From positions 124,001 to 188,000 of the forward strand of contig JANQJS010000049.1 in NCBI GenBank assembly GCA_028281535.1: a stretch of DNA of 64,000 nt, written 5' to 3'. The position numbers and the translations under genes were made by a program. Source of the DNA: Sedimentisphaerales bacterium (GTDB taxonomy: Bacteria; Planctomycetota; Phycisphaerae; Sedimentisphaerales; SM23-30). Shown here one piece after another: positions 1-64,000 of the stretch (the first letter of the stretch is position 1; each line of letters starts with the position of its first letter). Under the pieces are notes generated by a model. That model made no database searches. It had not been told where the DNA came from and worked only from the letters and a program-made list of their open reading frames with translations.

Positions 1-1218
1 GCCATCAATGAATATCGTGCCATATTGCGGTTGACTCCTGATGCCATGGATGCACGAGATAAGCTGATGAAATTGTATCAAAGTACTGGGCAATGGCAAG
101 AACTAGAAGCATTGAATAATGAAACGATTCAATTGTATCCAGAGGTTGTATTGTTTTATATTTCTGCTGCAAAGTCATTGTTGTCTTATGGTGATGTACT
201 TATGAAGGGAGGGCGAACTCGACTTGCCTCTGATCAATATACAAAGTCTTTTGCCTTAGTTAAAAAAGCACTTGAGCTTAATAATAAAACTTCTTCAGAT
301 ATTGCCCAGTCAAATGAATTGATGTGTCAGTTATTACTGAAGATGGGCCGTTTTCAAGAGGTTGTTAACATTGTTGATTCTATTGAGGCAGCTGGAGGAA
401 TGACTTCCACCTATTATATGTTCAAAGCTTTGTCTTTAAAAGGGCTAGGAAATCAACAAGCGGCATTGGATAATTATGCGAAGGGATTAGCCTTGCCCCA
501 GGATAACATGGTTTTTAATGCAGAATATATATCGAATATTTTGGCTGTTCAACCGGACATTGATTTGGCATTGAGTTGGGGGCAGGGGAAAATCAATGAA
601 AATCCAAGCTGGGTATCCATGCATGAATTGATGGGGCATTTGTATCGGATTAAGGGATTGAATGAAGAAATGTTTTCTTCTTACTTGTTAGCAATACAAT
701 ATACTCAGAATCAGTTGAAAAAGATACATTTAATGAATCGTGTTTCTGTTTATTATTTGAGTGATGGACAATTAGAGAATGCGATTGCGATTGCAGAGAA
801 GGTGTTAGAAATCAATCCGGATCAACTTCAAGCGTTAAATAATCTTGCTTATTTTATGCTTGGTGATGAAGATCGAGTCCAACAGGCAATTCAATATGCC
901 AAGCGTGCATATGATGCAGCAAGTACCAATCCAGATATCATGGACACATATGCATTAGCTTTAATAAAAACTGAAGCATATGCTGAGGCAGAAATTATAT
1001 TGCGGCAGGCAATTCTATTAAAAAATCGTAAAGAAAATTATGTGGGTCCTGAGTTTTATTATCATTTAGGCCAGGCATTAGAAGGAACTGGTAAACTCAG
1101 TTCCGCCCAGGATCAATTAATGTATGCATTACAGCTCTTTGAGACAAAAACAATGACGAATGAAGATAAGAAATTGAAAAAAGAAATTGAAGAGATGTTG
1201 TTAAGGATTAGTTCATAA
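1..1218 (+). CDS. TPR-repeat protein, 5' end outside window
   Basis: The frame is open from base 1, so the N-terminus lies upstream of the window. The visible 405 residues are helical tetratricopeptide repeats: A-x-x-x-Y-x-x-I-L-x-L-x-P repeats at the start, then units around 'AIAEKVLEINPDQLQALNN' and 'QAIQYAKRAYDAASTNPDI'. TPR proteins of this kind act as protein-interaction scaffolds in polysaccharide export and exosortase (PEP-CTERM) loci. It lies 58 bases upstream of a Wzz/BY-kinase-like gene on the same strand, and a flippase follows, so a role in exopolysaccharide assembly or export is inferred from context. No membrane segment or signal peptide can be judged because the start is missing. 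Confidence 0.85.
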   Translation, partial: AINEYRAILRLTPDAMDARDKLMKLYQSTGQWQELEALNNETIQLYPEVVLFYISAAKSLLSYGDVLMKGGRTRLASDQYTKSFALVKKALELNNKTSSDIAQSNELMCQLLLKMGRFQEVVNIVDSIEAAGGMTSTYYMFKALSLKGLGNQQAALDNYAKGLALPQDNMVFNAEYISNILAVQPDIDLALSWGQGKINENPSWVSMHELMGHLYRIKGLNEEMFSSYLLAIQYTQNQLKKIHLMNRVSVYYLSDGQLENAIAIAEKVLEINPDQLQALNNLAYFMLGDEDRVQQAIQYAKRAYDAASTNPDIMDTYALALIKTEAYAEAEIILRQAILLKNRKENYVGPEFYYHLGQALEGTGKLSSAQDQLMYALQLFETKTMTNEDKKLKKEIEEMLLRISS

Positions 1219-1276
1219 AATGAATTTGAATTATAAAACACAAAGTTGTGTTTATCTTGAGAGAGGATAGTTCGCT

Positions 1277-3502
1277 ATGAGTCAGATGATTTCAACACCA
1301 CAAAGACCTATGCCTGGGATGGCTAAACATAATCCATCTCAGAGTACACCTGCGTCTATTACGCCTAAAGAAGTCCTTGGTGTTTTAAGACGTCGCATGT
1401 GGCTGATAATTATAATTACGACCTTATTTACAATATTAGGTGGTGTTTTGTGGTTTGTCTTTAATCGGACGTCACCAGCATATACATCAACAGGCTATAT
1501 CGAATGCCCTAATCCCTACCAATCTAGTGTGTTTGATGCTGTGCCCATCTTGCCTACTCCTGGTATCATTACCCAGGAAACCCAAAGTGTTGCTAGTATT
1601 ATTTCAAGTGATAGTTTTTTGATGAAAGCATTAAGTCAACGAGAAGATATCAAGCGGACCAAATGGTTTAAGAGTTTTGGTACGGATGTTGAAAAACGAT
1701 TAGATGATTTTAAAGATAATTTCAGAGCTGTACCGCGTCGTGATACTGATTTAGTCGTTGTTAGTATGACAGCTCCAAGTCCTAAAGAAGCGATGGATAT
1801 TCTGAATGCCATACTGCTAGAATTTGAACAGCAAAATAGTAGTAACGCAAAAACAGATCTAATAAGTGATATGCAGACATTACGGGACTTAGAAAGAAAT
1901 TTTGAAGTTCAAATCAGTGTGAAAAAAGATCAGTTAAAAGATATACGACAGCGTTTTCAGGATCCTGGTTGGGAAACGGGTAATTCACCAATAATGCAGG
2001 ATTTATTAGTATTACGCCAGGATCGTTTACGATTGAGATCTGTTCAAGAGGATCTTAATAGCCAATTGAAATTAATTCAAAATTACACCCAGCAAGGCCA
2101 GTATACCGCCAATGTTATATCTATGGTGAATAATGAGCCAATGATCCTTGGGTTGAAACAACGTCTTGCTTCTTTTGAAGAAGAGCGTGAAAGTCAACTG
2201 GAACGGTTTGGTGAAAAACATGATCAGATTAAAGGTCTGGATGCGCATATAAAAAGTATTAGGTTACAAATATCCTCGAAAGAATCTGAGTTCTTGGCAC
2301 GCTATCAGGAATCTGAAAGTAATAATTATGCTAGCCAACTTGAAGCTGTGTCAAAATCGCTTGAAACAACCAATGATGATATTTTAAAGATGACCACTCA
2401 GTTAAAGAATGTTGAGAAAAATCGTCAGGAAATAAATGAGCTAACAGTGGATCTTCAGGATTTAACGAATCGTTTAAATAATGTCAAAACTCGAATTAAT
2501 TCGACGGATGCATCATTGCGGAACCCTGTTTTTGCCACTATCAGACAGTTAGGGCAAGAGCCAATCACTGCTAGTTTTCCAAAACTGCAAATATTTTTGC
2601 CAGGTGGTTTTATCTTTGGTTTAATGCTTTCAATTGGTTTGGCATTTTTCTTGGAGTTTCTGGATGATACCATTAAAACGCCATTTGATGTCACGCGTCA
2701 CTTGCATGTCCCTATGTTAGGCATGATTCCTCAATATGATGATGAAGATGTAGATACATTGCAAATATCTAAAATTGCACATCATCAGCCAAATTCGATT
2801 TTGGGCGAGGCCGTCAGGCAGTCCAAAACTAATTTGTTATTTAGTGCGCCAAGTGAAGAACTCAAAACTATTCTTCTAACAGGGAGTAGTGCAGATTGTG
2901 GGACAACGACCACAGCTGTTAATATGGCAATCAGTCTGGCTGATAAAGATCATCGCGTCTTACTGATCGAAGCTAATTATTATCGCCCAAGTTTTAAAAA
3001 GATATTTCCTTCTGTTGATATGTCGCAAGGATTAAGTGATATTCTAGTAGGCAGGTGTGACGCTTCTCAGGCGATTACCGAAACAGACGTTCCAAATCTT
3101 GATGTATTGGTATGTGGGACAAAACCCCCTAATCCGGGCGTATTACTGAATAGTCAAAATATGAAAGAATTTATGAGTCAGCAGCAGCAAAACTATCAAT
3201 ATATAATAATTGATACTCCACCAGGATTAGTCGTTTCCGACGCGAGAATTTTAGGTGCGTTGTCAGATGGTGTCATTATGGTCTTACATGCTAAAGAAAC
3301 AGCACGTGGTATGGCTCAACGAATGATACGTGAATTCAAGGCAACCAATGTGAAAATATTTGGTGTGATGTTGAACGCTGTCCAACCGCGAAAAGGTGGC
3401 TACTTTAAGAAATCATTTCAAACATATTATGATTATGTGGGAAATTCTGACCAGTTCCAAGCTTCTGGAACCTCTTCTGATAAAACACTGGATAAAAACT
3501 AA
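1277..3502 (+). CDS. Wzz/BY-kinase-like polysaccharide co-polymerase with degenerate ATP site
   Basis: A 741-residue polysaccharide co-polymerase fused to a BY-kinase-like ATPase domain. Two membrane segments (about 42-63 and 442-463) flank a long periplasmic region with coiled coils (about 190-420), the Wzz/GNVR layout. The cytoplasmic domain keeps the Walker B strand 'YIIIDTPPG' and a terminal tyrosine cluster (YF...TYYDYV). The Walker A loop reads G-S-S-A-D-C-G-T-T-T-T, with Thr543 where the invariant lysine should be. Walker A' reads E565-A-N567 instead of D-x-D. The family normally controls chain length through tyrosine autophosphorylation. Here ATP binding and kinase activity are doubtful, so this may be a structural pseudokinase. 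It sits between a TPR gene and a flippase. Start ATG is preceded by a purine-rich GAGAGGATAG. Confidence 0.9.
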   Translation: MSQMISTPQRPMPGMAKHNPSQSTPASITPKEVLGVLRRRMWLIIIITTLFTILGGVLWFVFNRTSPAYTSTGYIECPNPYQSSVFDAVPILPTPGIITQETQSVASIISSDSFLMKALSQREDIKRTKWFKSFGTDVEKRLDDFKDNFRAVPRRDTDLVVVSMTAPSPKEAMDILNAILLEFEQQNSSNAKTDLISDMQTLRDLERNFEVQISVKKDQLKDIRQRFQDPGWETGNSPIMQDLLVLRQDRLRLRSVQEDLNSQLKLIQNYTQQGQYTANVISMVNNEPMILGLKQRLASFEEERESQLERFGEKHDQIKGLDAHIKSIRLQISSKESEFLARYQESESNNYASQLEAVSKSLETTNDDILKMTTQLKNVEKNRQEINELTVDLQDLTNRLNNVKTRINSTDASLRNPVFATIRQLGQEPITASFPKLQIFLPGGFIFGLMLSIGLAFFLEFLDDTIKTPFDVTRHLHVPMLGMIPQYDDEDVDTLQISKIAHHQPNSILGEAVRQSKTNLLFSAPSEELKTILLTGSSADCGTTTTAVNMAISLADKDHRVLLIEANYYRPSFKKIFPSVDMSQGLSDILVGRCDASQAITETDVPNLDVLVCGTKPPNPGVLLNSQNMKEFMSQQQQNYQYIIIDTPPGLVVSDARILGALSDGVIMVLHAKETARGMAQRMIREFKATNVKIFGVMLNAVQPRKGGYFKKSFQTYYDYVGNSDQFQASGTSSDKTLDKN

Positions 3503-3525
3503 TTTATTTTGATATCAAAAAATAT

Positions 3526-3560
3526 AAGCTCTGGTGGCAATGTGTTCCAGAGCTTTTCTT
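3526..3560 (+). terminator. Rho-independent terminator after the co-polymerase gene
   Basis: Perfect 9-bp stem AAGCTCTGG / CCAGAGCTT (3526-3534 with 3547-3555) followed by a T-rich run on the plus strand. It separates the co-polymerase gene from the flippase, so the flippase probably has its own promoter or depends on read-through. Confidence 0.85.
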
Positions 3561-3598
3561 TTATCATTTAATAAACATCATCAATATAAGATAAATCG

Positions 3599-4879
3599 AT
3601 GAGCCAGGTAAGTGAGCATAAAGATCAAGTCACTTCTGTAAAAACCAATATGATGTGGTCTGCATCAGGGAGCCTTTTTTATAGTTTTGGTAGATTTTTT
3701 GCATTTATGTTATTTGCAAAATATCTTAATCAAGTCCAGCTCGGCCAATTTGCCTTAAGTCTTGCCATCGTGACACCGCTTTCGTTTTTAATTAATATGG
3801 AATTAAAGGTGATTTATGTTACAGATCAAGAGGGTAAAATAAACTTCTCTAGTTTTATATCACTCCGATGGATTACAAATTCTATATTTTTTGTAGTCCT
3901 GGTTTGTCTTTGTTTGGTTTTAAGAGATCAGTGGTCTTTAGGAATGTTAATAACGTTATTGCTTGTGGGGTTGATTCGTATTGTAGAGAGTTTGGGGGAA
4001 GTGTATATCGCTGTATTGCAGCGAGCTGAAAAAATGAATAGGATTGGTCAATCTCAGGCGATAAAGTCGTTGTTGGTTTTATTCTGGAGTTGGATCATCT
4101 TAAATTTTATAGGCAATATGTACTTGGTTTTAGTTGGTTGGGTTATCTTGACTTTGGTGATGATATATTTTTATGATCGTCGGTGGGCAAAGAATGTTAT
4201 TTCGTCTTCATTTAGATTTGATAAGTCTTCATTGGCAAGATTAGCACGGTTGGCTTTTCCTTTGGGGATATTTGTCACGATTACAAGTTTCAGTACAGGA
4301 ATTGCTAGGATATTTATCGAGCATAAACTGACGATCGAGTTAGTCGGTTATTATGCGGCATTAACTATGTTTATTTCGGGGTTGGCGTCAATTCAAAATG
4401 GAGTAAATCAATCGGTGCTTGCAAGAATGGCTGTATATTTTTCAACAAATATTTCAGCCCTAAAACGTTTAATTTATAAAATGTTAACTTTAACCTGGGC
4501 TGGTGTGTTTGCCATACTCCTGTTTGTGTATTATAAAGGTGAGTGGGTGCTAAATTTAATATATAACGAAGCATTTGCTGAATATGCCTACTTGTTTTGG
4601 ATTGTTATCTTAGCAGGGTTGTTTCACTTTTCTGGTATGTTATTGGGGGATGCCATTGTTGCAAGTGGTCGTTACAAAAGTCGCCTAGTGGCCGTCTTAA
4701 TTGGCTTGATCATCAAGTTTATTGGTTTCAGTTTAGTTGTCGATACATATGGTTTGAAGGGGGTCGTTTGGGTTGAAGTTGTCGCCAGTGTTTCTGTGAT
4801 GCTAATATGTGCAGGTGTACTCATTCAGGCGATCAAAAGTCGGTTAGGCACTAATGTCAATTTGGTTGCCAAGACCTGA
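3599..4879 (+). CDS. Wzx-like polysaccharide flippase (MOP superfamily)
   Basis: A 426-residue, very hydrophobic protein with about 12 predicted transmembrane helices, the size and pattern of the polysaccharide_synt/Wzx family that flips lipid-linked repeat units across the inner membrane. Family assignment rests on topology, length, the N-terminal pattern 'GSLFYSFGRFFAFMLFAKYL', and its place behind the co-polymerase. No Shine-Dalgarno is visible before the ATG. The 3' end overlaps the 3' end of a small convergent gene by 36 bases. Together with the two upstream genes it forms the visible end of an exopolysaccharide locus; the glycosyltransferases and any exosortase would lie upstream of the window. 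Confidence 0.88.
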   Translation: MSQVSEHKDQVTSVKTNMMWSASGSLFYSFGRFFAFMLFAKYLNQVQLGQFALSLAIVTPLSFLINMELKVIYVTDQEGKINFSSFISLRWITNSIFFVVLVCLCLVLRDQWSLGMLITLLLVGLIRIVESLGEVYIAVLQRAEKMNRIGQSQAIKSLLVLFWSWIILNFIGNMYLVLVGWVILTLVMIYFYDRRWAKNVISSSFRFDKSSLARLARLAFPLGIFVTITSFSTGIARIFIEHKLTIELVGYYAALTMFISGLASIQNGVNQSVLARMAVYFSTNISALKRLIYKMLTLTWAGVFAILLFVYYKGEWVLNLIYNEAFAEYAYLFWIVILAGLFHFSGMLLGDAIVASGRYKSRLVAVLIGLIIKFIGFSLVVDTYGLKGVVWVEVVASVSVMLICAGVLIQAIKSRLGTNVNLVAKT

Positions 4880-5056
4880 TGCCGTTGTATTTAGTGTTGG
4901 CTGGCTTGGGGCAATATTTGTACCTTTCTTAGTTGTGCTGGTATTGTTATCTGGGGTCGGATGGGCCATTGGTTGATTGTGGACCCGTTTTTGGGAATTA
5001 TGCAGATGAGTTTGCATTAATGAATTTGATTCGCCGCAACTGGAGCATTGTGCCAT
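4844..5056 (-). CDS. Small YjfB-like protein with N-terminal CxxC
   Basis: A 70-residue protein. The C-terminus 'ASGLGNQIDISA' matches the end of the neighbouring gene ('ASGLGQNLDVSA'), a tail resembling that of the YjfB putative motility family. The N-terminus differs: it has a C-S-S-C motif and is rich in Asn, His, Thr and Pro with no clear helix. The ATG has a good ribosome-binding site (AAGGA, 9 bases upstream), which argues against a chance ORF. The last 36 bases overlap the convergent flippase gene. It may be a diverged paralogue of the upstream gene. The function is unknown; the flagellar link of YjfB is only suggestive here because no flagellar gene is in the window. Confidence 0.6.
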   Translation of the reverse strand: MAQCSSCGESNSLMQTHLHNSQKRVHNQPMAHPTPDNNTSTTKKGTNIAPSQPTLNTTASGLGNQIDISA

Positions 5057-5152
5057 GACACTTTTCCTTGATCTAATTTCAAGTATTTGAAAAATCCATT
5101 TGGAAATAGTGGCCGGCGTCCTTGCCAGTCATCAACAGGTGGGTGTTTTTAA

Positions 5153-5383
5153 TTATGCACTTACGTCTAGGTTTTGGCCTAAACCTGATGCCAAAGCACC
5201 TAAAGAGGGGCCTTCTTTTGCAATATCAGTCGCGGCATCGAGTAATTTGATTGCCGCTTCACCCTGGAGTTCTGCAGCATCCTGGGTTTTTTTTAGTGTT
5301 TTTACCCCAATGTCATTCTTGGTCTGAATGCTTGCAATTTGACTTTGCAAGAGTTGAGATTGTACACCACTGATATTTGACAT
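5153..5383 (-). CDS. YjfB-family putative motility protein
   Basis: A 76-residue protein with a central helix 'VKTLKKTQDAAELQGEAAIK' followed by '(K)LLDAA' and the terminal 'LGQNLDVSA'. This is the pattern of the small YjfB family (Pfam putative motility protein, named from Bacillus subtilis), whose biochemical role is not established. A strong AGGAAG lies 6 bases before the ATG. It is transcribed divergently from the 5586 gene and co-directionally with the 4844 gene, 96 bases apart. Assignment is by pattern memory and needs a profile search to confirm. Confidence 0.7.
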   Translation of the reverse strand: MSNISGVQSQLLQSQIASIQTKNDIGVKTLKKTQDAAELQGEAAIKLLDAATDIAKEGPSLGALASGLGQNLDVSA

Positions 5384-5585
5384 TTTTTCTTCCTATAATA
5401 AAGGGTTTTCTATCATCTTATCGGTGATAATTGCTTGAGACTTTAGTGTTTAGTGAAAATAAAATAAAAAAATTATTTTAAAATATTGTTATTAAATTCG
5501 TAATATTTTTTCTACCGCTTCGTCTTATTAGTATGATCATAGACTATAATTCCGTAAAAACATCTATGTTGAATGTGAGACTAAC

Positions 5586-5969
5586 ATGTATATTAAAACT
5601 TTATTTTTCATATTGTTTATGGTTTTACTCGGCTTCGGGGTTTGGGGTGTAATCGAAGTAAATAGTGCATTGGCTAATGGGACATTCGTGAATCAAATGC
5701 CACCTTATGTAACAGGTGGCTCTGAAGTGACTGTAAACAATGAATTAACAGGTGTATATGTAAAAATATCGCAACTGAGAATCGCCTTTTTTATCGTTTT
5801 GGCATTAGGGGCTATTTTGGGTGCGATTGCTTTGATGTTCTATATGGAATGGGTCAGAAACTCACGTCTGGCAAGAGATATGTATAGTAAGTTGACACTC
5901 GCTCAGCAAAAATTACAGCGAAAAGTACAGACTTCAGAAGTATCAAAAAAAGTTAGAATTCAGAGCTAA
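5586..5969 (+). CDS. Two-TM membrane protein of unknown function
   Basis: A 127-residue protein with one hydrophobic helix at residues 5-25, an extracytoplasmic loop of about 40 residues, a second helix at about 66-88, and a basic amphipathic tail likely to form a short coiled coil ('LTLAQQKLQRKV'). No family is recognised. A TATAAT hexamer lies at 5545-5550, but no convincing -35 accompanies it. The gene stands alone between the divergent YjfB-like gene and the convergent bioB. Confidence 0.65.
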   Translation: MYIKTLFFILFMVLLGFGVWGVIEVNSALANGTFVNQMPPYVTGGSEVTVNNELTGVYVKISQLRIAFFIVLALGAILGAIALMFYMEWVRNSRLARDMYSKLTLAQQKLQRKVQTSEVSKKVRIQS

Positions 5970-6036
5970 TTCGATAATAATATTCTTATATCTTATAAGT
6001 GTGGATGTTCAGGAAAATATGGTTTTCCAGATCAAA

Positions 6037-7185
6037 TCACGTCTTCGCCGTGGACCCTTTGGCTAGATTTGGCCGAAGCTCATCAATTGATTTTAGGTCG
6101 GAATAGATTGTGCTGTCCTTGCGCGCTGGGTTTAATTGTGGGATTTCTTTTGGTCGATTTTGGGATTCGCTGATAATTTTTTCAATGGGCACATCTGATT
6201 TGATTTCAAAGCCAGCATCTTGGATCATTTGGAGAGTTTTCAGGTCTGTATTTCCCTTGGTATTCAAATAGCCCTGTAGAAAGATCGAATTGGCTGGATA
6301 GAGTGCCATGACCTCCATACTGCGTAAGTGGTATTCGCGACCAGCAGCGGCCCTGATTTCAGCTTTTGGATTGAGAAAGCGAAATAAGCAAAGGACCCGT
6401 AAGCAAAATTCAGGACTCAAATTTTTGGCTGGGTCGATAGGGGTTCCTTCGATTGGCAGTAGGAAATTAATCGGAATCGATTTTGCTTCTAATTCACGTA
6501 GTTTCAGTGCAACTTCAATAATATCTTGAGCGGGTTCACCCATACCTACAATCATGCCACTACAAACTTCCAGTCCCACTTTATTCGCGGCATTTAATGT
6601 GTCAACGCGATCCTGCCAGGTATGTGTAGTGCAGATTTTTTCGTAATTAGATTCAGTCGTATTCAGATTATGATTGAGTCTATCTAGGCCTGCATCTTTG
6701 AGTTTTTGAGTTGCTGATTCATCCATCAGGCCTGCTGATACGCAGATTTCCAGTGGTGGGTATTTTTCTTTGATTTGTCCGATCAGATCACACATTTTTT
6801 CAACACGTCTCTCTGATGGGCCGCGGCCGGCAAAAACCATGCAATAGCGAAAAGCCCCATTGTCGTAGGCTGCTTTTGCCTCTGTAAGAATTTCGTCATC
6901 AGTTTTTAAGCCATATTCTTCGATGTCCGCTTTGGAATTTTTAGACTGGGCACAGTAATTGCAATCTTCCGGACAATAGCCATTTGCGGCATTATTTAAG
7001 ATATGGATTGCGACTTCTTTGCCATGATAAGTTTTTCTGACTTCATAGGCCGCATTCAGTAGAGGTAAAATCTCGATGTTCCTGTCCGTTAAAATTCTTT
7101 CTGCAATGGACGATTCGAGGCTGTCACCATTTACTGCTTGTTTCGCTAAATTACTGTAAAAATCTAAATTCATGTAATGATCCAT
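6037..7185 (-). CDS. bioB: Biotin synthase
   Basis: A radical SAM enzyme that inserts sulfur into dethiobiotin, the last step of biotin synthesis. The SAM-binding [4Fe-4S] motif is C71-x3-C75-x2-C78 ('YCPEDCNYCAQS'), the standard BioB form. Further BioB signatures are 'HNLNTTESNYEKICTTHTW' and 'CSGMIVGMGEP'. At 382 residues it is slightly long because of an extended C-terminal tail. Two starts are possible (7185, or Met5 at 7173); neither has a clear Shine-Dalgarno. No other bio gene is nearby and no biotin operator was seen. An acetyltransferase gene lies 52 bases upstream on the same strand. Confidence 0.97.
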   Translation of the reverse strand: MDHYMNLDFYSNLAKQAVNGDSLESSIAERILTDRNIEILPLLNAAYEVRKTYHGKEVAIHILNNAANGYCPEDCNYCAQSKNSKADIEEYGLKTDDEILTEAKAAYDNGAFRYCMVFAGRGPSERRVEKMCDLIGQIKEKYPPLEICVSAGLMDESATQKLKDAGLDRLNHNLNTTESNYEKICTTHTWQDRVDTLNAANKVGLEVCSGMIVGMGEPAQDIIEVALKLRELEAKSIPINFLLPIEGTPIDPAKNLSPEFCLRVLCLFRFLNPKAEIRAAAGREYHLRSMEVMALYPANSIFLQGYLNTKGNTDLKTLQMIQDAGFEIKSDVPIEKIISESQNRPKEIPQLNPARKDSTIYSDLKSIDELRPNLAKGSTAKT

Positions 7186-7237
7186 ATCTTGAGGTAAAAT
7201 CCTATTTTAAACGAATTTTAGGAGGCTGTAAATCTTC

Positions 7238-7666
7238 TTATAAGGGCTTTTCCAACTCCATGGTTAGGGCATATTCCTCAAATCCGAGGGCTTTCCAGAA
7301 ACAGATGGCAGGATCGTTTTTAGATAAAACTTCAATACGTAGGCGCTGTTTCTTCCAGACATTATTATGCAGCCATAGGATGGCTTGCTTGCCATAGCCT
7401 TGTTGGCGATAGGGTTTTTCGATATAGATTTGCCTTAGATACACCCATTCTGGGTCTTGTCGATAGAGGGCGTATCCTATCGCCTCATTTTCTAAGAGAA
7501 ATTGAATGGCAGTGTATTCCTTGGTGAGCCACTGCGCCATGCGCTGTTTGAGTTGCTCTTGATTCATGGGATTGCGATGCGCTGTAGCCTGAATCAATTC
7601 AAGATTCATCCTGGCCAGTCGCGGGGCATCATGAAGTGTGGCATGTTTATATTTTAAGGTTTGCAT
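7238..7666 (-). CDS. GNAT-family N-acetyltransferase
   Basis: A 142-residue single-domain GNAT acetyltransferase. The acetyl-CoA binding motif A is visible as 'VYLRQIYIEKPYRQQGYGKQ' (beta4, then the Q/R-x-x-G-x-G/A loop). It is followed by 'RIEVLSKNDPAICFWKALGF', the usual motif B end with N-x-x-A-x-x-F/W-x-x-x-G-F. The substrate cannot be predicted. It lies just upstream of bioB on the same strand and may be co-transcribed, but no functional link is implied. Confidence 0.88.
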   Translation of the reverse strand: MQTLKYKHATLHDAPRLARMNLELIQATAHRNPMNQEQLKQRMAQWLTKEYTAIQFLLENEAIGYALYRQDPEWVYLRQIYIEKPYRQQGYGKQAILWLHNNVWKKQRLRIEVLSKNDPAICFWKALGFEEYALTMELEKPL

Positions 7667-7703
7667 TCTTCATAGTCTAAAACAACCATCGTTGTATGGC
7701 CAT

Positions 7704-7743
7704 AAAAAAAGCACGTCACCTTCTGGAAGATGACGTGCTTTTA
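7704..7743 (-). terminator. Terminator of the fibronectin-III gene
   Basis: Stem AAAAAGCACGTCA / TGACGTGCTTTTT with a short loop, flanked by A/T runs on both sides, so it can work on either strand. It lies directly downstream of the large minus-strand gene at 7777. Confidence 0.88.
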
Positions 7744-7776
7744 TTGAAGTATATTGAACCCTAATTAGGGTAAAAT

Positions 7777-10700
7777 TTAGTTAAATGTTTGTATCGCATC
7801 GACAAGTATTTCTCCTTTAATCAGTTCGATTTTAATGGTGTGTTCGCCTTCGCTTAAAAGAGAGCTTTCAAAGACCTTGGTTGTTTGGTCATCTCCAGTG
7901 AGGTCATAGATACAATCAACCAGTACACCATCAATATAAACATGGAAGCTTTGTGGTGCGTAATCTAAATAGTGATATAATCGCACTTTTTTGCCTGTGA
8001 ATGTATAAGTAATGGTGCTATTTACATGATGGGTATAAAAGAAATCATTATAATAGGCACCTGAATAAAAACCATCTTTAAAGTGATACCAATTTCCGCC
8101 GGTTAATGTGTAATTACCTTTGTCGTTATTAATCAAAGCTTGCCATTGACCGGTCGTGCTATTATCTGAACCATTCGAATCTCCGCACGCTGTAATTTTA
8201 ATATTGTCAAGGTAGACATCATCTCCATTACCAGATGCATCACAACGGAAACGGAAAAGCGTTTTTTCTCCTAAGGTCAAATTGGACACTGTTAAAGATT
8301 CGTGGTAGATCTTGCCATTGACAAATTCATCTCCCATATTCCATTCTTCAAGCTGAGTCCAACTGTCACCATCATCAGTTGAAATTTCCAGAAAGAAATC
8401 TTCGTTTGGATTATCCATGCTGATACATTTATAGGAGAATTCAAACGTTAATGATGTAAATCCTGTTAAATCCAGTGGATCTGAATATAATTCAGATGTA
8501 TCTGTATCATCTTGAAGATTGATTGAACGTATCCCATCAATCACATGATCACCAGTATGTTTTAAGCAGTCCATGCCGCCATCATTCCAAAGTCCTAGGC
8601 CATTTTCGAAGTTGTCATTGATGATAACTTGACAAGATCCGTTATTGGCTGGAGCATCCGTTATTGCACATACGGTATTTGAGAAAGCTGTTTTATTACC
8701 CACTAAATCACGAGACTGGACACGATAGCAGTATTGTGTACTAGCTGATAATTTCATGTCTGAATAATTGATCGAAGTTTGCCAATTACTATTGGTTCCA
8801 CCTGTATTACCACTGGTTTCTTCGAAGTAATATTCTACGAACCCAGACATATCAGTTGCCATTGTTGCGATCATATTTACTGTGTTTTCTCCCATCGCCA
8901 TGGGCTGTTTTGAAAAGGTTGCTGGGTTCGGTGTTGGTGCTTTAGTATCCAGCATTGCTTTCGTTTTAACACAAGCGGTGACCGAAGCGGAGGTTTTATT
9001 TCCAACAGCATCATGCATTTGTACATTATAGCAGTATTCTGTGTCTGGTAATAATCCTGTATCAGTATAATTAGGGTCGTCATCTAAGTTACTATCGCTA
9101 CCACCCGGGTTATTGGATGTTTCATCAAAAAAGTATTCAACATGGCCGCTTGCATCTGATCCCGGAGTCGCACGCATAGAAATCGATGTTTCATTAACCG
9201 CTTTTGGAGCGATGGCAAACGTTGCTGGATTGGGTGTTGGTGCTGTTTTATCAGGTGCTTTCAATGTTGTTGCGCACATTTCAGCAGAAGGACTCGTTTC
9301 ATTCCCCATCACATCACGAACAGACACACTGTAACAATATTTTGTATTGGCCTTAAGACTTTCTGCCATATAATCAGATTGTCGCTGCCAACCGCTATCA
9401 CTGAGTTCAGGTCCACCACTTATTCCTTGGAAGAAATATTCTACCAGGCTATCATCGGTGGCTGTTGTTGCTGTCATATAGATTGTATTATGGTTTTCAG
9501 CGGTTGGTGGGACTTGAAATGTTGCTGGATTAGGTGTTGGAGCTATGATATCAAAAATAAATGGTGTTGTGGTGCACAAGTTTGCTGATGAAGTTCCTGT
9601 ATTCCCCAGGCCATCTCGCATGGTCACATTATAGCAGTAGCTCATTCCCATTGTGAGGCCTGTATCTATATATGTTGGGTTTGTTTGCCAGTTACTATTA
9701 CTACCACCGGGATTAAACGAAATTTCAGAAAAATAATATTCTACGACGTTATGATGATCGCTACCTTTGTCAGCGGTCATTTTGATCGAGCTAAAACTTT
9801 GGGGCCATGGCTCATATGAAAACGTTGCAGGATTAGGTGTTGGTGGATAAATATCTGGGCCTAATTGAGTTTTATGACATTTCTTATCAGAAAGTGCTGT
9901 CGTATTTCCTAAGCTATCACGTGTTTGCACTTTATAGCAATATTGTGAATCCATTGTTAAGCCCAAGTCTGTGTAGACCGGTGAGGTTTGCCATCCACTT
10001 GGATCTGAACCATCTTCATCACTGATTTCTATAAACGAATATTCAACAGGCCCAGAAGGATCATTCGCTGTTTGTGCCGTTATGGTCATTGAATCGACTG
10101 TGGAATGATGATCATCACCAAACTTAGCTGGATTGGGTGTTGGCGGTGTGGTGTCAACTGTGACCACTGTATTGGTCGTCGCACATGCTTGAGCAGATGC
10201 TGCTGTTGTATTACCAAGATTGTCACGTGTTTTTACCGTATAACAATATTGTGTACCAGCAGTTAATCCATTATTGGTATAGTTGTCTGAATTTTGCCAT
10301 CCACTGTTAGTTCCACCCGGGTTTCCTGATGTTTCGGTAAAGAGGTAAACAACAGATCCAGCAGGATCAGTTGCTGTCGTGGCGGTCATACTAATTGCAT
10401 TTTCACTATCTGCATTTGGCATACTCGCAAACGTTGCAGGGTTCGGCGTTGGAGCCGTGGTGTCCGCTGGCGGGGCGGTACTAAGCGTAAACGCACAATG
10501 GTTGGTTGATGGCATTGTCATATTACCAAGATTGTCACGTGATTTTACTTTATAGCAGTATCGCGTATCAGCGGTCAGTCCTGTATCGGTATAACTGGTA
10601 GAAGTTTGCCAAGGGCTATTGTGGCCACCTAATTTCTTGCTCGTTGAAATAAAACGATATTCAACCGGCCCAGATTCATCATTGGCAACTTTTGCGGTCA

Positions 10701-11310
10701 TGCTAATTGCAGAATCACTATCTGCCGTTGGTACCATCGCAAATTTTGCTGGATTAGGTGTCGGTGGTTCATAGTCAGGGGTTGGAGACGGTTCAGTTGG
10801 CTCGGTAGGTTCAGAAGGGGCATCACAAGACAAAACATCATAACCATCAAAATGAAGTTCGCCATCATCCATTGTGATCAGAACGGTGTGGCTTCCTTCT
10901 GTTAATCCAACAATTTCAAAGGCAAGTACGCTTTGGGGGGCTGCACTTTCAGGAACATAGACTTCATGTATCGGGCCATTATCGACTTGGACAAGAAATA
11001 CTTGGTAAAAGTCATATGCCCAAACGTAGATTCCTACGCCGGTTCCTTGAATTGTAAATGATGCCGTTGCTTCATAGGCAAAAGCGAGGTGTGCATCTCC
11101 ATTAATACCTCCATCGACTTCAATAATATCATCGAAACCAGCGTAATTGATACCAGGATCGGTGTTGTTGATGGGCAAAGACCATTGGCAATCGGTTTGT
11201 GCCATGGCTGGTGTGCCTGTTGTCATCGATACCCATGCGAGTAGGACAAGAATAAAGTGAAGATCATTCTTCTTGAGAGTTGTCTTGTTTATTTGGCCTT
11301 TGTGCAACAT
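7777..11310 (-). CDS. Secreted multi-repeat fibronectin-III-like protein
   Basis: A large secreted protein of about 1,177 residues. After a signal peptide (hydrophobic core ending 'MTTGTPAMAQ') comes a jelly-roll-like domain, then seven tandem modules of about 95 residues. Each module starts with a variant of 'APTPNPATF' and ends with 'YCY-x-V-x-x-RD-x-x-GN', a fibronectin-III-like pattern. A MAM/discoidin-like segment follows ('FENGLGLWNDGG'), and a final beta-sandwich resembles the N-terminal one, ending 'EILVDAIQTFN'. It is probably a surface or extracellular carbohydrate-binding scaffold; no catalytic domain was recognised. The longest ORF starts at 11325, but GGAG sits 8 bases before the ATG at 11310, so I chose that start. 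It ends at a strong terminator. Confidence 0.88.
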   Translation of the reverse strand: MLHKGQINKTTLKKNDLHFILVLLAWVSMTTGTPAMAQTDCQWSLPINNTDPGINYAGFDDIIEVDGGINGDAHLAFAYEATASFTIQGTGVGIYVWAYDFYQVFLVQVDNGPIHEVYVPESAAPQSVLAFEIVGLTEGSHTVLITMDDGELHFDGYDVLSCDAPSEPTEPTEPSPTPDYEPPTPNPAKFAMVPTADSDSAISMTAKVANDESGPVEYRFISTSKKLGGHNSPWQTSTSYTDTGLTADTRYCYKVKSRDNLGNMTMPSTNHCAFTLSTAPPADTTAPTPNPATFASMPNADSENAISMTATTATDPAGSVVYLFTETSGNPGGTNSGWQNSDNYTNNGLTAGTQYCYTVKTRDNLGNTTAASAQACATTNTVVTVDTTPPTPNPAKFGDDHHSTVDSMTITAQTANDPSGPVEYSFIEISDEDGSDPSGWQTSPVYTDLGLTMDSQYCYKVQTRDSLGNTTALSDKKCHKTQLGPDIYPPTPNPATFSYEPWPQSFSSIKMTADKGSDHHNVVEYYFSEISFNPGGSNSNWQTNPTYIDTGLTMGMSYCYNVTMRDGLGNTGTSSANLCTTTPFIFDIIAPTPNPATFQVPPTAENHNTIYMTATTATDDSLVEYFFQGISGGPELSDSGWQRQSDYMAESLKANTKYCYSVSVRDVMGNETSPSAEMCATTLKAPDKTAPTPNPATFAIAPKAVNETSISMRATPGSDASGHVEYFFDETSNNPGGSDSNLDDDPNYTDTGLLPDTEYCYNVQMHDAVGNKTSASVTACVKTKAMLDTKAPTPNPATFSKQPMAMGENTVNMIATMATDMSGFVEYYFEETSGNTGGTNSNWQTSINYSDMKLSASTQYCYRVQSRDLVGNKTAFSNTVCAITDAPANNGSCQVIINDNFENGLGLWNDGGMDCLKHTGDHVIDGIRSINLQDDTDTSELYSDPLDLTGFTSLTFEFSYKCISMDNPNEDFFLEISTDDGDSWTQLEEWNMGDEFVNGKIYHESLTVSNLTLGEKTLFRFRCDASGNGDDVYLDNIKITACGDSNGSDNSTTGQWQALINNDKGNYTLTGGNWYHFKDGFYSGAYYNDFFYTHHVNSTITYTFTGKKVRLYHYLDYAPQSFHVYIDGVLVDCIYDLTGDDQTTKVFESSLLSEGEHTIKIELIKGEILVDAIQTFN

Positions 11311-11808
11311 TAAAATCGTCTCCATTGTGTTTCAGTGAAACATCTCTGCATGACTTCAAGGTCGCATCGTTTTTATTTTTTAAGTGGCCTAGTATGAATC
11401 TGTATTCTTAGGTCTCAAGTTAAATACAAGTTAAGTGAGTTGTGTTTTCCTGCTTTGGTGAATGATCTCTCTAGACATTTCACATGTGAATCAAACGTTT
11501 CCGTCTTGACTCATGATCGCTCTGATGGCGTTTTGTCAGACGTGACTTATCTGATTCTAATTGATTGGAAGAGAGGTCTTGGAGTGAGTTGGCTGCACTC
11601 TATCCCCGTCAACAGCTTGATCGCTGTTAAAGTCAGGAACATATGTTTGATTACAATTTCAAGCATCTACAATACCTCATTTATAGGACCTCTATCGGTC
11701 CCTATAGATTTTCTGTTACCCAAAGATACGATATAAAAAGAGGATGGCAAATGATATGAAGAAAAAAATAGGGAAAAGTATAGGGTTAGATGTTATCGGG
11801 CTATAAAA
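11311..11808. other. Non-coding interval upstream of the fibronectin-III gene
   Basis: Almost 500 bases without a supportable gene. A 98-codon plus-strand ORF (11440-11736) has no ribosome-binding site and no recognisable sequence. One imperfect inverted repeat, TATAGGACC / GGTCCCTATA (11682-11706), has no T-run. The minus-strand promoter of the downstream gene should lie in the left part, but no convincing hexamer pair was found. Confidence 0.6.
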
Positions 11809-11837
11809 AAAGCTGGCAGAAGCGTCCTGCCAGCTTT
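11809..11837 (-). terminator. thiC terminator
   Basis: Stem AAAGCTGGCAG / CTGCCAGCTTT followed on the minus strand by seven T residues, 26 bases after the thiC stop codon. Confidence 0.9.
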
Positions 11838-11862
11838 GTGCTATTTCACTTTGTCATATATA

Positions 11863-13701
<1,839 letters not shown>

Positions 13702-13907
13702 TCAGACTATAGGATTATGATAAATCTCCATTCGTTTAGCAATGATAAACCTGTTTAAATACGCATAACTTCCAGGCTGTTGTTGGTAGGGTTGTTTATT
13801 GGGCAGATGCATTGGATTTTTAATTATATTGACCTAATTTATTGAAAAAAGTACAATTATACTATGTTTAGGTCTATTATATCCTCTTTCTGGCGCCATG
13901 TATTTTA

Positions 13908-15959
13908 ATGAAAAATAATCGAATTTTAAATCAATCCATTTATTTCTGGGGCGAAATTGGATTAATTTCTGTTTTTCTGTTAACAACCATCGTTTGTTGG
14001 ATTTGGGGGGATGCCATTGTTGAAGGGATTTATCACGGCAAATTCCAACTATTAATGCCTATCACAGAAATTATGGAAAAATACCGCCAGGCAAAGCCAG
14101 GCATAAAAACTGTAGAATGGTATCAGGGGAAATTATGGTTGGTGCATGCTAAATTCTTTATGATATGTTCGATGGCTATGTTAGGGCTTTTAGCATTGCA
14201 TTTCAGAGGACCCTTAAAAATAATTTTTAATAATTTTATGACAGGGTCATCACATCCTATTAATTTGGCCATGTTTCGTATTATATTTTTTGGCTATTTG
14301 ACAATCTGGTTAGACATAGATCGTGTTGTTTGGTTTAGTAGTTTACCTAGTGTGTTTATAGATCCTCCTGTTGGGTTTGAAACCATTTTAAACTGGGTAA
14401 CCATTCATCCAGATTGGGTTGTATGGACTTGTCGTTTTTATTTGATTTTTTGTATATTTGCAACGATTGGTTTATTTTCAAAATTTTCTTCGTTTATGGT
14501 TTTTTTATTGGGGCTATGGGTTATAGGGATTCCACAATTTTATGGCAAAGTAAATGGCCATAATCATTTAATCTGGTTTTCGTTGATTATGGCTTTAGCA
14601 CCTTGTGGAGATATGCTGTCTGTTGATTCTGTTATTCAGGTGTTACGAAATAAAAAGCAGAAACTTCTGCTTCCGCCAAACGCTTCTTCAGCTTATGGTT
14701 TGCCTATACGATTTATCTTTTTATTACTTGGTGTTATTTATTTATTTCCTGGGGTTTGGAAATTCTGGTCATTGGGGTATGATTGGATATTTTCAGATAA
14801 TCTGAAATTCATTATGTATCGCGTATGGGTGCAAAACGAGTATTTACCTATTTTTCGTCTTGATCAATATCCTTGGATATTCCAGTTTGGCGGATTAATG
14901 ACCTTGCTTTTTGAAATAGGATTTATTTTTATTATCTTTCTACCTAGCTTAAGACGTTTTTTACCATTAGCAGCTTTAGCATTCCATAATGTCACCGGGT
15001 TGACATTGGCGATCTTTTTTTATGTATTACAGATAGTACATGTAGGTTTACTAAACTGGAAATTCCTTTTTGAAAAGCTGGGTGGTTTACTATTTCGACA
15101 AAAACTTTATGTGTTGTATGATGGTAACTGTGGATTGTGCCGTAAATCAATGGCCATTCTAATGCGTTTAGATGTTTTAGGACAAATTCAGTATGTTAAT
15201 GCGTTAGATAAAACGAAGATCTCGCAATTAGGATTTGATTCTCTTGACGATATGGCGCTGTTAAAAGATATGCATGCAATCATTGAGAGTAAACAGTGGC
15301 GAGGTTATGATAGTTATCGAAAGATTTGCGCTCGAATTCTTTTTTTATGGCCGATTTTACCCTTTTTATATTTCTACCCCATTGCAGTCATTGGCCGGTC
15401 CATTTATCGTAAAGTCGCAGATCAACGAAGCTGTCAATTACCAATAGATGATAGTTCTGCCGATGGCAAGATAGAGCATCCTCAAATGACTGGCACTCGG
15501 TTACGGATTACATGCTTGCTCATTGTTGGTTGGGTATTTGTGGTCGTTAATTTTGGCTATGGTATGGGCAGGATGGCACATAGCTGGCCATTTCATTGTT
15601 ATCCTCTATTTACTGGAAATGCCAGTGATAAATCTTCACGAATTATTATGGAACAGGTGTACCAGGATCAGACTAGAGAAGTTATTGATCAAAGTGAACT
15701 GCGGTCACGTTTAGGTCCATCTAGACATATAACATTTATGGCAAAAATTATTCGTAAAAAAGAGGATCAGCAAAAGCAGGATATATTGCTAAAGAACTAT
15801 TTTGAAATTTTGGCCTCTTTGGGGCTCGATATGTCTGAGGCCCAGGCAGTTGAAATTTACCGAGAAAAATTTTATACTTCACCTGAACACAGGGAAGACC
15901 CACCGGTTGAACGTGAGTTGATGCTGAAAATTAATGTTGATGAATTATTAACTAAGTAG
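13908..15959 (+). CDS. HTTM membrane protein fused to a DCC (DUF393) thiol domain
   Basis: A 683-residue membrane protein. The N-terminal two thirds carry many transmembrane helices with HTTM features (horizontally transferred transmembrane domain, related to vitamin K-dependent gamma-carboxylase): 'FRIIFFGYLTIWLDIDRVVW', 'FYGKVNGHNHLIWFSLIMAL' and 'FHNVTGLTLAIFFY'. At about 400-505 a soluble DCC domain follows, 'LYVLYDGNCGLCRKSMAIL', with the redox pair C408-x-x-C411. One further helix (about 527-545) precedes a hydrophilic tail. HTTM-DCC fusions occur in several bacteria; the substrate is unknown. True carboxylase activity is not implied. The 3' end overlaps the convergent 15948 gene by 12 bases. 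Confidence 0.85.
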   Translation: MKNNRILNQSIYFWGEIGLISVFLLTTIVCWIWGDAIVEGIYHGKFQLLMPITEIMEKYRQAKPGIKTVEWYQGKLWLVHAKFFMICSMAMLGLLALHFRGPLKIIFNNFMTGSSHPINLAMFRIIFFGYLTIWLDIDRVVWFSSLPSVFIDPPVGFETILNWVTIHPDWVVWTCRFYLIFCIFATIGLFSKFSSFMVFLLGLWVIGIPQFYGKVNGHNHLIWFSLIMALAPCGDMLSVDSVIQVLRNKKQKLLLPPNASSAYGLPIRFIFLLLGVIYLFPGVWKFWSLGYDWIFSDNLKFIMYRVWVQNEYLPIFRLDQYPWIFQFGGLMTLLFEIGFIFIIFLPSLRRFLPLAALAFHNVTGLTLAIFFYVLQIVHVGLLNWKFLFEKLGGLLFRQKLYVLYDGNCGLCRKSMAILMRLDVLGQIQYVNALDKTKISQLGFDSLDDMALLKDMHAIIESKQWRGYDSYRKICARILFLWPILPFLYFYPIAVIGRSIYRKVADQRSCQLPIDDSSADGKIEHPQMTGTRLRITCLLIVGWVFVVVNFGYGMGRMAHSWPFHCYPLFTGNASDKSSRIIMEQVYQDQTREVIDQSELRSRLGPSRHITFMAKIIRKKEDQQKQDILLKNYFEILASLGLDMSEAQAVEIYREKFYTSPEHREDPPVERELMLKINVDELLTK

Positions 15960-17903
15960 AAAAAGGCCCATTTGCATGGGGGGGATAGCTGTGTCTGAAT
16001 TTAATTGTAGGAATTGATAGTACCCTTGCTTTTCGATTTTTAAATCTGGATAGGTTTCGAGTGAGCCTTGTTCATTTAATTCGTGTACATGTTTAATTTT
16101 TTCTGGAAGGCATCCCAGTCGAATCCTTGTATCAATTGCCCAATCAAAACTGATATTTAATAGGGCCAGTATGATTCGTTTTTTGATAGGATGCTGAATG
16201 AAAAAAGGTATCAAATCTGGAGAGGCTTCTACAAAACAAGGCAGTGGTTTGCCACCCAGTAGGCAAAATAAGTCATGGAAATGACGTTGGCGTTGAGGAG
16301 TCAGCAGTCGCTTCAACGTGTCTTGTGTTAAATCATAGGGGAGTATGGCAGATAATTGGTTGCTTTCTTTGTTGTCGTAAAATGACATGCCAGGTGCGTT
16401 AGGGATTTTACCTTCTTGTTGGAATGTCGTGAGAGTTCTTGCGCCTTGTGCAATTGGTTTGATTGACCGAATCTCTTTGGTGCCAAATCGTTCTGTCATG
16501 ACTGTCCGATAGCCATAATAAGGGGCGGCCAGGCTTTGATCTGATAATATATCAACCAAAACATTTTTGATAGGTTGACTTACTTTCACGCCCAATATTT
16601 CACTATAGCCATTTTGCTGAAGATTGGTTGCTGCTGACATGTCCATTAGGACGCCTTGTTGGAATAATGTGGTGATTTGTTTTTTCGATAACGTATTGGC
16701 GACATCACCAGACAAAATATTCACAGTGGATTTTGATAGTTCGCTGAATTGGTTTGCTGGTTCGAAGATAACCGGCATGCCCATTCTCCAGGACAAGTGA
16801 GCCCAGTTAGAACAATTTTCACTGATAAGATGCCGGCCATTTTTTTCGGGTGGTGTCAAGATTCGAATACCGGAGTGCTGCGGGTTATTCGAAATCAAAT
16901 GATGAAGTTTGGCGACCATGTCTTCTTTATTAAATTGCATCTTAAGAAATGGATTTTCGCTACCAGGTGCTGTTCCAGTCTCATCAAAACCATTAAAAAT
17001 AATATTTTGCTGGCCAAACAAAATGTTCAAATTTGTTTGCATTTGCATCGATTCGGCACTTTTGTGAAAATTAGAGGCCTGTGATATATCGATCAAGCCG
17101 TAGTTCTCGCCTTCTTCCAGATTGTGGTCATGCTTACTTAAGATTTCAATAGTGTCTAGGATGGCTGTGCGTTTTTCGTCTTGTGAGAAAGATTGTTGCT
17201 GTGCAAGAAGGTAGTTCTTTTCTCCTGCGAGCGCTTTGGCGCAATCAACAGGGCTGAATGAGTCAGGATATAAATGTCTAGCATTACTCATCAATCCTAG
17301 GCGTATGGATTTGTGTTTTTGGACGGACTGGAAAATATTACGAGCCACCTGATTTAGCCGGTTTTTCTTAAAGCGATCCCAGTCAGATTGTATTTTTATG
17401 TCTCGGTCAGATAGTCGGTCTATTGGAATGGAGCCATCAGTGAGGGCTTTGATTTTTGGGCCAGATACTTTATGGCCACTCGATTTTTTGAATGACTCGA
17501 TACTACTCCTGCAAAACCAATCGATACTTGTCGAATGTGTATCGTTTACCCAGATAGCACTGGCTTTAGTTTGGTGTGCATTTTCATAGAGGAGTTTTAA
17601 ATGTTTTGTCGCATCGTTATCAAATTGGGCGAAATCAAGAATGCCAGGTAAAACCAATGACGCACCCATTTGATAATCTTTTTTAAGCGCGGCAACCACT
17701 TTCTTGGTGCGTGCTAGGCGATCAATGATATCCTCTTTGTCTAAAAGTGATGGGTCGAGAGTTGGCTCGGTAAGGCATAAAAGGATATGCTCGGCATCAT
17801 CATTTTGATCGACGGCCTCAATCATATTTTCAAATTTGCCATCAGTTGCAAAGTGAGTGTAGGTTACCATCGGAATCAAAATTGGGTCATTTTTATCGGA
17901 CAT
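15948..17903 (-). CDS. Large hypothetical protein, possibly glycoside-hydrolase-like
   Basis: A 651-residue soluble protein without signal peptide. Short strand-helix alternations with conserved-looking acidic ends ('LPGILDFAQFDND', 'ASAIWVNDTHSTSIDW', 'IIFNGFDETG') and a beta-rich C-terminal part ('ILALLNISFDWAIDTRIRLG') are reminiscent of a TIM-barrel glycosidase of the GH42/GH-A type with a trailing sandwich. This is only a fold-level impression. GGAG lies about 11 bases before the ATG. The gene is monocistronic, with a divergent rpmE2 upstream and convergent overlap downstream. No close family was recognised. Confidence 0.55.
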   Translation of the reverse strand: MSDKNDPILIPMVTYTHFATDGKFENMIEAVDQNDDAEHILLCLTEPTLDPSLLDKEDIIDRLARTKKVVAALKKDYQMGASLVLPGILDFAQFDNDATKHLKLLYENAHQTKASAIWVNDTHSTSIDWFCRSSIESFKKSSGHKVSGPKIKALTDGSIPIDRLSDRDIKIQSDWDRFKKNRLNQVARNIFQSVQKHKSIRLGLMSNARHLYPDSFSPVDCAKALAGEKNYLLAQQQSFSQDEKRTAILDTIEILSKHDHNLEEGENYGLIDISQASNFHKSAESMQMQTNLNILFGQQNIIFNGFDETGTAPGSENPFLKMQFNKEDMVAKLHHLISNNPQHSGIRILTPPEKNGRHLISENCSNWAHLSWRMGMPVIFEPANQFSELSKSTVNILSGDVANTLSKKQITTLFQQGVLMDMSAATNLQQNGYSEILGVKVSQPIKNVLVDILSDQSLAAPYYGYRTVMTERFGTKEIRSIKPIAQGARTLTTFQQEGKIPNAPGMSFYDNKESNQLSAILPYDLTQDTLKRLLTPQRQRHFHDLFCLLGGKPLPCFVEASPDLIPFFIQHPIKKRIILALLNISFDWAIDTRIRLGCLPEKIKHVHELNEQGSLETYPDLKIEKQGYYQFLQLNSDTAIPPMQMGLFLLS

Positions 17904-18075
17904 TCGTCTTACTTCTCCTCTGTCTGTTTACTGGATGAGTTGGTACTATATCGGATCATTTCATAGAGATCCAGCAAAAAGAATGCGTCTGTTGCTATTT
18001 TAACCGTTTGAAAATAAATGGGTTATGCGTTAATGTGCTTCGGGATAAATTGCCTGCGAAACTGTAAAAAAGGTG

Positions 18076-18103
18076 TTTACATTTTAAAATTATCAGGTAA
18101 AAT
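18076..18103 (+). promoter_or_regulatory. Probable rpmE2 promoter
   Basis: TTTACA (18076-18081), a 16-base spacer, then TAAAAT (18098-18103). The expected transcription start is near 18110, giving a leader of about 50 bases before the GTG of rpmE2. Confidence 0.55.
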
Positions 18104-18130
18104 ACACCGTTTATCGAAATCTCAAATAAT

Positions 18131-18149
18131 AGAAATGTTAGCTATAACA
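18131..18149 (+). promoter_or_regulatory. Zur-like inverted repeat in the rpmE2 leader
   Basis: Perfect inverted repeat TGTTA-N4-TAACA (18136-18149) within AGAAATGTTAGCTATAACA. It resembles the Zur operator described for proteobacteria (GAAATGTTATA-type) but is one base shorter in the centre. It sits directly against the Shine-Dalgarno of rpmE2, a gene class classically repressed by Zur. Only one copy was seen, so this is a candidate. Confidence 0.4.
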
Positions 18150-18162
18150 AGGAGTTAGAGCC

Positions 18163-18447
18163 GTGAAGAAAGGCATTCACCCTGAAGATTACAGATTTGT
18201 GGTTTTCCAAGACAAAGCCGCAGATTTTAAATTTTTGACCCGCTCAACCGTTAAAACCAATTTGACAATCGAGTGGACCGATGGCAAAGAGTACCCGCTC
18301 TATAACCTTGAAATCAGCAGTGCTTCTCATCCTTTTTATACGGGCAAACAAAAGTTTGTCGATTCAGCTGGTCGTATTGATAAATTCAATAAGAAATATG
18401 CTGGCGATTACTTTTCAAAGGATAAAAAAAGCAAAAAATCTAAATAG
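18163..18447 (+). CDS. rpmE2: 50S ribosomal protein L31 type B
   Basis: A 94-residue L31 of the zinc-independent (C-minus) type. It shows '[17 protein letters not shown]', then '[20 protein letters not shown]' and 'FNKKY', and has none of the CxxC zinc ligands of type A L31. It starts at GTG (18163), with AAGGAG 8 bases upstream. In other bacteria the C-minus form replaces the zinc form under zinc limitation and is Zur-controlled; a Zur-like palindrome next to the ribosome-binding site fits that. It has its own terminator and is followed by prfA. Confidence 0.97.
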
Positions 18448-18461
18448 CTATTCCGACTTTT

Positions 18462-18508
18462 ACACGCTGTTCATGAATACCAACCCAATCAGGACAGCGT
18501 GTTTTTTT
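18462..18508 (+). terminator. rpmE2 terminator
   Basis: Perfect 9-bp stem ACACGCTGT / ACAGCGTGT (18462-18470 with 18493-18501) followed by T7. It separates rpmE2 from prfA. Confidence 0.9.
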
Positions 18509-18553
18509 ATGTCTATAGTTTTGGGTTAAATACCATTCAAAGAATTTAAAAGT

Positions 18554-19651
18554 ATGGCACAAGCATCCACAACAGATGAAAGAGTCCTGGAAAAACTGGC
18601 TGAGATGGAAAAGCGTTTCGTTGATTTGGAATCACAAATGAACGATCCTGCTATTGCCAGTGATCCAAATAAGATTGTACAAATTTCTAAAGAGCATGGT
18701 CAGCTCAGAGATGTTGTGACTAGTTTTCGTCAATATCAGGAATGTGTCACACAACGAGATGATGCTCAGGCCATGTTGGATGATGGCGATACTGATGATG
18801 AGATGCGTGAATTAGCGCAAGAGGAAGTGACGTCTCTCACTGAGCAAATTGAGTCAACCTTTGTCCAGGTGAAAGAAAGCCTGGTGATGTCTGACGATGC
18901 CGGTGTCGGCGCGATTATCATGGAAATCCGTGCAGGGACCGGTGGCGATGAAGCGGCGCTTTTTGCTCGTGATCTTTATGAAATGTATAACCGCTTTGCT
19001 GAAAAAAGAGGCTGGAAAGTCGAGCAACTCGGATTCAGTGCGTCGGAATTAGGTGGTTTTCGCGAAGTAATCTTGGGAATTAAAGGCGAAGGCGTTTGGC
19101 AAGCACTTGGTTACGAAGGGGGCGGCCATCGCGTTCAACGCGTGCCTGAAACTGAAACGCAAGGGCGTGTACATACATCCGCGGCAACAGTTGCTGTTTT
19201 ACCTGAAGCAGAAGAGCTTGATATTGATATCCCCAAAAGCGATGTCGTTGAGCATGTCTGTCGTTCCAGTGGTCCAGGTGGGCAAAGTGTCAATAAACTC
19301 AATTCCGCTATTAAGCTGGAGCACTTGCCCACAGGCATTACCGTGAGTATGCAGGATGAAAAAAGTCAGCATAAAAATCGTGCCAAAGCTTGGCGTATTT
19401 TGCGTAGTCGGGTGTTTGATCATTTTGAGCAAAAGAAACGTGCTGAGCGGTCAGAGTCTCGTAAAGAAATGATTGGTTCTGGCGATCGTTCGCAACGCAT
19501 ACGTACTTATAATTTTCCACAAAATCGCATGACCGACCATCGGATTAATTTAACCCTTTATAGTTTAGATAAACTTATCATGGGTGATCTCGATGGCGTC
19601 GTCGCAGCACTCATCGAACATGACAAGCAACAACGCCTCGAAAACCTCTAA
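18554..19651 (+). CDS. prfA: Peptide chain release factor 1
   Basis: Class I release factor that recognises UAA/UAG and triggers peptidyl-tRNA hydrolysis. The 365 residues are full length. The catalytic GGQ is at 242-244 ('SSGPGGQSVNKLNS'). The codon-recognition tripeptide is P198-E-T200, fitting the RF1 P-x-T rule (usually PAT or PVT) and excluding RF2 (SPF). The N-terminal coiled coil runs from about 10 to 110. No strong Shine-Dalgarno precedes the ATG at 18554. It is followed by a SpoU/TrmH-type methyltransferase, probably co-transcribed. Confidence 0.97.
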   Translation: MAQASTTDERVLEKLAEMEKRFVDLESQMNDPAIASDPNKIVQISKEHGQLRDVVTSFRQYQECVTQRDDAQAMLDDGDTDDEMRELAQEEVTSLTEQIESTFVQVKESLVMSDDAGVGAIIMEIRAGTGGDEAALFARDLYEMYNRFAEKRGWKVEQLGFSASELGGFREVILGIKGEGVWQALGYEGGGHRVQRVPETETQGRVHTSAATVAVLPEAEELDIDIPKSDVVEHVCRSSGPGGQSVNKLNSAIKLEHLPTGITVSMQDEKSQHKNRAKAWRILRSRVFDHFEQKKRAERSESRKEMIGSGDRSQRIRTYNFPQNRMTDHRINLTLYSLDKLIMGDLDGVVAALIEHDKQQRLENL

Positions 19652-19738
19652 TTGTATCTAGGTGGCAGCCTCAGTTCGCCAAAGGCGAAATGGGGATGGC
19701 GAGTTTTACTATTCCTGAAATCAACTAAATATATTGTT

Positions 19739-20545
19739 ATGATCACAAGCCCACAAAACCCACTCATCAAGCGACTCCTTAGCTTAAAAAATAAACGAGA
19801 CCGCGACCAAGAAGGCTGCTTTGTCATCGAAGGTGAGAAAGAAATTATCTATGCACTTCAAGCGAATATCAGAATTGATACGCTTTTCTACTGTGAAGAA
19901 CTTTTTAAAGATAATGAAAAGTGGACCGATCTTGATTGTGTCTACGAAAGTTTGCGTTTACGTAAATTTAGTGGGAACATGCGTGAAGTTGATAAAAAGA
20001 TTTTTGCTAAAATTGCTTATCGTGAAAATAGCGGAGGGGTAGTTGCAATTGCAAAAACACCTAAGGCAGGTGTTGACTCATTTGTCTTAAACGAAAATTC
20101 ATTTATTCTCGTTTTGCATGGCATCGAAAAACCTGGCAACCTGGGCGCTTTGTTAAGAACCGCCGATGGTGCTGGCGTAGACTCCGTTATTGTCTGTGAT
20201 GGTTGCGTTGATTTATATAATCCAAATGTTATTCGTTCAAGTCTGGGTGCCATTTTCACTATCCCGGTGGTAACGGGTTCATCCAGTAATTTACTCCCTT
20301 GGCTCAAAGCCAGCCAGTGTCGAATTGTAGCCTCGACGCCCGTTGATGCATTAGATTATCATTCCGCCGATTACCAGGGACCCATTGCCATCGTCCTAGG
20401 CAGCGAAAAGGACGGCTTGCCCCAGGAATGGCTAGAAGCAGCCGACGAAAAAATCAAAATCCCCATGCTCGGCCAAATGGACTCCCTCAATGTCTCAACT
20501 AGTGGTGCTGTATTAATTTATGAAGCATTGAGGCAAAGAAGCTAA
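19739..20545 (+). CDS. SpoU/TrmH-family RNA 2'-O-methyltransferase
   Basis: A 268-residue SPOUT-class methyltransferase acting on tRNA or rRNA ribose. The N-terminal substrate-binding domain opens 'MITSPQNPLIKRLLSLKNKR', the usual family start. The SpoU catalytic domain follows, with motif 1 'IEKPGNLGALLRTADGAG', motif 2 'IVLGSEKDGLP' and motif 3 'IPMLGQMDSLNVSTSGAVL'. The open frame extends upstream to a TTG at 19652, but the protein family starts at the ATG at 19739. The 87 bases between prfA and this start contain a short perfect inverted repeat TTCGCC-AAA-GGCGAA without a T-run. The exact target nucleotide cannot be read from the sequence. Confidence 0.93.
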   Translation: MITSPQNPLIKRLLSLKNKRDRDQEGCFVIEGEKEIIYALQANIRIDTLFYCEELFKDNEKWTDLDCVYESLRLRKFSGNMREVDKKIFAKIAYRENSGGVVAIAKTPKAGVDSFVLNENSFILVLHGIEKPGNLGALLRTADGAGVDSVIVCDGCVDLYNPNVIRSSLGAIFTIPVVTGSSSNLLPWLKASQCRIVASTPVDALDYHSADYQGPIAIVLGSEKDGLPQEWLEAADEKIKIPMLGQMDSLNVSTSGAVLIYEALRQRS

Positions 20546-20690
20546 TCTTTAAATGTATTTATTCCAGATTTCTGAGAAAAAAGCTGTTTTAACAATAATT
20601 ATTGTAAGATTTTTCATAATTAAGTCACGTATTATATAACAGCAAAATATTTCTTAGGGATTATTTTCCAATTTGTAATGATTGCATATT
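20546..20690. other. AT-rich intergenic interval
   Basis: No gene. It shares the short string TTTTTCATAATTA with the equivalent upstream region of the next paralogue (near 23864), so the duplicated upstream DNA may once have extended into this interval. Confidence 0.5.
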
Positions 20691-20747
20691 GACTGTTGAG
20701 GAGTCATACAAATTTCAAATTAACTGGTCAAGCATACAGGAGGTAAT
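20691..20747 (+). repeat. Duplicated 57-base leader, copy 1
   Basis: The 57 bases directly before the ATG align without gaps to 23997-24053 (43 of 57 identical by eye). The most conserved parts are GACTGTTGAGGA at the left and CATACAGGAGG, which holds the Shine-Dalgarno, at the right. It probably contains the shared 5' UTR of the two paralogous genes. Confidence 0.75.
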
Positions 20748-23700
20748 ATGTATATTCGGTTGTTGATTTCTATTTGGTTGTTAACGATTGCAAATACTGC
20801 TTGGGCTATTGATCTGTATGTGCCACATGGACCAGGACTTGTTTATCCTAATATCCAATCAGCGATCAATGCCGCTTCAGATGATGATGTTGTGATTATT
20901 CAACCAGGGGTTTATACCGGTCCTGGAAATCGTGATATGGATTTTTTAGGAAAAGCAATTACTGTGCAATCCATTGACCCCAATGATCCAAATGTTATCT
21001 CAACAACAGTGATAGATTGTGAACATGATCTTGGTCATCGAGGTTTCTATTTTCATCATAATGAAGAACCCAATAGTATTATTGCTGGCCTAACAATTAA
21101 AAGAGGATTTATTGAAGGGAACGATTTATTTTATCCACTTTATAGAGGAGGAGCTGGAATCCTATGTGTTGGCGCCTCGCCTACAATTCAAAACTGTGTG
21201 ATTACAGATAACAAAATTCGTGGTAAGCTATTTCATGGTTCGCCTGGTGGTGCTGGTATTTACTGTGATGAAAATAGTAATCCAATAATAATTAATTGCG
21301 TTATAAGTCAAAATGTTATCAAAGGAACCATGGAACCTGGATGTGAAGGGCATAGTGTGTATGGAGCAGGAGTCTATACATCATACAATAGTCATGCAAC
21401 TTTAATCAATTGTGGTTTATTCCATAATCATTTAATTCCAGGGTTTCATGATGATCGATTTTGTACAGTGTATGATTGTTTTTCAGATATACCAGAAAGT
21501 ACATCAGCTGGAGGAGCTATCTATGGTCCAGCAACGATCAATCATTGCACCTTTGTTGGAAATATCGCTTTACAAGGCGGTGCCGTATACATGTCTAATT
21601 TAACTTCTATTACCAATTCTATTTTTTGGGATCATCAAGGTGACGATATAGCGGGATCAGGCGGAAGTATTACTTATAGCAGTTTAGACGAAGTCGTATC
21701 TGGCATTGGAAATATAGCAGGTGATCCTTTATTTGTTTCAGGGCCTTTAGGTGATTATTATTTGAGTCAATTGGCTTCAGGTGATTCTCAACAAAGTTCA
21801 TGTGTTGATGCGGGTAGTGATTTATCCACTAATTTGACGATGGATCATTTAACGACGCGTCGTGATCATGTTGGAGATGCCGGGCAAGTTGATATGGGAT
21901 ACCATCCTGTGTCACCCATACCTGATTTGATTGAACCGATTGTGTATCGATATGTGCCTGGGGGTGGATCACCATCTTACCCAAACATTCAGGATGCTAT
22001 TGATGACGCCATAGACGGTAATATAATCGTGGTTCAGCCTGGAACATATACCGGTGTTGGTAATTATAATATTAATTTTCGTGGTAAATCTATTACTGTA
22101 CGAAGTCTCAATGGTCCAGATGATTGCATTATAGATTGTCAAAACATATCAGGGCGTCGAGGATTTATTTTTCATGAAAATGAAGATCCCAATAGTCTTT
22201 TGTCAGGTTTTACAATCCGAGGTGGAAATATTAAATCAAATTGCCAATATTATGATGTCGCTAATGTTGGAGCTGGGATATTTTGTACAAATGCTTCTCC
22301 CACAATTGACAATTGTGTAGTGACTCAAAACAACATCAGTTTAGGTGGGTATTTTGTCCCTTCTGCTGCCTTTGGAGCTGGAATATACTGTGGGCAAAAT
22401 AGTCGACCTTATATCCGTAATACAATTATTAGTCATAACACAGGGCATGCTACTACTGCCCCAGGAGCTGAAGGTGATGACGCTAAGGGGGGAGGAATTT
22501 ATATAGATGGTACTAGCCATTTAACTATGTTCAATTGTTTAGTAACGAACAACTCAGTAGTACCAGGGTCGGGACAACTAGGAGCTCCAGATGGTGTTTC
22601 ATATGGTGGAGGGCTTTATGGATCAGCATCGATTTATAACTGTACATTTTTAAGCAATACCGCTATGCAGGGAGCTGGAATTTACATGACTGATCCATCA
22701 TCTGTGATTAATTCTATTTTTTGGAATCATGGTGCTGATGATGTTGCTGGTTTTAATGGAAACATCACGTATAGTTGCTTAGAAGAAGTCGTGGCAGGTG
22801 TAGGAAATATTTTTACAGATCCTTTATTTGTTAGCGGGCAGAATGGGGAATTATATTTGAGCCAAATTACAGCTGGCCAACATCAAATGAGCCCTTGTGT
22901 GAATGCTGGCAGCGACTTAGCTGCTCATTTTGGCTTAGATGGCTTGACGACGAGTACTGACTTTGGGGTTGACGATGGTCAAGTGGATTTAGGTTACCAT
23001 TATCCAGTAAGTAACATCGAGTATTTACAGTCAGATCTAAATCAGGATTCGACGGTGAATTACCTTGACTATGGTCTCTGGCAGCAAAGCTCATTAGATA
23101 GCCTTTTGCCAAAAATTTTACATGATCCGAATATCGTAGTGGATGGTGATTTATCTGATTGGGCTGGTTCACAATGGTCTCAACTTGATCAAATTTATGA
23201 AGGAGACCCTAATGATATCGAGCAGGCACAGTTTTCATTACGTTGGAGTGAAAACAATAATAAGATTTACGCGGCAGTTGTCGTTACAGATCTAGATCAT
23301 GTTTTTCTTGATACCTATATCGCATGGAATGCATCGGATCGCTTGGAAGTTTATTGCCAAGGAGATGCTTCAGGTGGATCGGGTTGGTATAATATTTATG
23401 ATAAGGCTCAGCATTACTATATTGCACCAAATACAACTTCTTCTAGCTGGGCAAGGTGGGCATTAGGCCAGTTGATTAATCCCAGTGTTGGGTTAGAGTA
23501 TGCTGTTAATATTATTGGGAATGAAATTCACTATGAGCTGGCAGTTACGCCATTTAATCACTATGCTGGATTGAGTACTGGGTTGACAGAGGTCACCGAT
23601 TTAGATTTTGGTAAAATCATTCGATTTGATCTTGTAGCTTTATCTCGCTTCTCTGGAGGTTATGGCATGTTGTCTGAGAACTTAAATTTAGGTAAGTATA

Positions 23701-23849
23701 ATAATGCCAGTCAATTTGCGAGATATGTTTTAGCTGATGAGCTTGGGTGCGCAAACGTTCTAGGTGATTTTGATGTTGACTGTGATGTTGATTTAGCTGA
23801 TTTGCAATTATTTATTACAAATTGGCTTTGGGGGACGAGTGGCGGCTAA
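20748..23849 (+). CDS. Secreted double beta-helix protein with sugar-binding and dockerin-like domains
   Basis: A 1,033-residue secreted protein. After a signal peptide ('LLISIWLLTIANTAWA') come two successive right-handed parallel beta-helix modules. Each opens with a variant of 'YPNIQSAINAASDDDVVIIQ' (residues about 30-50 and 406-425) and ends with a 'GNI..DPLFV..G....LSQ' strand block. At about 795-965 follows a CBM9/DOMON-like segment ('VDGDLSDWAGSQWSQLDQIY', later 'ASDRLEVYCQG'). The protein ends with a dockerin-like tail 'DFDVDCDVDLADLQLFITNW'. Such helices often bind or cleave polysaccharides, but no catalytic triad was identified. AGGAGG lies 4 bases before the ATG. The next gene is a shorter paralogue with a duplicated leader. 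Confidence 0.85.
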   Translation: MYIRLLISIWLLTIANTAWAIDLYVPHGPGLVYPNIQSAINAASDDDVVIIQPGVYTGPGNRDMDFLGKAITVQSIDPNDPNVISTTVIDCEHDLGHRGFYFHHNEEPNSIIAGLTIKRGFIEGNDLFYPLYRGGAGILCVGASPTIQNCVITDNKIRGKLFHGSPGGAGIYCDENSNPIIINCVISQNVIKGTMEPGCEGHSVYGAGVYTSYNSHATLINCGLFHNHLIPGFHDDRFCTVYDCFSDIPESTSAGGAIYGPATINHCTFVGNIALQGGAVYMSNLTSITNSIFWDHQGDDIAGSGGSITYSSLDEVVSGIGNIAGDPLFVSGPLGDYYLSQLASGDSQQSSCVDAGSDLSTNLTMDHLTTRRDHVGDAGQVDMGYHPVSPIPDLIEPIVYRYVPGGGSPSYPNIQDAIDDAIDGNIIVVQPGTYTGVGNYNINFRGKSITVRSLNGPDDCIIDCQNISGRRGFIFHENEDPNSLLSGFTIRGGNIKSNCQYYDVANVGAGIFCTNASPTIDNCVVTQNNISLGGYFVPSAAFGAGIYCGQNSRPYIRNTIISHNTGHATTAPGAEGDDAKGGGIYIDGTSHLTMFNCLVTNNSVVPGSGQLGAPDGVSYGGGLYGSASIYNCTFLSNTAMQGAGIYMTDPSSVINSIFWNHGADDVAGFNGNITYSCLEEVVAGVGNIFTDPLFVSGQNGELYLSQITAGQHQMSPCVNAGSDLAAHFGLDGLTTSTDFGVDDGQVDLGYHYPVSNIEYLQSDLNQDSTVNYLDYGLWQQSSLDSLLPKILHDPNIVVDGDLSDWAGSQWSQLDQIYEGDPNDIEQAQFSLRWSENNNKIYAAVVVTDLDHVFLDTYIAWNASDRLEVYCQGDASGGSGWYNIYDKAQHYYIAPNTTSSSWARWALGQLINPSVGLEYAVNIIGNEIHYELAVTPFNHYAGLSTGLTEVTDLDFGKIIRFDLVALSRFSGGYGMLSENLNLGKYNNASQFARYVLADELGCANVLGDFDVDCDVDLADLQLFITNWLWGTSGG

Positions 23850-23996
23850 GCTTGACCTCGAGTTTTTCATAATTACCTTTTTGTAATAAGATAGGCAAGA
23901 TAGCAATGCTGCTGTTTTGTTAGAATTCTCATGATAAAGCATTTCTATTTGTGAATAAATTGATTGATTTTTTCTATGTTTTGGTTATCATAAATA

Positions 23997-24053
23997 GACT
24001 GTTGAGGAATCAATTAATTTCCACGGTAACTAGTTAAACATACAGGAGGCAGT
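23997..24053 (+). repeat. Duplicated 57-base leader, copy 2
   Basis: Second copy of the leader found at 20691-20747: same length, same distance to the ATG, conserved CATACAGGAGG ribosome-binding end. It shows that the gene duplication included the 5' untranslated region. Confidence 0.75.
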
Positions 24054-26045
24054 ATGTATATACGGTTATTGTTTGCAATTCACTTGTTTGCAATTGTAAA
24101 CACCGCTTGTGGCATGAATTTTTATGTGCCTTATGGACCTGGTATATCATTTCCAAATATTCAATCCGCAATTGATGCAGCTATCGATGGCGACGTCATT
24201 ATTATCAGGCCTGGTAGATATTACGGTGCTGGTAATCATGATATAGATTTTTTGGGTAAAGCAATTACCGTTCGTGGCGAAAATCCAAATAATCCTAATG
24301 TTGTGGAGAATACGCGCATAGATTGTTTTGGTGAGACAGGGCAAAACCGACGGGGGTTTATTTTTCAATCTGGAGAAACGCGTGATTCGGTCTTAACCGG
24401 ATTGACCATCATTAATGGTTACGTTGAAAGCCAAAGCGGTGGAGGTATTGCATGCTATAGCAGTAGCCCTACAATTCGTTCTTGTAAGATCATATCTTGT
24501 CAAATGGATGGGGCCGCAGGTGGTGGAGGTGGTCTCTATGTTATGAATGCTGATCCCTTGATTGATAATTGTATCTTCTTTAATAATTATTCTAAAAAGA
24601 ATGGGGGCGGAATTTATTTTGAAAATAGCCAGACAACATTGTTGAATTCGATTGTTAAACAGAATACATCTATAAATCATGGTGGTGGAATTTATGCTAT
24701 TGGTAAGAAAATCACTTTGCATAATGTCTTGTTGCATTTAAATACTGCTTATCATGGGAATGGTGCTGGAATTTATGCTGATGAGTGTGAATTAAATTTT
24801 GTCACTGCCACTGAAAATGGTACTTTTGCTTCAGTAGGTGGAGATGCCGTGTATATTAATTCTGAGTCTGGAAGTGAAATAAAAAATTCCATTATTTGGG
24901 ATAATCCTAATCGAGATGGTAAAGAAGGTGAAGAATTAACCGGTTCTGCAGATGTTTCATATACCAATATTAAACAATGTTGCCCTGGTCAAGGGAATAT
25001 TAATAAGAACCCCCTCTTTGTCCAAGGTGTCCGAGGGCGTCAATTCTATCTTAGTCAAAAGAAAGCTGGCCAAGGGGTCAATAGTCCCTGCTTAAATGCA
25101 GCAAGTGATTTGGCTATTAATCTGGGTATTCACACTCATGCAACACGGAATGATCAGTATCATGATATTGCAAAAGCGGATATGGGATTTCATTATATTT
25201 CGCCATTACCTGTGGTATTGCCTGAGCCGGAAGATTTCAATGCCGACCTTGAAACCAACATGAAAGATTTTGTATTGATGGCACAGAATTGGAATGGCCG
25301 TCCTGCATTTGCTATTCAGGAAGATGTTGTTCAGGTGGATGGTAATCTGTCTGAATGGCGTCAGGGAACCCAGTGGAATCCCTTGAATGAAATTTATTTT
25401 GGCGAGCCGATCGATTTGGATCAAGCTGAGTATGCTGTAAAATGGTGTCGGGATACAAATAAGATATATGTTGCTGTTCGAGTACAGGATTTTGATCATC
25501 AGTTTATTGATAGTTATACAAATTGGGATGCTTCTGATCGAATCGAGCTTTACACTCAAGGCAATAATCGGGGAGGTCAAGGCTGGTATGGCATTTATGA
25601 TAAAGCGCAGCAATATATGGTTGGCCCCAATAATTTAGGCGGTTTTTGGGCCACTTGGGCTTTAGGGGACGGCATTGAAGAAAATTTGTCATTTGATTTT
25701 TCCGTTAATATTAGAGGTGATGAAATTGTTTACGAGGTTGGGTTGCCATTATTCGAAGATTATGGTGGATTTAAGAATCAGCCAACGTTTGAAACAGAGT
25801 TGGTTAGTGGTCGAATTATTCGTTTTGATGTGATTGCTAATTCGAGGCGGAAGAACGGATTTGGTATGCGATCTGAAAACTTAAAAACATCAAAACATAA
25901 AAATGCCGATCAGTTTAGTAAGTACATACTTGCTAATGGTTCAGATTGTGGCGACTATAGTGTTGTTGATTTGGATGATGATTGTTTATTAACAAATCAA
26001 GATGTAAATCAGGTTCTGAGTGGTTGGCTGGAAATTCCTGAATAA
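24054..26045 (+). CDS. Secreted beta-helix paralogue with sugar-binding and dockerin-like end
   Basis: A 663-residue paralogue of the preceding gene with one beta-helix module instead of two. Signal peptide 'LLFAIHLFAIVNTACG', then 'FPNIQSAIDAAIDGDVIIIR', repeated G-G-G-I-Y/A coils (about 125-260), a 'GNINKNPLFVQG' block, the CBM9/DOMON-like segment from about 425 ('VDGNLSEWRQGTQWNPLNEI') and a weaker dockerin-like tail ('DLDDDCLLTNQDVNQVLSGW'). It is likely extracellular and polysaccharide-associated. The strongly similar segment in both genes indicates tandem duplication with later loss or gain of one helix module. The 3' end lies 36 bases from the convergent rodA. Confidence 0.85.
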   Translation: MYIRLLFAIHLFAIVNTACGMNFYVPYGPGISFPNIQSAIDAAIDGDVIIIRPGRYYGAGNHDIDFLGKAITVRGENPNNPNVVENTRIDCFGETGQNRRGFIFQSGETRDSVLTGLTIINGYVESQSGGGIACYSSSPTIRSCKIISCQMDGAAGGGGGLYVMNADPLIDNCIFFNNYSKKNGGGIYFENSQTTLLNSIVKQNTSINHGGGIYAIGKKITLHNVLLHLNTAYHGNGAGIYADECELNFVTATENGTFASVGGDAVYINSESGSEIKNSIIWDNPNRDGKEGEELTGSADVSYTNIKQCCPGQGNINKNPLFVQGVRGRQFYLSQKKAGQGVNSPCLNAASDLAINLGIHTHATRNDQYHDIAKADMGFHYISPLPVVLPEPEDFNADLETNMKDFVLMAQNWNGRPAFAIQEDVVQVDGNLSEWRQGTQWNPLNEIYFGEPIDLDQAEYAVKWCRDTNKIYVAVRVQDFDHQFIDSYTNWDASDRIELYTQGNNRGGQGWYGIYDKAQQYMVGPNNLGGFWATWALGDGIEENLSFDFSVNIRGDEIVYEVGLPLFEDYGGFKNQPTFETELVSGRIIRFDVIANSRRKNGFGMRSENLKTSKHKNADQFSKYILANGSDCGDYSVVDLDDDCLLTNQDVNQVLSGWLEIPE

Positions 26046-26081
26046 ATCTAAAGGCAAAGAGTTTAATACAAATCTCAGTCG

Positions 26082-27218
26082 CTAATCGTTAAATTCAAAT
26101 GCTTGATGGTAGCCTCGATAAGGTCGGTGACGAGCTACGTTAATCAAGAGTCCCAGGGCAATAAAACTTGATAATAGAGATGATCCGCCATAGCTGATAA
26201 AAGGTAGTGTCATGCCTGTAATTGGCATAAGTCCCATTGTCATGCCTATGTTAATAAACATTTGAGCCGTAAAAAGTGCGCAGACCCCAACGGCTACAAG
26301 TCGACCAAATGGTTCAGGTTGGTTTGCGGCGATTTCAATTCCACCCACTAGCAATAGTACATATAAAAGGATGATAATGGTGCCTCCAATAAATCCCCAT
26401 TGATGGCATATGAGTGCGTAAATAAAATCATTATTGGAATGAGGAAGATTTGTGCGAGCCAGCAGCTCGTCTTCACCGCCTTTGATTCCGCCTAAGGCAA
26501 TATAGGTTTTTGATTGGGCTAACTGGTAGCCTTCATTGCGATGCCAATCGACTTTATCATCATTTTGTCGTAACAATACTTTGATGCGTTTCTGCTGGTA
26601 GCTGGGCATGATTAAATAGAATGGATAAATCATTAAGAGCCCGAGAAAAATAATAATCATAAGGTGTCGAATTCTCGCCCCGGCAATGAAAAGTAGGGTA
26701 AAGAGAATGGGTAGAAAAAGTAGTGTTGTTCCTAGGTCGGGTTCTTTTAAAATGAGTCCCATGGGTAAAATGGTCAAAATAAAAGGTCCGATCAATCCTT
26801 TGAAGGTGCGATAGTTGCTTCGCAATCGAAAATACCAAGCCAGTGCCAGAATAAAAGCAATTTTTGCCATTTCTGATGGTTGAATATTCATAGGGCCGAT
26901 GCTGATCCATCGATTAGCTCCATATTTGGTTGGTATGAGGCTCGTCTCCCAGACGTATCTACCCATAAGCACAAAGGCCAGAAGGCCTAGGGAAAGAAAA
27001 AAAAGAATAAAGCTGATTTCTCCCAGAAAACGGTAGTGCACCAAGTTTACCAGGCAAAATGCAACAAAACCGATGATGATCCACATTACCTGACGGTTGA
27101 AGTTTTCTGGGTGAAATTTATGGATGCAAGTCAGGCCGGCTGCCAATAATGCCATCACAGCAATGACCATGATAAGCCTAAGGCCTCCCAGACGTCCATG
27201 CCATATTAAATCAAACAT
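26082..27218 (-). CDS. rodA: Rod-shape SEDS glycosyltransferase RodA
   Basis: A SEDS-family peptidoglycan polymerase that works with a class B PBP during cell elongation. The 378 residues form about 10 transmembrane helices. Family signatures are 'ANRWISIGPMNIQPSEMAKI', 'LKEPDLGTTLLFLPI', 'HSNNDFIYALICHQWGFIGG' and 'GMTLPFISYGGSSLLSSF'. The 'PSEMAKIAFILALAWYF' form and the length favour RodA over FtsW. Its presence indicates a peptidoglycan wall. It is divergent from the pabA/trpG gene. No mreBCD or PBP2 gene is adjacent in the window. Confidence 0.92.
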   Translation of the reverse strand: MFDLIWHGRLGGLRLIMVIAVMALLAAGLTCIHKFHPENFNRQVMWIIIGFVAFCLVNLVHYRFLGEISFILFFLSLGLLAFVLMGRYVWETSLIPTKYGANRWISIGPMNIQPSEMAKIAFILALAWYFRLRSNYRTFKGLIGPFILTILPMGLILKEPDLGTTLLFLPILFTLLFIAGARIRHLMIIIFLGLLMIYPFYLIMPSYQQKRIKVLLRQNDDKVDWHRNEGYQLAQSKTYIALGGIKGGEDELLARTNLPHSNNDFIYALICHQWGFIGGTIIILLYVLLLVGGIEIAANQPEPFGRLVAVGVCALFTAQMFINIGMTMGLMPITGMTLPFISYGGSSLLSSFIALGLLINVARHRPYRGYHQAFEFND

Positions 27219-27334
27219 ATTAATCCTTTATAATTTAACGATTTGTTAAAATGTTACCATAAGTGTCTGGATGGGTAAAGATAGGAGTTTTTTGGGGAAT
27301 TTCGCTTGTTTAACCTGTTTCTGGCTCTATACTG

Positions 27335-27919
27335 ATGCCTCAGATGATTCGTATACTAATGATTGATAATTATGATTCGTTTACTTACAACCTGGTGGAT
27401 GCGGTAGTCTGTTTGCCCCAGAAACCTCATGTAGATGTTGTGCGAAACGATCAAAGCCGTTTAACAGAATTAGAGAAACTTGACCCGTCTCATGTTATTA
27501 TTTCGCCTGGACCTGGTCGACCTGAGGATGCTGGTATTAGTTTGGAACTGATTGAGAATTGGTCAACGCGCTTACCGATATTGGGGGTATGTCTTGGGCA
27601 TCAATGTATGGCTCAGGTTTTTGGTTATCAAGTTGAACGGCATCAAAAATGTATGCATGGCAAAACATCCATAATCCATCATGATAATCAGGGGATTTTT
27701 CAAAATATTCAGAATCCATTCACTGCGATGAGATATCATTCACTGATTGTCTGTGAGAATTCCAGATTGGATGAATTTAGTGTGTCTGCGAGGTCTGAGG
27801 AAAATGAAATTATGGCCATCCGGCATAAGCATCTAAAATTGGATGGAGTTCAGTTTCATCCGGAAAGTTTTGCAACACCTGAAGGAAAAAATATTTTAAA
27901 GAACTTCATCTCTAAATAA
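27335..27919 (+). CDS. Anthranilate/aminodeoxychorismate synthase glutamine amidotransferase
   Basis: Class I glutamine amidotransferase subunit (TrpG/PabA, often one protein serving both enzymes) that supplies ammonia for anthranilate or p-aminobenzoate synthesis. Signatures: N-terminal 'MIDNYDSFTYNLV', 'ISPGPGRPEDAGIS', the nucleophile elbow 'GVCLGHQCMAQVFG' with its cysteine, and the His-Glu pair 'GVQFHPESFATPEG'. Length (194) is normal. The start is uncertain among the ATGs at 27335, 27344 and 27359; none has a Shine-Dalgarno. The matching TrpE/PabB subunit is not in the window; trpC is 2.8 kb downstream. Confidence 0.93.
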   Translation: MPQMIRILMIDNYDSFTYNLVDAVVCLPQKPHVDVVRNDQSRLTELEKLDPSHVIISPGPGRPEDAGISLELIENWSTRLPILGVCLGHQCMAQVFGYQVERHQKCMHGKTSIIHHDNQGIFQNIQNPFTAMRYHSLIVCENSRLDEFSVSARSEENEIMAIRHKHLKLDGVQFHPESFATPEGKNILKNFISK

Positions 27920-28526
27920 ATTGATCTAAAAAGTTTAGTTAACCAAAAATAGGGCCTACCAAACAGACTTGCTTGCTATATGCAAATAATATTCTTGTTC
28001 ATTTTTAGTAATATGTTGATAAATAGGATATTAAAAAGAAAACACCGAGCGGCCTAAGCCGGCTCGATGTTTTCCGGAGGGGAGAAAACTATCTTGGGTA
28101 TCGTCAACCTTCGAAAAAAAACTTTAACATAAGGGACAATACATATTATCATTCGTGAATAAGTCGATTTGGTTCAAGATTTTGACTTGCAAATTTATTT
28201 GCCTCCTACTCTACACATTTCTGACATGCCCAATACATACTTATTAAAGCATGCGAACCCCATTTACACCTTATTCTAGCACTAATAATTCCAGAAGCCA
28301 ATTTTTCTTAGAAAAAATATTAGATTTTTATAAAAAGTCTCGAAAAATTAAGGGTAAACAGCTTTGTTTTTAGTGATTTTTTAATTATTTAGTTACGGTG
28401 CCGTGTGAAATTTGTGTCCAATATTACCTCAAGATCAATAATTAGATTGTTGGCATTTAAGGAAGATTTTATTAAAATACTGTGCTGTAAAAAAATTATT
28501 ATGATCATTTAAAACTTGGAGATCCC
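27920..28526 (+). other. 600-base non-coding interval with overlapping hairpins
   Basis: No credible ORF on either strand. A GC-rich segment at 28039-28089 stands out in very AT-rich DNA. Hairpin A (AAAACA-c-CGAGC ... GCTCG-a-TGTTTT, 28039-28073) shares its 3' arm with hairpin B (GTTTTC-CGGAGGGGA-GAAAAC, 28069-28089), so only one can form at a time. Hairpin A could be the terminator of the preceding gene although its T-run is only four bases. Hairpin B displays GGAGGGG in its loop. The rest shows nothing clear; mqnE begins at 28527. Confidence 0.5.
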
Positions 28527-29675
28527 ATGCAGCAGTCCGCATCGGTGGAAAATCGAGACAAAACGAGCGATTTAGATCAGATTGAACAGAAATTAGAACA
28601 GGGGCAGCGGTTAACTTTCGAAGATGGTATGACGCTTTATCAATCACACGATATCTTTCGTATTGGCAAGATGGCAGAGAAAAAAGCCCTGGAGACATGC
28701 GGAAATCAGGTTTTTTATAGTTTAAACCGCCATATCAACTATACAAATATCTGCAAATTCAATTGCAAATTTTGTGGGTTCAAGCGTTGGCATGGAGAAG
28801 ATGGTGCTTACACCCATGATGTTGATGCTGTTGTCGACTTTGCTCGCCAGGCGATGAAAGATGGTGCCACGGAAGTTCATATCGTTGGTGGTATTCATCC
28901 TGGGTTGGATTTTGATTATTATGTCGATATGCTCAAGGGCATACGCGATTTGTCCCCTGATATTCATATCAAAGCTTTTACCGCTGTTGAAATTCTAGAT
29001 TTGGTCAAAAAAAGTAAATTGTCGATTGAGGATACATTGCTGGCATTGATGGATGCAGGTTTGGGCGCATTGCCTGGTGGCGGCGCTGAGATTCTGGATG
29101 ATGATTATTTTAATCAGGTTTGTCGCAGTAAGAGTAAACCTGATATTTGGACGGATATTCATACAACGGCGCATCGTATCGGATTGCATACCAACTGCAC
29201 CATGCTTTATGGTTTTGTAGAAACCGTCGAGCAGAGAGTTAAACATTTGCTTCGATTGCGTGATATTCAAGATCAAGCGTTGGAACATGGCAAAGCCAAC
29301 TTCCAATGTTTTATTCCCCTTCCTTATCTTAAGCCCGCATGGATTAGTCGTGAATCATCAGAGCATGAAGAAAGTAGCGATTTGATTGATGGCTTGGAAG
29401 ATTTACGAACTATTGCGATCTCTCGTTTGCTTTTAGATAATGTTGATAATCACAAAGCCTTCTGGCCAATGCAGGGAGTTAATCTATCACAGGTTGCTCT
29501 GACATTTGGTTCAAATGATCTGGATGGGACAGTTCGATACTATACGATTGTAGATAAAACCTATGATAATAATACGAACACATTGCCAGTCGAAAATATT
29601 CGATCGATGATTGTAGAAACCAATCGGATTCCCGTTCAAAGAGATGGCTATTATCGTCCGATTCAAAAATCTTAA
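28527..29675 (+). CDS. mqnE: Aminofutalosine synthase MqnE
   Basis: Radical SAM enzyme joining SAM-derived adenosyl and carboxyvinyloxybenzoate in the futalosine pathway of menaquinone synthesis. The cluster motif is C76-x3-C80-x2-C83 ('NICKFNCKFCGFKRW'). Other MqnE/MqnC-group signatures are 'EVHIVGGIHPGL', 'IKAFTAVEI', 'GLGALPGGGAEIL' and 'TNCTMLYGFVE'. The 'AFTAVEI' and 'GGGAEIL' forms favour MqnE over MqnC. Length (382) is normal. GGAG sits 6 bases before the ATG. The other mqn genes are not in this window. Confidence 0.92.
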   Translation: MQQSASVENRDKTSDLDQIEQKLEQGQRLTFEDGMTLYQSHDIFRIGKMAEKKALETCGNQVFYSLNRHINYTNICKFNCKFCGFKRWHGEDGAYTHDVDAVVDFARQAMKDGATEVHIVGGIHPGLDFDYYVDMLKGIRDLSPDIHIKAFTAVEILDLVKKSKLSIEDTLLALMDAGLGALPGGGAEILDDDYFNQVCRSKSKPDIWTDIHTTAHRIGLHTNCTMLYGFVETVEQRVKHLLRLRDIQDQALEHGKANFQCFIPLPYLKPAWISRESSEHEESSDLIDGLEDLRTIAISRLLLDNVDNHKAFWPMQGVNLSQVALTFGSNDLDGTVRYYTIVDKTYDNNTNTLPVENIRSMIVETNRIPVQRDGYYRPIQKS

Positions 29676-29854
29676 CGAGTATTTGGACTATTCATATTCT
29701 GGCGTCCTTAAAAAAGTTTAAAGTGCCACTCATTTATTTTACTTACGGATTAATTAATATGGCGATCATGTCTCGCTGCGCAAGTAATGACCAGCGGGAA
29801 TGGATAATTTGAGGAGTGGTCGCGGCGATAAAAAATTACGAATGTAATAAAAAA

Positions 29855-29885
29855 GAAAGCAGTGCAAGGAGGAAACACTGCTTTC
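29855..29885 (-). terminator. Terminator of the coiled-coil gene
   Basis: Perfect 10-bp stem GAAAGCAGTG / CACTGCTTTC, followed on the minus strand by TTTTTT. It lies 62 bases after the stop of the 29947 gene. Confidence 0.88.
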
Positions 29886-29946
29886 AGTCGTTAATGTGTT
29901 TCACCAAAACCCAGAAGGTCATGATGAGGTTATTCTATCTGTTGCT

Positions 29947-30207
29947 TTACTTATCTGTTTCTTCGAGCATTTTACGAAGATAAGCATTTTCACGTCGGGT
30001 CGCTTCCAGATCAAAGAGTAAGTACTTGATACTTAATCTAAGATAGTCCAAAGAGTCTTGTAATGATGAGACGCTTTTTTTCAATTCTGCATGACGCTGT
30101 TTGGTTTGTTCAGCAAGCAGTTCAAGTTTCTTACGTTGGGATTCGGGAAGCGTACCGATTTCCTGTACTAGTTCACCGAGTTTTTTTTGAAATGTAATTT
30201 CGTCCAT
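29947..30207 (-). CDS. Small coiled-coil protein of unknown function
   Basis: An 86-residue, highly charged and almost wholly helical protein with heptad-like spacing ('LAEQTKQRHAELKKSVSSLQ', then 'SIKYLLFDLEATRRENAYLR'), probably a coiled-coil oligomer. The longest ORF begins at a TTG (30225), but AAGGAG sits 7-8 bases before the ATG at 30207, which gives MDEITFQKKL as the real start. It has a good terminator, so it is a genuine monocistronic gene. No family was recognised. Confidence 0.75.
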   Translation of the reverse strand: MDEITFQKKLGELVQEIGTLPESQRKKLELLAEQTKQRHAELKKSVSSLQDSLDYLRLSIKYLLFDLEATRRENAYLRKMLEETDK

Positions 30208-30225
30208 AATATTGCTCCTTGGCAA

Positions 30226-30695
30226 TGGCTCGAGGCCGGTTTGATTTTTAGAGTCTCAGATCTTAGTTAAAGACTAAAACTCAAACACGATTGCTGATAC
30301 AAAGTTGCAAATCCTATGCCAACGCCTCTTGGCGAAAAAATTTAGATGTCTAAAAAGCTATTCTGCAAATTCTGCGACAATTACAATCTTTATATCGGAC
30401 CTAAAAATCATGACCCAATTATGCGGGTCGTTCGGGTTGTTGCTCAAAATAGACATCATTTCAAATCAACTTTTATTGTCTGCAGTTTAATCCGTGTTTA
30501 TATCCCGCTTTACATACGATGATGTCGCACAACAACAAATTAGGGCTTTGCACCATCCTGGCGGGGTTTTGTAACGGCTGTACCGTTTGTAACGGTCATG
30601 CCGAATTTAGCAGTTAATGCTTTCATACTATTATACCCCAAAACTTTGACCGAGGATTAAAATAACTTTAATTTTTTTAAAGTTTTTTTCTTAAT
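30226..30695. other. Intergenic interval with a long hairpin
   Basis: About 470 bases upstream of the trpC promoter. The clearest element is a hairpin at 30575-30603: CGGC and ACCGTT pair with AACGGT and GCCG around a 3x3 internal loop. No T-run follows. A possible 58-codon ORF inside the interval is listed separately. Confidence 0.5.
30346..30522 (+). CDS. Possible small CxxC protein (doubtful)
   Basis: A 58-codon ORF starting MSKKLFCKFCDNYN, with a C-x-x-C pair and a basic, hydrophobic remainder. The start resembles small zinc-ribbon proteins, but the second half has no matching cysteine pair and there is no clear Shine-Dalgarno. It may be chance; it is listed because the N-terminal composition is protein-like and the interval is otherwise empty. 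Confidence 0.2.
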   Translation: MSKKLFCKFCDNYNLYIGPKNHDPIMRVVRVVAQNRHHFKSTFIVCSLIRVYIPLYIR

Positions 30696-30725
30696 TTGAC
30701 AAAGCGATCTCACTTCGATTAGACT
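30696..30725 (+). promoter_or_regulatory. trpC promoter, apparently leaderless transcript
   Basis: Consensus -35 TTGACA (30696-30701), an 18-base spacer and -10 TAGACT (30720-30725). The expected start of transcription is about 30731-30734, and the trpC ATG is at 30734, so the mRNA should have little or no 5' UTR. No Shine-Dalgarno precedes the ATG, which fits. Confidence 0.65.
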
Positions 30726-30733
30726 AACTTATT

Positions 30734-31537
30734 ATGGCAGAGACATTAGAAAAGATACTTGACGTTAAACAGCAGGAAGTTGATTACGCTAAAAAAAGTG
30801 TGCCGTTATCAGCATTGATAGAGGCGATAAAAACAATCGCTCCTTGTCGTAGTTTTTATCGGACGATGATTTCAAAACATGCTCGCGGCATTAATGTGAT
30901 TGCAGAAATAAAAAAAGCATCACCTTCTGCGGGACTCATTCGTGATGACTTTGATCCGATAACTATTGCAAAAATCTATCAAGCGTGTGGTGCAAATGCA
31001 TTAAGTGTTTTAACAGATGAACAGTTCTTTCAAGGTCATCTTGATTTTATCGGACTTGTAAAAAACGCCGTCGAATTGCCTGTTTTGCGCAAAGATTTCA
31101 TTGTCGATGATTATCAAATTTATCAATCGCGTTTAGCGGGTGCCGATGCTATTTTGTTAATTGCAGAAGCATTGAGTGTTGAGCAGATAAAAGATTATAT
31201 GCAATTGGCTCATTCTTTAGGCTTAACGACCCTGCTGGAAGTACACGAGTTGCAATCGCTTCTTGATGTGCAACAGGTGATCGAAGATATATCTCAATAC
31301 AATTGCCTGTTAGGTATTAATAATCGCAATCTTAAAACGATGGAAGTAAAGATTGAGCATTCCATGGCGATCTTAAAGGATGTAAAACAAGACAATCATG
31401 TTATTAGTGAGAGTGGTATTAAAACGCCTGAGCATGTCGCTACGTTAAAAGAAGCTGGGTTTGGTGGAGTGTTGATCGGCGAGACATTGATGCGGCAGGA
31501 TGATATTGCTATTGCGTTTAGAGAGTTGTTTGGGTAG
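30734..31537 (+). CDS. trpC: Indole-3-glycerol phosphate synthase
   Basis: Closes the indole ring in tryptophan synthesis. The 267-residue TIM barrel has the standard motifs 'VIAEIKKASPSAGLIRDDFD', 'ALSVLTDEQFFQGHLDFI', 'PVLRKDFIVDDYQIYQSRLA', 'LLGINNRNLKTMEV' and 'SESGIKTPEHVATLKEAGF', including the catalytic lysines (AEIKK, RKDF) and glutamates. It is monocistronic here, with its own promoter placed so close that the mRNA looks leaderless, and a bidirectional terminator behind. It stands apart from other trp genes; trpS is 5 kb away and an amidotransferase subunit is 2.8 kb upstream. Confidence 0.97.
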   Translation: MAETLEKILDVKQQEVDYAKKSVPLSALIEAIKTIAPCRSFYRTMISKHARGINVIAEIKKASPSAGLIRDDFDPITIAKIYQACGANALSVLTDEQFFQGHLDFIGLVKNAVELPVLRKDFIVDDYQIYQSRLAGADAILLIAEALSVEQIKDYMQLAHSLGLTTLLEVHELQSLLDVQQVIEDISQYNCLLGINNRNLKTMEVKIEHSMAILKDVKQDNHVISESGIKTPEHVATLKEAGFGGVLIGETLMRQDDIAIAFRELFG

Positions 31538-31544
31538 ACATAAA

Positions 31545-31575
31545 AAAAGCTATAGACGAAAGGCCTATAGCTTTT
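31545..31575. terminator. Bidirectional terminator between trpC and the thioredoxins
   Basis: Perfect 11-bp stem AAAAGCTATAG / CTATAGCTTTT (31545-31555 with 31565-31575), with A and T runs at its ends. It serves trpC on the plus strand and the convergent thioredoxin genes on the minus strand. Confidence 0.9.
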
Positions 31576-31596
31576 GTGATTTCTCAAATCTAAAAA

Positions 31597-31923
31597 TTAA
31601 AGTACTTGTTCAAGCTTTGCTTTAATATCTTTTTTGGATGCCATGCCTGTCATAAAGCTTTTGACTTGGCCATCTTGAAAAACAAGTATCGTTGGCACGC
31701 TGCTGATTTGGTATCGCATGCTGATGTCACGATTGTCCATCGCATTGATTTTTCCAATTTTCACTTTACCATCAAGTTCTGTAGCCAGTTCATCGATGGT
31801 TGGAGCGATTTGCTTACAAGGTCCGCATCCTTCAGACCAGAAGTCAACTAAAACAGGTTCTTTGCTATTGATTACTTCTTCATCAAAGTTTAGTTGATTA
31901 AATTCGCGTGTATGGGTTGACAT
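31597..31923 (-). CDS. Thioredoxin-like protein with G-CGPC active site
   Basis: A 108-residue thioredoxin fold with active site 'SEGCGPCKQ' (C-G-P-C), cis-Pro loop 'ISSVPTILVF' and the usual beta-alpha order. The tryptophan that normally precedes the first cysteine (W-C-G-P-C) is replaced by glycine, so redox potential or partner choice may differ from the neighbour. It lies 19 bases downstream of a canonical thioredoxin on the same strand, clearly an operon formed by tandem duplication. A thioredoxin reductase gene (trxB) occurs at 55 kb. Confidence 0.93.
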   Translation of the reverse strand: MSTHTREFNQLNFDEEVINSKEPVLVDFWSEGCGPCKQIAPTIDELATELDGKVKIGKINAMDNRDISMRYQISSVPTILVFQDGQVKSFMTGMASKKDIKAKLEQVL

Positions 31924-31942
31924 AAATTTCTAAAATCCTTTC

Positions 31943-32269
31943 TTAGAGCACTTCGTCCATGGCGGCTTTAATATCTTTCTTGCTGGATAAGCCGACGAGT
32001 TTTTTGGCAACTTCACCTTTGTTAAATAAAATAATCGTTGGGATCGCACTGATGCCAAAATTCACTGCGGTCTCACGATTGTTGTCTGTATCAAGTTTTC
32101 CAACTTTAACTTTGCCATCATATTCGCTGGCAAGTTCTTCAATGGTTGGATTCATCATGCGGCAGGGGCCACACCATTCTGCCCAAAAATCAACCAGGAC
32201 AGGTTGGTCGCTACTAGCGACTTGTTCTTCAAAGTTAGCATCGGTGATTTCCAGTATATTTTCTGCCAT
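31943..32269 (-). CDS. trxA: Thioredoxin
   Basis: Canonical 108-residue thioredoxin, a general dithiol-disulfide reductant in the cytoplasm. Active site 'WAEWCGPCRMMNPTIEEL', buried Asp in 'VLVDFWAEW', cis-proline 'ISAIPTIILF' and a terminal 'GLSSKKDIKAAMDEVL' helix. AGGAG sits upstream of the ATG (AAGGAGTTTATC-ATG). First gene of a two-thioredoxin operon. Confidence 0.96.
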   Translation of the reverse strand: MAENILEITDANFEEQVASSDQPVLVDFWAEWCGPCRMMNPTIEELASEYDGKVKVGKLDTDNNRETAVNFGISAIPTIILFNKGEVAKKLVGLSSKKDIKAAMDEVL

Positions 32270-32452
32270 GATAAACTCCTTAGCGCAATGGCATTGTCTT
32301 GATTGTAATAAATAATGGACACTCTGAAGATGAGATTCTACCTCACACTCAGATGTCTGTCAAACCTGTGTTATTTCATCTGTGAATATTACGAAAAGGA
32401 GCATAAAAGGTTCGATGGGTCGATTATTGATCAAAAAGCCTGTTTTTAAGCC

Positions 32453-32920
32453 TTAGGATTGTTTTTCGACAATCATACCCAGTTCAACAGCGGCATTGAG
32501 TGGCAGTTCTGCCAGGCCTAATGCCAGGCGTGTATGTAGGCCGGCATCACCGAAAACCTCTTTGAGAAAATTTGAAGCTCCATTGGCAACAAGTGCCTGA
32601 TCGGTAAATCCCTGACTGCTGTTGACATAGACTTCGATACGAACGATTTGTTTGATATTATCGAGTGTGCCTAAATGCGCTTTAAGTGCGGCAAGGCCAT
32701 TAATTGCACAGAGTTTTGCTGCCTCTTGTGCTTGTTCTGTCGTAACGCTACCATTATCGCCAACTTTATCAGTGTATGTGATTTTACCATCTTTGATGGG
32801 GAGTTGTCCGGACACAAAAATTAAATCTCCTGTTGCAACGGTTGGTACATAGGCACCTGCAGGTGCGGCTGCTTCAGGTAGAGTGATTCCAAGTTCTTGA
32901 AGTTTATTATCGATGCTCAT
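32453..32920 (-). CDS. RidA/YjgF-family protein
   Basis: A 155-residue RidA-superfamily protein of the longer YjgF_endoribonuc-type subfamily ('MSIDNKLQELGITLPEAAAP', 'GDLIFVSGQLPIKDGKI', 'RIEVYVNSSQGFTDQALVAN', 'TRLALGLAELPLNAAVELG'). The arginine in 'HTRLALG' lies where RidA proteins bind the carboxylate of 2-aminoacrylate-type enamines. True RidA deaminates reactive enamines and imines; members of this longer subgroup are less well defined. The ATG overlaps the scpA stop codon (ATGA), so the two genes are translationally coupled. Confidence 0.92.
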   Translation of the reverse strand: MSIDNKLQELGITLPEAAAPAGAYVPTVATGDLIFVSGQLPIKDGKITYTDKVGDNGSVTTEQAQEAAKLCAINGLAALKAHLGTLDNIKQIVRIEVYVNSSQGFTDQALVANGASNFLKEVFGDAGLHTRLALGLAELPLNAAVELGMIVEKQS

Positions 32921-33801
32921 TCGTTTTCCTGTGTTTGGTGTTCTGCTTTAGCTTTTTCTTCTGCCTTTTTATGTTTTTGATCAACGTTTAAGACGCTGGG
33001 CAGTTCGTCGACTTCACTAGAGATCGCATGAGCTACCGCTTGTGCCGCAGGTTCTTCGGTCAATGGTACAATATAGATTTCAGCAAAGGTGGATTCCTGT
33101 TCAATGCGAACCAGTTTTTGTCGCATGAGTTCAAGTAACGCTAAAAACATACCGCCCATTTCACCTTTGGTTTTGCAACCAGCAAACGCTCGTCGAAAAG
33201 TAAGGCCTTTTTCACTTTGCGCGCGATCAAGAATATCTGTTTCGTACAGATCGATCGGTGTGTTGTCTTGAATGACTTCATGTTTGTATTCGCCCGCGAG
33301 TGTTGCCTTCATCAGATTGTTAAAGGCATCAAAGAGATCCCAGATCTGAACGCCTTCCAGATCGTATTCTTGTTCTTCTTGTTTTTCCTCATCAATGAGA
33401 TGCTTTAGGTTTGCCAGACTACGCGGGAATTTGAGCACTTGCTCATCTGCTTTTTCGGCTAGGCTGTTGGAGGCATCTTTATATTTTTTATACTCCAAAA
33501 GCTGGCGGACGAGTTCGAGTCGTGGATCGCCCAGATCTTCTTCTTCCTCATCGCTTTCAGCGGCTTCATGACGAGGCAGGAGCATGGCTGATTTTACTTC
33601 GGTGAGAGCTGCGGCCATGACAAGAAATTCACTGGCATTGTCGATATTGAGTTCTTCAATCATTTCGACATATTCCAGATATTGCTCAGTGATCATCGCA
33701 ACCGGGATATCATGAATATCCACCTCATTGCGGCGAATCAAATAAAGCAACAGGTCCAGCGGCCCACTGTAAATGTCCATTTGTATTTTATAATCTGACA
33801 T
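32917..33801 (-). CDS. scpA: Segregation and condensation protein A
   Basis: Kleisin subunit of the bacterial SMC-ScpAB condensin. The N-terminal domain is typical: 'YKIQMDIYSGPLDLLLYLIR', 'RNEVDIHDIPVAMITEQYLE', 'ASEFLVMAAALTEVKSAMLL'. An acidic linker ('ESDEEEEDLGDP') and a C-terminal winged-helix segment around 'FLALLELMRQKLVRIEQEST' follow. An unusual charged tail (about 270-294) extends the usual length. I chose the second ATG (33801) because AAGAG lies about 7 bases before it; the first ATG (33807) is also possible. A decayed copy of the first 130 bases lies at 34492-34621. scpB is not in the window. Confidence 0.93.
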   Translation of the reverse strand: MSDYKIQMDIYSGPLDLLLYLIRRNEVDIHDIPVAMITEQYLEYVEMIEELNIDNASEFLVMAAALTEVKSAMLLPRHEAAESDEEEEDLGDPRLELVRQLLEYKKYKDASNSLAEKADEQVLKFPRSLANLKHLIDEEKQEEQEYDLEGVQIWDLFDAFNNLMKATLAGEYKHEVIQDNTPIDLYETDILDRAQSEKGLTFRRAFAGCKTKGEMGGMFLALLELMRQKLVRIEQESTFAEIYIVPLTEEPAAQAVAHAISSEVDELPSVLNVDQKHKKAEEKAKAEHQTQENE

Positions 33802-34000
33802 AGGCATACTCTTTAAAATGTGGGCTTATCTTAGCTCATTTGAACCATGAATTCCAGTAAAGATTGAAAAAAGTATGAAATGAGTGAGTAGGGCTGTAAT
33901 CCATACTAGAAATTGAAAAATATTGGGAACATTAAAATTATTTTCCAATCTAATATTTAAGGTTATGCAGAAAAAACATCATATTAAGGTAGATAGAAAA

Positions 34001-34513
34001 ATGAGAAAAACTCTATTTTTGATTGGGATATCATTGTTGTTAATTGTTTCTACGCAAGCAAAAGTGATGAGTACTGAAGGTGATTCAGAATTACACTTGC
34101 TTGAGAGTCGTTTAAATACATTGCTAAATAGGGCAGGGATACAACCTGAAATTGAACATTGTGAAAAAACTAATAAAGTAACAATTCGATTTGAAACCAG
34201 GCAGTACATCATTCATAGAAATTCAATGGCAGGTGGTTTTAGTCGCGAAGCTTATATTAAGGAAGGGCCTTCATGGCGAGGGGTCTTGCTAACTGCCCAG
34301 CTTCATGAGAAAGGACAAAGTTATCAAGCTCTTATGCCGCAAACACTAACTCGGCCTTATTGGAAAACCTATTTCGATTTGACAGAGCTACCAAATCACA
34401 ACAAAAATTTATATTGGAGTTTGTCATATGGTTCTCAGTTTAGTCAGCCTGTAAGAATGCAGATTATAGATGTCTTAAGAGGTGTGCAGGATATTCCAGA
34501 TTCTGCTCAGTGA
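34001..34513 (+). CDS. Secreted protein of unknown function
   Basis: A 170-residue protein beginning with a signal peptide ('RKTLFLIGISLLLIVSTQA'). The mature part is mixed alpha/beta with 'VTIRFETRQYIIH' and 'YWKTYFDLTELPNH'; no family was recognised. The open frame extends upstream to a TTG at 33923, but the signal peptide and AAGG upstream favour the ATG at 34001. The last codons and the stop codon lie inside a decayed copy of the scpA 5' end read in antisense, so its C-terminus ('IPDSAQ') derives from that remnant. It is an accessory gene inserted next to scpA. Confidence 0.65.
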   Translation: MRKTLFLIGISLLLIVSTQAKVMSTEGDSELHLLESRLNTLLNRAGIQPEIEHCEKTNKVTIRFETRQYIIHRNSMAGGFSREAYIKEGPSWRGVLLTAQLHEKGQSYQALMPQTLTRPYWKTYFDLTELPNHNKNLYWSLSYGSQFSQPVRMQIIDVLRGVQDIPDSAQ

Positions 34514-34621
34514 TCATCGTAAGCTGAATATCATAGGTGTCCACTCATTGCGGCGAATCAAATAAAGCCACAAGTCTAGTTGCCCGCTGTAAATGTCCAT
34601 TAGAATTATGTCATCTGACAT
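34492..34621 (-). pseudogene. Decayed duplicate of the scpA 5' end
   Basis: Aligns to 33671-33801 (start of scpA) in the same orientation, about 83% identical by eye, with one single-base deletion (CCACCTCATT to CCACTCATT). It keeps the scpA start codon and reads MSDDIILMDIYSGQLDLWLY, then shifts frame after 'LIRRNE' and stops at once. No ribosome-binding site or downstream part remains. It overlaps the end of the plus-strand gene at 34001. Confidence 0.85.
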
Positions 34622-34875
34622 TGTTTATCTCTGAATAATGTTTAATGACTGATGAATAATCATAAAGGGACATTTTGTTTGTTATTACAATATTGCTAGG
34701 AAATTCAACATATTTTCGAATGATTGCCAGATGTCAAAATTAGACTTGATTAATTCATTTAAATGCAATAGACTAGATCTAGTCGATTTTGGTCAGGTAA
34801 TTTAATTAGTTTAAAATCACATAGAGACAACAGGGTGTTTATTTTTTAGGCAAATTTGTTTTAGGAGGTTGAGCT

Positions 34876-35379
34876 ATGAAATTTACTAACTGTCTATTGG
34901 GAATCCTTTTTTGTGTTTTAGTTTTTTCTACCACAGATCTATTGGCTGGAATTGATAATGTTGTCATTGATCCAGTAAATCCAACTTTTTTAGATGATAT
35001 TGATATCGTTACATTCGGTACCGAGAATAGTGGGGGTGTTATCATTACGAATTCAATGTTGAATTTTGAAGGTAATAACATCTTTTTGGATCTTGAATTA
35101 CAAGTAGGTAATCTATTTTTGATCACACCATGGGATCACACAGAAAACATAGGCCCATTGCCTGTGGGGAACTACAATTTGATCGTTTCAACGGGGTTAG
35201 GTTATCCTTTGCCATTACCATTGCCTTTGCCAATACCGCAAGGACAGCAAGGAACGTTTCCAGGTGGGAGTTATTATCAAACCTCTTTCGAGGTGATTCC
35301 TGAACCCGTCACTTCGATGCTTTTGTTGACTGGAGTTGGCTTAGTTGTTAAGCGTCGTCAGGCTAGAGTTAAATGTTAG
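34876..35379 (+). CDS. PEP-CTERM sorted secreted protein
   Basis: A 167-residue exported protein: N-terminal signal peptide ('LLGILFCVLVFSTTDLLAG'), a small beta-rich body, a proline-leucine stretch (PLPLPLPLPIP) and a C-terminal PEP-CTERM signal with 'VIPEP', a hydrophobic helix 'TSMLLLTGVGLVV' and a basic end 'KRRQARVKC'. PEP-CTERM proteins are cut and anchored or released by an exosortase, usually encoded in an exopolysaccharide locus such as the one at the left edge of the window. AGGAGG lies 7 bases before the ATG. It lies between remnants of scpA and trpS. Confidence 0.88.
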   Translation: MKFTNCLLGILFCVLVFSTTDLLAGIDNVVIDPVNPTFLDDIDIVTFGTENSGGVIITNSMLNFEGNNIFLDLELQVGNLFLITPWDHTENIGPLPVGNYNLIVSTGLGYPLPLPLPLPIPQGQQGTFPGGSYYQTSFEVIPEPVTSMLLLTGVGLVVKRRQARVKC

Positions 35380-35383
35380 ACGC

Positions 35384-35517
35384 TATGATATCTGCTTCGG
35401 ATCAATCTATTGTCTAGGATTGTTGAACTTTTGGGCAAGCTTTTTATCGTCTTATGCAGGGACTGTTCTGCGGTGTCAGTGTCTTTTTCGAATTCGGTGA
35501 TATTGTTGGGAAGGATC
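35384..35517 (-). pseudogene. Decayed duplicate of the trpS 3' end
   Basis: Aligns to 36879-37016 (last 138 bases of trpS) in the same orientation. The best block is 42 ungapped bases with about 76% identity, corresponding to 'FAELEKDPDTVEDIL' in TrpS and 'ITEFEKDTDTAEQSL' here. Further matches run to the trpS end with small gaps (AAAAAGCT-x-GC, TCCG-AAGC, TAT-x-AT). Frameshifts prevent a usable reading. It lies between the PEP-CTERM gene and the HAF-repeat gene. Confidence 0.65.
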
Positions 35518-35530
35518 GAGTCTCTGCGCT

Positions 35531-36607
35531 CTAGTTTAGTGTCGATAGCCAAAATTGACTAAAGATTTCAAAAGACTCTGGTGTTGTATTAATTAATATA
35601 GCAAAATCTATCATATTGATGATATTGTCATTGTTATAGTCAAATGAATCAATAATCGGTTTCAGAAGGAAAGCTTCATTATGTCCAGAAGGATTGGTGC
35701 CATAGCCTGCTATCCAGCCATTGTCATTAATTCCCCTGGCGACCTCCAGTGTCCATCCGTTGCCGCTATCGTCAACTAAATCGTTCAAATCTCTCATGCC
35801 ATGCGTAGCGTCCCAAAGAAATGCGGTATTATTAATAACTGAAATAGTACTCCTGCCAACGACCTGGCCATGGATATTTAGGCTGTAAGCGATACTGGTA
35901 CTTGATGGGGATTCGATCAATACACCTAAATTCGTCAGGCCATCGTTCGGGTCCCAAAAAAAAGCTCTATCGTTAGTCTTATTGCCAGTAATTTGCCCAT
36001 GATTATTAATATCATATGCTTTGCCGATATTGGGAGCAAAGGTTGAAATTCCATCTATTGGATCATATAGAAAACCAAGTGAACCGGTAATTTGCCCTAG
36101 ATCATTGATGGCAAATGCAACTGACTGAGGTGAACCGCCAGGCAGGTCTGCGATATTTATTTTGCCATTCGTTGCATCCCAGCGAAACGCACTTGTGCCG
36201 CCAACAATTTGGCTATTATTGTTGATAGCCATGCCAATGCCCAATCCCAAATCTGTCATCGTACCCGATTCCCAAATAAAAAAGTGTGGTCCGTTACTTG
36301 TGCTGCTTAAACCGCAAACCTGTCCAAGGTCATTAATTCCCAAAGCACTACTAATATTTGGACCGCTTGGGATATCGCCCAGATCTGTCATCTCGCCAGA
36401 ATCCCAAATAAAAGCGTGTTTGTCGCTGCCGGTTATACTGCTTACTCCAACAACTTGTCCGTGGTTATTGATATTATGCGCACTGCTACTGAACGGCCCG
36501 CCTGGCAAGTCGCCAAGTGCAGTAAGAGTGTAGAGTGGTTGCGAATAAGCATGATAACACGGCACCCATAGGGCGTAGGCGAAAATAAATAATGCTAATT
36601 TTTTCAT
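35531..36607 (-). CDS. Secreted HAF-repeat protein with dockerin-like end
   Basis: A 358-residue secreted protein: signal peptide ('LALFIFAYALWVPCYHAYS'), then about seven HAF-type repeats of roughly 42 residues ('INNHGQVVG', 'AFIWDSGEMTDLGDIP', 'INDLGQVCG', 'INNNSQIVG', 'AFLWDATHGMRDLNDLV'). These form a propeller-like array of unknown function. A dockerin-like tail ends it ('DYNNDNIINMIDFAILI...FSQFWLSTLN'). The longest ORF uses a GTG at 36616; AGGGTG sits 7 bases before the ATG at 36607, so I chose the latter. It lies between trpS and the trpS remnant, so it entered this locus as an insertion. Confidence 0.85.
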   Translation of the reverse strand: MKKLALFIFAYALWVPCYHAYSQPLYTLTALGDLPGGPFSSSAHNINNHGQVVGVSSITGSDKHAFIWDSGEMTDLGDIPSGPNISSALGINDLGQVCGLSSTSNGPHFFIWESGTMTDLGLGIGMAINNNSQIVGGTSAFRWDATNGKINIADLPGGSPQSVAFAINDLGQITGSLGFLYDPIDGISTFAPNIGKAYDINNHGQITGNKTNDRAFFWDPNDGLTNLGVLIESPSSTSIAYSLNIHGQVVGRSTISVINNTAFLWDATHGMRDLNDLVDDSGNGWTLEVARGINDNGWIAGYGTNPSGHNEAFLLKPIIDSFDYNNDNIINMIDFAILINTTPESFEIFSQFWLSTLN

Positions 36608-36866
36608 AATATTCACCCTGATGATTTTTGTGTCAATTATTGAAATGTTATATCTGCACCGATGCGCAACACATACTAGTTAATAATTTAGATATATTGG
36701 GATTTATTCCGAGTGTCTCTTCAACTAAAACTAATATACTAAGGCTCTGAGTTTTATGCAAGTGATATTTGCTTTAATTCTGGGTAGAGAATAAGTGGAA
36801 GCATTTATGCATATTTAAAGATTCAGGCAATTTGCTATTATAAAGTTAGAGGGTGTTTTGGGTGGT

Positions 36867-37844
36867 TTAGTAGTTGGTCATAATACCTGTTGCTTTGCGG
36901 ACGATTTCCATCGTTTCTTGAGCGGTTGTGCGAGCTTTTTTGCCACCTTCGCGTAGGATGTCTTCTACGGTGTCTGGATCTTTTTCCAATTCGGCGAATT
37001 TATCACGGAATGGATCTAGCAGTTCGTTGACTAATTCGACAAGGCGTTTTTTTACGTCGCCATATCCCATGCCTCCTTGGGTGTAGCGATCACGCCAGTT
37101 GTTTTGTTCTTCTTTGGTGGCTAATAATTTTATGAGAGCAAAGACGCGGCAGGTGTCTGGATCTTTGGGGTCTTCCATGGGCGTCGAATCGGTTTCGATT
37201 CGCATGATCTTTTTCTTTGTTTGATTTTTCGGTGTAAAAAGTTCGATGGTGTTATCATAACTTTTACTCATCTTCTGGCCATCAAGTCCTGGGACAACAG
37301 CGACATCTGAGATGATATAAGGTTCGGGAACAACTAAAAGGTCCTCACCAAAGATATTGTTAAATTTAATGGCAATGTCGCGGGTTACTTCCAAGTGTTG
37401 TTTTTGATCCTGACCGACTGGCACAAGGTTGCTTTGATAGATGATGATATCTGCGGCTTGTAATACGGGGTAAGCAAAGAGGCCATGGTTTGCACTGATA
37501 CCTTGTGCGACTTTGTCTTTGTAGCTTACGCAGCGCTCTAGTAATCCCATGGGGGTAATGCAGGAGAATATCCAGGCGAGTTCACAAACTTCGGGGACAT
37601 CCGAATGTCGAAAGAAAACACTTTTTGTTGGATCGATACCTACAGCTAGATAACCAATGGCAATTTCACGCGTATAATCTTCTAGGGTTTTTCGATCGTT
37701 AACGGTTGTTAACGCATGGTAGTTGGCAATAAAGTAGTAGCAATCGTTGCCTTTACTTTGCAATTCTAGGTATTGTTGCATCGCGCCAAAGTAATTGCCT
37801 AGATGAAGTTTGCCTGATGGCTGTATGCCGGATAGTACGCGCAT
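36867..37844 (-). CDS. trpS: Tryptophanyl-tRNA synthetase
   Basis: Class I aminoacyl-tRNA synthetase that charges tRNA-Trp. Full length (325). The HIGH-type motif is 'PSGKLHLGNYFGAM' (H14-LGN) and KMSKS lies at 191-195 ('GLDGQKMSKSYDNTI'). The tryptophan pocket region 'YPVLQAADIIIYQ' and 'VPVGQDQKQHLEVTRDIA' are typical. It lies on the minus strand with no Trp-regulated leader visible. The HAF-repeat gene and a decayed copy of its own 3' end follow downstream. Confidence 0.97.
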   Translation of the reverse strand: MRVLSGIQPSGKLHLGNYFGAMQQYLELQSKGNDCYYFIANYHALTTVNDRKTLEDYTREIAIGYLAVGIDPTKSVFFRHSDVPEVCELAWIFSCITPMGLLERCVSYKDKVAQGISANHGLFAYPVLQAADIIIYQSNLVPVGQDQKQHLEVTRDIAIKFNNIFGEDLLVVPEPYIISDVAVVPGLDGQKMSKSYDNTIELFTPKNQTKKKIMRIETDSTPMEDPKDPDTCRVFALIKLLATKEEQNNWRDRYTQGGMGYGDVKKRLVELVNELLDPFRDKFAELEKDPDTVEDILREGGKKARTTAQETMEIVRKATGIMTNY

Positions 37845-37939
37845 GTTCTCTTCCTTTTAGTGTTCTTGCTGAATTCGCCATCGCCAAGCTGTGCTTGACG
37901 CTGCCACCCATGAATTATGATTGGGTGAGAGGGGATAGC

Positions 37940-38239
37940 CTAACTCATTTCTTTGATATTTTTTCCAACCGCCGATTGAATGAATTTTTCAATCTCGCCT
38001 GCCAGATCATGCAGGTCGGGCAATTGGAAATCCTCATAGTGTCCCGGTTCAAATTCGCCGGTGGTAATTTTGTGAAAAAGGCGGACGCGAATCACAGGTA
38101 TACTCTGTTCGCTCGCAAATCCGCCTCTGTTATGTTCGGTCAGCTCGACGCGTGAATCTTCGCTAATAAATACCAGAGCATTTCCTGTGCAAATCGCCGT
38201 TGGAAAATATTCTCGTAAAAGCGTAATTCGTGGCGTCAT
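37940..38239 (-). CDS. Small hypothetical protein coupled to peroxiredoxin gene
   Basis: A 99-residue protein with mixed composition ('MTPRITLLREYFPTAICTGN', 'IPVIRVRLFHKITTGEFEPG', 'DLAGEIEKFIQSAVGKN'). GGAGG sits 6 bases before the ATG and the gene begins 15 bases after the ahpC-type peroxiredoxin stop, so it is translated from the same mRNA. No family was recognised and only one cysteine is present. A role linked to peroxide defence is inferred from the operon only. Confidence 0.7.
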   Translation of the reverse strand: MTPRITLLREYFPTAICTGNALVFISEDSRVELTEHNRGGFASEQSIPVIRVRLFHKITTGEFEPGHYEDFQLPDLHDLAGEIEKFIQSAVGKNIKEMS

Positions 38240-38254
38240 GATGAGCCTCCTTAA

Positions 38255-38884
38255 TTATTTAACATTGGAAAAATATTCCTGTGAACCTTCTGGATCTGGC
38301 TTCATGGTATCGTCACCAGGGTTCCAGTTGGCTGGGCATACTTCGCCATTTTCTGCAACAAATTTGAAACCTTCGATCAGACGAATGATTTCAGAAACGT
38401 TACGACCAACACCTAAGTTGTTCACGGTGTAACTTTGTAAAATTCCTTTTTCGTCGATAACAAACACGCCACGTGCGGCCAGGCCATTTTCCAGTAGAAC
38501 GCCATAGTCGTATGAGGTTTGTTTTGTGACATCAGCGAGTAATGGGAAATCAATTTCACCCAGACCACCTTTGTTGCGTGGCGTGTTTTTCCAAGCCAAG
38601 TGTGAGAACTGGCTATCAATCGAAACGCCAACCACTGAAGCACCTGCTTTTTCAAAGTTGGTTAGTTGTTCCTGGAATGCCAAGATTTCCGTTGGGCATA
38701 CAAAGGTGAAATCCAATGGATAAAAGAAAAGCACGGTATATTTACCAGTGATTTTGTTATCGCCTAATGTTAGAGTTCCATTTTCGTAGCTAAGGTCGAC
38801 AAAATTTTGTCCAACAACCGCCGTGCCAGAAAAAGCCGGAGCTGGGGAACCAACCTGCAAATCCAAATCTTCGGGAATACTCAT
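38255..38884 (-). CDS. 2-Cys peroxiredoxin (AhpC/Prx1 type)
   Basis: Thiol peroxidase reducing H2O2 and organic peroxides. 209 residues with the peroxidatic Cys63 in 'FYPLDFTFVCPTEILAF' and the resolving Cys183 in 'GEVCPANWNPGDDTMKP', the typical 2-Cys arrangement. The C-terminal 'YF' motif is present ('SQEYFSNVK'), which marks the overoxidation-sensitive type. The reductant is probably the thioredoxin system seen elsewhere in the window. First gene of an operon with the 37940 gene. No OxyR or PerR box was recognised upstream. Confidence 0.95.
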   Translation of the reverse strand: MSIPEDLDLQVGSPAPAFSGTAVVGQNFVDLSYENGTLTLGDNKITGKYTVLFFYPLDFTFVCPTEILAFQEQLTNFEKAGASVVGVSIDSQFSHLAWKNTPRNKGGLGEIDFPLLADVTKQTSYDYGVLLENGLAARGVFVIDEKGILQSYTVNNLGVGRNVSEIIRLIEGFKFVAENGEVCPANWNPGDDTMKPDPEGSQEYFSNVK

Positions 38885-39008
38885 TTGTATCCTTTCTTAA
38901 AAAATAGGTCTTATTCTGCTAAAAATACAATATCCGATCTAACCACTACGACATTAGATTCGGTAAGTTCAAGATAACCAATCTGAGGGGAAATTCAACT
39001 GGAATTCG

Positions 39009-39956
39009 TTATTTTAGTGAGCCGATCAGATCTGAGATTTTGGCGATCTTATGGCGAATTAGGTAATCTTCCATCCCCTTAATGGTTCTCATCATGCAAC
39101 CTGGTTCCGTAAACACTGTCGTGCCAACTTGGACCGCTGTTGCTCCAGCAATCATGAATTCCAATGCATCGCTAGCGCAACTAATTCCACCAATGCCAAT
39201 AAGTGGGATATTAGCCTCTTTGGCCACATTTTCGTAAACTTGGTTAACCATACGTATTGCAATCGGCTTAATGGCAGGGCCACTCAGGCCGCCAGTTCGA
39301 TTGCCGAGGATTGGTTTGCGTTTTTCAATGTCAATGGCCATGCCAGTGAGAGTATTGATCAAACTTAAGCAGTCAGCACCTGCATGAATCGCCGCTTTGG
39401 CTGGAAGCGTAATATCTGTCACGCTTGGTGTTAATTTGACGATCAAATATGTCTTAGGGCAGGCTTTTTTGATTGCAGCGACAAGTTCTTCAATGGCCTT
39501 GAGGTCTGAGCCAAAATGTACGCCACCTTCTTTGACGTTCGGGCAACTGATATTTAATTCGATACCTGCGATTTCTTCATAGTCGCTCAATCTCTTGGAG
39601 ACTTCGACATAGCGTTCCAGGGATTTTTCCGCCACATTAACGAATACGGGAATTCCCATGGTTTTGATTTCAGGAATTCTGTCAGTACAGAATTTTTCCA
39701 AGCCAATATTTGCTAGTCCAATGGCGTTGAGCATACCAGAAGCTGTTTCAACGGTGCGTTGTGGTGGATTTCCTTTTCGGGGCTTAAGCGTGATGCTTTT
39801 TGTAACAAACCCGCCAAGTTGGGTAACGGGTACAAAATCATTTAATTCATATGTGTATCCGCAAGTCCCTGACGCTGTCATCACGGGATTGGATAACATA
39901 AATGGTCCAAGTTGGACCGAAAGATCTGGTTTTATTTTGGGCTTACTATCAGTCAT
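39009..39956 (-). CDS. pyrD: Dihydroorotate dehydrogenase, class 1B catalytic subunit
   Basis: FMN flavoprotein oxidising dihydroorotate to orotate, the fourth step of UMP synthesis. 315 residues from the chosen start. Motifs: 'NPVMTASGTCGYTYEL', active-site 'ELNISCPNVKEGGVHFG' with the class 1 catalytic cysteine, 'YLIVKLTPSVTDI', and FMN-phosphate loop 'GIGGISCASDALEFMIAGA'. The open frame extends to 40100, but that part lies inside pyrK. The ATG at 39956 has GGAG 5 bases upstream and overlaps the pyrK stop by 8 bases (ATGACTGA), so the genes are translationally coupled. Pairing with PyrK defines class 1B, using NAD+. Confidence 0.96.
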   Translation of the reverse strand: MTDSKPKIKPDLSVQLGPFMLSNPVMTASGTCGYTYELNDFVPVTQLGGFVTKSITLKPRKGNPPQRTVETASGMLNAIGLANIGLEKFCTDRIPEIKTMGIPVFVNVAEKSLERYVEVSKRLSDYEEIAGIELNISCPNVKEGGVHFGSDLKAIEELVAAIKKACPKTYLIVKLTPSVTDITLPAKAAIHAGADCLSLINTLTGMAIDIEKRKPILGNRTGGLSGPAIKPIAIRMVNQVYENVAKEANIPLIGIGGISCASDALEFMIAGATAVQVGTTVFTEPGCMMRTIKGMEDYLIRHKIAKISDLIGSLK

Positions 39957-40905
39957 ATTTCTCCCAGGCGATTTTTTGGGAATCGAAGACCGGGCCGCTG
40001 ACGCAGACCAGTTCATATTTTGTATTATCGTTGGACCGATCTGTGTTTTCTGGGTCGATCCAGGCTGGTACGATGCAGGATTGGCAAACGCCAAATCCAC
40101 AGGCCATGTAAGCTTCCATGCAGACCTGGCAGTTCATATTTTGCTTTAAGGCTAAATCGGCAACTGCATGCAGCATGGCGTCAGGGCCGCAGGCAAAAAT
40201 TTGAGCGTCCTTCCAATCTGGATTTTCACTCAAGAATTGTTCGAGTGCCGCGACCGCATTTCCCTTAAAGCCATAGCTGCCATCGTCAGTTGCAATGATG
40301 CTCGGTGTTTTGCTGCGATTGAATTGCGAAAGTCGCATTAGTGGTTTAGTTGGTGGTTGATCCGCATTTTCAGCACTGATAGATAAATCGAAGTTGCTGA
40401 TGGATCGCATACCCGCAAAACCTATTGTCTCACAATTTGGTAATTTAGATAGAATGTCAGCCAAGAATAGTAATGGGGGGATGCCAATGCCTCCTCCGAC
40501 GAGGACCGCTTTAGAGAGATTTTTGTTTGAAAGGTCAAATCCGTTCCCAAGCGGGCCTAAAATGCTCGTAGGGCTTTCCAGGAGGGCATTCGCCATCCAT
40601 TCAGTCCCAGGGCCAATCACATTATGGATTACTTCAACGATGAGCTTGTCAGAGCTTTCTTCGATTGAGGCAATACTGAATGGTCTACGTAAAAATGGGT
40701 TGTTTGGGCTGTTTGTTTCGCCGCTTCTGCAGGCAATTTGGATAAATTGGCCGGGTCGTGCATTGGCAAGAAGTTGCGCATTTTCCAGGTCGAGTTCAAA
40801 TTTCAGAGATTTGTACTCGGCTCCCAGATCAAACTTCTTGTGAATTCTGGCTTTAAACTCGCCTCGGGTGGGCGTTTGCGGTGATGTTTGTTGTTGGCAA
40901 TCCAT
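39949..40905 (-). CDS. pyrK: Dihydroorotate dehydrogenase electron-transfer subunit
   Basis: FAD and [2Fe-2S] subunit that passes electrons from PyrD to NAD+. 318 residues: FAD domain with 'RRPFSIASIEES', NAD domain with 'VGGGIGIPPLLFLADIL' and 'IFACGPDAMLHAVADLA', and C-terminal iron-sulfur ligands in 'ACGFGVCQSC...ELVCVSGPVF'. Family length is usually about 260; extra residues lie in the NAD domain around 170-200 and near 285-295. First enzyme gene of pyrK-pyrD, 24 bases downstream of a 44-codon leader ORF that contains an intrinsic terminator. Confidence 0.95.
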   Translation of the reverse strand: MDCQQQTSPQTPTRGEFKARIHKKFDLGAEYKSLKFELDLENAQLLANARPGQFIQIACRSGETNSPNNPFLRRPFSIASIEESSDKLIVEVIHNVIGPGTEWMANALLESPTSILGPLGNGFDLSNKNLSKAVLVGGGIGIPPLLFLADILSKLPNCETIGFAGMRSISNFDLSISAENADQPPTKPLMRLSQFNRSKTPSIIATDDGSYGFKGNAVAALEQFLSENPDWKDAQIFACGPDAMLHAVADLALKQNMNCQVCMEAYMACGFGVCQSCIVPAWIDPENTDRSNDNTKYELVCVSGPVFDSQKIAWEKYD

Positions 40906-40929
40906 TTTAACTTATTCTAATATAATCGC

Positions 40930-41064
40930 TTATGAAGCTTTTGTCGCATGTTTTTCCGTAAAATGCGCAAAAAAAACTTCCGGAACAGATATTGTCCATC
41001 CCGGAAGTACGCCACGGCCAAAAATATCTACTACGGTTCCAAGGAAGTCGCAGTAGAGCCGCAT
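40930..41064 (-). CDS. 44-codon leader peptide ORF of pyrKD (PyrL-like in layout)
   Basis: Reads MRLYCDFLGTVVDIFGRGVL followed by 24 more residues to ...HATKAS and TAA. It begins about 38 bases after the predicted transcription start and ends 24 bases before pyrK. A hairpin plus U-rich tract lies in its early codons and a full intrinsic terminator in its middle, so a ribosome following RNA polymerase closely would melt the terminator. The E. coli pyrBI leader peptide PyrL is also 44 residues and is arranged the same way; sequence similarity is not claimed. The Shine-Dalgarno is weak. Confidence 0.5.
   Translation of the reverse strand: MRLYCDFLGTVVDIFGRGVLPGWTISVPEVFFAHFTEKHATKAS
40969..41056 (-). 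promoter_or_regulatory. Putative pyrKD transcription attenuator
   Basis: On the minus strand: hairpin 1 (CTACTGCG / CGTAGTAG, 41056-41028, 8 bp with one G-U), followed at once by AUAUUUUUGG, which looks like a U-rich pause site. About 12 bases later comes hairpin 2 (ACTTCCGG / CCGGAAGT, 41008-40976), followed by a run of about eight U, a textbook intrinsic terminator. Both lie inside the leader ORF and before pyrK. A terminator between promoter and first enzyme gene implies regulated read-through. Confidence 0.65.
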
Positions 41065-41108
41065 GATTCGTAAAGCCCCGCGGGGTCATTTTCACATTCG
41101 AAGAGAAG

Positions 41109-41137
41109 AGTATAGCAACCGCCCAAAAGGGTGTCAA
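41109..41137 (-). promoter_or_regulatory. pyrKD promoter
   Basis: On the minus strand TTGACA (41137-41132), a 17-base spacer, and TATACT (41114-41109), close to the sigma-70 consensus. The predicted start is near 41102, giving a leader of about 197 bases to pyrK. A perfect palindrome CCCCGCGGGG lies between the start and the leader ORF. Confidence 0.75.
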
Positions 41138-41302
41138 CGCATGGCGAGATTATTTGAGAGTAGGAGCGGTGTGGGTATAAGTGTTTTATTATTAAGGAAT
41201 TATAGTATTGTTTGGAAGGCGGGGTGTTGTGAGTTTCCGGGCTTGGGATCCTATAATTCTCTGTCACTCAAACAGATAGATCTTTTGTTAACAGGTAGGA
41301 AT

Positions 41303-41935
41303 TTATTTTTTATTAAGCGAGAGAATCAGCTCGATTTCACCGATAGGCCGGTCAAGTTTTTGGGCAATATGGACGGCGGATTTGCCCTGGTTGGCGAGAT
41401 TCAGGATTTCTTGGGTTTGCTTATCATTTGAAATGTGGTTTGCCGGTTGCATTTGGGGTAAATTATTTTGCTGGAGGTCCCAAGGTTTTGCCTGTGAGTT
41501 ATTGACATTTTCGCTGTTTGATTTTCTTCGGAACTTATCAGAACCTCTTGAGTTTGAGGAAGTATTGTTTAATTGATTTTCAAGTCGATCAATGGTTTTT
41601 TCAGCATCTTTGAGCAAAATTTCCAGTTTGGCAACACGTGTATCTATTTGGCCATTGATCTGCCGAGAGAGGTTTGCTAGTTCTGCCATGAGTTCACTAA
41701 TTTGAGATTGAATGATGTTAGATTCACCTTTAGGCATTTGCCTAGCGACCCGTTCGTTGACAGATGCTTGATCTTTGATCTGGCTCATTTTGACCCGTTT
41801 TAGAGTGCTGCGGACCATGAACCAGGCAAGTATGATAATAGCAAATGTCCAAATAATGATGATATCTGTAAACCCATCATCGCTTTTGGAAGCAGTGTCT
41901 GCTTGTGCTAGAAAAATACTAAATGTGACTATCAT
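41303..41935 (-). CDS. Membrane-anchored coiled-coil protein with HTH-like C-terminus
   Basis: A 210-residue protein: one transmembrane helix at about 22-42 ('FTDIIIIWTFAIIILAWFMV'), a long coiled coil (about 70-125, 'LMAELANLSRQINGQIDTRV'), a low-complexity Asn/Ser/Gln linker, and a C-terminal helical motif 'ILNLANQGKSAVHIAQKLDR' + 'PIGEIELILSL'. That motif resembles the DUF6115-type end of YlxL-like proteins linked to flagellar operons in other bacteria. The function is unknown. It ends about 165 bases upstream of the pyrKD promoter; no terminator was seen in between. Confidence 0.7.
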   Translation of the reverse strand: MIVTFSIFLAQADTASKSDDGFTDIIIIWTFAIIILAWFMVRSTLKRVKMSQIKDQASVNERVARQMPKGESNIIQSQISELMAELANLSRQINGQIDTRVAKLEILLKDAEKTIDRLENQLNNTSSNSRGSDKFRRKSNSENVNNSQAKPWDLQQNNLPQMQPANHISNDKQTQEILNLANQGKSAVHIAQKLDRPIGEIELILSLNKK

Positions 41936-42096
41936 AGATTTTTTATAGCGTTAAATGTCCATGGTTACAAGACTAAAGCTTCTGATAAGTTTAATTCTGA
42001 AAAGAATCGATTCGTAATTGAGATTTTTATGTATAATGTCCTAGGCAACGTGGTAAATGAATTGTAATTGCAACTTTGAAGAGATTGGACAATATC

Positions 42097-43530
42097 ATGG
42101 GGTATCATCAACTTGGTTTAATAAAGATTGTTTTGCTTCTTTTTTTTACAGGGGGGCCATTTGCCTTTGCGGGAGGGATCACAACAACGCGGTTGGTATC
42201 AGGTTTGAATCGGCCTGTATTTGCTACAGCTCCTCAGGGGGATACTGATCGATTATTTATTGTGCATCAGGATACCGGATTTGGTGTGAGTCAGATTTCC
42301 ATTCTGGATTTGAACACGAATTTGATTTTAGCTCAGCCTTTTTTGCAGATATCTCTTCGAACCAGTTGGGAACGCGGGCTGCTGGGTTTAGCATTTCATC
42401 CAGAATACTCCAATGCCTTGCATAGTGGGTATGGTCGATTTTATATTTATTATTCTTTTGGGTTTGGTGGATCAGGTGTGGATCATGTTTCTCGAATTTC
42501 TGAATTTCAGGTTAGCGGCAATCCTGACATCGCCGATCCTAATAGTGAGCGTGTCCTCATGGAATTTGATCAACCTCAAGGTAATCATAATGGTGGTTGG
42601 CTTGGTTTCAGTCCGGAGGATCATTATTTATATATTTCGACCGGTGATGGCGGGGGACAAAATGATAGTGATTCTGGTCATACCCCTGGTTTAGGGAATA
42701 GTCAGGATTTGTCGAATTTACTTGGTTGTATTTTGCGTATTGATGTGGATGGCAATAATTCTCCCAATGGCCAGTATGGTATTCCAGCGTCTAATCCATT
42801 TGTCAATGCGTTTGGGGAAGATGAAATTTGGTCTTATGGATTGCGGAATCCTTGGCGATGCAGTTTTGATCGTTTGACGGGTGATTTATATATAGCTGAT
42901 GTGGGCCAAGAAGAGCGGGAAGAAGTTAATGTACAGTTGCCCAGCAGTTTGGGAGGTGAAAATTATGGCTGGCGAGTGATGGAAGGAACGCGTTGTCATA
43001 CTTCGGGTGATCCTCTGGATTGTTTTGATCCAAATTTTATTGACCCTGTCCATGAGTATGAGCATGTGGGGGCTCCGAATGGAGGGGAGTCAATTACAGG
43101 TGGATATGTCTATAGAGGTCCCATTGCATCTCTTCGTGGTCACTACTTATTCGGAGATTTTAGTAGTAATCAAATATGGTCGTTTCGATATAGCGGACAG
43201 GTAAAAAGTGAATTTCAAAATCGCACGTCTGAATTAACGCCGGATGTTGGTTCCATCTCCAGTATATCATCCTTTGGAGAGGATGCCGTTGGGAATTTAT
43301 ATATCCTGGATTTATTTGGTGGAGAAGTATTCAAAGTTATACCATCAGCAACATGGATTGATGCTGACTTTGATTGTGATGGTGATGTTGATTTAGACGA
43401 CTTGTTGTTGCTAGTAAGTGATTGGTTGGGCAGTACAGATGCTTATGATATTGCTCCTGAGTTAGGTGACCAAAAAATTAACTTACTCGACTTTTCGCAA
43501 TTTGTCTCTTCGTGGTTGGAAGGACTATAA
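42097..43530 (+). CDS. Secreted PQQ-type sugar dehydrogenase-like protein with dockerin-like tail
   Basis: A 477-residue secreted six-bladed propeller of the soluble glucose/sorbosone dehydrogenase family. Signal peptide 'LIKIVLLLFFTGGPFAFAG'. Family signatures are 'ERGLLGLAFHPEY', 'NHNGGWLGFSPEDHYLYIST', 'GDGGGQND', 'NPWRCSFDRLTGDLYIADVG' and 'ENYGWRVMEGTRC'. The C-terminus carries two dockerin-like segments ('DFDCDGDVDLDDLLLLVSDW' and 'DQKINLLDFSQFVSSWL'). It is likely a periplasmic or extracellular sugar oxidase, but cofactor use cannot be proven. The longest ORF starts at a TTG (42076); the ATG at 42097 places the signal peptide normally. A TATAAT hexamer lies at 42033. Confidence 0.88.
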   Translation: MGYHQLGLIKIVLLLFFTGGPFAFAGGITTTRLVSGLNRPVFATAPQGDTDRLFIVHQDTGFGVSQISILDLNTNLILAQPFLQISLRTSWERGLLGLAFHPEYSNALHSGYGRFYIYYSFGFGGSGVDHVSRISEFQVSGNPDIADPNSERVLMEFDQPQGNHNGGWLGFSPEDHYLYISTGDGGGQNDSDSGHTPGLGNSQDLSNLLGCILRIDVDGNNSPNGQYGIPASNPFVNAFGEDEIWSYGLRNPWRCSFDRLTGDLYIADVGQEEREEVNVQLPSSLGGENYGWRVMEGTRCHTSGDPLDCFDPNFIDPVHEYEHVGAPNGGESITGGYVYRGPIASLRGHYLFGDFSSNQIWSFRYSGQVKSEFQNRTSELTPDVGSISSISSFGEDAVGNLYILDLFGGEVFKVIPSATWIDADFDCDGDVDLDDLLLLVSDWLGSTDAYDIAPELGDQKINLLDFSQFVSSWLEGL

Positions 43531-43568
43531 ACAATCTGATAGCCCTTCCAAATTGTATGAATGGGTTT

Positions 43569-43803
43569 CTATCTTTTGCGTTTTTTGAACACAATCATAC
43601 CCTCCGATGCTCAATAAGCTCATCGTAATAGGTTCTGGAATGACTTGGAATGAGGCGCTATTAGAATTCCTAATACCGATTGGATAAGAAGGCCTATGAT
43701 CGAATGACTTTGAGTGTTTTTTGATAATTTTATTATCGGGCTCTTGGTTGTTTTCGATAAAACACATCTCTATTTCAGTACCGATAAACCAGAGGCATTG
43801 CAA
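43569..43803 (-). pseudogene. Frameshifted remnant of a PEP-CTERM protein gene
   Basis: The minus-strand frame encodes 'ASFQVIPEPITMSLLSIGG', a PEP-CTERM start, but then continues as 'YDCVQKTQKIETH' to a stop inside the sugar dehydrogenase 3' end (43525). Dropping one base in the GGAGGG run at 43600-43605 gives '...SIGGMIVFKKRKR' and a stop at 43569-43571, a perfect PEP-CTERM hydrophobic and basic end. No signal peptide or ribosome-binding site was found upstream, so the 5' part is also lost. A recent pseudogene is the simplest reading; a sequencing error at the run would explain the shift but not the missing start. Confidence 0.7.
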
Positions 43804-43966
43804 TTTGTTGAAGTTATGTTCTCTCTATTGGCATGAAATATTCGTTATATATCTCGCTGTGTTGATGCGATTAAGTTGTATTAGGTAGATTCCGATAGTT
43901 CATAAATATGATATATCAACTATTTAGGGTGGAAATCATCATTTTTATGTACACAAGGAATGTGCT

Positions 43967-46261
43967 ATGAAAGGCCATATTAAGACAAGCCAGAAGTTAC
44001 AAGCTGAAAGAGCCTCGCTTACTAAAGCAAGTAAATTGCATTTTGTTCATTGGTGTGTTATCGCATTATCATTATGCATCACTGTGGCCGCCTGGTATTT
44101 TTCTTCACTTCAAATTAATGAAAAGATTGCTAATGAATTTGATCGTCAAGCTAATCAGGTTTTGGAATTAATTTCAGAGCGTATGAGTAAATATGAAGAT
44201 GGTTTGTGGGGAGGGGTCTCTGCGATCCAGGCCCAAGGTGGAGATATTTCATACAAAGATTGGGCTACGTTTTCAGAGAGTTTACGTATTGATGAGAAGT
44301 ATCCGGGAATTAATGGTATCGGTGTGATTCATTATGTCCCCCCCCAACGATTGGATCATTATCTTAAGGAGCAACGAAAAGATCGGGCAGATTATTCTTT
44401 ACACCCAGAACATGACGAAAATGAATATTGGCCAATTACGTATATCGAACCTTTTTCTGCCAATGCCAAAGCGGTGGGTTTAGATATGGCACATGAAACG
44501 AATCGTTTTACTGCCGCAAAAAAAGCACGCGATACTGGGCAGGCACAAATTACCGGTCCTATTGTATTGGTTCAGGATTCTGGTAAAACGGCTGGGTTTT
44601 TGTTTTACGCACCTTTTTATAAAGGGGGTGTATATGATTCACTCGTGCAGCGTCAAAAGCATTTTACCGGTTTGGTGTATGCTCCTTTTGTTGTCAATAA
44701 ATTGATGGCAGGAACGTTAGAAAAAGAGAAACGCCAGCTCGGTATAAAGATTACCGATGGTGATCAAATTATATATGATGAAAATGTTGCCCAGGAAGAA
44801 GATTATGATGATAATCCTTTGTTTAAAAAGAGGGCATATATTGACTTTTATGGTCGGACATGGGTTTTTGATATCTGGAGTGCTCAATCCTTTAGGGCTT
44901 CTGCTTCGAGTAGTCAGCCATTAATGATATTATTGGGTGGAATCTTTATTGACTCACTCTTATTTTTCTTGTTTGTTTCTTTAACTAGAGCAAACCGACG
45001 GGCCGTTAGTTTTGCAGATAGTATGAATAGAGAATTACAAGTGAATCAACATGATCTGGAAGCATCTAATGCTGAATTGGTTAAAGCGAAAGTTACCGCT
45101 GAGTTGGCGAGTCAATCAAAAAGTGAGTTTCTGGCAAAGATGAGTCATGAAATTAGGACTCCGATGAATGCGGTGCTGGGTTATACTGAACTTCTTAAGG
45201 ATTCAAACTTAAATCAAGAGCAGCAGAAAAATGTGGATATTATTCACTTAAGCGGAACATCCTTGTTACAAATTATCAATGACATTCTTGATTTTTCTAA
45301 AATTGAAGCTGGGAAGATGGAGCTGGAATCGGTTGTGTTTGATCCTCGAAAATTGGCGAATGAGGTTTGCGATATGAATCGAGCCCATTGTCCTTCCGGT
45401 GTTGCGTTGCGGTGTATTATCGATGAAGATATGCCTGGTCATGTTGTGGGTGACCCTGGACGTTTGTGCCAGATCTTGATTAACCTGTTAGGTAATTCAA
45501 TTAAATTTACTTGTGATGGATCGATTGAATTGGTCGTGGAGTTTATGCAAGAATTAAATGGACATGCCGTCATACAGTATTCAGTGGTCGATACCGGCGT
45601 TGGAATTGCTCCGGAAAAACAAGATCAAATATTTGAAGAGTTTCAACAGGCAGACAATTCAACTACGCGAGAATATGGTGGTACAGGCCTAGGTTTAGCT
45701 ATTTCAAGACGTTTAGTTGGAATGATGAATAGTCAGTTGTACTTGGAAAGTGAGCTTGGCAAAGGATCAACGTTTTACTTTACCTTGATGTTGCCAATAG
45801 CTAAAGAACAGCAGCTTCGTTCAGATTATAATATTGAGCCTGGTCAGCCGGCGACCGTATCAGATACTGGTAAAAAACATCGCATATTATTGGCAGAGGA
45901 TAACATTACCAATCAGAAATTGATTGTAAAAGTGTTAGAGTGTTTGGACTGTCAAATAGATATCGCGATAAATGGGCAGGAAGCTGTTGAAACAGTTGCC
46001 GAAAAAGATGGGGGGTATGATTTGATTTTCATGGATATGCAAATGCCTGAAATGAATGGTTTACAGGCGTCGCAATCGATCCGTGAATTGGGTTATGAGC
46101 ATTTGCCAATTATCGCATTGACGGCTAACGCGTTTGATGATGATCGCGATTTATGTTTAGAATCTGGTATGAATGATTTTCTTAGTAAGCCAGTCAGTCG
46201 GCAGGATCTTTTGGGCATGATCAATAAATGGATTGTTCAATTGGATAATGTTTCTGTCTAA
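43967..46261 (+). CDS. CHASE-domain hybrid sensor histidine kinase
   Basis: A 764-residue hybrid kinase. First helix at about 27-47; periplasmic CHASE domain (about 75-290, 'YPGINGIGVIHYVPPQRLDH', 'PSLAA'-like region 'MAHETNRFTAAKKARDTGQA'); second helix at about 322-345; HisKA with phospho-acceptor H394 ('MSHEIRTPMNAVLGY'); HATPase with N box 'QILINLLGNSIKF', G1 'DTGVGIA' and G2 'GGTGLGLAIS'; receiver domain with phospho-acceptor D690 ('LIFMDMQMPEMNG') and conserved K ('FLSKPV'). It senses an external small molecule and probably passes phosphate on through a histidine phosphotransfer protein. No cognate regulator is adjacent. AAGGA lies about 7 bases before the ATG. Confidence 0.93.
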   Translation: MKGHIKTSQKLQAERASLTKASKLHFVHWCVIALSLCITVAAWYFSSLQINEKIANEFDRQANQVLELISERMSKYEDGLWGGVSAIQAQGGDISYKDWATFSESLRIDEKYPGINGIGVIHYVPPQRLDHYLKEQRKDRADYSLHPEHDENEYWPITYIEPFSANAKAVGLDMAHETNRFTAAKKARDTGQAQITGPIVLVQDSGKTAGFLFYAPFYKGGVYDSLVQRQKHFTGLVYAPFVVNKLMAGTLEKEKRQLGIKITDGDQIIYDENVAQEEDYDDNPLFKKRAYIDFYGRTWVFDIWSAQSFRASASSSQPLMILLGGIFIDSLLFFLFVSLTRANRRAVSFADSMNRELQVNQHDLEASNAELVKAKVTAELASQSKSEFLAKMSHEIRTPMNAVLGYTELLKDSNLNQEQQKNVDIIHLSGTSLLQIINDILDFSKIEAGKMELESVVFDPRKLANEVCDMNRAHCPSGVALRCIIDEDMPGHVVGDPGRLCQILINLLGNSIKFTCDGSIELVVEFMQELNGHAVIQYSVVDTGVGIAPEKQDQIFEEFQQADNSTTREYGGTGLGLAISRRLVGMMNSQLYLESELGKGSTFYFTLMLPIAKEQQLRSDYNIEPGQPATVSDTGKKHRILLAEDNITNQKLIVKVLECLDCQIDIAINGQEAVETVAEKDGGYDLIFMDMQMPEMNGLQASQSIRELGYEHLPIIALTANAFDDDRDLCLESGMNDFLSKPVSRQDLLGMINKWIVQLDNVSV

Positions 46262-46278
46262 ACACCTCTGTTTTATAA

Positions 46279-49200
46279 TTAGAAAATGATGATAATGTCA
46301 TCGTCGTCGTCATCACCGAGATCAATCTCTTGCGATAAGATACTGATGATAAAGTTGTCTGGTAGAAATGTATTTCCTTTTCCAATCTTGACCGATTTAA
46401 TATCTGTCGAAGCATATAAGCCATAATTTTCAGTCGTTTCCAGATCAATGCTACTCAGTTTAACGCTACCAATCGTGCCATCGGCTGGAGGAAGGCTCAG
46501 TAGAATGTCTTCAGTTTGTGGAACAACAGGAAGTGTGCCAGCTGAGATATAACTCTTGGAGAAAATTCCTTTGGCACCAACGGATTTGATATTACCACTT
46601 CCGGGATTGTCTACTCCATCGACGGCTTGCAAACCTAGGGCACCATCGTTACCGACATCATATCCACCCAGAATAAAACTATCGATAATATCTTTTGCAA
46701 TATTGACTTTGCCAATATTTTTACCTGCACTGATGATTGCCTGATCGAGGTTGGCTGCTTGAAGTGAGCCAATATTATTTCCTGCTCTAGCAACCCCGCT
46801 AAATGTGCCTGCTTTTGTGGAAATTTTACCAATGGAATCGTTCGCAAGAATTTGTCCCGTGATATCATTGGCAGCAGATAAGCTGGATACATTTCCGGTG
46901 CGAGCTTGTACATCTGCGCCAAAAGCTTCATTTTTAATACTAAGTTTGGCAATCTCGTCAGCAAAAATAGCTCCGCTGGTAAATGTGTTAAATTGTGCTG
47001 ATTTAATATTACCTGCCAGATCGATGAGAACACCACTGGCCACATCACCTACTTTAAATGAGGTGCCTTTGGTTGAAGCTGTGCTGGTTTCAATTTTGAC
47101 ATTTTTATCAATTTGACCAACAGTAACGCTATCGAGACTTTTCTGGATAAAGACATCATCTGTCAGGATGGTTGATTTGCCATTAATTTTTCCCATGGAT
47201 CCTAATACACGTAAGTGGCCGATTTCGGCAAACCCATCACCTCCTTTGGTTTTGATATTCAGCGAATTACCTGATTGTGTATTATTGAGTTTGATTAAGG
47301 AAGCAAAAATGTTTTCACCTGTGATTTGGGTTCCTTTTTTACCACTATCTTCATTCAAATTACTTCCGGTAAAGGTGACTTCTCCGGTGGCGCCTTTGGC
47401 AGACAATGAAATGATTGTGCCATCGTCATCTTGATAGGTTATCGATTTTGCCAGGCCATCTCCAAAGGTGACGGTCAGTTCATCTAGGGGCAGAGCTTCC
47501 TGGTAGCCAAAATCTGCTGTGTTAAAATCGAACCCTTCTGTCAAAATGAGCGGTAAGGGGTTATTACCAGTGATATTGACAAAATTATCAAGGTCATTAT
47601 TTTGATCGGTGACATCGACAATATAATTGCCCGCGGCAAGCCCTATGAAATCGTATAGTCCTAATGCGTTTGTTGCAGTGCTACTAACCAGAGTGTCATT
47701 ACCATCGATGATTTGGTTATTGTTGTTGTCTTTATATAAGTCGACAGTAATATTAGGGATGCCAAGTTCGCCGATGTCTTGTATGCCATTGCCGTTGCCA
47801 TCATTAAAGATTGTATCACCAATGGAGGCTGTGTTGGGATTGGCATTTTGTGAATTACCAAAATTGAGACTGTCGTAGGATTGGCCGGAAAATTGAACAT
47901 TCAGCACGCCATCAGGGTTAGGGGGATTTTCAGTTGTTTGGAACCAGCCTTCTTGTTGCACTTCACGGACGTGGTATACGCCAGGATCAACCACAAAGAC
48001 ATAATTGCCATTTGCATCTGTTTTAGTAAAGACTTCCAGACTACCACCATCGGCGGTGCCATCCATGCCTTCAACCGAATGATTTAAAATGCCATCGTCA
48101 TTGGCATCCAGGAAGATCACCCAGTTGGCCAGGCCTGGTTCATCGTTGTCTCGAAGTCCATTACTATTGATGTCATGAAATTTCTTACCGGATAGCGTGG
48201 ATATCAGCGGGGCATTACCAAAATGTAGAGTCAGATTATCGCCACTGTTGAATGTAACAATATGTGAACCATTATTTGTGGTTGGAAAGGTTTGTTCCCA
48301 TTGCAGATTTTGTTGATTGGTGGGCACTTCATCAATTTTATAGTTGGCTGTGGCTAGGTTTTCAAACACATATTCGCCAAATATATTGGTTGTAGTTTCC
48401 TGGTCGATGCTGCCATCATTATCTTTGTCTAAGGTGATTCTCCAACCGGCCAAACCAGGTTCATCAGGATCAAAAACGCCATTATTGTTAAGGTCAGCGA
48501 ATTTGACTCCGGAGATTTTTCCTAAATTCGTATTACCGAAATCGTTATCAAAAAAAGCTCCGCCGCTCTGAATGGTATGGGTATAAAAAACCGATTCTGG
48601 ATACGTTTGCACCCAACCTGGCTGACTAACTTCCTTGATTGTAAAATCACCAGGAGTAAAATTAAGCCGAGGACCAATATTTTCAAACGCATATTCACCA
48701 TTTTCGTCTGTGATTGTTTCAAAATCTTTAATGCCATCATTGTTCAAATCAAGTTGAATGGTCCAGTTTGGCAAGCCTGGTTCGCCAGGATTACGAATGC
48801 CATTGCCATTAATGTCTTCATATTTTGAACCGCGAATCAGCATGTTTTCAAAATTACCAAATTCATAGCTGCCCAGGTTGCCACCGCTAACAATGGGTTC
48901 TGGCGTTGCAAGCCATTGTGTTTGTGTCCAACCTTCTTTGAGCTCTTCGTAGATCATAAAAACGCGATCTTTGCCTGGATCACCTGGTCCGACATCGGTA
49001 AAGAAGTAATTTCCTTCGCCGTTGGTTGTGGTTGTCATATCCATGGTGCCATCGTTATTCAGATCAAGCTTGAATGTCCAATTAGCCAGGCCAGGCTCGC
49101 CAGGGTCACGACTGCCGTTTCCATTAATGTCTTCATATTTGGTTCCACTAATATCCATATTTTCGAAATTACCAAAATCGAAATCTTGTATAATCAGGCC

Positions 49201-52200
49201 ACTTGAATATGGAATAGGAGATGGATCGCCATCGGTTTGTGTCCAACCATCTTTGAGCGTTTCTCTAATTCTCAATTCCGGAGTGCCACCCAGCAGGCCA
49301 GTGCCTACGTTTGTAAATTCATAGTAACCATTACTGTCTGTGACATCGAGCCAGTCGGTGGTACCATCATTATTAAGATCAAGAGTGATCGTCCAACCAA
49401 GTAGTCCTGGTTCGCCAGGGTTTCGCATGCCATCGCCATTGATGTCATGGTATTTGGTGCCGCTGATGGTCATGTATTTAAAGTTGCCTATATCTAAATT
49501 ACTATAAATGGCGTCGCTGCTAATGGGGAAGGGGCCTGCAATGCCCGTGGTGGTTGTGTATCCAGGTTGTTGCACTTCAGAGACGATAAATTCTCTTGTG
49601 CCAGTCGGGTCACCAGGGCCAACGTTTGAGAAAATATAGTTACCTGATGAATCAGTGACGGTGGTGGCATCCACGGTGCCGTCATTATTAAGATCCAGTT
49701 CCATGGTCCAGCCTGCCATGCCGGGTTCCCCGACATCAAACATGCCATTGCCATTGAGGTCTTCATATTTTGTACCACTGATGATCATCGTCTGGAAGTT
49801 ACCAAAATCGACATCATTAATAGTATTTATATTAGTTAAGTCAAATAATGGCGGGTTTGCGGTTGTTTGTGTCCATCCTGTTTTGGAAAATTCTGATATG
49901 GTATAGATGCCAGGCGCGATATCCGTGAATTCATAATCTCCATTGACATCACTTACCGTTGTTTCGAAGACAAAACCCGTATCATCTTCTAAAGCAAAGG
50001 TCCAGTTTGGCAGTCCCGGCTCACCCGCATCCCGCTGGCCATTACCATTGAGATCTTCATATTTGGTTCCTCGAATCGTGCTTGTGGCGGTAGGACTAAA
50101 TCGTACATTATCAATATGTACTTCAGCATCAAATGCAATTCCCCCTTTGACGAGTTCAAAGGTGAGTGTTGCGGTTTGCCCGCGAAGCGCTGCCGGAATC
50201 GCAATGGCACGCGTCGTAAAGTTAAGAGATTCAGTATCCGCAGTGACCGTATCGATGGTTGTTGTTGTAACAGTGCCACCGCTATTGACATTGAATCGCA
50301 CTTCGAGGTCGTCAGGGAACAGGTTGAATGTATTGATATCGTAGGCTCGATAATCATAAAGCAGGAAAAGATCAGGTGTATGATCAGGGATATAGAGAGT
50401 GTTATGAGTTCGTATTGTTTCACCAGTATCGAGCAAATTACCGGAGTCTTGTAGTTTTAAGACTTGGTTATCAGGATTAATTGGATCAACAATATTATCT
50501 GCATCACCGCCGCCGCCATGGTGTGACCATCCAGGAACGATGTCAAAGAAGGGAACACGTTTACCATCTGATTCGAAATCGCCATTGACGATTTCAAAGG
50601 GAGACCAGCGTGGTGCCCAACGTGCATTTGTAATAAAACTTTCGGTTAATCCTGCACTGGCAAGGCCAGCAAGGTTAGGGACCCCTGTCGGTTGATCCAC
50701 CAGAGTTTCATGACTATTCTGGTGGTCTTGGTCTGCGCCGTAAAAGACTTCGGGTGGGCGTTTGGATTGGCCATCTAAGACTCGGCTAAAAACATATCCC
50801 GAATCGGTAAAAACAAAGTTTGGAGTTGTGGGTTCAGGTCGTCTTCCCGGTGTGGGTTGTCCACCTATCACTGTTCCCAGATAAAAGGTATTCCAAACAA
50901 AACTATGGTCACCAGAGGCGCCTGAAGATTCTGGGAGATCATAAGGATTTAATGAAATGTCGGGTAATTCATCCGCACCATCTAAAAAACGATTGTATGC
51001 ACCTGGGATGGGTCTGCCTAGGGGAACCAGAGCGTTGATTAGACTACCTTCTCCTCGCGTTTCATAGTAGGCATCTGCAAAGGCAACATTATTCCAGACA
51101 GTGGCGCCATAGGCTTGCGTTTCGTCTCCGCCTAACATGGCGAAATCAGGAAGGCCGATATCAAATAATCGTTGCGAGTCATCCACAAAAGGAATTGAGG
51201 CTTGATTAAAATCATGAGGGTCCAAGTATGTGACATGGTCTACCGGAATTGCCCAGCTGGCGAAGCGTTCTACAATCTCACTGGTGACTGCGGTGCCAAA
51301 GCTATGGCCAATAAAGTGGAAAGGACGATTCGCACTCCCTGCGGTTGGATCAACGAGACCCTCTTGAACCAGGATATGAAAAAAGGCATCGCCTGCGGCT
51401 TCTCCCCAGCCATCATCGATTTCGTTTGATTCAGACCCCCAGTCAAATAGTACGATAATTTCTTTGGTCGGGTCATTATTATGTTGGTCAAAGGTGCCCA
51501 TGCCACCTTCTTCATCGATGGTGTAATTTAGTAGAATGCCATTGGTTTCATTTCGAATCGCTTCGGCTAAAGGTAAAAGTGAATCGCCTTCGTTAGGATC
51601 GGCTAAGAAACCATGTGTGATGACTGTGACACCGGGCGTGAATGTTAATTCGCGCGTGTTAGCCAGATAGACATCGACAAAACCATTGGTGTCTTGTGGA
51701 ACAGCGGCTGGGTTAGGTGCGGTGTTATCACTTAAAAGATTGGTTGCAAAACTAGAAAACGCAACGAAGTCACCTGAATCACTTACGGAGGCTAAAATAC
51801 TAAATTCATTATTAACAACGCGTGTTCCATCAATGGCTTGACTAATGACATCCATGTCGCCTGTCGTGCGATTGTACATGAAGACATCAAATTGTGCTGG
51901 GCTTGCAGGAGCTGGACCTAATAAACTGGGAGCAGCAGAGAAAACCACAAGATTGCCATCGACATTCACATTTGGCCAACGCCCCCCCGCAGTAAAGTCT
52001 GACCCACCAAGCGAGACAAGGTCAATGGCTTCTGTTTCATTGGATAGATAGTCTCGGAGATAGATGCCAGCGCCTAATGGGGTAACGCCTGGAACGAGAT
52101 TTGTTGCACCACTGGAGAAAACAACCGCCATGCCATCTCCGCTAATGTTGGCATCTAAGCTGAATCCATTCGCCTGGTTGCCTCCGTCAGTAACGCTCGC

Positions 52201-53037
52201 ACGTTGCATGGTATTCGAATTTCGGTCATAGCGAAAAACATCACCGACGGCATTGGTATCGCCGGCGACTAAGTCAGTTGCGTCTGAACTGAAGGCCACA
52301 AATCGGCCATCGTCACTGATACTTGGTTTTTCACTTTCGTCATTTGCTACATCGCCTGATGTGTTATGACTGATTAATTCGAACGATTCTGCAACACGAT
52401 TATAAACATAAATATCATTCGAGTTATTGTTGTCGATAGGATCACCGCCAAGCGTTTCTCCTAAAATTTGATTTGAGTTTGTTGCAAATACAATGAATTC
52501 GCCATTACCACTAATTCTAGGAAAGTTTCCATTTACGGGTGTTTCAGTGTCGAGTGGATTCAGTGTCGGTATGGTAATCAGGTGTGATGTATCATTGGTA
52601 CGATCATAATATCGCATACCGGGTGATGAGTCGTAGACTACAAATCTACCATCATCGCTAATCGAAGGTGAGATATTGTTGGTTGTTAGTTGGCTACCAT
52701 CCACATCAAAGCTGACGCGTTCGATGGTTTCAGTTATTCTGTCATAAACAAAAATATCTGCACGGCCATTGGTATCGCCTGGGACGAGATTTGAGGCATC
52801 GGAAGAAAATGCGACAAAACGCCCTGTACCACTTAAGGCGATATACGAATCATCAGAGGTTGAAGGGCTGTGGTCGTTGCCTTGCGTACCGTTATTCGCG
52901 ATACTAATCAGGTCCATTTCAACGACGGTAAGAAGCACGCGTGTTTCTAATGGTTCGAGAGTTAACTCAACGTTTATTTTATTAGTTTTTACAATTTTTT
53001 TCAGGAAGGATCGTAACGAATTTTTTGTTTTAAACAT
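46279..53037 (-). CDS. Giant secreted protein: beta-propeller, lipase-like domain, eight SdrD-B-like repeats
   Basis: A 2,252-residue protein. The N-terminus has no ordinary signal peptide but carries 'LTLEPLETRVLLTV', the planctomycetal LEPxxxRVLL-type motif. Then come TolB/WD-like blades (about 40-480; repeated 'ISDDGRFVAFSSDATDLVAG'), an alpha/beta-hydrolase domain with nucleophile elbow G577-H-S579-F-G581 ('FHFIGHSFGTAV') inside 'TVITHGFLADP', a galactose-binding-like segment, and eight SdrD-B/Cna-B-like repeats ('ISGTKYEDINGNGSRDPGEP' type). A repetitive beta-solenoid region (about 1,860-2,200) and an acidic tail (DLGDDDDDDIIIIF) finish it. It is probably a cell-surface adhesin or lipolytic exoenzyme. 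The gene is monocistronic. Confidence 0.88.
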   Translation of the reverse strand: MFKTKNSLRSFLKKIVKTNKINVELTLEPLETRVLLTVVEMDLISIANNGTQGNDHSPSTSDDSYIALSGTGRFVAFSSDASNLVPGDTNGRADIFVYDRITETIERVSFDVDGSQLTTNNISPSISDDGRFVVYDSSPGMRYYDRTNDTSHLITIPTLNPLDTETPVNGNFPRISGNGEFIVFATNSNQILGETLGGDPIDNNNSNDIYVYNRVAESFELISHNTSGDVANDESEKPSISDDGRFVAFSSDATDLVAGDTNAVGDVFRYDRNSNTMQRASVTDGGNQANGFSLDANISGDGMAVVFSSGATNLVPGVTPLGAGIYLRDYLSNETEAIDLVSLGGSDFTAGGRWPNVNVDGNLVVFSAAPSLLGPAPASPAQFDVFMYNRTTGDMDVISQAIDGTRVVNNEFSILASVSDSGDFVAFSSFATNLLSDNTAPNPAAVPQDTNGFVDVYLANTRELTFTPGVTVITHGFLADPNEGDSLLPLAEAIRNETNGILLNYTIDEEGGMGTFDQHNNDPTKEIIVLFDWGSESNEIDDGWGEAAGDAFFHILVQEGLVDPTAGSANRPFHFIGHSFGTAVTSEIVERFASWAIPVDHVTYLDPHDFNQASIPFVDDSQRLFDIGLPDFAMLGGDETQAYGATVWNNVAFADAYYETRGEGSLINALVPLGRPIPGAYNRFLDGADELPDISLNPYDLPESSGASGDHSFVWNTFYLGTVIGGQPTPGRRPEPTTPNFVFTDSGYVFSRVLDGQSKRPPEVFYGADQDHQNSHETLVDQPTGVPNLAGLASAGLTESFITNARWAPRWSPFEIVNGDFESDGKRVPFFDIVPGWSHHGGGGDADNIVDPINPDNQVLKLQDSGNLLDTGETIRTHNTLYIPDHTPDLFLLYDYRAYDINTFNLFPDDLEVRFNVNSGGTVTTTTIDTVTADTESLNFTTRAIAIPAALRGQTATLTFELVKGGIAFDAEVHIDNVRFSPTATSTIRGTKYEDLNGNGQRDAGEPGLPNWTFALEDDTGFVFETTVSDVNGDYEFTDIAPGIYTISEFSKTGWTQTTANPPLFDLTNINTINDVDFGNFQTMIISGTKYEDLNGNGMFDVGEPGMAGWTMELDLNNDGTVDATTVTDSSGNYIFSNVGPGDPTGTREFIVSEVQQPGYTTTTGIAGPFPISSDAIYSNLDIGNFKYMTISGTKYHDINGDGMRNPGEPGLLGWTITLDLNNDGTTDWLDVTDSNGYYEFTNVGTGLLGGTPELRIRETLKDGWTQTDGDPSPIPYSSGLIIQDFDFGNFENMDISGTKYEDINGNGSRDPGEPGLANWTFKLDLNNDGTMDMTTTTNGEGNYFFTDVGPGDPGKDRVFMIYEELKEGWTQTQWLATPEPIVSGGNLGSYEFGNFENMLIRGSKYEDINGNGIRNPGEPGLPNWTIQLDLNNDGIKDFETITDENGEYAFENIGPRLNFTPGDFTIKEVSQPGWVQTYPESVFYTHTIQSGGAFFDNDFGNTNLGKISGVKFADLNNNGVFDPDEPGLAGWRITLDKDNDGSIDQETTTNIFGEYVFENLATANYKIDEVPTNQQNLQWEQTFPTTNNGSHIVTFNSGDNLTLHFGNAPLISTLSGKKFHDINSNGLRDNDEPGLANWVIFLDANDDGILNHSVEGMDGTADGGSLEVFTKTDANGNYVFVVDPGVYHVREVQQEGWFQTTENPPNPDGVLNVQFSGQSYDSLNFGNSQNANPNTASIGDTIFNDGNGNGIQDIGELGIPNITVDLYKDNNNNQIIDGNDTLVSSTATNALGLYDFIGLAAGNYIVDVTDQNNDLDNFVNITGNNPLPLILTEGFDFNTADFGYQEALPLDELTVTFGDGLAKSITYQDDDGTIISLSAKGATGEVTFTGSNLNEDSGKKGTQITGENIFASLIKLNNTQSGNSLNIKTKGGDGFAEIGHLRVLGSMGKINGKSTILTDDVFIQKSLDSVTVGQIDKNVKIETSTASTKGTSFKVGDVASGVLIDLAGNIKSAQFNTFTSGAIFADEIAKLSIKNEAFGADVQARTGNVSSLSAANDITGQILANDSIGKISTKAGTFSGVARAGNNIGSLQAANLDQAIISAGKNIGKVNIAKDIIDSFILGGYDVGNDGALGLQAVDGVDNPGSGNIKSVGAKGIFSKSYISAGTLPVVPQTEDILLSLPPADGTIGSVKLSSIDLETTENYGLYASTDIKSVKIGKGNTFLPDNFIISILSQEIDLGDDDDDDIIIIF

Positions 53038-53289
53038 TTTCCATCTTTTTAGTTATCTACAGACATGGGCTAGCGGATCATCGCTGCCAAGATTGCAGTC
53101 AGTTTTTGTTTCCCATTTTTAGTGATATTTCATCAGTAGACTCAATGAAAGGTACCTACACTTTAAGTGATTTATTATACAAAAAGTTAGTGGTCAATTT
53201 CAAGGGCTTAACAGATGGGAGGATGCGTAAACTTTACGGATTATAATATTTGATATTTCAGGTCTTGAATATTCCTATAAGAAACAAAC
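53038..53289. other. Intergenic interval
   Basis: About 250 bases between the giant gene and the lysyl-oxidase-like gene, both on the minus strand. A short palindrome CGTAAACTTTACG occurs near 53225; no T-run follows. No convincing promoter hexamer pair was identified, though the giant gene's promoter should lie here. Confidence 0.4.
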
Positions 53290-54147
53290 CTAAGGAATAT
53301 CGATAGTCACTGCACCAAAGTTGTTGAAATAATCGAGCTCCGGTAAAATCCGATCGGGATTAATTTCGATTTCCAGTGTATAGGTCCCAGGTGGAACATT
53401 AGTGATGTCAAGCCATTGGCAATCTAACCAGTGGCTGTAAACGTCGCCCCAGCCTGCTTGTATGCCATGGTAATCGCAGTCATATACTGGGGTCGGGTTT
53501 GCGGTTGGGTCATGTCTCGCCGTGTCTAATAGGCAAAAACTGAATTTAAATCCGGGGACAACTTCTTGGCCTTGTTGGTTATAGAGTCGGTAAACGGCAT
53601 AGTCTTCAAAATGATAATGGTCATGGCATGGATGATATTCAAACAAAGGATTCGTGGTAGGGTCCCCCATGACCAGGTCGACGGGGCCTACATTATGAGT
53701 TTCGGTTTTAAAACGAAGTAGTTTGCGATATCCATCTGTGACACATCCTTCCTGGACCGGGCAGGCGTCAATTTCAAAATCTTGATACGAGATGAGAGGA
53801 GCTATTGTATCAGAAAAGACGATGAGGTCTGGCAAATTTTGGCAATTTTGCTCTGTGCAGAGAGGGTGTCCAGTTGTTAACCAATTTTCAGTTAGTATGA
53901 TGAGATCATTCTCATCGATTTCACCATTTTGATTAAAATCACTGCAGCAATGGTAGAGAGAGTCAAGCTGTTGACCTTGCCAGGCTGAACCAAGTGCCGC
54001 AAAGTCCATAATATCGACGATACCGTCTCCGTTGGCGTCACCCAGTGTTTGCCCATCGCAGTCCCAGCAACTGGTGCCCACTGCACCATACAGGGCCGAG
54101 CTAATCAGCAGCAGACATAAGATAAAGCGTCTTTGTTTAATAAGCAT
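53290..54147 (-). CDS. Secreted lysyl-oxidase-like protein with dockerin-like domain
   Basis: A 285-residue exported protein. A signal peptide ('FILCLLLISSALYGAVGTS') is followed by two dockerin-like segments (about 36-92, 'DANGDGIVDIMDFAALGSAW', 'DFNQNGEIDENDLIILTENW') and a lysyl oxidase domain (about 105-285). The copper motif 'EYHPCHDHYHFEDY' gives H175-x-H177-x-H179, as in animal LOX. K201 ('GFKFSFCLLD') and Y237 ('GWGDVYSHWLDCQW') occupy the positions of the lysine and tyrosine that form the LTQ cofactor. 'LDCQWLDITNVPPGTY' and 'NPDRILPELDYFNN' also match. The enzyme would oxidise primary amines to aldehydes outside the cell, perhaps crosslinking matrix protein; activity is inferred. 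Confidence 0.85.
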   Translation of the reverse strand: MLIKQRRFILCLLLISSALYGAVGTSCWDCDGQTLGDANGDGIVDIMDFAALGSAWQGQQLDSLYHCCSDFNQNGEIDENDLIILTENWLTTGHPLCTEQNCQNLPDLIVFSDTIAPLISYQDFEIDACPVQEGCVTDGYRKLLRFKTETHNVGPVDLVMGDPTTNPLFEYHPCHDHYHFEDYAVYRLYNQQGQEVVPGFKFSFCLLDTARHDPTANPTPVYDCDYHGIQAGWGDVYSHWLDCQWLDITNVPPGTYTLEIEINPDRILPELDYFNNFGAVTIDIP

Positions 54148-54295
54148 AGTGATCTGATAAACAGTTATTGAATCCTGTTTTCTTTTGTAAATGGGTTATA
54201 ATTTAGATTCCCACTATAAACGCATTATACACGAATGGAAAGATATGTTCAATTGTTTTAGAAATGACTCAATTCTAGTTAGTCCATCTGGGACT

Positions 54296-55462
54296 TTAAG
54301 ATTGGTTAAAGCTTTTCATAGCAGCAGCATAGACTTGCTTGAGAGGAATATTGTGTGTTTGGGCTGCTTTGTGGCAGTCGCTGTATTCTGGCGAGGTCGT
54401 TAATATTTGCCCATTTTTTGAACCGATTTTAATTCGAATATCGCCATAGATCGTTTTTACGGTTTCATGCCGGCGGTCTAAAATAGCGCGTTGGCAGGTC
54501 TGTTTTCGAATTCCAAATGTTGAGGTCTCCCGGAAAAGAATGTCTTCCATTTTGAATACATCTTCCTCTTTTGCTAAGACGGTTAACAACGACCCGGGAC
54601 GGTGTTGTTTCATTTGAATAGGAGTCGTAAAAACATCCAGGGCATTGGCGTTTATTAATAACTTGATGGTATATCCAATGATCTCAGCGGAACAATCATC
54701 CAAGTTGGTTTCAAGTACGACAACATTGTCCTGATTAGAAGTTTGGTTGGTTTGGCCTACCAGGAGCCGTAGTACATTGGGGGTGTTGCCAAATTCCTTT
54801 TGGCCAGCACCATAGCCAGTTTGTTCAATTGACATGGAGGGTAAATTGCCAAACTGATCTGATAGCGTCGTCAGAATGGCTGCGCCTGTTGGTGTGAGCA
54901 TTTCTGATTGAATGTCGGTCGGCCGAATTTCAATACCTTTGATAAGATGGGCTGTAGCTGGAGCAGGGACAGGCATAATACCATGTTCGCATTCGACGGT
55001 TCCATTGCCAACGACTAAAGCTGAGCAATAGACTTTTTCAATACCTAATGACTCCATGGCTACAGAAGCGCCGACAATATCTATTATAGCATCCGCGGCA
55101 CCAACTTCGTGAAAGTGAATTTTATCGACTGTCGTGGCGTGAACGGCTGCTTCTGCTTCAGCTAATTTTTGAAAAATTCTCGTCGCATTTTCTTCGACGG
55201 TTGAACTTAATTTAGCCTTTTGGATGATGTCCAGGATTTGAGGTAAATGGCGATGGCTTTTATCTTTTTGTATGATCGGTTTAAACGAGGTTGCTCCGAT
55301 ACCACTTTTTTTGATGGATTGGATTTCCAGCTTTGCACCGGGCAAGTTGAGTTTGGCTAGTTCCTCTCGCAGGTGGTCTTCGGACGCGCCTGCATCCAGG
55401 CAGGCCCCAACGATCATGTCGCCGGCGGCACCTGCAAAGCAATCAAAATAGCCAATTTTCAT
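54296..55462 (-). CDS. larC: Nickel-pincer cofactor biosynthesis protein LarC
   Basis: LarC is the CTP-dependent nickel insertase completing the nickel-pincer nucleotide of lactate racemase and related enzymes. 388 residues with the family N-terminus 'MKIGYFDCFAGAAGDMIVGA', metal-rich 'KIHFHEVGAADAIIDIVG', 'GNGTVECEHGIMPVPAPATA' and 'TPTGAAILTTL'. The open frame extends to 55492 within trxB; the ATG at 55462 is one base after the trxB stop and matches the family start. In many genomes larC is split; here it is a single full-length frame. larA, larB and larE are not in the window. Confidence 0.92.
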   Translation of the reverse strand: MKIGYFDCFAGAAGDMIVGACLDAGASEDHLREELAKLNLPGAKLEIQSIKKSGIGATSFKPIIQKDKSHRHLPQILDIIQKAKLSSTVEENATRIFQKLAEAEAAVHATTVDKIHFHEVGAADAIIDIVGASVAMESLGIEKVYCSALVVGNGTVECEHGIMPVPAPATAHLIKGIEIRPTDIQSEMLTPTGAAILTTLSDQFGNLPSMSIEQTGYGAGQKEFGNTPNVLRLLVGQTNQTSNQDNVVVLETNLDDCSAEIIGYTIKLLINANALDVFTTPIQMKQHRPGSLLTVLAKEEDVFKMEDILFRETSTFGIRKQTCQRAILDRRHETVKTIYGDIRIKIGSKNGQILTTSPEYSDCHKAAQTHNIPLKQVYAAAMKSFNQS

Positions 55463-55463
55463 A

Positions 55464-56426
55464 TTAAGCTCTTGTCCACCATTCTGGATCACGCAAATAT
55501 TCTTTCATGAATACGGCTGCGGTTACAGCATCGCCGCAAGCAGTGACTAGCTGCATTGCTGCATTCCAACGACAGTCACCAGCGACAAAAATACCTGGTA
55601 CATTAGTTCTGAAATAGGTGGTGTCGCATTTAATGAAACCATGTTCATCCATATCCACAACACCTTTAAGAAAACCAGTGTTAGGAATCATGCCGACAAA
55701 AACAAAAACACCATCACAAGATTTTTCAAAGGTTTCACCTGTTTTGACATTTTGTAATGTAGCTGATTCGACTCGATCGCTACCATTGATTTGCGTACAA
55801 ACAGTATCGTAAATAATATCCAGCTTATCGGTTTTTTCGATTTCCAGAAGTTCTTCGACCAGGATTTTTTCAGCACGGAATTCGTCGCGGCGATGAATCA
55901 TGGTTGTCTTGCTGGCAAAGCGGGTCAAGTGGATGGTATCTTCAACAGCAACATTACCACCACCAATAGCGATGACTTCTTTGTCTCTAAAGAAGGCTGC
56001 GTCGCATGTGCCACAGTAGCTAACGCCAGCGCCTGCATTTCGAAAAGTATCTTCACCAGGAACATCTAGGCGACGATAATCGCTGCCAGGCGTCAGGATA
56101 ATTACACGTGCAATATAGGTGTCTTCATCTGTTTTGACTTCGATGTTGCCAGCGTCCAGCTTTTTGATGCTGATAACTTCGGAGTTGCCTTTGATTTTAG
56201 CACCAAAAGTTTCGCATTGTTTTACTTGCTCGGCGATCATATCTGGGCCGCTGATTTTTACAATCCCGGGATAATTTTCAATCCGATCCGTTAGATTGAT
56301 TTGGCCGCCAGGAATAAATTTATCAAGTACGATTGTGTCAAAACGATTTCGTGACGTATAAAGTGCTGCGGCCAAGCCAGCAGGACCCGCGCCTACGATA
56401 ACGACATCAGTTTGAATATCAGCCAT
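55464..56426 (-). CDS. trxB: Thioredoxin reductase
   Basis: NADPH-dependent flavoenzyme that keeps thioredoxin reduced. 320 residues: FAD motif 'VVIVGAGPAGLAAALYTSRN', redox-active 'SYCGTCDAAFFRDKE' (C-x-x-C; usually CATC, here CGTC), NADPH motif 'AIGGGNVAVEDTIHLTRFA' and C-terminal FAD motif 'GIFVAGDCRWNAAMQLVTAC' + 'GDAVTAA'. The longest ORF starts at 56444, but AAGGAG precedes the ATG at 56426. The gene abuts larC. It probably serves the two thioredoxins at 31.6-32.3 kb and, through them, the peroxiredoxin at 38.3 kb. Confidence 0.95.
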   Translation of the reverse strand: MADIQTDVVIVGAGPAGLAAALYTSRNRFDTIVLDKFIPGGQINLTDRIENYPGIVKISGPDMIAEQVKQCETFGAKIKGNSEVISIKKLDAGNIEVKTDEDTYIARVIILTPGSDYRRLDVPGEDTFRNAGAGVSYCGTCDAAFFRDKEVIAIGGGNVAVEDTIHLTRFASKTTMIHRRDEFRAEKILVEELLEIEKTDKLDIIYDTVCTQINGSDRVESATLQNVKTGETFEKSCDGVFVFVGMIPNTGFLKGVVDMDEHGFIKCDTTYFRTNVPGIFVAGDCRWNAAMQLVTACGDAVTAAVFMKEYLRDPEWWTRA

Positions 56427-56525
56427 GAGTCTCCTTTGAATCAATGTGGCTATTAGGGTGGGATTGTCTTAAATGTAAGTGCCAGTTAAAATTACGCTTC
56501 TGGGTTATGCCCACTCACCTAAGGG

Positions 56526-58061
56526 TTAATTATTATCAGATAGCAAGTTTAATGATTTTAATTCTTTTTCCCAATCTTTTTTTAGTTCTTCCAGTGTTGT
56601 GGGGATCAATTCAACACTGCTGGCTTTAATTTTAACAATTTTACCTAGTTCATCGAGCCATGTCTCGATAATAGGGCCATGACTATTCAGTTGGCTCACA
56701 AGATAGCTTGCATTTATTTCTTTTGTTGCCGAACTATCGTCAGGATTTTGCATAACCAGATTTACATTTGCCGCAACTCTTAAGGAATAGAATCCAAGTG
56801 TTTGGTTTACGTAGCGAAGGAAAACATATTCCTGGCCTACCGTACGGTCAATTAATGATGTTGATAATTCAGATAATGTTAGCGGTAGAAAAATCTGTTG
56901 AACCTTTGAACCGATCGTCAGAGGCTCTAAGGGGGATTCTTGCTGTTGTGAAGCGTTCTCGCATAGTTGGATGGCAATAACATTATCTTGCCATTTGCCT
57001 GATTCGCATCGAATAGATTTGTTCGTTTTGTGATTAAGAATATTTATTTTGAAAGATTCTTGTTTTAATGTGCTGTCGAGTTGGAATGAGGCATTAATTT
57101 TTGCTGGGCCTGTAAATAACGTGTCCTGATTCAACTTTGAATCAGTATAGACACCTAGCATATGCGAAAATGCTTTTGATGCTATAGCTGAATTAACATA
57201 ACTTTTCAACTGGTTTTGGAAGGTATGAGATTTATCTTCTCTAACGTCAACGAATAGGTTGGTATAATGAAAACCGACAGGTTTACCGTGATATCGAATA
57301 TGATAATATTTCTTGCCAGAGATACTACTTTTCAGTGTTGCAGATGATTGTTGATTTAGTAAATTCTGCGCTTTGTTACGTGCTTTGATCCATCGTTCGT
57401 TAATTTCAGATTCTGACATGCAGACAAAGTTTTGCTGGATCATTTTGGTAAGTAATTGAGTTTTTGGATTATTTTCCGATGAGTCTGGGTAAGTAAATGC
57501 GAGAAGAAAATAGCGATTTTTCTCACGTTGTATGAGAGTCTCGCAAACATGTAATACTGGACTGTTTTCATTTTGTTTCCACGCTAGTTTTGTTAATGCT
57601 GTGGGCATGTCATTGATCGATTCGGTCTCAGAAGAAATTATGGTTGCCTGTGGTGTATGTGTGTTCCAATAATTGCTTCTTGCTTCCAACATGTGTTCAA
57701 TAGTCATGCTATTTCGTGTGACAAAAAGATAGGCATACAATGTTTGGTTTTTCTCTGGATTGTGAAAACATACCAATGGTTTGCTTCCAGGTAATTTTAA
57801 AGATTCCCATTGTGATAAATCTGGAATCGGATTTGGTGTTCCGTTCAGTGGTAAATTCGCAATGGGAGTAATTGTGCTTTTGGCAGGAGGACGAAGCGAG
57901 AAACCATTTCGTAGATCAACATAGTTGTGTCCAAGGATGCTAGCGGGTAAGGTAGCTGCTGTTTGTTCCGAAGCGGCCAAGCCTTCTTGTCCCAATAGCG
58001 TTTTCGAAACGCTCAAACTTAAAATCAATATTATTAATAGGGGATTAAATAATTTCATCAT
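56526..58061 (-). CDS. Secreted protein of unknown function, partner of upstream gene
   Basis: A 511-residue protein with signal peptide ('LLIILILSLSVSKTLLGQ'). A PsbP/MOG-like N-terminal part ('YVDLRNGFSLRPPAKSTITP', 'LYAYLFVTRNSMTIEHML') is followed by a larger domain containing two copies of a short motif: 'YYHIRYHGKPVGFHYTNLFV' and 'YVFLRYVNQTLGFYSLRVAA'. The same motif occurs once in the gene upstream ('YFVIEENSKPVGFLLKSTEP'). The two genes overlap by 17 bases and form an operon. No family is recognised; an envelope-located, protein-processing or sensing pair is only a guess. Confidence 0.65.
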   Translation of the reverse strand: MMKLFNPLLIILILSLSVSKTLLGQEGLAASEQTAATLPASILGHNYVDLRNGFSLRPPAKSTITPIANLPLNGTPNPIPDLSQWESLKLPGSKPLVCFHNPEKNQTLYAYLFVTRNSMTIEHMLEARSNYWNTHTPQATIISSETESINDMPTALTKLAWKQNENSPVLHVCETLIQREKNRYFLLAFTYPDSSENNPKTQLLTKMIQQNFVCMSESEINERWIKARNKAQNLLNQQSSATLKSSISGKKYYHIRYHGKPVGFHYTNLFVDVREDKSHTFQNQLKSYVNSAIASKAFSHMLGVYTDSKLNQDTLFTGPAKINASFQLDSTLKQESFKINILNHKTNKSIRCESGKWQDNVIAIQLCENASQQQESPLEPLTIGSKVQQIFLPLTLSELSTSLIDRTVGQEYVFLRYVNQTLGFYSLRVAANVNLVMQNPDDSSATKEINASYLVSQLNSHGPIIETWLDELGKIVKIKASSVELIPTTLEELKKDWEKELKSLNLLSDNN

Positions 58062-59070
58062 TCTTAATATTTTCTACTCTAAGCCATAAGTCGATTAATT
58101 GTTGAGCTTCAGGAAATAGGTTTAATATTTCTTGGCGAGAGATAGATCGAACAATATTGTCTGGACTGTCCTCGATGATAGAGCTTTGCCATATTAATTG
58201 GTGGCTTGTGTTGTAACAAAGGTATTGGTCTACTTGCGTGTAATTACCAATACCTCGATTTTTCCAGATGGATAATATTCTTCTTTCAGCATGCATCGTT
58301 CTTGCGATGTTAGAAGGTGCCTGGTCGGGAGTTGTATCAGTATTTTTTATAAAATAATTTTCTTCTAAAAACGCTTTGTAATCTATGATTGGATCAGGAG
58401 AAGGTAAGTAAAACAAAGCACCATCTTTAAAATCTTTTTCTCCGGCAACGCTGGATATAAAATCAATCATGAAGGGGGGAGCAAGTGTAGACGTGTCTGC
58501 AACTGATCCTCGTAAATTGATTGTTTGATTTCTTTGGCTGCGATATTGACCAAAGAGAAGACCCTCTTTGAAATATTGATTTACTTGCAAAGAACGTTTG
58601 GTGGCATTGTTTTTTAATGAATAATTCAAATAATAATGACTCATATCATTATTGATTTGAAATTGGTATTTTTGGATAATATTGTTTTGCTGGTAGTAAA
58701 CAATTTCTTTGCCGTTGAACAAGGTTTCACCCGTTTCCTGGCTAATTTCTGGCTCAGTAGATTTCAGTAGAAAACCAACGGGCTTAGAATTCTCTTCAAT
58801 CACAAAATATTCAACGCTAGGATGAAGCCCGAAATAATAATCAAGGCCATTTGATTTGATTTCCTGGATGAGTGAGCGAGCATTGTGAATGGCCGTATCA
58901 TCGTAGGTCCTTGAAGCAACAATGGACTGTGCTACGAGTAGGGTAAATACAAGTATCAGTGAAAGGGAAATCGTTGAGGCCGTCGTTTGCTTTGCCAAAT
59001 CCCCATTGCGCCAACGTTCCATAAAAGCGGTCTGTTCTGAATTCTCTTGATGTTGATACATATGCGACAA
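58045..59070 (-). CDS. Single-TM protein of unknown function, partner of downstream gene
   Basis: A 341-residue protein with a short cytoplasmic N-terminus, one transmembrane helix at about 31-51 ('TISLSLILVFTLLVAQSIVA') and a large extracytoplasmic domain. The domain holds one copy of the 'K-P-V-G-F' motif found twice in the downstream gene. It starts at TTG (59070), with GGAG 7 bases upstream; an ATG three codons later is the alternative. The 3' end overlaps the downstream gene by 17 bases, so the pair is co-translated. No known family was recognised. Confidence 0.65.
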   Translation of the reverse strand: MSHMYQHQENSEQTAFMERWRNGDLAKQTTASTISLSLILVFTLLVAQSIVASRTYDDTAIHNARSLIQEIKSNGLDYYFGLHPSVEYFVIEENSKPVGFLLKSTEPEISQETGETLFNGKEIVYYQQNNIIQKYQFQINNDMSHYYLNYSLKNNATKRSLQVNQYFKEGLLFGQYRSQRNQTINLRGSVADTSTLAPPFMIDFISSVAGEKDFKDGALFYLPSPDPIIDYKAFLEENYFIKNTDTTPDQAPSNIARTMHAERRILSIWKNRGIGNYTQVDQYLCYNTSHQLIWQSSIIEDSPDNIVRSISRQEILNLFPEAQQLIDLWLRVENIKNDEII

Positions 59071-59406
59071 TCATACGCTCCATAGTCTTGAAATGCAACC
59101 CAATGAACCAATTAACTATTAAAATTCGTTCAATTCAAAAAGATTTCAAGTCTAGTAATAATATGTGTTTATAGAAAATTAACATGATGTACGTGTTATC
59201 GGCCTTTATTAAAATTATCTCCCTTTCTCCATTCATTACGTCAAAAGTGGCTAAGAGTTTAAAATCAAAGGTTTTCTTTGAATTTCCCAAGGATTTTGTC
59301 GATATACAGTGAGTTCTCGTTAAACTAACCAGTGCAATCTCAATAGGTAGCATCGGAAAAAACTTTGGCAGCACAATTATAGTGTGTCATTAACAATTAT
59401 AGGAGT
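59071..59406. other. Divergent intergenic region
   Basis: About 330 AT-rich bases between the minus-strand pair and sppA. A 79-codon minus-strand ORF inside it has no ribosome-binding site and is ignored. Promoters for both directions are expected; none could be fixed with confidence. Confidence 0.4.
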
Positions 59407-59412
59407 ATGGTT

Positions 59413-60471
59413 ATGGATGAACAACGCGAAGATCAAGGATCGCAACCTCCACAGGCAGATATTGCTTCAGACCCAGTACGCAAAGACAATGTGCCCGTTT
59501 ATGTTGCTCCCAATTCAAGTCAGGAAGGAAAGTCAGGTAAATCATTTTTGACCGGGATTGTTAGGTATCTGGTGCTGTCTATTCTGGTTTTGTCATTAAT
59601 TGTGAATGTTTATTTGTTTGCTATTGTTGCTTCCGGGATGCAGGAAGAGGTTTATTTAGAAGGCGATGAGTTAAATAAGATTGCCCTGATCGATTTGCAG
59701 GGGACAATTAATATGGAAACGGCAGATGACATTCGCCGTCATCTTAAAAAAGCGGCCGCTGATGAAACCATCAAAGGTGTTATTTTGGTGGTGAATTGCC
59801 CCGGTGGTCAAGTGGCACCTTCCAATATGATTAATCATGCGATTCAAAATTTTCAAAAGGAGACAGGCAAAAAAGTCTATTCGTCGATTCAGCAATTAGG
59901 TGCAAGTGGTGCCTATTGGATCAGTGCTGCGGCAGATAAGATCTATGGACAAACCAATGCCATCATCGGTAGTATTGGTGTGATTTACATGAGTTTTGTT
60001 GCTGAAAAAACATTGAAAGAAAAATTGGGTGTTGAACCTGTTATTATTAAATCCAGTCAGGCACCTTTTAAAGATCGTGGCCCACCCTTTCGCCATCCAT
60101 CTGAAGAGGAACGTTTGAAGGTTCAACAGGAATTAGATACAGTTCATCAGCGTTTTGTAGATGTCATTGTTCAAGGACGTGGTATGGATGAAGAGCAAGT
60201 CCAGGCTTTGGCGGATGGTGATGTGCATGATGGGCCAACAGCTTTAGAGAAAAAATTGATTGATGAAGTCGGCTTTTTAGAGGATGCTATTGATGATATG
60301 GCTCAAGAGTTGAGCTTGAAGGATCCAAAGGTGATTCGTTATAGAAAACCAGGTGGGTTAGCCGATTTGCTGGCCGCAAAAGCACAAATTGAGAATCCAT
60401 TTGATATACGCTCACAAGTAGAGAAGTTTTTAACGGAGCCTAAAATCGTTGCTTTGTGGCCAAATTATTAA
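59413..60471 (+). CDS. sppA: Signal peptide peptidase SppA, short form
   Basis: Membrane-bound S49 serine protease that degrades leftover signal peptides. 352 residues; an N-terminal helix at about 49-74 anchors the periplasmic protease domain. The catalytic serine is S165 in 'QQLGASGAYWISAAADKIYG' and the general-base lysine is K220 in 'SSQAPFKDRGPPFRH', the Ser-Lys dyad of the short (67K-half) type. AGGAG at 59401-59405 lies 7 bases before the ATG at 59413; the ATG at 59407 is too close to it. It is followed after 18 bases by an LpxR-like gene, probably one operon. Confidence 0.93.
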   Translation: MDEQREDQGSQPPQADIASDPVRKDNVPVYVAPNSSQEGKSGKSFLTGIVRYLVLSILVLSLIVNVYLFAIVASGMQEEVYLEGDELNKIALIDLQGTINMETADDIRRHLKKAAADETIKGVILVVNCPGGQVAPSNMINHAIQNFQKETGKKVYSSIQQLGASGAYWISAAADKIYGQTNAIIGSIGVIYMSFVAEKTLKEKLGVEPVIIKSSQAPFKDRGPPFRHPSEEERLKVQQELDTVHQRFVDVIVQGRGMDEEQVQALADGDVHDGPTALEKKLIDEVGFLEDAIDDMAQELSLKDPKVIRYRKPGGLADLLAAKAQIENPFDIRSQVEKFLTEPKIVALWPNY

Positions 60472-60489
60472 TAGGATTGCGTTTTGTAT

Positions 60490-61491
60490 ATGTTTTTAAA
60501 GAGGGTTGCAAGAAAACAAAGATTTATTATATACCTATCCTGTTTTCTTTTGATGATATCATCATCTGTTGTCGCAGGTGATCCAAATGATTCGTTTGAA
60601 TTACACCTTTATTGGGAAAACGATGGATCAATTTTTAAGCCAAATGGACGCACGGATCGTCATTATACCAATGGCACAAAAATAGCCATATCGCATCGGC
60701 CCAGTCCTTCGCACTGGAGTTCAGATTTTCTTCAAAGTTTTCCAGGTAAACCCAGTGGGAAAATGCGTGCGGCGGTTGGGTATTTGATTGGGCAGAATAT
60801 TTATACACCTGATCATGTGGGGGTTCCGAAAAAAAGGGGGCCTAACGATCGAAAATTTGCTGGTTGGCTCTATGGAGGTATTTACCTTCAAAGAAGTGAC
60901 GAGGAGCTGCATGATCATTTGGAGTTAAATTTAGGGGTGATTGGGCCGTCGTCCCTAGCCGAACCTATGCAAAGAGCCATCCATGATACCTTTGATCTGA
61001 CGGACCCCAAAGGCTGGAGTGGTCAGTTGGATGATGAAGTCGCGTTTGACTTGATATATCAGCGTAAGTGGAAATTTTCTACGAAAGATTTTGCAGGATG
61101 CCAGGCACAATTCATCCCGCAAGTAGGTTGTATGCTGGGCACCGCGCATCGAAATTTAAATATTGATGCCACATTTCGATTTGGTTTGAATCTACCAGCT
61201 GATTTTGGGCCGGGTAGATTGCTCGATCCTGTTAGTTCAACGTATTTGCAAAGAGTGGCATCAACCTTTAGTACGTATGCATTTGTTCGTGTGGGAGGAA
61301 AGCTGGTTGAGCATAATCGTTTTTTAACTGGCCTCAGTCCAGAGCCTTTTATGGCAGAGCTGCAGGTTGGGATTGTTCTGGAGTATAAAAAATTGCAATT
61401 AGGCTACTCTCAAACCTTCCAAACACGCGAATATTCTCAGCAGAGCGGCAAAGATAGTTTTGGGGCATTAACGGCGTCTTGGATGTTTTAA
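60490..61491 (+). CDS. LpxR-family (DUF2219) outer-membrane lipid A deacylase-like protein
   Basis: A 333-residue exported beta-barrel protein. Signal peptide 'FIIYLSCFLLMISSSVVAG'. LpxR signatures: N-terminal 'LYWENDGSIF' and 'RTDRHYTNGTKIAIS' (the acidic/Asn and Thr positions around the active site), 'GYLIGQNIYTPDH', 'LELNLGVIGPSSLAEPMQRA' (His-x-Leu barrel strand with His just before) and 'YQRKWKF'. It ends with aromatic Phe ('SWMF'), as outer-membrane barrels do. LpxR removes 3'-acyl chains from lipid A in Salmonella; activity here is inferred. It supports a Gram-negative envelope with LPS-like lipid. It lies downstream of sppA. Confidence 0.85.
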   Translation: MFLKRVARKQRFIIYLSCFLLMISSSVVAGDPNDSFELHLYWENDGSIFKPNGRTDRHYTNGTKIAISHRPSPSHWSSDFLQSFPGKPSGKMRAAVGYLIGQNIYTPDHVGVPKKRGPNDRKFAGWLYGGIYLQRSDEELHDHLELNLGVIGPSSLAEPMQRAIHDTFDLTDPKGWSGQLDDEVAFDLIYQRKWKFSTKDFAGCQAQFIPQVGCMLGTAHRNLNIDATFRFGLNLPADFGPGRLLDPVSSTYLQRVASTFSTYAFVRVGGKLVEHNRFLTGLSPEPFMAELQVGIVLEYKKLQLGYSQTFQTREYSQQSGKDSFGALTASWMF

Positions 61492-61559
61492 TTAAATCTA
61501 TGCGTTGTAACTCATTGTATTTTAATGAGATAAAAATTGTTGTTCTGTCAAAAACAGTG

Positions 61560-61588
61560 TTGTTTCACATCTCTTAGGGCGTTATAAT
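61560..61588 (+). promoter_or_regulatory. ilvN operon promoter
   Basis: TTGTTT (61560-61565), a 17-base spacer and a perfect TATAAT (61583-61588). Predicted transcription start is about 61595, leaving a leader of roughly 330 bases before ilvN. Confidence 0.7.
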
Positions 61589-61594
61589 GACTCA

Positions 61595-61752
61595 ATTAGA
61601 AATTTGTAATGGGTTTTTGGGACCAGAGTGCATGCCTAATACGGCTCTTTATCTTAGGTCAATAGTTTAAATATTGAGATGGGATATCGACTCCAGGCAA
61701 TCGTAGGCTCTGGCGACCCGGAAAGTTTGGCAGAAACCTCAGAAGGAGCCCT
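61595..61752 (+). promoter_or_regulatory. Structured leader RNA upstream of ilvN
   Basis: The segment can fold into a multi-branched element. CCAGAG and GCCTA (61623-61638) pair with TAGGC and TCTGG (61704-61713), enclosing the hairpin TCAATA-GTTTAAA-TATTGA. The 3' strand of that stem, GGCTC (61706-61710), can instead pair with GAGCC, part of the AAGGAGCC ribosome-binding site at 61743-61750. Two exclusive folds would thus expose or hide the start of a small ORF. No match to TPP, SAM, FMN, cobalamin, glycine, lysine or T-box consensus was seen. Confidence 0.5.
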
Positions 61753-61920
61753 ATGAATTTGTCGTTCCCAAGCTGGGCCAGCGATAATCCGCATGGCCAG
61801 CCGCCCGCGACCCGATCAGGTGACCAGCGTTACCAGGATGATTTCGGGGATAAATTCCTATTCTGCAATGGCTTGTTCTCTGTTTGCGCTGCCAGTTCTC
61901 TAGCTAAATTTGGAGTTTGA
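61753..61920 (+). CDS. 55-codon leader ORF coupled to ilvN
   Basis: Begins MNLSFPSWASDNPHGQPP and ends with TGA six bases before the ilvN ATG. Its ribosome-binding site (AAGGAG, about 4-5 bases before the ATG) is among the better ones in this stretch, and the ilvN ribosome-binding site lies inside its last codons. It has few branched-chain codons, so classical Leu/Ile/Val attenuation is unlikely. The middle part is GC-rich compared with the genome and can fold (GGTGAC-CAGC-GTTACC inside CCCGA/TCGGG), so it might be structured RNA and not a peptide. No similarity recognised. Confidence 0.4.
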   Translation: MNLSFPSWASDNPHGQPPATRSGDQRYQDDFGDKFLFCNGLFSVCAASSLAKFGV

Positions 61921-61925
61921 AACGT

Positions 61926-62423
61926 ATGAAGCATACCATTAGTGTACTCGTGCAAAACTTGCCTGGTGTTCTTTCACAGATCGCTGGATTGTTCGCCGCA
62001 CGATCGTATAATATTGATTCTCTGGTCGTTGGACGCACGGAAGATCCTTCCTTGAGTCGCATGACAATTGTCGTCATTGGCGATGACAAAATTCTTGAGC
62101 AGGTTCGCAAGCAGCTTGGCAAATTATTGGCTGTTGTGAAGATTGTTGACTATGTGGGGGAAGATTTGGTCCAACGAGATTTGATGTTGATTAAGGTCTC
62201 GGCTCCGCCAGAAAAGCGTGCGGAGATCCAGGCCGTGATCGATATGTTTGACGCGAATGTAGTGGACTTTGGTCCTAAATTTGTTATGGTGGAGGTTGCA
62301 GGCCCCGAGGAAAAAATTGAAGCATTTATTGATACCTGCAGGCCTTATGGCATCAAAGATGTAGCGCGAACCGGCATGATTGCGATGCCTCGTCAGCGAC
62401 AAAAAAATAGAAACCAATCCTAA
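61926..62423 (+). CDS. ilvN: Acetolactate synthase small (regulatory) subunit
   Basis: Regulatory subunit that binds valine and stimulates acetolactate synthase, the first common step of branched-chain amino acid synthesis. 165 residues: ACT domain 'KHTISVLVQNLPGVLSQIAG' + 'LFAARSYNIDSLVVG', then 'MTIVVIGDDKILEQVRKQLG' and the C-terminal domain 'RDLMLIKVSAPPEKRAEIQA'. The open frame could start at TTG 61917, but GGAG lies 10 bases before the ATG at 61926. The catalytic subunit ilvB is not adjacent. ilvC follows after 6 bases, forming an ilvN-ilvC operon behind a long structured leader. Confidence 0.95.
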   Translation: MKHTISVLVQNLPGVLSQIAGLFAARSYNIDSLVVGRTEDPSLSRMTIVVIGDDKILEQVRKQLGKLLAVVKIVDYVGEDLVQRDLMLIKVSAPPEKRAEIQAVIDMFDANVVDFGPKFVMVEVAGPEEKIEAFIDTCRPYGIKDVARTGMIAMPRQRQKNRNQS

Positions 62424-62429
62424 GGAGTT

Positions 62430-63443
62430 ATGAAATTGAGTGAAGCTGTAATTTATTATGAAGACCAAGCACCTAAAACTGCTTTAGAAGGAAAAACCGT
62501 AGCTGTTGTTGGTTATGGTAGCCAGGGGCATGCACATGCACAAAACCTTCGTGATAGTGGTATCAATGTTATTATTGCACAGCGAGAAGGTAGTGCGAAT
62601 CACAAGTTGGCTGTCGAGCATGGCTTTGAACCCATGGCGATCGCTGATGCCGTTAAGCAAGCAGATTTGATTATTGTTACGTTGCCTGATGAAGTCATGG
62701 CCAAGATTTACAATGCTGAAATTGCACCAAATCTTGCTCCAGGTAAAACGTTAGGTTTTGCCCATGGATTTAATGTGCATTTTAAATTCATCGAAATTCC
62801 AGCCGAAAACAATGTGATCATGATTGCCCCAAAAGGCCCTGGCCATCTGGTTCGTAGTGAATATGTCAAGGGTGGTGGTGTGCCATGCTTGATTGCTGTA
62901 GAGCAAGATGGTGATGGTAACGCAAAGAATATTGGATTGGCCTGGGCCAATGGTATCGGCGGTGCTCGTGCCGGGATTATCGAAACGACATTTAAAGAAG
63001 AAACCGAAACCGATTTGTTCGGTGAACAAGTTGTTCTTTGTGGTGGTTTGTCAGCTTTAATCAAAGCTGGATACGAAACTTTATTGGAAGCTGGCTATCA
63101 ACCAGAGATTGCTTACTTCGAATGTATGCATGAAGTGAAGCTGATTGTTGATTTGATGTACGAAGGTGGCTTGAGCTACATGCGTTATAGTGTTTCCAAT
63201 ACGGCAGAATATGGTGATCTGTCTCGCGGGCCTCGTATTGTGACCGAGCAGACCAAAGCCGAAATGAAAAAGTGTCTTGATGAGATTTGCAGTGGCCAAT
63301 TCGCTAAAGAATGGATTGATGAATACAATAGTGGCTGCAAGAATTTCAATGCTCTTTACAAAATGGATCACGAAAGCCGTTTGGAAGTTGTCGGCCGTAA
63401 ATTACGAAAAATGATGACCTGGATTGATGAAAAAGAAGTCTAA
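62430..63443 (+). CDS. ilvC: Ketol-acid reductoisomerase, class I
   Basis: Isomerises and reduces acetolactate in valine and isoleucine synthesis. 337 residues, normal for class I. The Rossmann fold reads '[20 protein letters not shown]'. The cofactor-specificity loop is R-E-G-S-A-N, where class I enzymes usually have R-x-G-S-x-S. Mg2+ ligands lie in '[20 protein letters not shown]' and '[19 protein letters not shown]'. '[20 protein letters not shown]' is also typical. AAGGAG lies only 3 bases before the ATG at 62430; initiation at the TTG at 62436 is an alternative. Confidence 0.96.
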
Positions 63444-63508
63444 GTCATTTTGAAATAGATTTTGCAACCTTGCGTGGCAAACAGATAAATCAAGGACAAA
63501 AAAGATAA

Positions 63509-64000
63509 ATGTCAACGACAGAAACAACAAGGCAGGTTAGCTTGAATGATATTGAGCGTTTAATTGAATTAGATTTTGTGCGAGCGACCGAGGCGGCAGC
63601 ACTCAATGCTCATCGTTGGTTAGGCAAAGGTGACGCAAAAGAAGCACATGATGCGGCTGTGGATGCGATTCGTGGTGCATTAGAAACCGCCAGTGTACGG
63701 GCAAAAGTCTGTATGGGGGATGGGATGAGTTCTCCAGCATCTGGTATCGAAGCAGGCGAAATCATTGGCGGCGATGAAAATGATGCTTTAGATGTAGAGG
63801 TTGCCATTTTACCTATCGATGGCGTCAAGCTTGTTAGTGAAGGCCGTCCAGGCGCCATCTGTGCGTTGTTGGCATCGACAGGGAGTGGTGAGAATCACTT
63901 TAAAAATATTCCCTGTCGTTATATGGACAAATTGGCCTTTGGCCCAGGCGTTAATGCCGGGCCTGGTAAGGTTCACTTAAATGCCTCCGTTCGTGATAAT
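63509..64000 (+). CDS. GlpX-like (class II fructose-1,6-bisphosphatase) protein, 3' end outside window
   Basis: The first 164 residues are visible. Clear GlpX-family features: 'FVRATEAAALNAHRWLGKGD' with D42 aligning to the first metal ligand, 'AVDAIRGAL', and 'GRPGAICALLAS' + 'YMDKLAFGPG'. Two motifs that normally hold Mg2+ ligands are changed. The G-E-G-E-M-D-E-A-P loop reads G-D-G-M-S-S-P-A-S (70-79), and D-P-I/L-E-G-T reads L101-P-I-D104-G-V. The phosphatase may therefore be altered or inactive, or a divergent paralogue. It follows ilvC by 65 bases on the same strand. Confidence 0.8.
   Translation, partial: MSTTETTRQVSLNDIERLIELDFVRATEAAALNAHRWLGKGDAKEAHDAAVDAIRGALETASVRAKVCMGDGMSSPASGIEAGEIIGGDENDALDVEVAILPIDGVKLVSEGRPGAICALLASTGSGENHFKNIPCRYMDKLAFGPGVNAGPGKVHLNASVRDN

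Follow-up and report, generated by a model that had tools for sequence, protein, structure and literature searches.

The window analyzed here is a 64,000-nucleotide stretch of contig JANQJS010000049.1 of a Sedimentisphaerales bacterium, in which the conserved neighbors trpS and scpA are separated by a gap of ~3 kb that holds three genes (Table 1). The interval runs, left to right, through scpA, ORF1, a copy of an scpA end, ORF2, a copy of a trpS end, ORF3, and trpS.

Table 1 Features of the trpS-scpA interval, with positions counted from the first base of the window
Feature	Coordinates	Strand	Evidence
scpA, intact	32917..33807	-	SMC_ScpA, E 1.3e-43; match in 38 of 40 genomes, its own included
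D1, intact copy of the scpA 5' end, codons 3-46	33670..33801	-	Local alignment
ORF1, candidate inserted gene, 170 aa, signal-peptide-like start (by eye)	34001..34513	+	Homologs; last six codons and stop inside D1'
D1', decayed copy of the scpA 5' end, one base deleted, weakly to 34641	34491..34621	-	Alignment, genome search, polarized changes
TGA stop of ORF1, from antisense scpA	34511..34513	+	Read from sequence
ORF2, PEP-CTERM protein, between both remnants	34876..35379	+	TIGR02595, 16.9 bits (cutoff 16)
D2', decayed copy of the trpS 3' end, perhaps to ~35375 (weak)	35420..35521	-	Alignment
ORF3, HAF-repeat protein, dockerin-like tail	35531..36616	-	TIGR02913, E 6e-39
trpS, intact	36867..37844	-	TIGR00233, 314 bits
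D2, intact copy within the trpS 3' end	36915..37020	-	Alignment

ORF1, which starts with an ATG at 34001, has no Pfam or NCBIfam match, and its single-sequence structure model, with a mean pLDDT of 45.9, was set aside. Matches to ORF2 were found in 4 of 40 genomes, its own included. The tail of ORF3 reaches 18.8 bits against Dockerin_1, under the cutoff of 22.9, and ORF3 has 60 match stretches in its own genome, itself counted. Searches of Pfam and NCBIfam placed none of the three ORFs in a transposase or site-specific recombinase family, and no plasmid or viral source of ORF1 was found. Seven inverted pairs lie between 33600 and 37100, none of them at both ends of one insert as placed here. 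A 12-bp perfect inverted pair (33744-33755 and 36885-36896), in the duplicated scpA end and the trpS 3' end, could be due to chance. Two adjoining thioredoxin genes at 31597-32269 are ~70% similar over 165 bp.

The duplicated scpA end and the stop codon of ORF1

Local alignment of D1 with D1' gives 83.3% identity over 132 columns with one 1-base gap and a score of 152, against a best score of 32 among 1,000 dinucleotide shuffles. D1' has the orientation of scpA, lies 821 bp from D1 start to start, and shares an identical run of 25 bases with the scpA 5' end. In a search of its own genome, D1' matches scpA at E 9e-33, with two matching places in all; D1' also yields a 26-residue ScpA match (E 3.3e-4), and the weak extension of the alignment continues past the scpA start for ~20 bp on its upstream side. 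The first-pass annotation had described, by eye, a copy of about 130 bases of the start of scpA with about 83% identity and one deletion, some 0.8 kb away in the same orientation, and had proposed a pairwise alignment with a significance test. The alignment bears out this description at a score far above shuffle level and corrects the start of the copy by one base, from 34492 to 34491.

ORF1 ends within D1', as that annotation had also noted. Its last six codons (Ile-Pro-Asp-Ser-Ala-Gln) and its stop are antisense scpA, and intact scpA carries the identical antisense TGA, so the stop of ORF1 was most likely already present at the time of copying. Matches to ORF1 were found in 4 of 397 class genomes, namely its own, two with credible homologs (35% identity over residues 1-162 and 29% over residues 4-156), and a third match (G023) that was dropped as chance because a stop interrupts it and it runs antisense inside an open frame of 325 codons. 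Both credible homologs stop within ~4 codons of the junction; the original ORF1 stop has therefore probably been lost and replaced by the antisense scpA stop. With the homologs ending near the junction and the stop lying in the copy, the earlier claim of a gene end formed from scpA coding DNA is supported. Most likely, then, ORF1 is a gained gene whose own stop was lost and replaced with one from the antisense strand of scpA.

The trpS remnant

The decayed trpS 3' end at D2' is an addition to the first-pass annotation, as is the recurrence of the pattern elsewhere in the genome. D2' scores 33 against the trpS of its own genome (500 letter shuffles: mean, 12.3; SD, 1.5; maximum, 18) and 7 to 12 against the trpS of 12 relatives. 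The stop of ORF3 lies ~10 bp from D2', and that of ORF2 may coincide with the outer boundary of D2', though only a lenient alignment places it there. The duplications at trpS-scpA, of ~100 bp or more, are unlike the short target duplication of transposons. Source copies elsewhere in the genome were rejected, because a search with the 3.1-kb interval (E 0.01) returned, besides itself, no more than the end of scpA and a match of 101 bp within the HAF-repeat gene.

Origin and decay of the copies

D1' is 84% identical to its own scpA and 57 to 67% identical to the scpA of eight family members, to which its own scpA is 67 to 76% identical. Polarized by these eight, 16 of the 21 scpA differences fall in the copy, 3 fall in scpA, and 2 are undecided, with the copy changes spread 5/5/6 over the three codon positions. 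For trpS, there are 29 differences, 21 in the copy (10/5/6 by codon position), 6 in trpS, and 2 undecided. Judged by these comparisons, both remnants are own-lineage copies that evolve without coding constraint. Import of the scpA piece from another species was rejected because the copy is nearest to its own scpA and its changes are even over codon positions.

When the scpA differences are left unpolarized, 11 of 26 are synonymous, against 23% expected if unconstrained (P = 0.03), an excess that fits with intact scpA accumulating synonymous changes of its own. Codon 32 still encodes Tyr in the copy, as in five of the eight family members, and intact scpA now has His. The trpS remnant looks older than the scpA remnant, as the trpS pair differs at 29 of 101 sites (29%) and the scpA pair at 21 of 131 (16%; P = 0.02); copy-specific changes show no clear difference between the two remnants (P = 0.10).

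The trpS-scpA neighborhood in relatives

The distance between trpS and scpA is at most ~275 bp, or the two overlap, in all eight family genomes that could be assessed, which is too close to hold ORF1. Ten family regions had been fetched, and two were set aside, with scpA at a contig edge or no trpS within 8.5 kb upstream. The two genes are equally close in 9 of 10 order-level regions and in 8 of 8 planctomycete loci, three further loci of other phyla having been left out. The family and order-level regions together represent 20 of the 37 relatives in which ScpA was matched, and the relatives belong to other genera. No match to ORF1 turned up in the 12 family genomes searched. No end copy of this type was listed in the same relative regions: a scan of 388 kb (28 loci, 564 tests, threshold of 20, which two inverted controls reached) listed three matches, none of which was judged from the listing to be a gene end, a cargo gene, and a copy of the end. 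Separately, according to the listing, a large ORF in a named Phycisphaerae metagenome-assembled genome (L066, 9341-12820) has its final 110 bp repeated nearly exactly ~140 bp downstream.

The own-lineage copy and the joined trpS-scpA of the relatives back the earlier proposal of a duplication or insertion event at scpA. A joint gain of ORF1 and the copy, which had likewise been suggested, is consistent with both being absent where they were looked for among family relatives; that they arrived simultaneously we infer.

Genome-wide scan of gene ends

The scan covered 1,522,452 bases (34% of the genome) with 1,010 mechanically called ORFs of at least 120 aa and comprised 2,003 tests, each comparing the outer 150 nt of a gene end with the 4 kb beyond the gene and using the reversed flank as the control. 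It reaches gene ends alone, so internal remnants would escape it. Sixty-two tests scored at least 21, and the inverted controls reached a maximum of 20. Among these end matches, 43 fall in nearby paralogous ORFs and 19 are nonparalogous. Five of the 19 were accepted, by eye and with the architecture in view, as cases in which a cargo gene stands between a gene end and a copy of that end; two of them are those at trpS-scpA and three are new. They represent three regions, with two cases at trpS-scpA, two on contig C29 less than 6 kb apart, and one on contig C2. The cargo points toward the cut-off copy in each of the five, and its stop lies at most 28 bp from the inner edge of the copy, which is a descriptive statement about cases selected by eye; for scale, the next ORF begins or ends at most 28 bp from the stop in ~33% of the 988 sampled ORFs.

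Fourteen of the 19 nonparalogous matches were rejected, nine without going beyond the listing (C1 5558, C24 2252, C23 42991, C9 173876, C9 177893, and C2 133991, 197287, 208651, and 212240). Alignments disposed of the remainder: C1 3688 and C24 8255 were judged to be frames within repetitive coding DNA, C6 138 is a tail-motif repeat without a gene between, C23 43820 reflects adjoining related PEP-CTERM-like genes, and C23 153533 misses a full gene between. At C6 3786-3986 (L089), the 58-bp gene tail coding FSDGFESGDTAAWN repeats at 48 of 58 bases ~85 bp downstream.

On C2, an MBL-fold gene and a 62-column copy of its 3' end flank a lipoprotein-like gene that begins 5 bp past the host stop and whose TAA consists of one insert base and two copy bases. 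Homologs of this cargo gene terminate a few residues short of its present end, so its stop, too, seems to have been rebuilt at the junction. This gene occurs in 4 of 298 class genomes, including its own, one of them within the family, where it lies on a different contig from the MBL gene; it was not found next to the MBL gene at nine loci of eight relatives. On C29, an FAD oxidoreductase gene, without a credible match in relatives, has a 77-column copy with an unrelated 184-aa gene between, which is found in 9 of 298 class genomes, including its own, the other eight being outside the order. Neither the 184-aa gene nor the lipoprotein-like gene has a Pfam match. Within 6 kb of the FAD case, a CobW gene has a 583-bp decayed copy of its 3' part (463 of 584 columns identical), the gene, its cargo, and the copy together spanning C29 21198-24390 (L177 1198-4390). 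Its cargo, CobW_b, is a CobW paralog with its stop 8 bp from the copy. The GC content of CobW_b (52.5% versus 40.3% in the sample) suggests a foreign origin, and because CobW_b is paralogous to its host, homologous recombination could be the explanation there.

Discussion

We favor, at a probability of about 60%, the reading that accessory genes have been inserted at gene ends with a long duplication of the target end. Insertion of an accessory gene at the end of another gene would duplicate ~60 to 580 bp of that end, of which one copy would stay on the gene body, leaving the gene intact, and the other would lie beyond the insert and decay. At trpS-scpA, both edges would have been hit, by ORF1 at the scpA 5' end and by ORF3 at the trpS 3' end, with ORF2 between. 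The 3' end of the insert would fall at or just ahead of the cargo stop codon, and for that reason the cargo end can be duplicated DNA, as for ORF1 and the C2 lipoprotein-like gene. Insertion and duplication presumably took place in a single step, possibly by repair of a widely staggered break or by template switching. Two results agree with this reading: the cargo lies between long direct target repeats in all five cases, and the joined, cargo-free site is found in every assessable family genome at trpS-scpA.

The remnants at trpS-scpA stand in the ancestral order, and their truncated edges meet the 3' ends of ORF1 and ORF3. The same picture would result if a sister chromosome or a second haplotype had supplied a piece of the former trpS-scpA junction that was inserted between resident, convergent ORF1 and ORF3 in one event, and the copy-specific changes leave an equal age of the two remnants unrejected. 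We nevertheless consider this unlikely, since it requires an earlier haplotype in which ORF1 and ORF3 already lay between trpS and scpA; C2 and C29 have one copy by one cargo gene, so there is no general need for such an event. Whole-gene tandem duplication of trpS and scpA, with unrelated genes later replacing most of the redundant copies, draws on the abundance of nearby paralogs among the end matches and on the CobW case, with its long remnant and paralogous cargo. The recognizable stretches, however, amount to only ~130 bp for scpA and ~100 bp for trpS, and the gene bodies, compared with the intervals, never exceed the top score of 100 shuffles; the comparison of trpS with 34622-35374 comes closest, with a score of 18 (shuffle mean, 13; maximum, 19). 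As it also demands duplication, deletion, and insertion every time with identical edge geometry, we regard it as decidedly improbable. A single tandem duplication of the trpS-scpA pair was rejected by reasoning, because the remnant order would be wrong unless the pair had been triplicated.

The 3' region of the ORF1 mRNA could also pair with the start of the scpA mRNA, D1' being retained as an antisense regulator. The predicted duplex has an energy of -187.7 kcal/mol (50 shuffles: mean, -63.3; lowest, -77.8) and includes the 25-base identical run, but any recent copy gives high complementarity, and the changes lie mostly in the copy and are spread over the codon positions as if unconstrained; retention for this role is very doubtful. 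That the assembly consists of 67 contigs invites the question of an artifact, to which, together with chance similarity, we assign a negligible probability, since D1' and D2' score far beyond their shuffles and the two copy pairs, with differences at 16% and 29% of the sites aligned, do not each represent a single sequence duplicated by the assembly.

Our preferred reading, insertion with long target duplication, has precedent. It was named from the comparison of two Helicobacter pylori genomes (Nobusato et al. 2000, Gene 259:99-108; cited in PMC1643837, PMC2749054, PMC3154945, PMC3031569, PMC4978471), in which, according to the citing papers, the target duplications are long and variable (PMC3031569), the cargo is often a restriction-modification gene, and the pattern is a polymorphism between two strains (PMC1643837). 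The cases described here resemble that system, as portrayed there, in having a gene between long direct repeats of target sequence. They differ in carrying genes of other kinds as cargo, in having old copies, in that gene ends were the targets tested, and in cargo stops that are partly target DNA. Restriction-modification cargo, frequent and not defining in H. pylori, was seen in none of the five cases by Pfam and NCBIfam.

Transposed genes in Arabidopsis, as presented in the relevant part of PMC2869330, likewise have gene-like direct repeats alongside; there the setting is a plant genome, ectopic recombination was considered, and the parental site is known for some genes. The altered end of ORF1 is also comparable to the recent de novo protein C termini of PMC4494051, where an end is extended from sequence formerly noncoding for that protein; here, by contrast, a duplication placed antisense coding DNA next to the gene, and this forms the new end. 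Within the literature collection searched, no paper was found on the planctomycete trpS/scpA or on comparable planctomycete insertions; judged by title and opening lines, 14 of 19 papers from a further search deal with H. pylori or with restriction-modification and methylation. Long target duplication is known, and what is new here is the other cargo, the gene-end targets, and the partial rebuilding of cargo ends out of target DNA.

More tentatively, and well short of an even chance, a recurrent process may act at host gene ends in this planctomycete lineage, whereby the end is duplicated, a newcomer is joined at its stop codon and so points at the severed copy, and the C terminus and stop are sometimes host DNA. 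Gene gain without a visible mobile element usually goes unexplained. If the proposed process is real, five cases, from three regions within a third of the genome, suggest that it could rank among the main routes by which accessory genes are gained here, with no transposase or integrase in the insert. Decayed gene-end copies would then be scars that mark the edge and the relative age of an insertion and can be searched for genome-wide. At trpS-scpA, a conserved pair has been split with both genes still intact, and the C terminus and stop codon of a protein can derive from the antisense strand of a conserved neighbor gene.

What the first reader, a model, noticed from the sequence alone, without database searches (positions are those of the whole stretch)
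61560..61926. Long switch-like leader with coupled small ORF ahead of ilvN-ilvC
A strong promoter is followed by about 330 bases before ilvN. GGCTC at 61706 can pair either with the upstream arm (GCCTA/CCAGAG side) or with GAGCC of the small ORF's ribosome-binding site. The small ORF ends six bases before the ilvN ATG and contains its ribosome-binding site. This layout suggests translational control by alternative folding plus coupling. It matches no riboswitch consensus I know, and the ORF is poor in Leu/Ile/Val codons, so it is not a classical attenuator.
Basis: partly seen in the sequence, partly recalled or inferred. Interest (0 to 1): 0.65.

Follow-up and report, generated by a model that had tools for sequence, protein, structure and literature searches.

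The report
Lone ilvN leader with abutting mini-ORF
In one planctomycete genome the gene for the small subunit of a branched-chain amino-acid enzyme has lost its usual partner gene upstream and now follows a 330-base leader with a short abutting reading frame; the leader looks like simple ribosome hand-over, and nothing supports a folding RNA switch.

Summary
The anatomy is real: a promoter-like site (61560-61588), about 330 nt of leader, a 55-codon ORF with its own Shine-Dalgarno (61743-61920), and ilvN starting 5 nt after its stop. The proposed switch is not supported. The GGCTC-CCAGAG side helix has pairing probability about 0.997; the rival GGCTC-GAGCC pairing is at most 0.001 and 6-9 kcal/mol worse. 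A 5-base anti-SD complement appears in 52% of shuffles. No known RNA family matches. No homologue of leader, hairpin or small ORF was found in up to 397 relatives or elsewhere in its own genome. The window comes from a Sedimentisphaerales planctomycete, the only held member of its genus. In 91 of 110 ilvN loci examined, including 7 family members, ilvB lies upstream of ilvN. Here that ilvB is gone: lpxR is the neighbour, and the best large-subunit candidate is a divergent copy on another contig. The leader is therefore a lineage-specific new start for an ilvN-ilvC unit. The best mechanism is ordinary translational coupling: ribosomes on the small ORF open the predicted hairpin over the ilvN SD or re-initiate. 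This rests on anatomy and chance tests, not conservation. Covariation cannot be tested until a congener is sequenced.

The parts
60484..61491 (+). lpxR-like outer-membrane lipid A deacylase gene, occupying the place where relatives have ilvB
   Evidence: Pfam PF09982 E=2.8e-76; relatives have ilvB here
61560..61588 (+). sigma-70-like promoter candidate TTGTTT-N17-TATAAT
   Evidence: sequence; such a match occurs in 1.5% of shuffles of the gap; below the -35 threshold of the promoter scan
61617..61722 (+). predicted long imperfect hairpin, 36 pairs, containing CCAGAG(61623-61628)-CTCTGG(61708-61713)
   Evidence: -35.1 kcal/mol, z -2.4 to -2.6; pairing probability about 0.997; no homologue
61679..61756 (+). 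25-codon ORF without an SD; its TGA overlaps the small ORF's ATG (ATGA); probably not translated efficiently
   Evidence: codon score within the gene range but only 25 codons
61743..61748 (+). Shine-Dalgarno AAGGAG of the small ORF
   Evidence: sequence
61753..61920 (+). 55-codon small ORF abutting ilvN; no homologue, no family
   Evidence: ATG+SD+abutting layout in 0.2% of shuffles; codon score ambiguous
61898..61915 (+). predicted short hairpin that pairs the ilvN SD (GGAG 61912-61915) with 61898-61901
   Evidence: SD bases mostly unpaired with probability 0.02-0.34 in five folding contexts
61926..62423 (+). ilvN, acetolactate synthase small subunit
   Evidence: NF008864 E=8.3e-63, TIGR00119 E=9e-62; start aligns with relatives' MKRTISVLVQN
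62430..63443 (+). ilvC, ketol-acid reductoisomerase
   Evidence: PF07991, PF01450

Best explanation
This lineage lost the ilvB that normally precedes ilvN, so ilvN-ilvC became the head of its own transcription unit, read from a sigma-70-like promoter at 61560-61588. The 330-nt leader contains one stable hairpin and a lineage-specific 55-codon ORF that ends 5 nt before ilvN. The most likely mode of action is ordinary translational coupling: ribosomes initiate on the small ORF at its SD, their passage opens the local hairpin that covers the ilvN SD, and the same or another ribosome starts ilvN. Shown: the sequence anatomy, the missing ilvB, and the lack of detectable homologues. Inferred: transcription start, translation of the small ORF, coupling. 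No ligand-sensing step is needed or supported.
For: ilvB lies 8-280 nt upstream of ilvN in 91 of 110 loci, including 7 family members whose contig covers the site, but here lpxR and a 434-nt gap replace it and the best ilvB-type large subunit is a divergent copy elsewhere. ATG+SD+abutting ORF layout in 0.2% of shuffles. ilvN SD predicted paired in all contexts tested. One fold dominates. RNA unfolding by an upstream ORF and short-ORF coupling are documented mechanisms (PMC12548453, PMC5574718).
Against: The small ORF has no homologue, flat GC at the three codon positions (0.53/0.49/0.53 against 0.51/0.38/0.36 for window genes) and a codon score lower than 94% of true gene windows, although higher than 90% of off-frame windows. 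The long-context fold pairs the small ORF's SD as well. ilvN has an SD of its own and may not need coupling. No transcript or ribosome data exist.
Confidence: 0.5

Rival explanations
1. The leader is an unselected remnant of the rearrangement that removed ilvB: the small ORF is chance or decaying sequence, ilvN is translated from its own SD, and the long 5' region has no regulatory role.
For: No homologue of leader, hairpin or small ORF; ambiguous codon score and flat GC by position; whole-leader fold z only -0.7 to -1.0; G011, the other family member without ilvB before ilvN, has a different upstream region with no small ORF abutting ilvN.
Against: ATG+SD+abutting layout is rare in shuffles (0.2%); hairpin z about -2.5; no trace of ilvB or another recognisable gene in the six frames of the gap.
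Confidence: 0.33
2. A metabolite- or protein-responsive alternative fold gates the small ORF's SD and, through coupling, ilvN.
For: GGCTC can pair either way in principle; the two-way layout occurs in only 4% of shuffles; the hairpin is somewhat more stable than chance.
Against: SD-pairing state at most 0.001 probable and 6-9 kcal/mol worse; the upstream arm is made first and would capture GGCTC before the SD is transcribed (inference); no Rfam match even at E 10 apart from chance snoRNA hits; no homologue.
Confidence: 0.08
3. CsrA-type control as in E. coli iraD: CsrA binds GGA sites around the small ORF's SD, blocks its translation, and so lowers coupled ilvN.
For: The genome encodes CsrA (PF02599 E=1.6e-25); the iraD leader has the same plan of a short ORF coupled to a gene whose SD is sequestered (PMC5574718); a GGA lies in the small ORF's SD.
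Against: GGA count is 7 against 5.3 expected, so not enriched; no site was tested for loop placement or conservation.
Confidence: 0.05
4. Classical transcription attenuation by a BCAA-rich leader peptide.
For: Leader ORFs ahead of ilv operons are known in several lineages (PMC10272879).
Against: Small ORF has 4 Leu, 0 Ile, 2 Val of 55, no run; no terminator-like site between leader and ilvN.
Confidence: 0.01

Closest known systems
Short leader ORF translationally coupled to the downstream gene (E. coli iraD leader ORF, PMC5574718)
   Same: Short ORF with its own SD in a long 5' UTR, stop codon next to the downstream start, downstream SD predicted to be in a local hairpin; genome encodes CsrA
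   Different: Stop and start are 5 nt apart rather than overlapping; translation, coupling and CsrA binding not shown; no conservation
ilvB-II, ilvB and ilvB-OMG leader motifs (uORF attenuators, PMC10272879)
   Same: uORF ahead of AHAS-subunit genes
   Different: Those uORFs are rich in BCAA codons and the motifs recur in several genomes; here BCAA codons are scarce, nothing is conserved and the leader precedes ilvN, not ilvB
Standard Sedimentisphaerales ilvB-ilvN-ilvC operon
   Same: ilvN and ilvC in the same order and clearly related
   Different: ilvB lost from the head and replaced by lpxR plus a promoter-like site and leader

Membership tests
Known riboswitch or RNA leader family (Rfam 15) | covariance-model match above the gathering score | tested here: not met
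   0 matches in the window; only two chance snoRNA hits at E 5-8 in the leader
Riboswitch-like translational switch (new class) | two mutually exclusive folds of comparable stability, one hiding the SD | tested here: not met
   6.1 and 9.2 kcal/mol gap; SD pairing probability at most 0.001
Riboswitch-like translational switch (new class) | conserved, covarying structure in relatives | tested here: inconclusive
   no homologue in 59 genomes by covariance model or 397 by sequence; no congener available, so covariation itself could not be counted
Riboswitch-like translational switch (new class) | ligand-dependent structural change | not testable with these tools
   needs in-line probing
BCAA leader-peptide attenuator | short leader ORF with a run of Leu/Ile/Val codons | tested here: not met
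   4 L, 0 I, 2 V in 55 codons
BCAA leader-peptide attenuator | intrinsic terminator before the first structural gene | tested here: not met
   no terminator-like site in 61300-62100
Translationally coupled leader ORF | upstream ORF stop within a few nt of the downstream start | tested here: met
   stop 61918-61920, ATG 61926
Translationally coupled leader ORF | downstream SD occluded without upstream translation | tested here: inconclusive
   prediction only: SD mostly paired in five folding contexts; not compared with other genes' SDs and no probing data
Translationally coupled leader ORF | upstream ORF is translated | tested here: inconclusive
   SD and ATG present and layout rare in shuffles, but codon score ambiguous and no homologue
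Translationally coupled leader ORF | downstream expression depends on translating the upstream ORF | not testable with these tools
   needs reporter fusions

The most novel reading that the evidence does not exclude
After losing ilvB, this lineage evolved a genus-specific RNA leader in which the 36-pair hairpin and the small ORF together sense branched-chain amino-acid status and set the amount of regulatory subunit separately from a divergent large subunit encoded elsewhere.
Probability: 0.05. Interest if true: 0.55.

Novelty: new member of a known kind. Interest (0 to 1): 0.17.

Why it matters
If coupling is real it is one more example of a short leader ORF controlling a downstream gene, in a phylum where such leaders are little studied (own judgement). 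The more useful point is evolutionary: a regulatory subunit gene separated from its usual catalytic partner, with a divergent catalytic subunit encoded elsewhere, makes it possible to ask how a split AHAS is kept in balance.

Tried and rejected
Rfam at gathering and at E 10: nothing. Leader DNA against own genome, family, order and class: only a 35-nt, 89% match inside a gene that reads like a chemotaxis kinase in G052 (L032), E 2.3e-4 per genome but about 0.1 over 397 genomes. Small ORF against 13 and 392 genomes, Pfam, PHROGs, NCBIfam: nothing. Six-frame comparison of the gap with relatives' loci for an ilvB relic: nothing. nhmmer on the loci held: nothing below E 0.3. Covariance model R1 of the hairpin built from this one sequence, on 59 genomes and 54 sources: only itself; the best other match E 0.14. 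Sliding-window fold z-scores: none beyond -2.5 in the leader. Literature search for ilvN leaders in planctomycetes: none.

Full report
What was claimed.

What is there. All named sequences exist at the stated places to within a base. The promoter candidate is TTGTTT-N17-TATAAT (61560-61588); such a match occurs in 1.5% of shuffles of the gap, though its -35 is weak and the tool's scan did not list it. The small ORF 61753-61920 has an AAGGAG SD and stops 5 nt before the ilvN ATG (61926). An ATG-started ORF of at least 50 codons with an SD and ending this close to the next gene arises in 0.2% of dinucleotide shuffles; the criterion was set after seeing it, so this is a hint. Its codon score lies between true genes and off-frame sequence, and GC is flat over codon positions.

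The switch. In the ensembles of 61595-61770 and 61595-61960 the CCAGAG/CTCTGG helix has pairing probability 0.995-0.999 and the GGCTC/GAGCC pairing at most 0.001; forcing the latter costs 6.1 and 9.2 kcal/mol. The upstream helix is also complete before the SD is transcribed (inference from order). A 5-base complement to this SD arises in 52% of shuffles, the full two-way layout in 4%. The hairpin 61617-61722 is moderately more stable than shuffles (z -2.4 to -2.6), a level reached by fewer than 5% of pieces sampled across the window (5% quantile -2.2); its ends were chosen after folding.

Relatives. The window lies in a 4.4-Mb, 67-contig genome. By the titles of related records it belongs with Planctomycetota, Phycisphaerae, Sedimentisphaerales. 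It is the only held member of its genus; the nearest ilvN are 77% identical. In family relatives the order is ilvB-ilvN-ilvC. Among 110 ilvN loci, 91 have ilvB upstream on the same strand at 8-280 nt; the other 19 are mostly distant lineages, two loci cut off by contig ends, this genome, and G011 of the same family. In this genome lpxR (PF09982, E 2.8e-76) lies upstream with a 434-nt gap. The best candidate for an acetolactate synthase large subunit (TIGR00118, above its cut-off) is on another contig and at most 46% identical to any other hit in the family and phylum samples. The leader is therefore not an ancestral ilv leader. A misassembly between lpxR and ilvN cannot be fully excluded, but the contig is 228 kb long.

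Homology. No match to the leader in its own genome, its family or 397 class genomes apart from a chance-level 35-nt hit; no match to the small ORF in 392 phylum genomes; none with a covariance model of the hairpin. The model came from a single sequence and is weak, and other genera are too distant for unconstrained intergenic sequence to persist, so this argues against an old, widespread element but does not exclude a genus-specific one.

Mechanism. The ilvN SD (GGAG 61912-61915) is predicted to pair with 61898-61901 inside the small ORF in four of five contexts, and with another part of the small ORF in the fifth. A ribosome translating the small ORF would open it. RNA unfolding and re-initiation by an abutting upstream ORF are the two models for coupling in the literature (PMC12548453), and the E. 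coli iraD leader is a close functional analogue (PMC5574718). CsrA, the iraD regulator, is encoded here, but GGA motifs are not enriched (7 against 5.3 expected). Attenuation as in the ilvB-II and ilvB-OMG leaders (PMC10272879) is not supported by codon content or by any terminator-like site.

Verdict. Real anatomy, over-read mechanism: probably an ordinary lineage-specific leader with translational coupling, or a remnant of a gene rearrangement. Interest is low; the loss of ilvB and the divergent large subunit are the more unusual facts.

Noticed in passing
L166 / L154 960-2831 (G000:C2:137459-139327): The genome's best acetolactate synthase large subunit is a divergent 623-aa copy far from ilvN, at most 46% identical to any family or phylum hit, while the ilvB that relatives have next to ilvN is missing; looks like a non-orthologous replacement.
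   Followed up: partly
L158 2450-2724 (G011): A second family member also lacks ilvB before ilvN, with an unrelated upstream region; no ilvB was found in this 70% complete genome.
   Followed up: partly
window 61700-61899: GC 54-60% block in a 41% GC window, with GC and AT skew unlike its neighbours; origin unexplained.
   Followed up: partly
window 61679-61756: 25-codon ORF whose TGA overlaps the small ORF's ATG (ATGA), giving a chain of three abutting frames; it lacks an SD.
   Followed up: partly
window 61545-61557: Inverted repeat CTGTCAAAAACAG just upstream of the -35, a possible operator.
   Followed up: no
window 61511-61529: CTCATT/AATGAG inverted repeat after lpxR, a weak terminator-like stem that does not meet the scan's criteria.
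   Followed up: no
window 61796-61830 and L032: 35-nt, 89% match to a gene that reads like a chemotaxis kinase in G052, sharing PDQVTSV with an alternative frame of the leader; chance-level after multiple testing.
   Followed up: yes
window 60484-61491: LpxR-type lipid A deacylase homologue in a planctomycete, directly after an S49 signal-peptide-peptidase-like gene (59407-60471).
   Followed up: no
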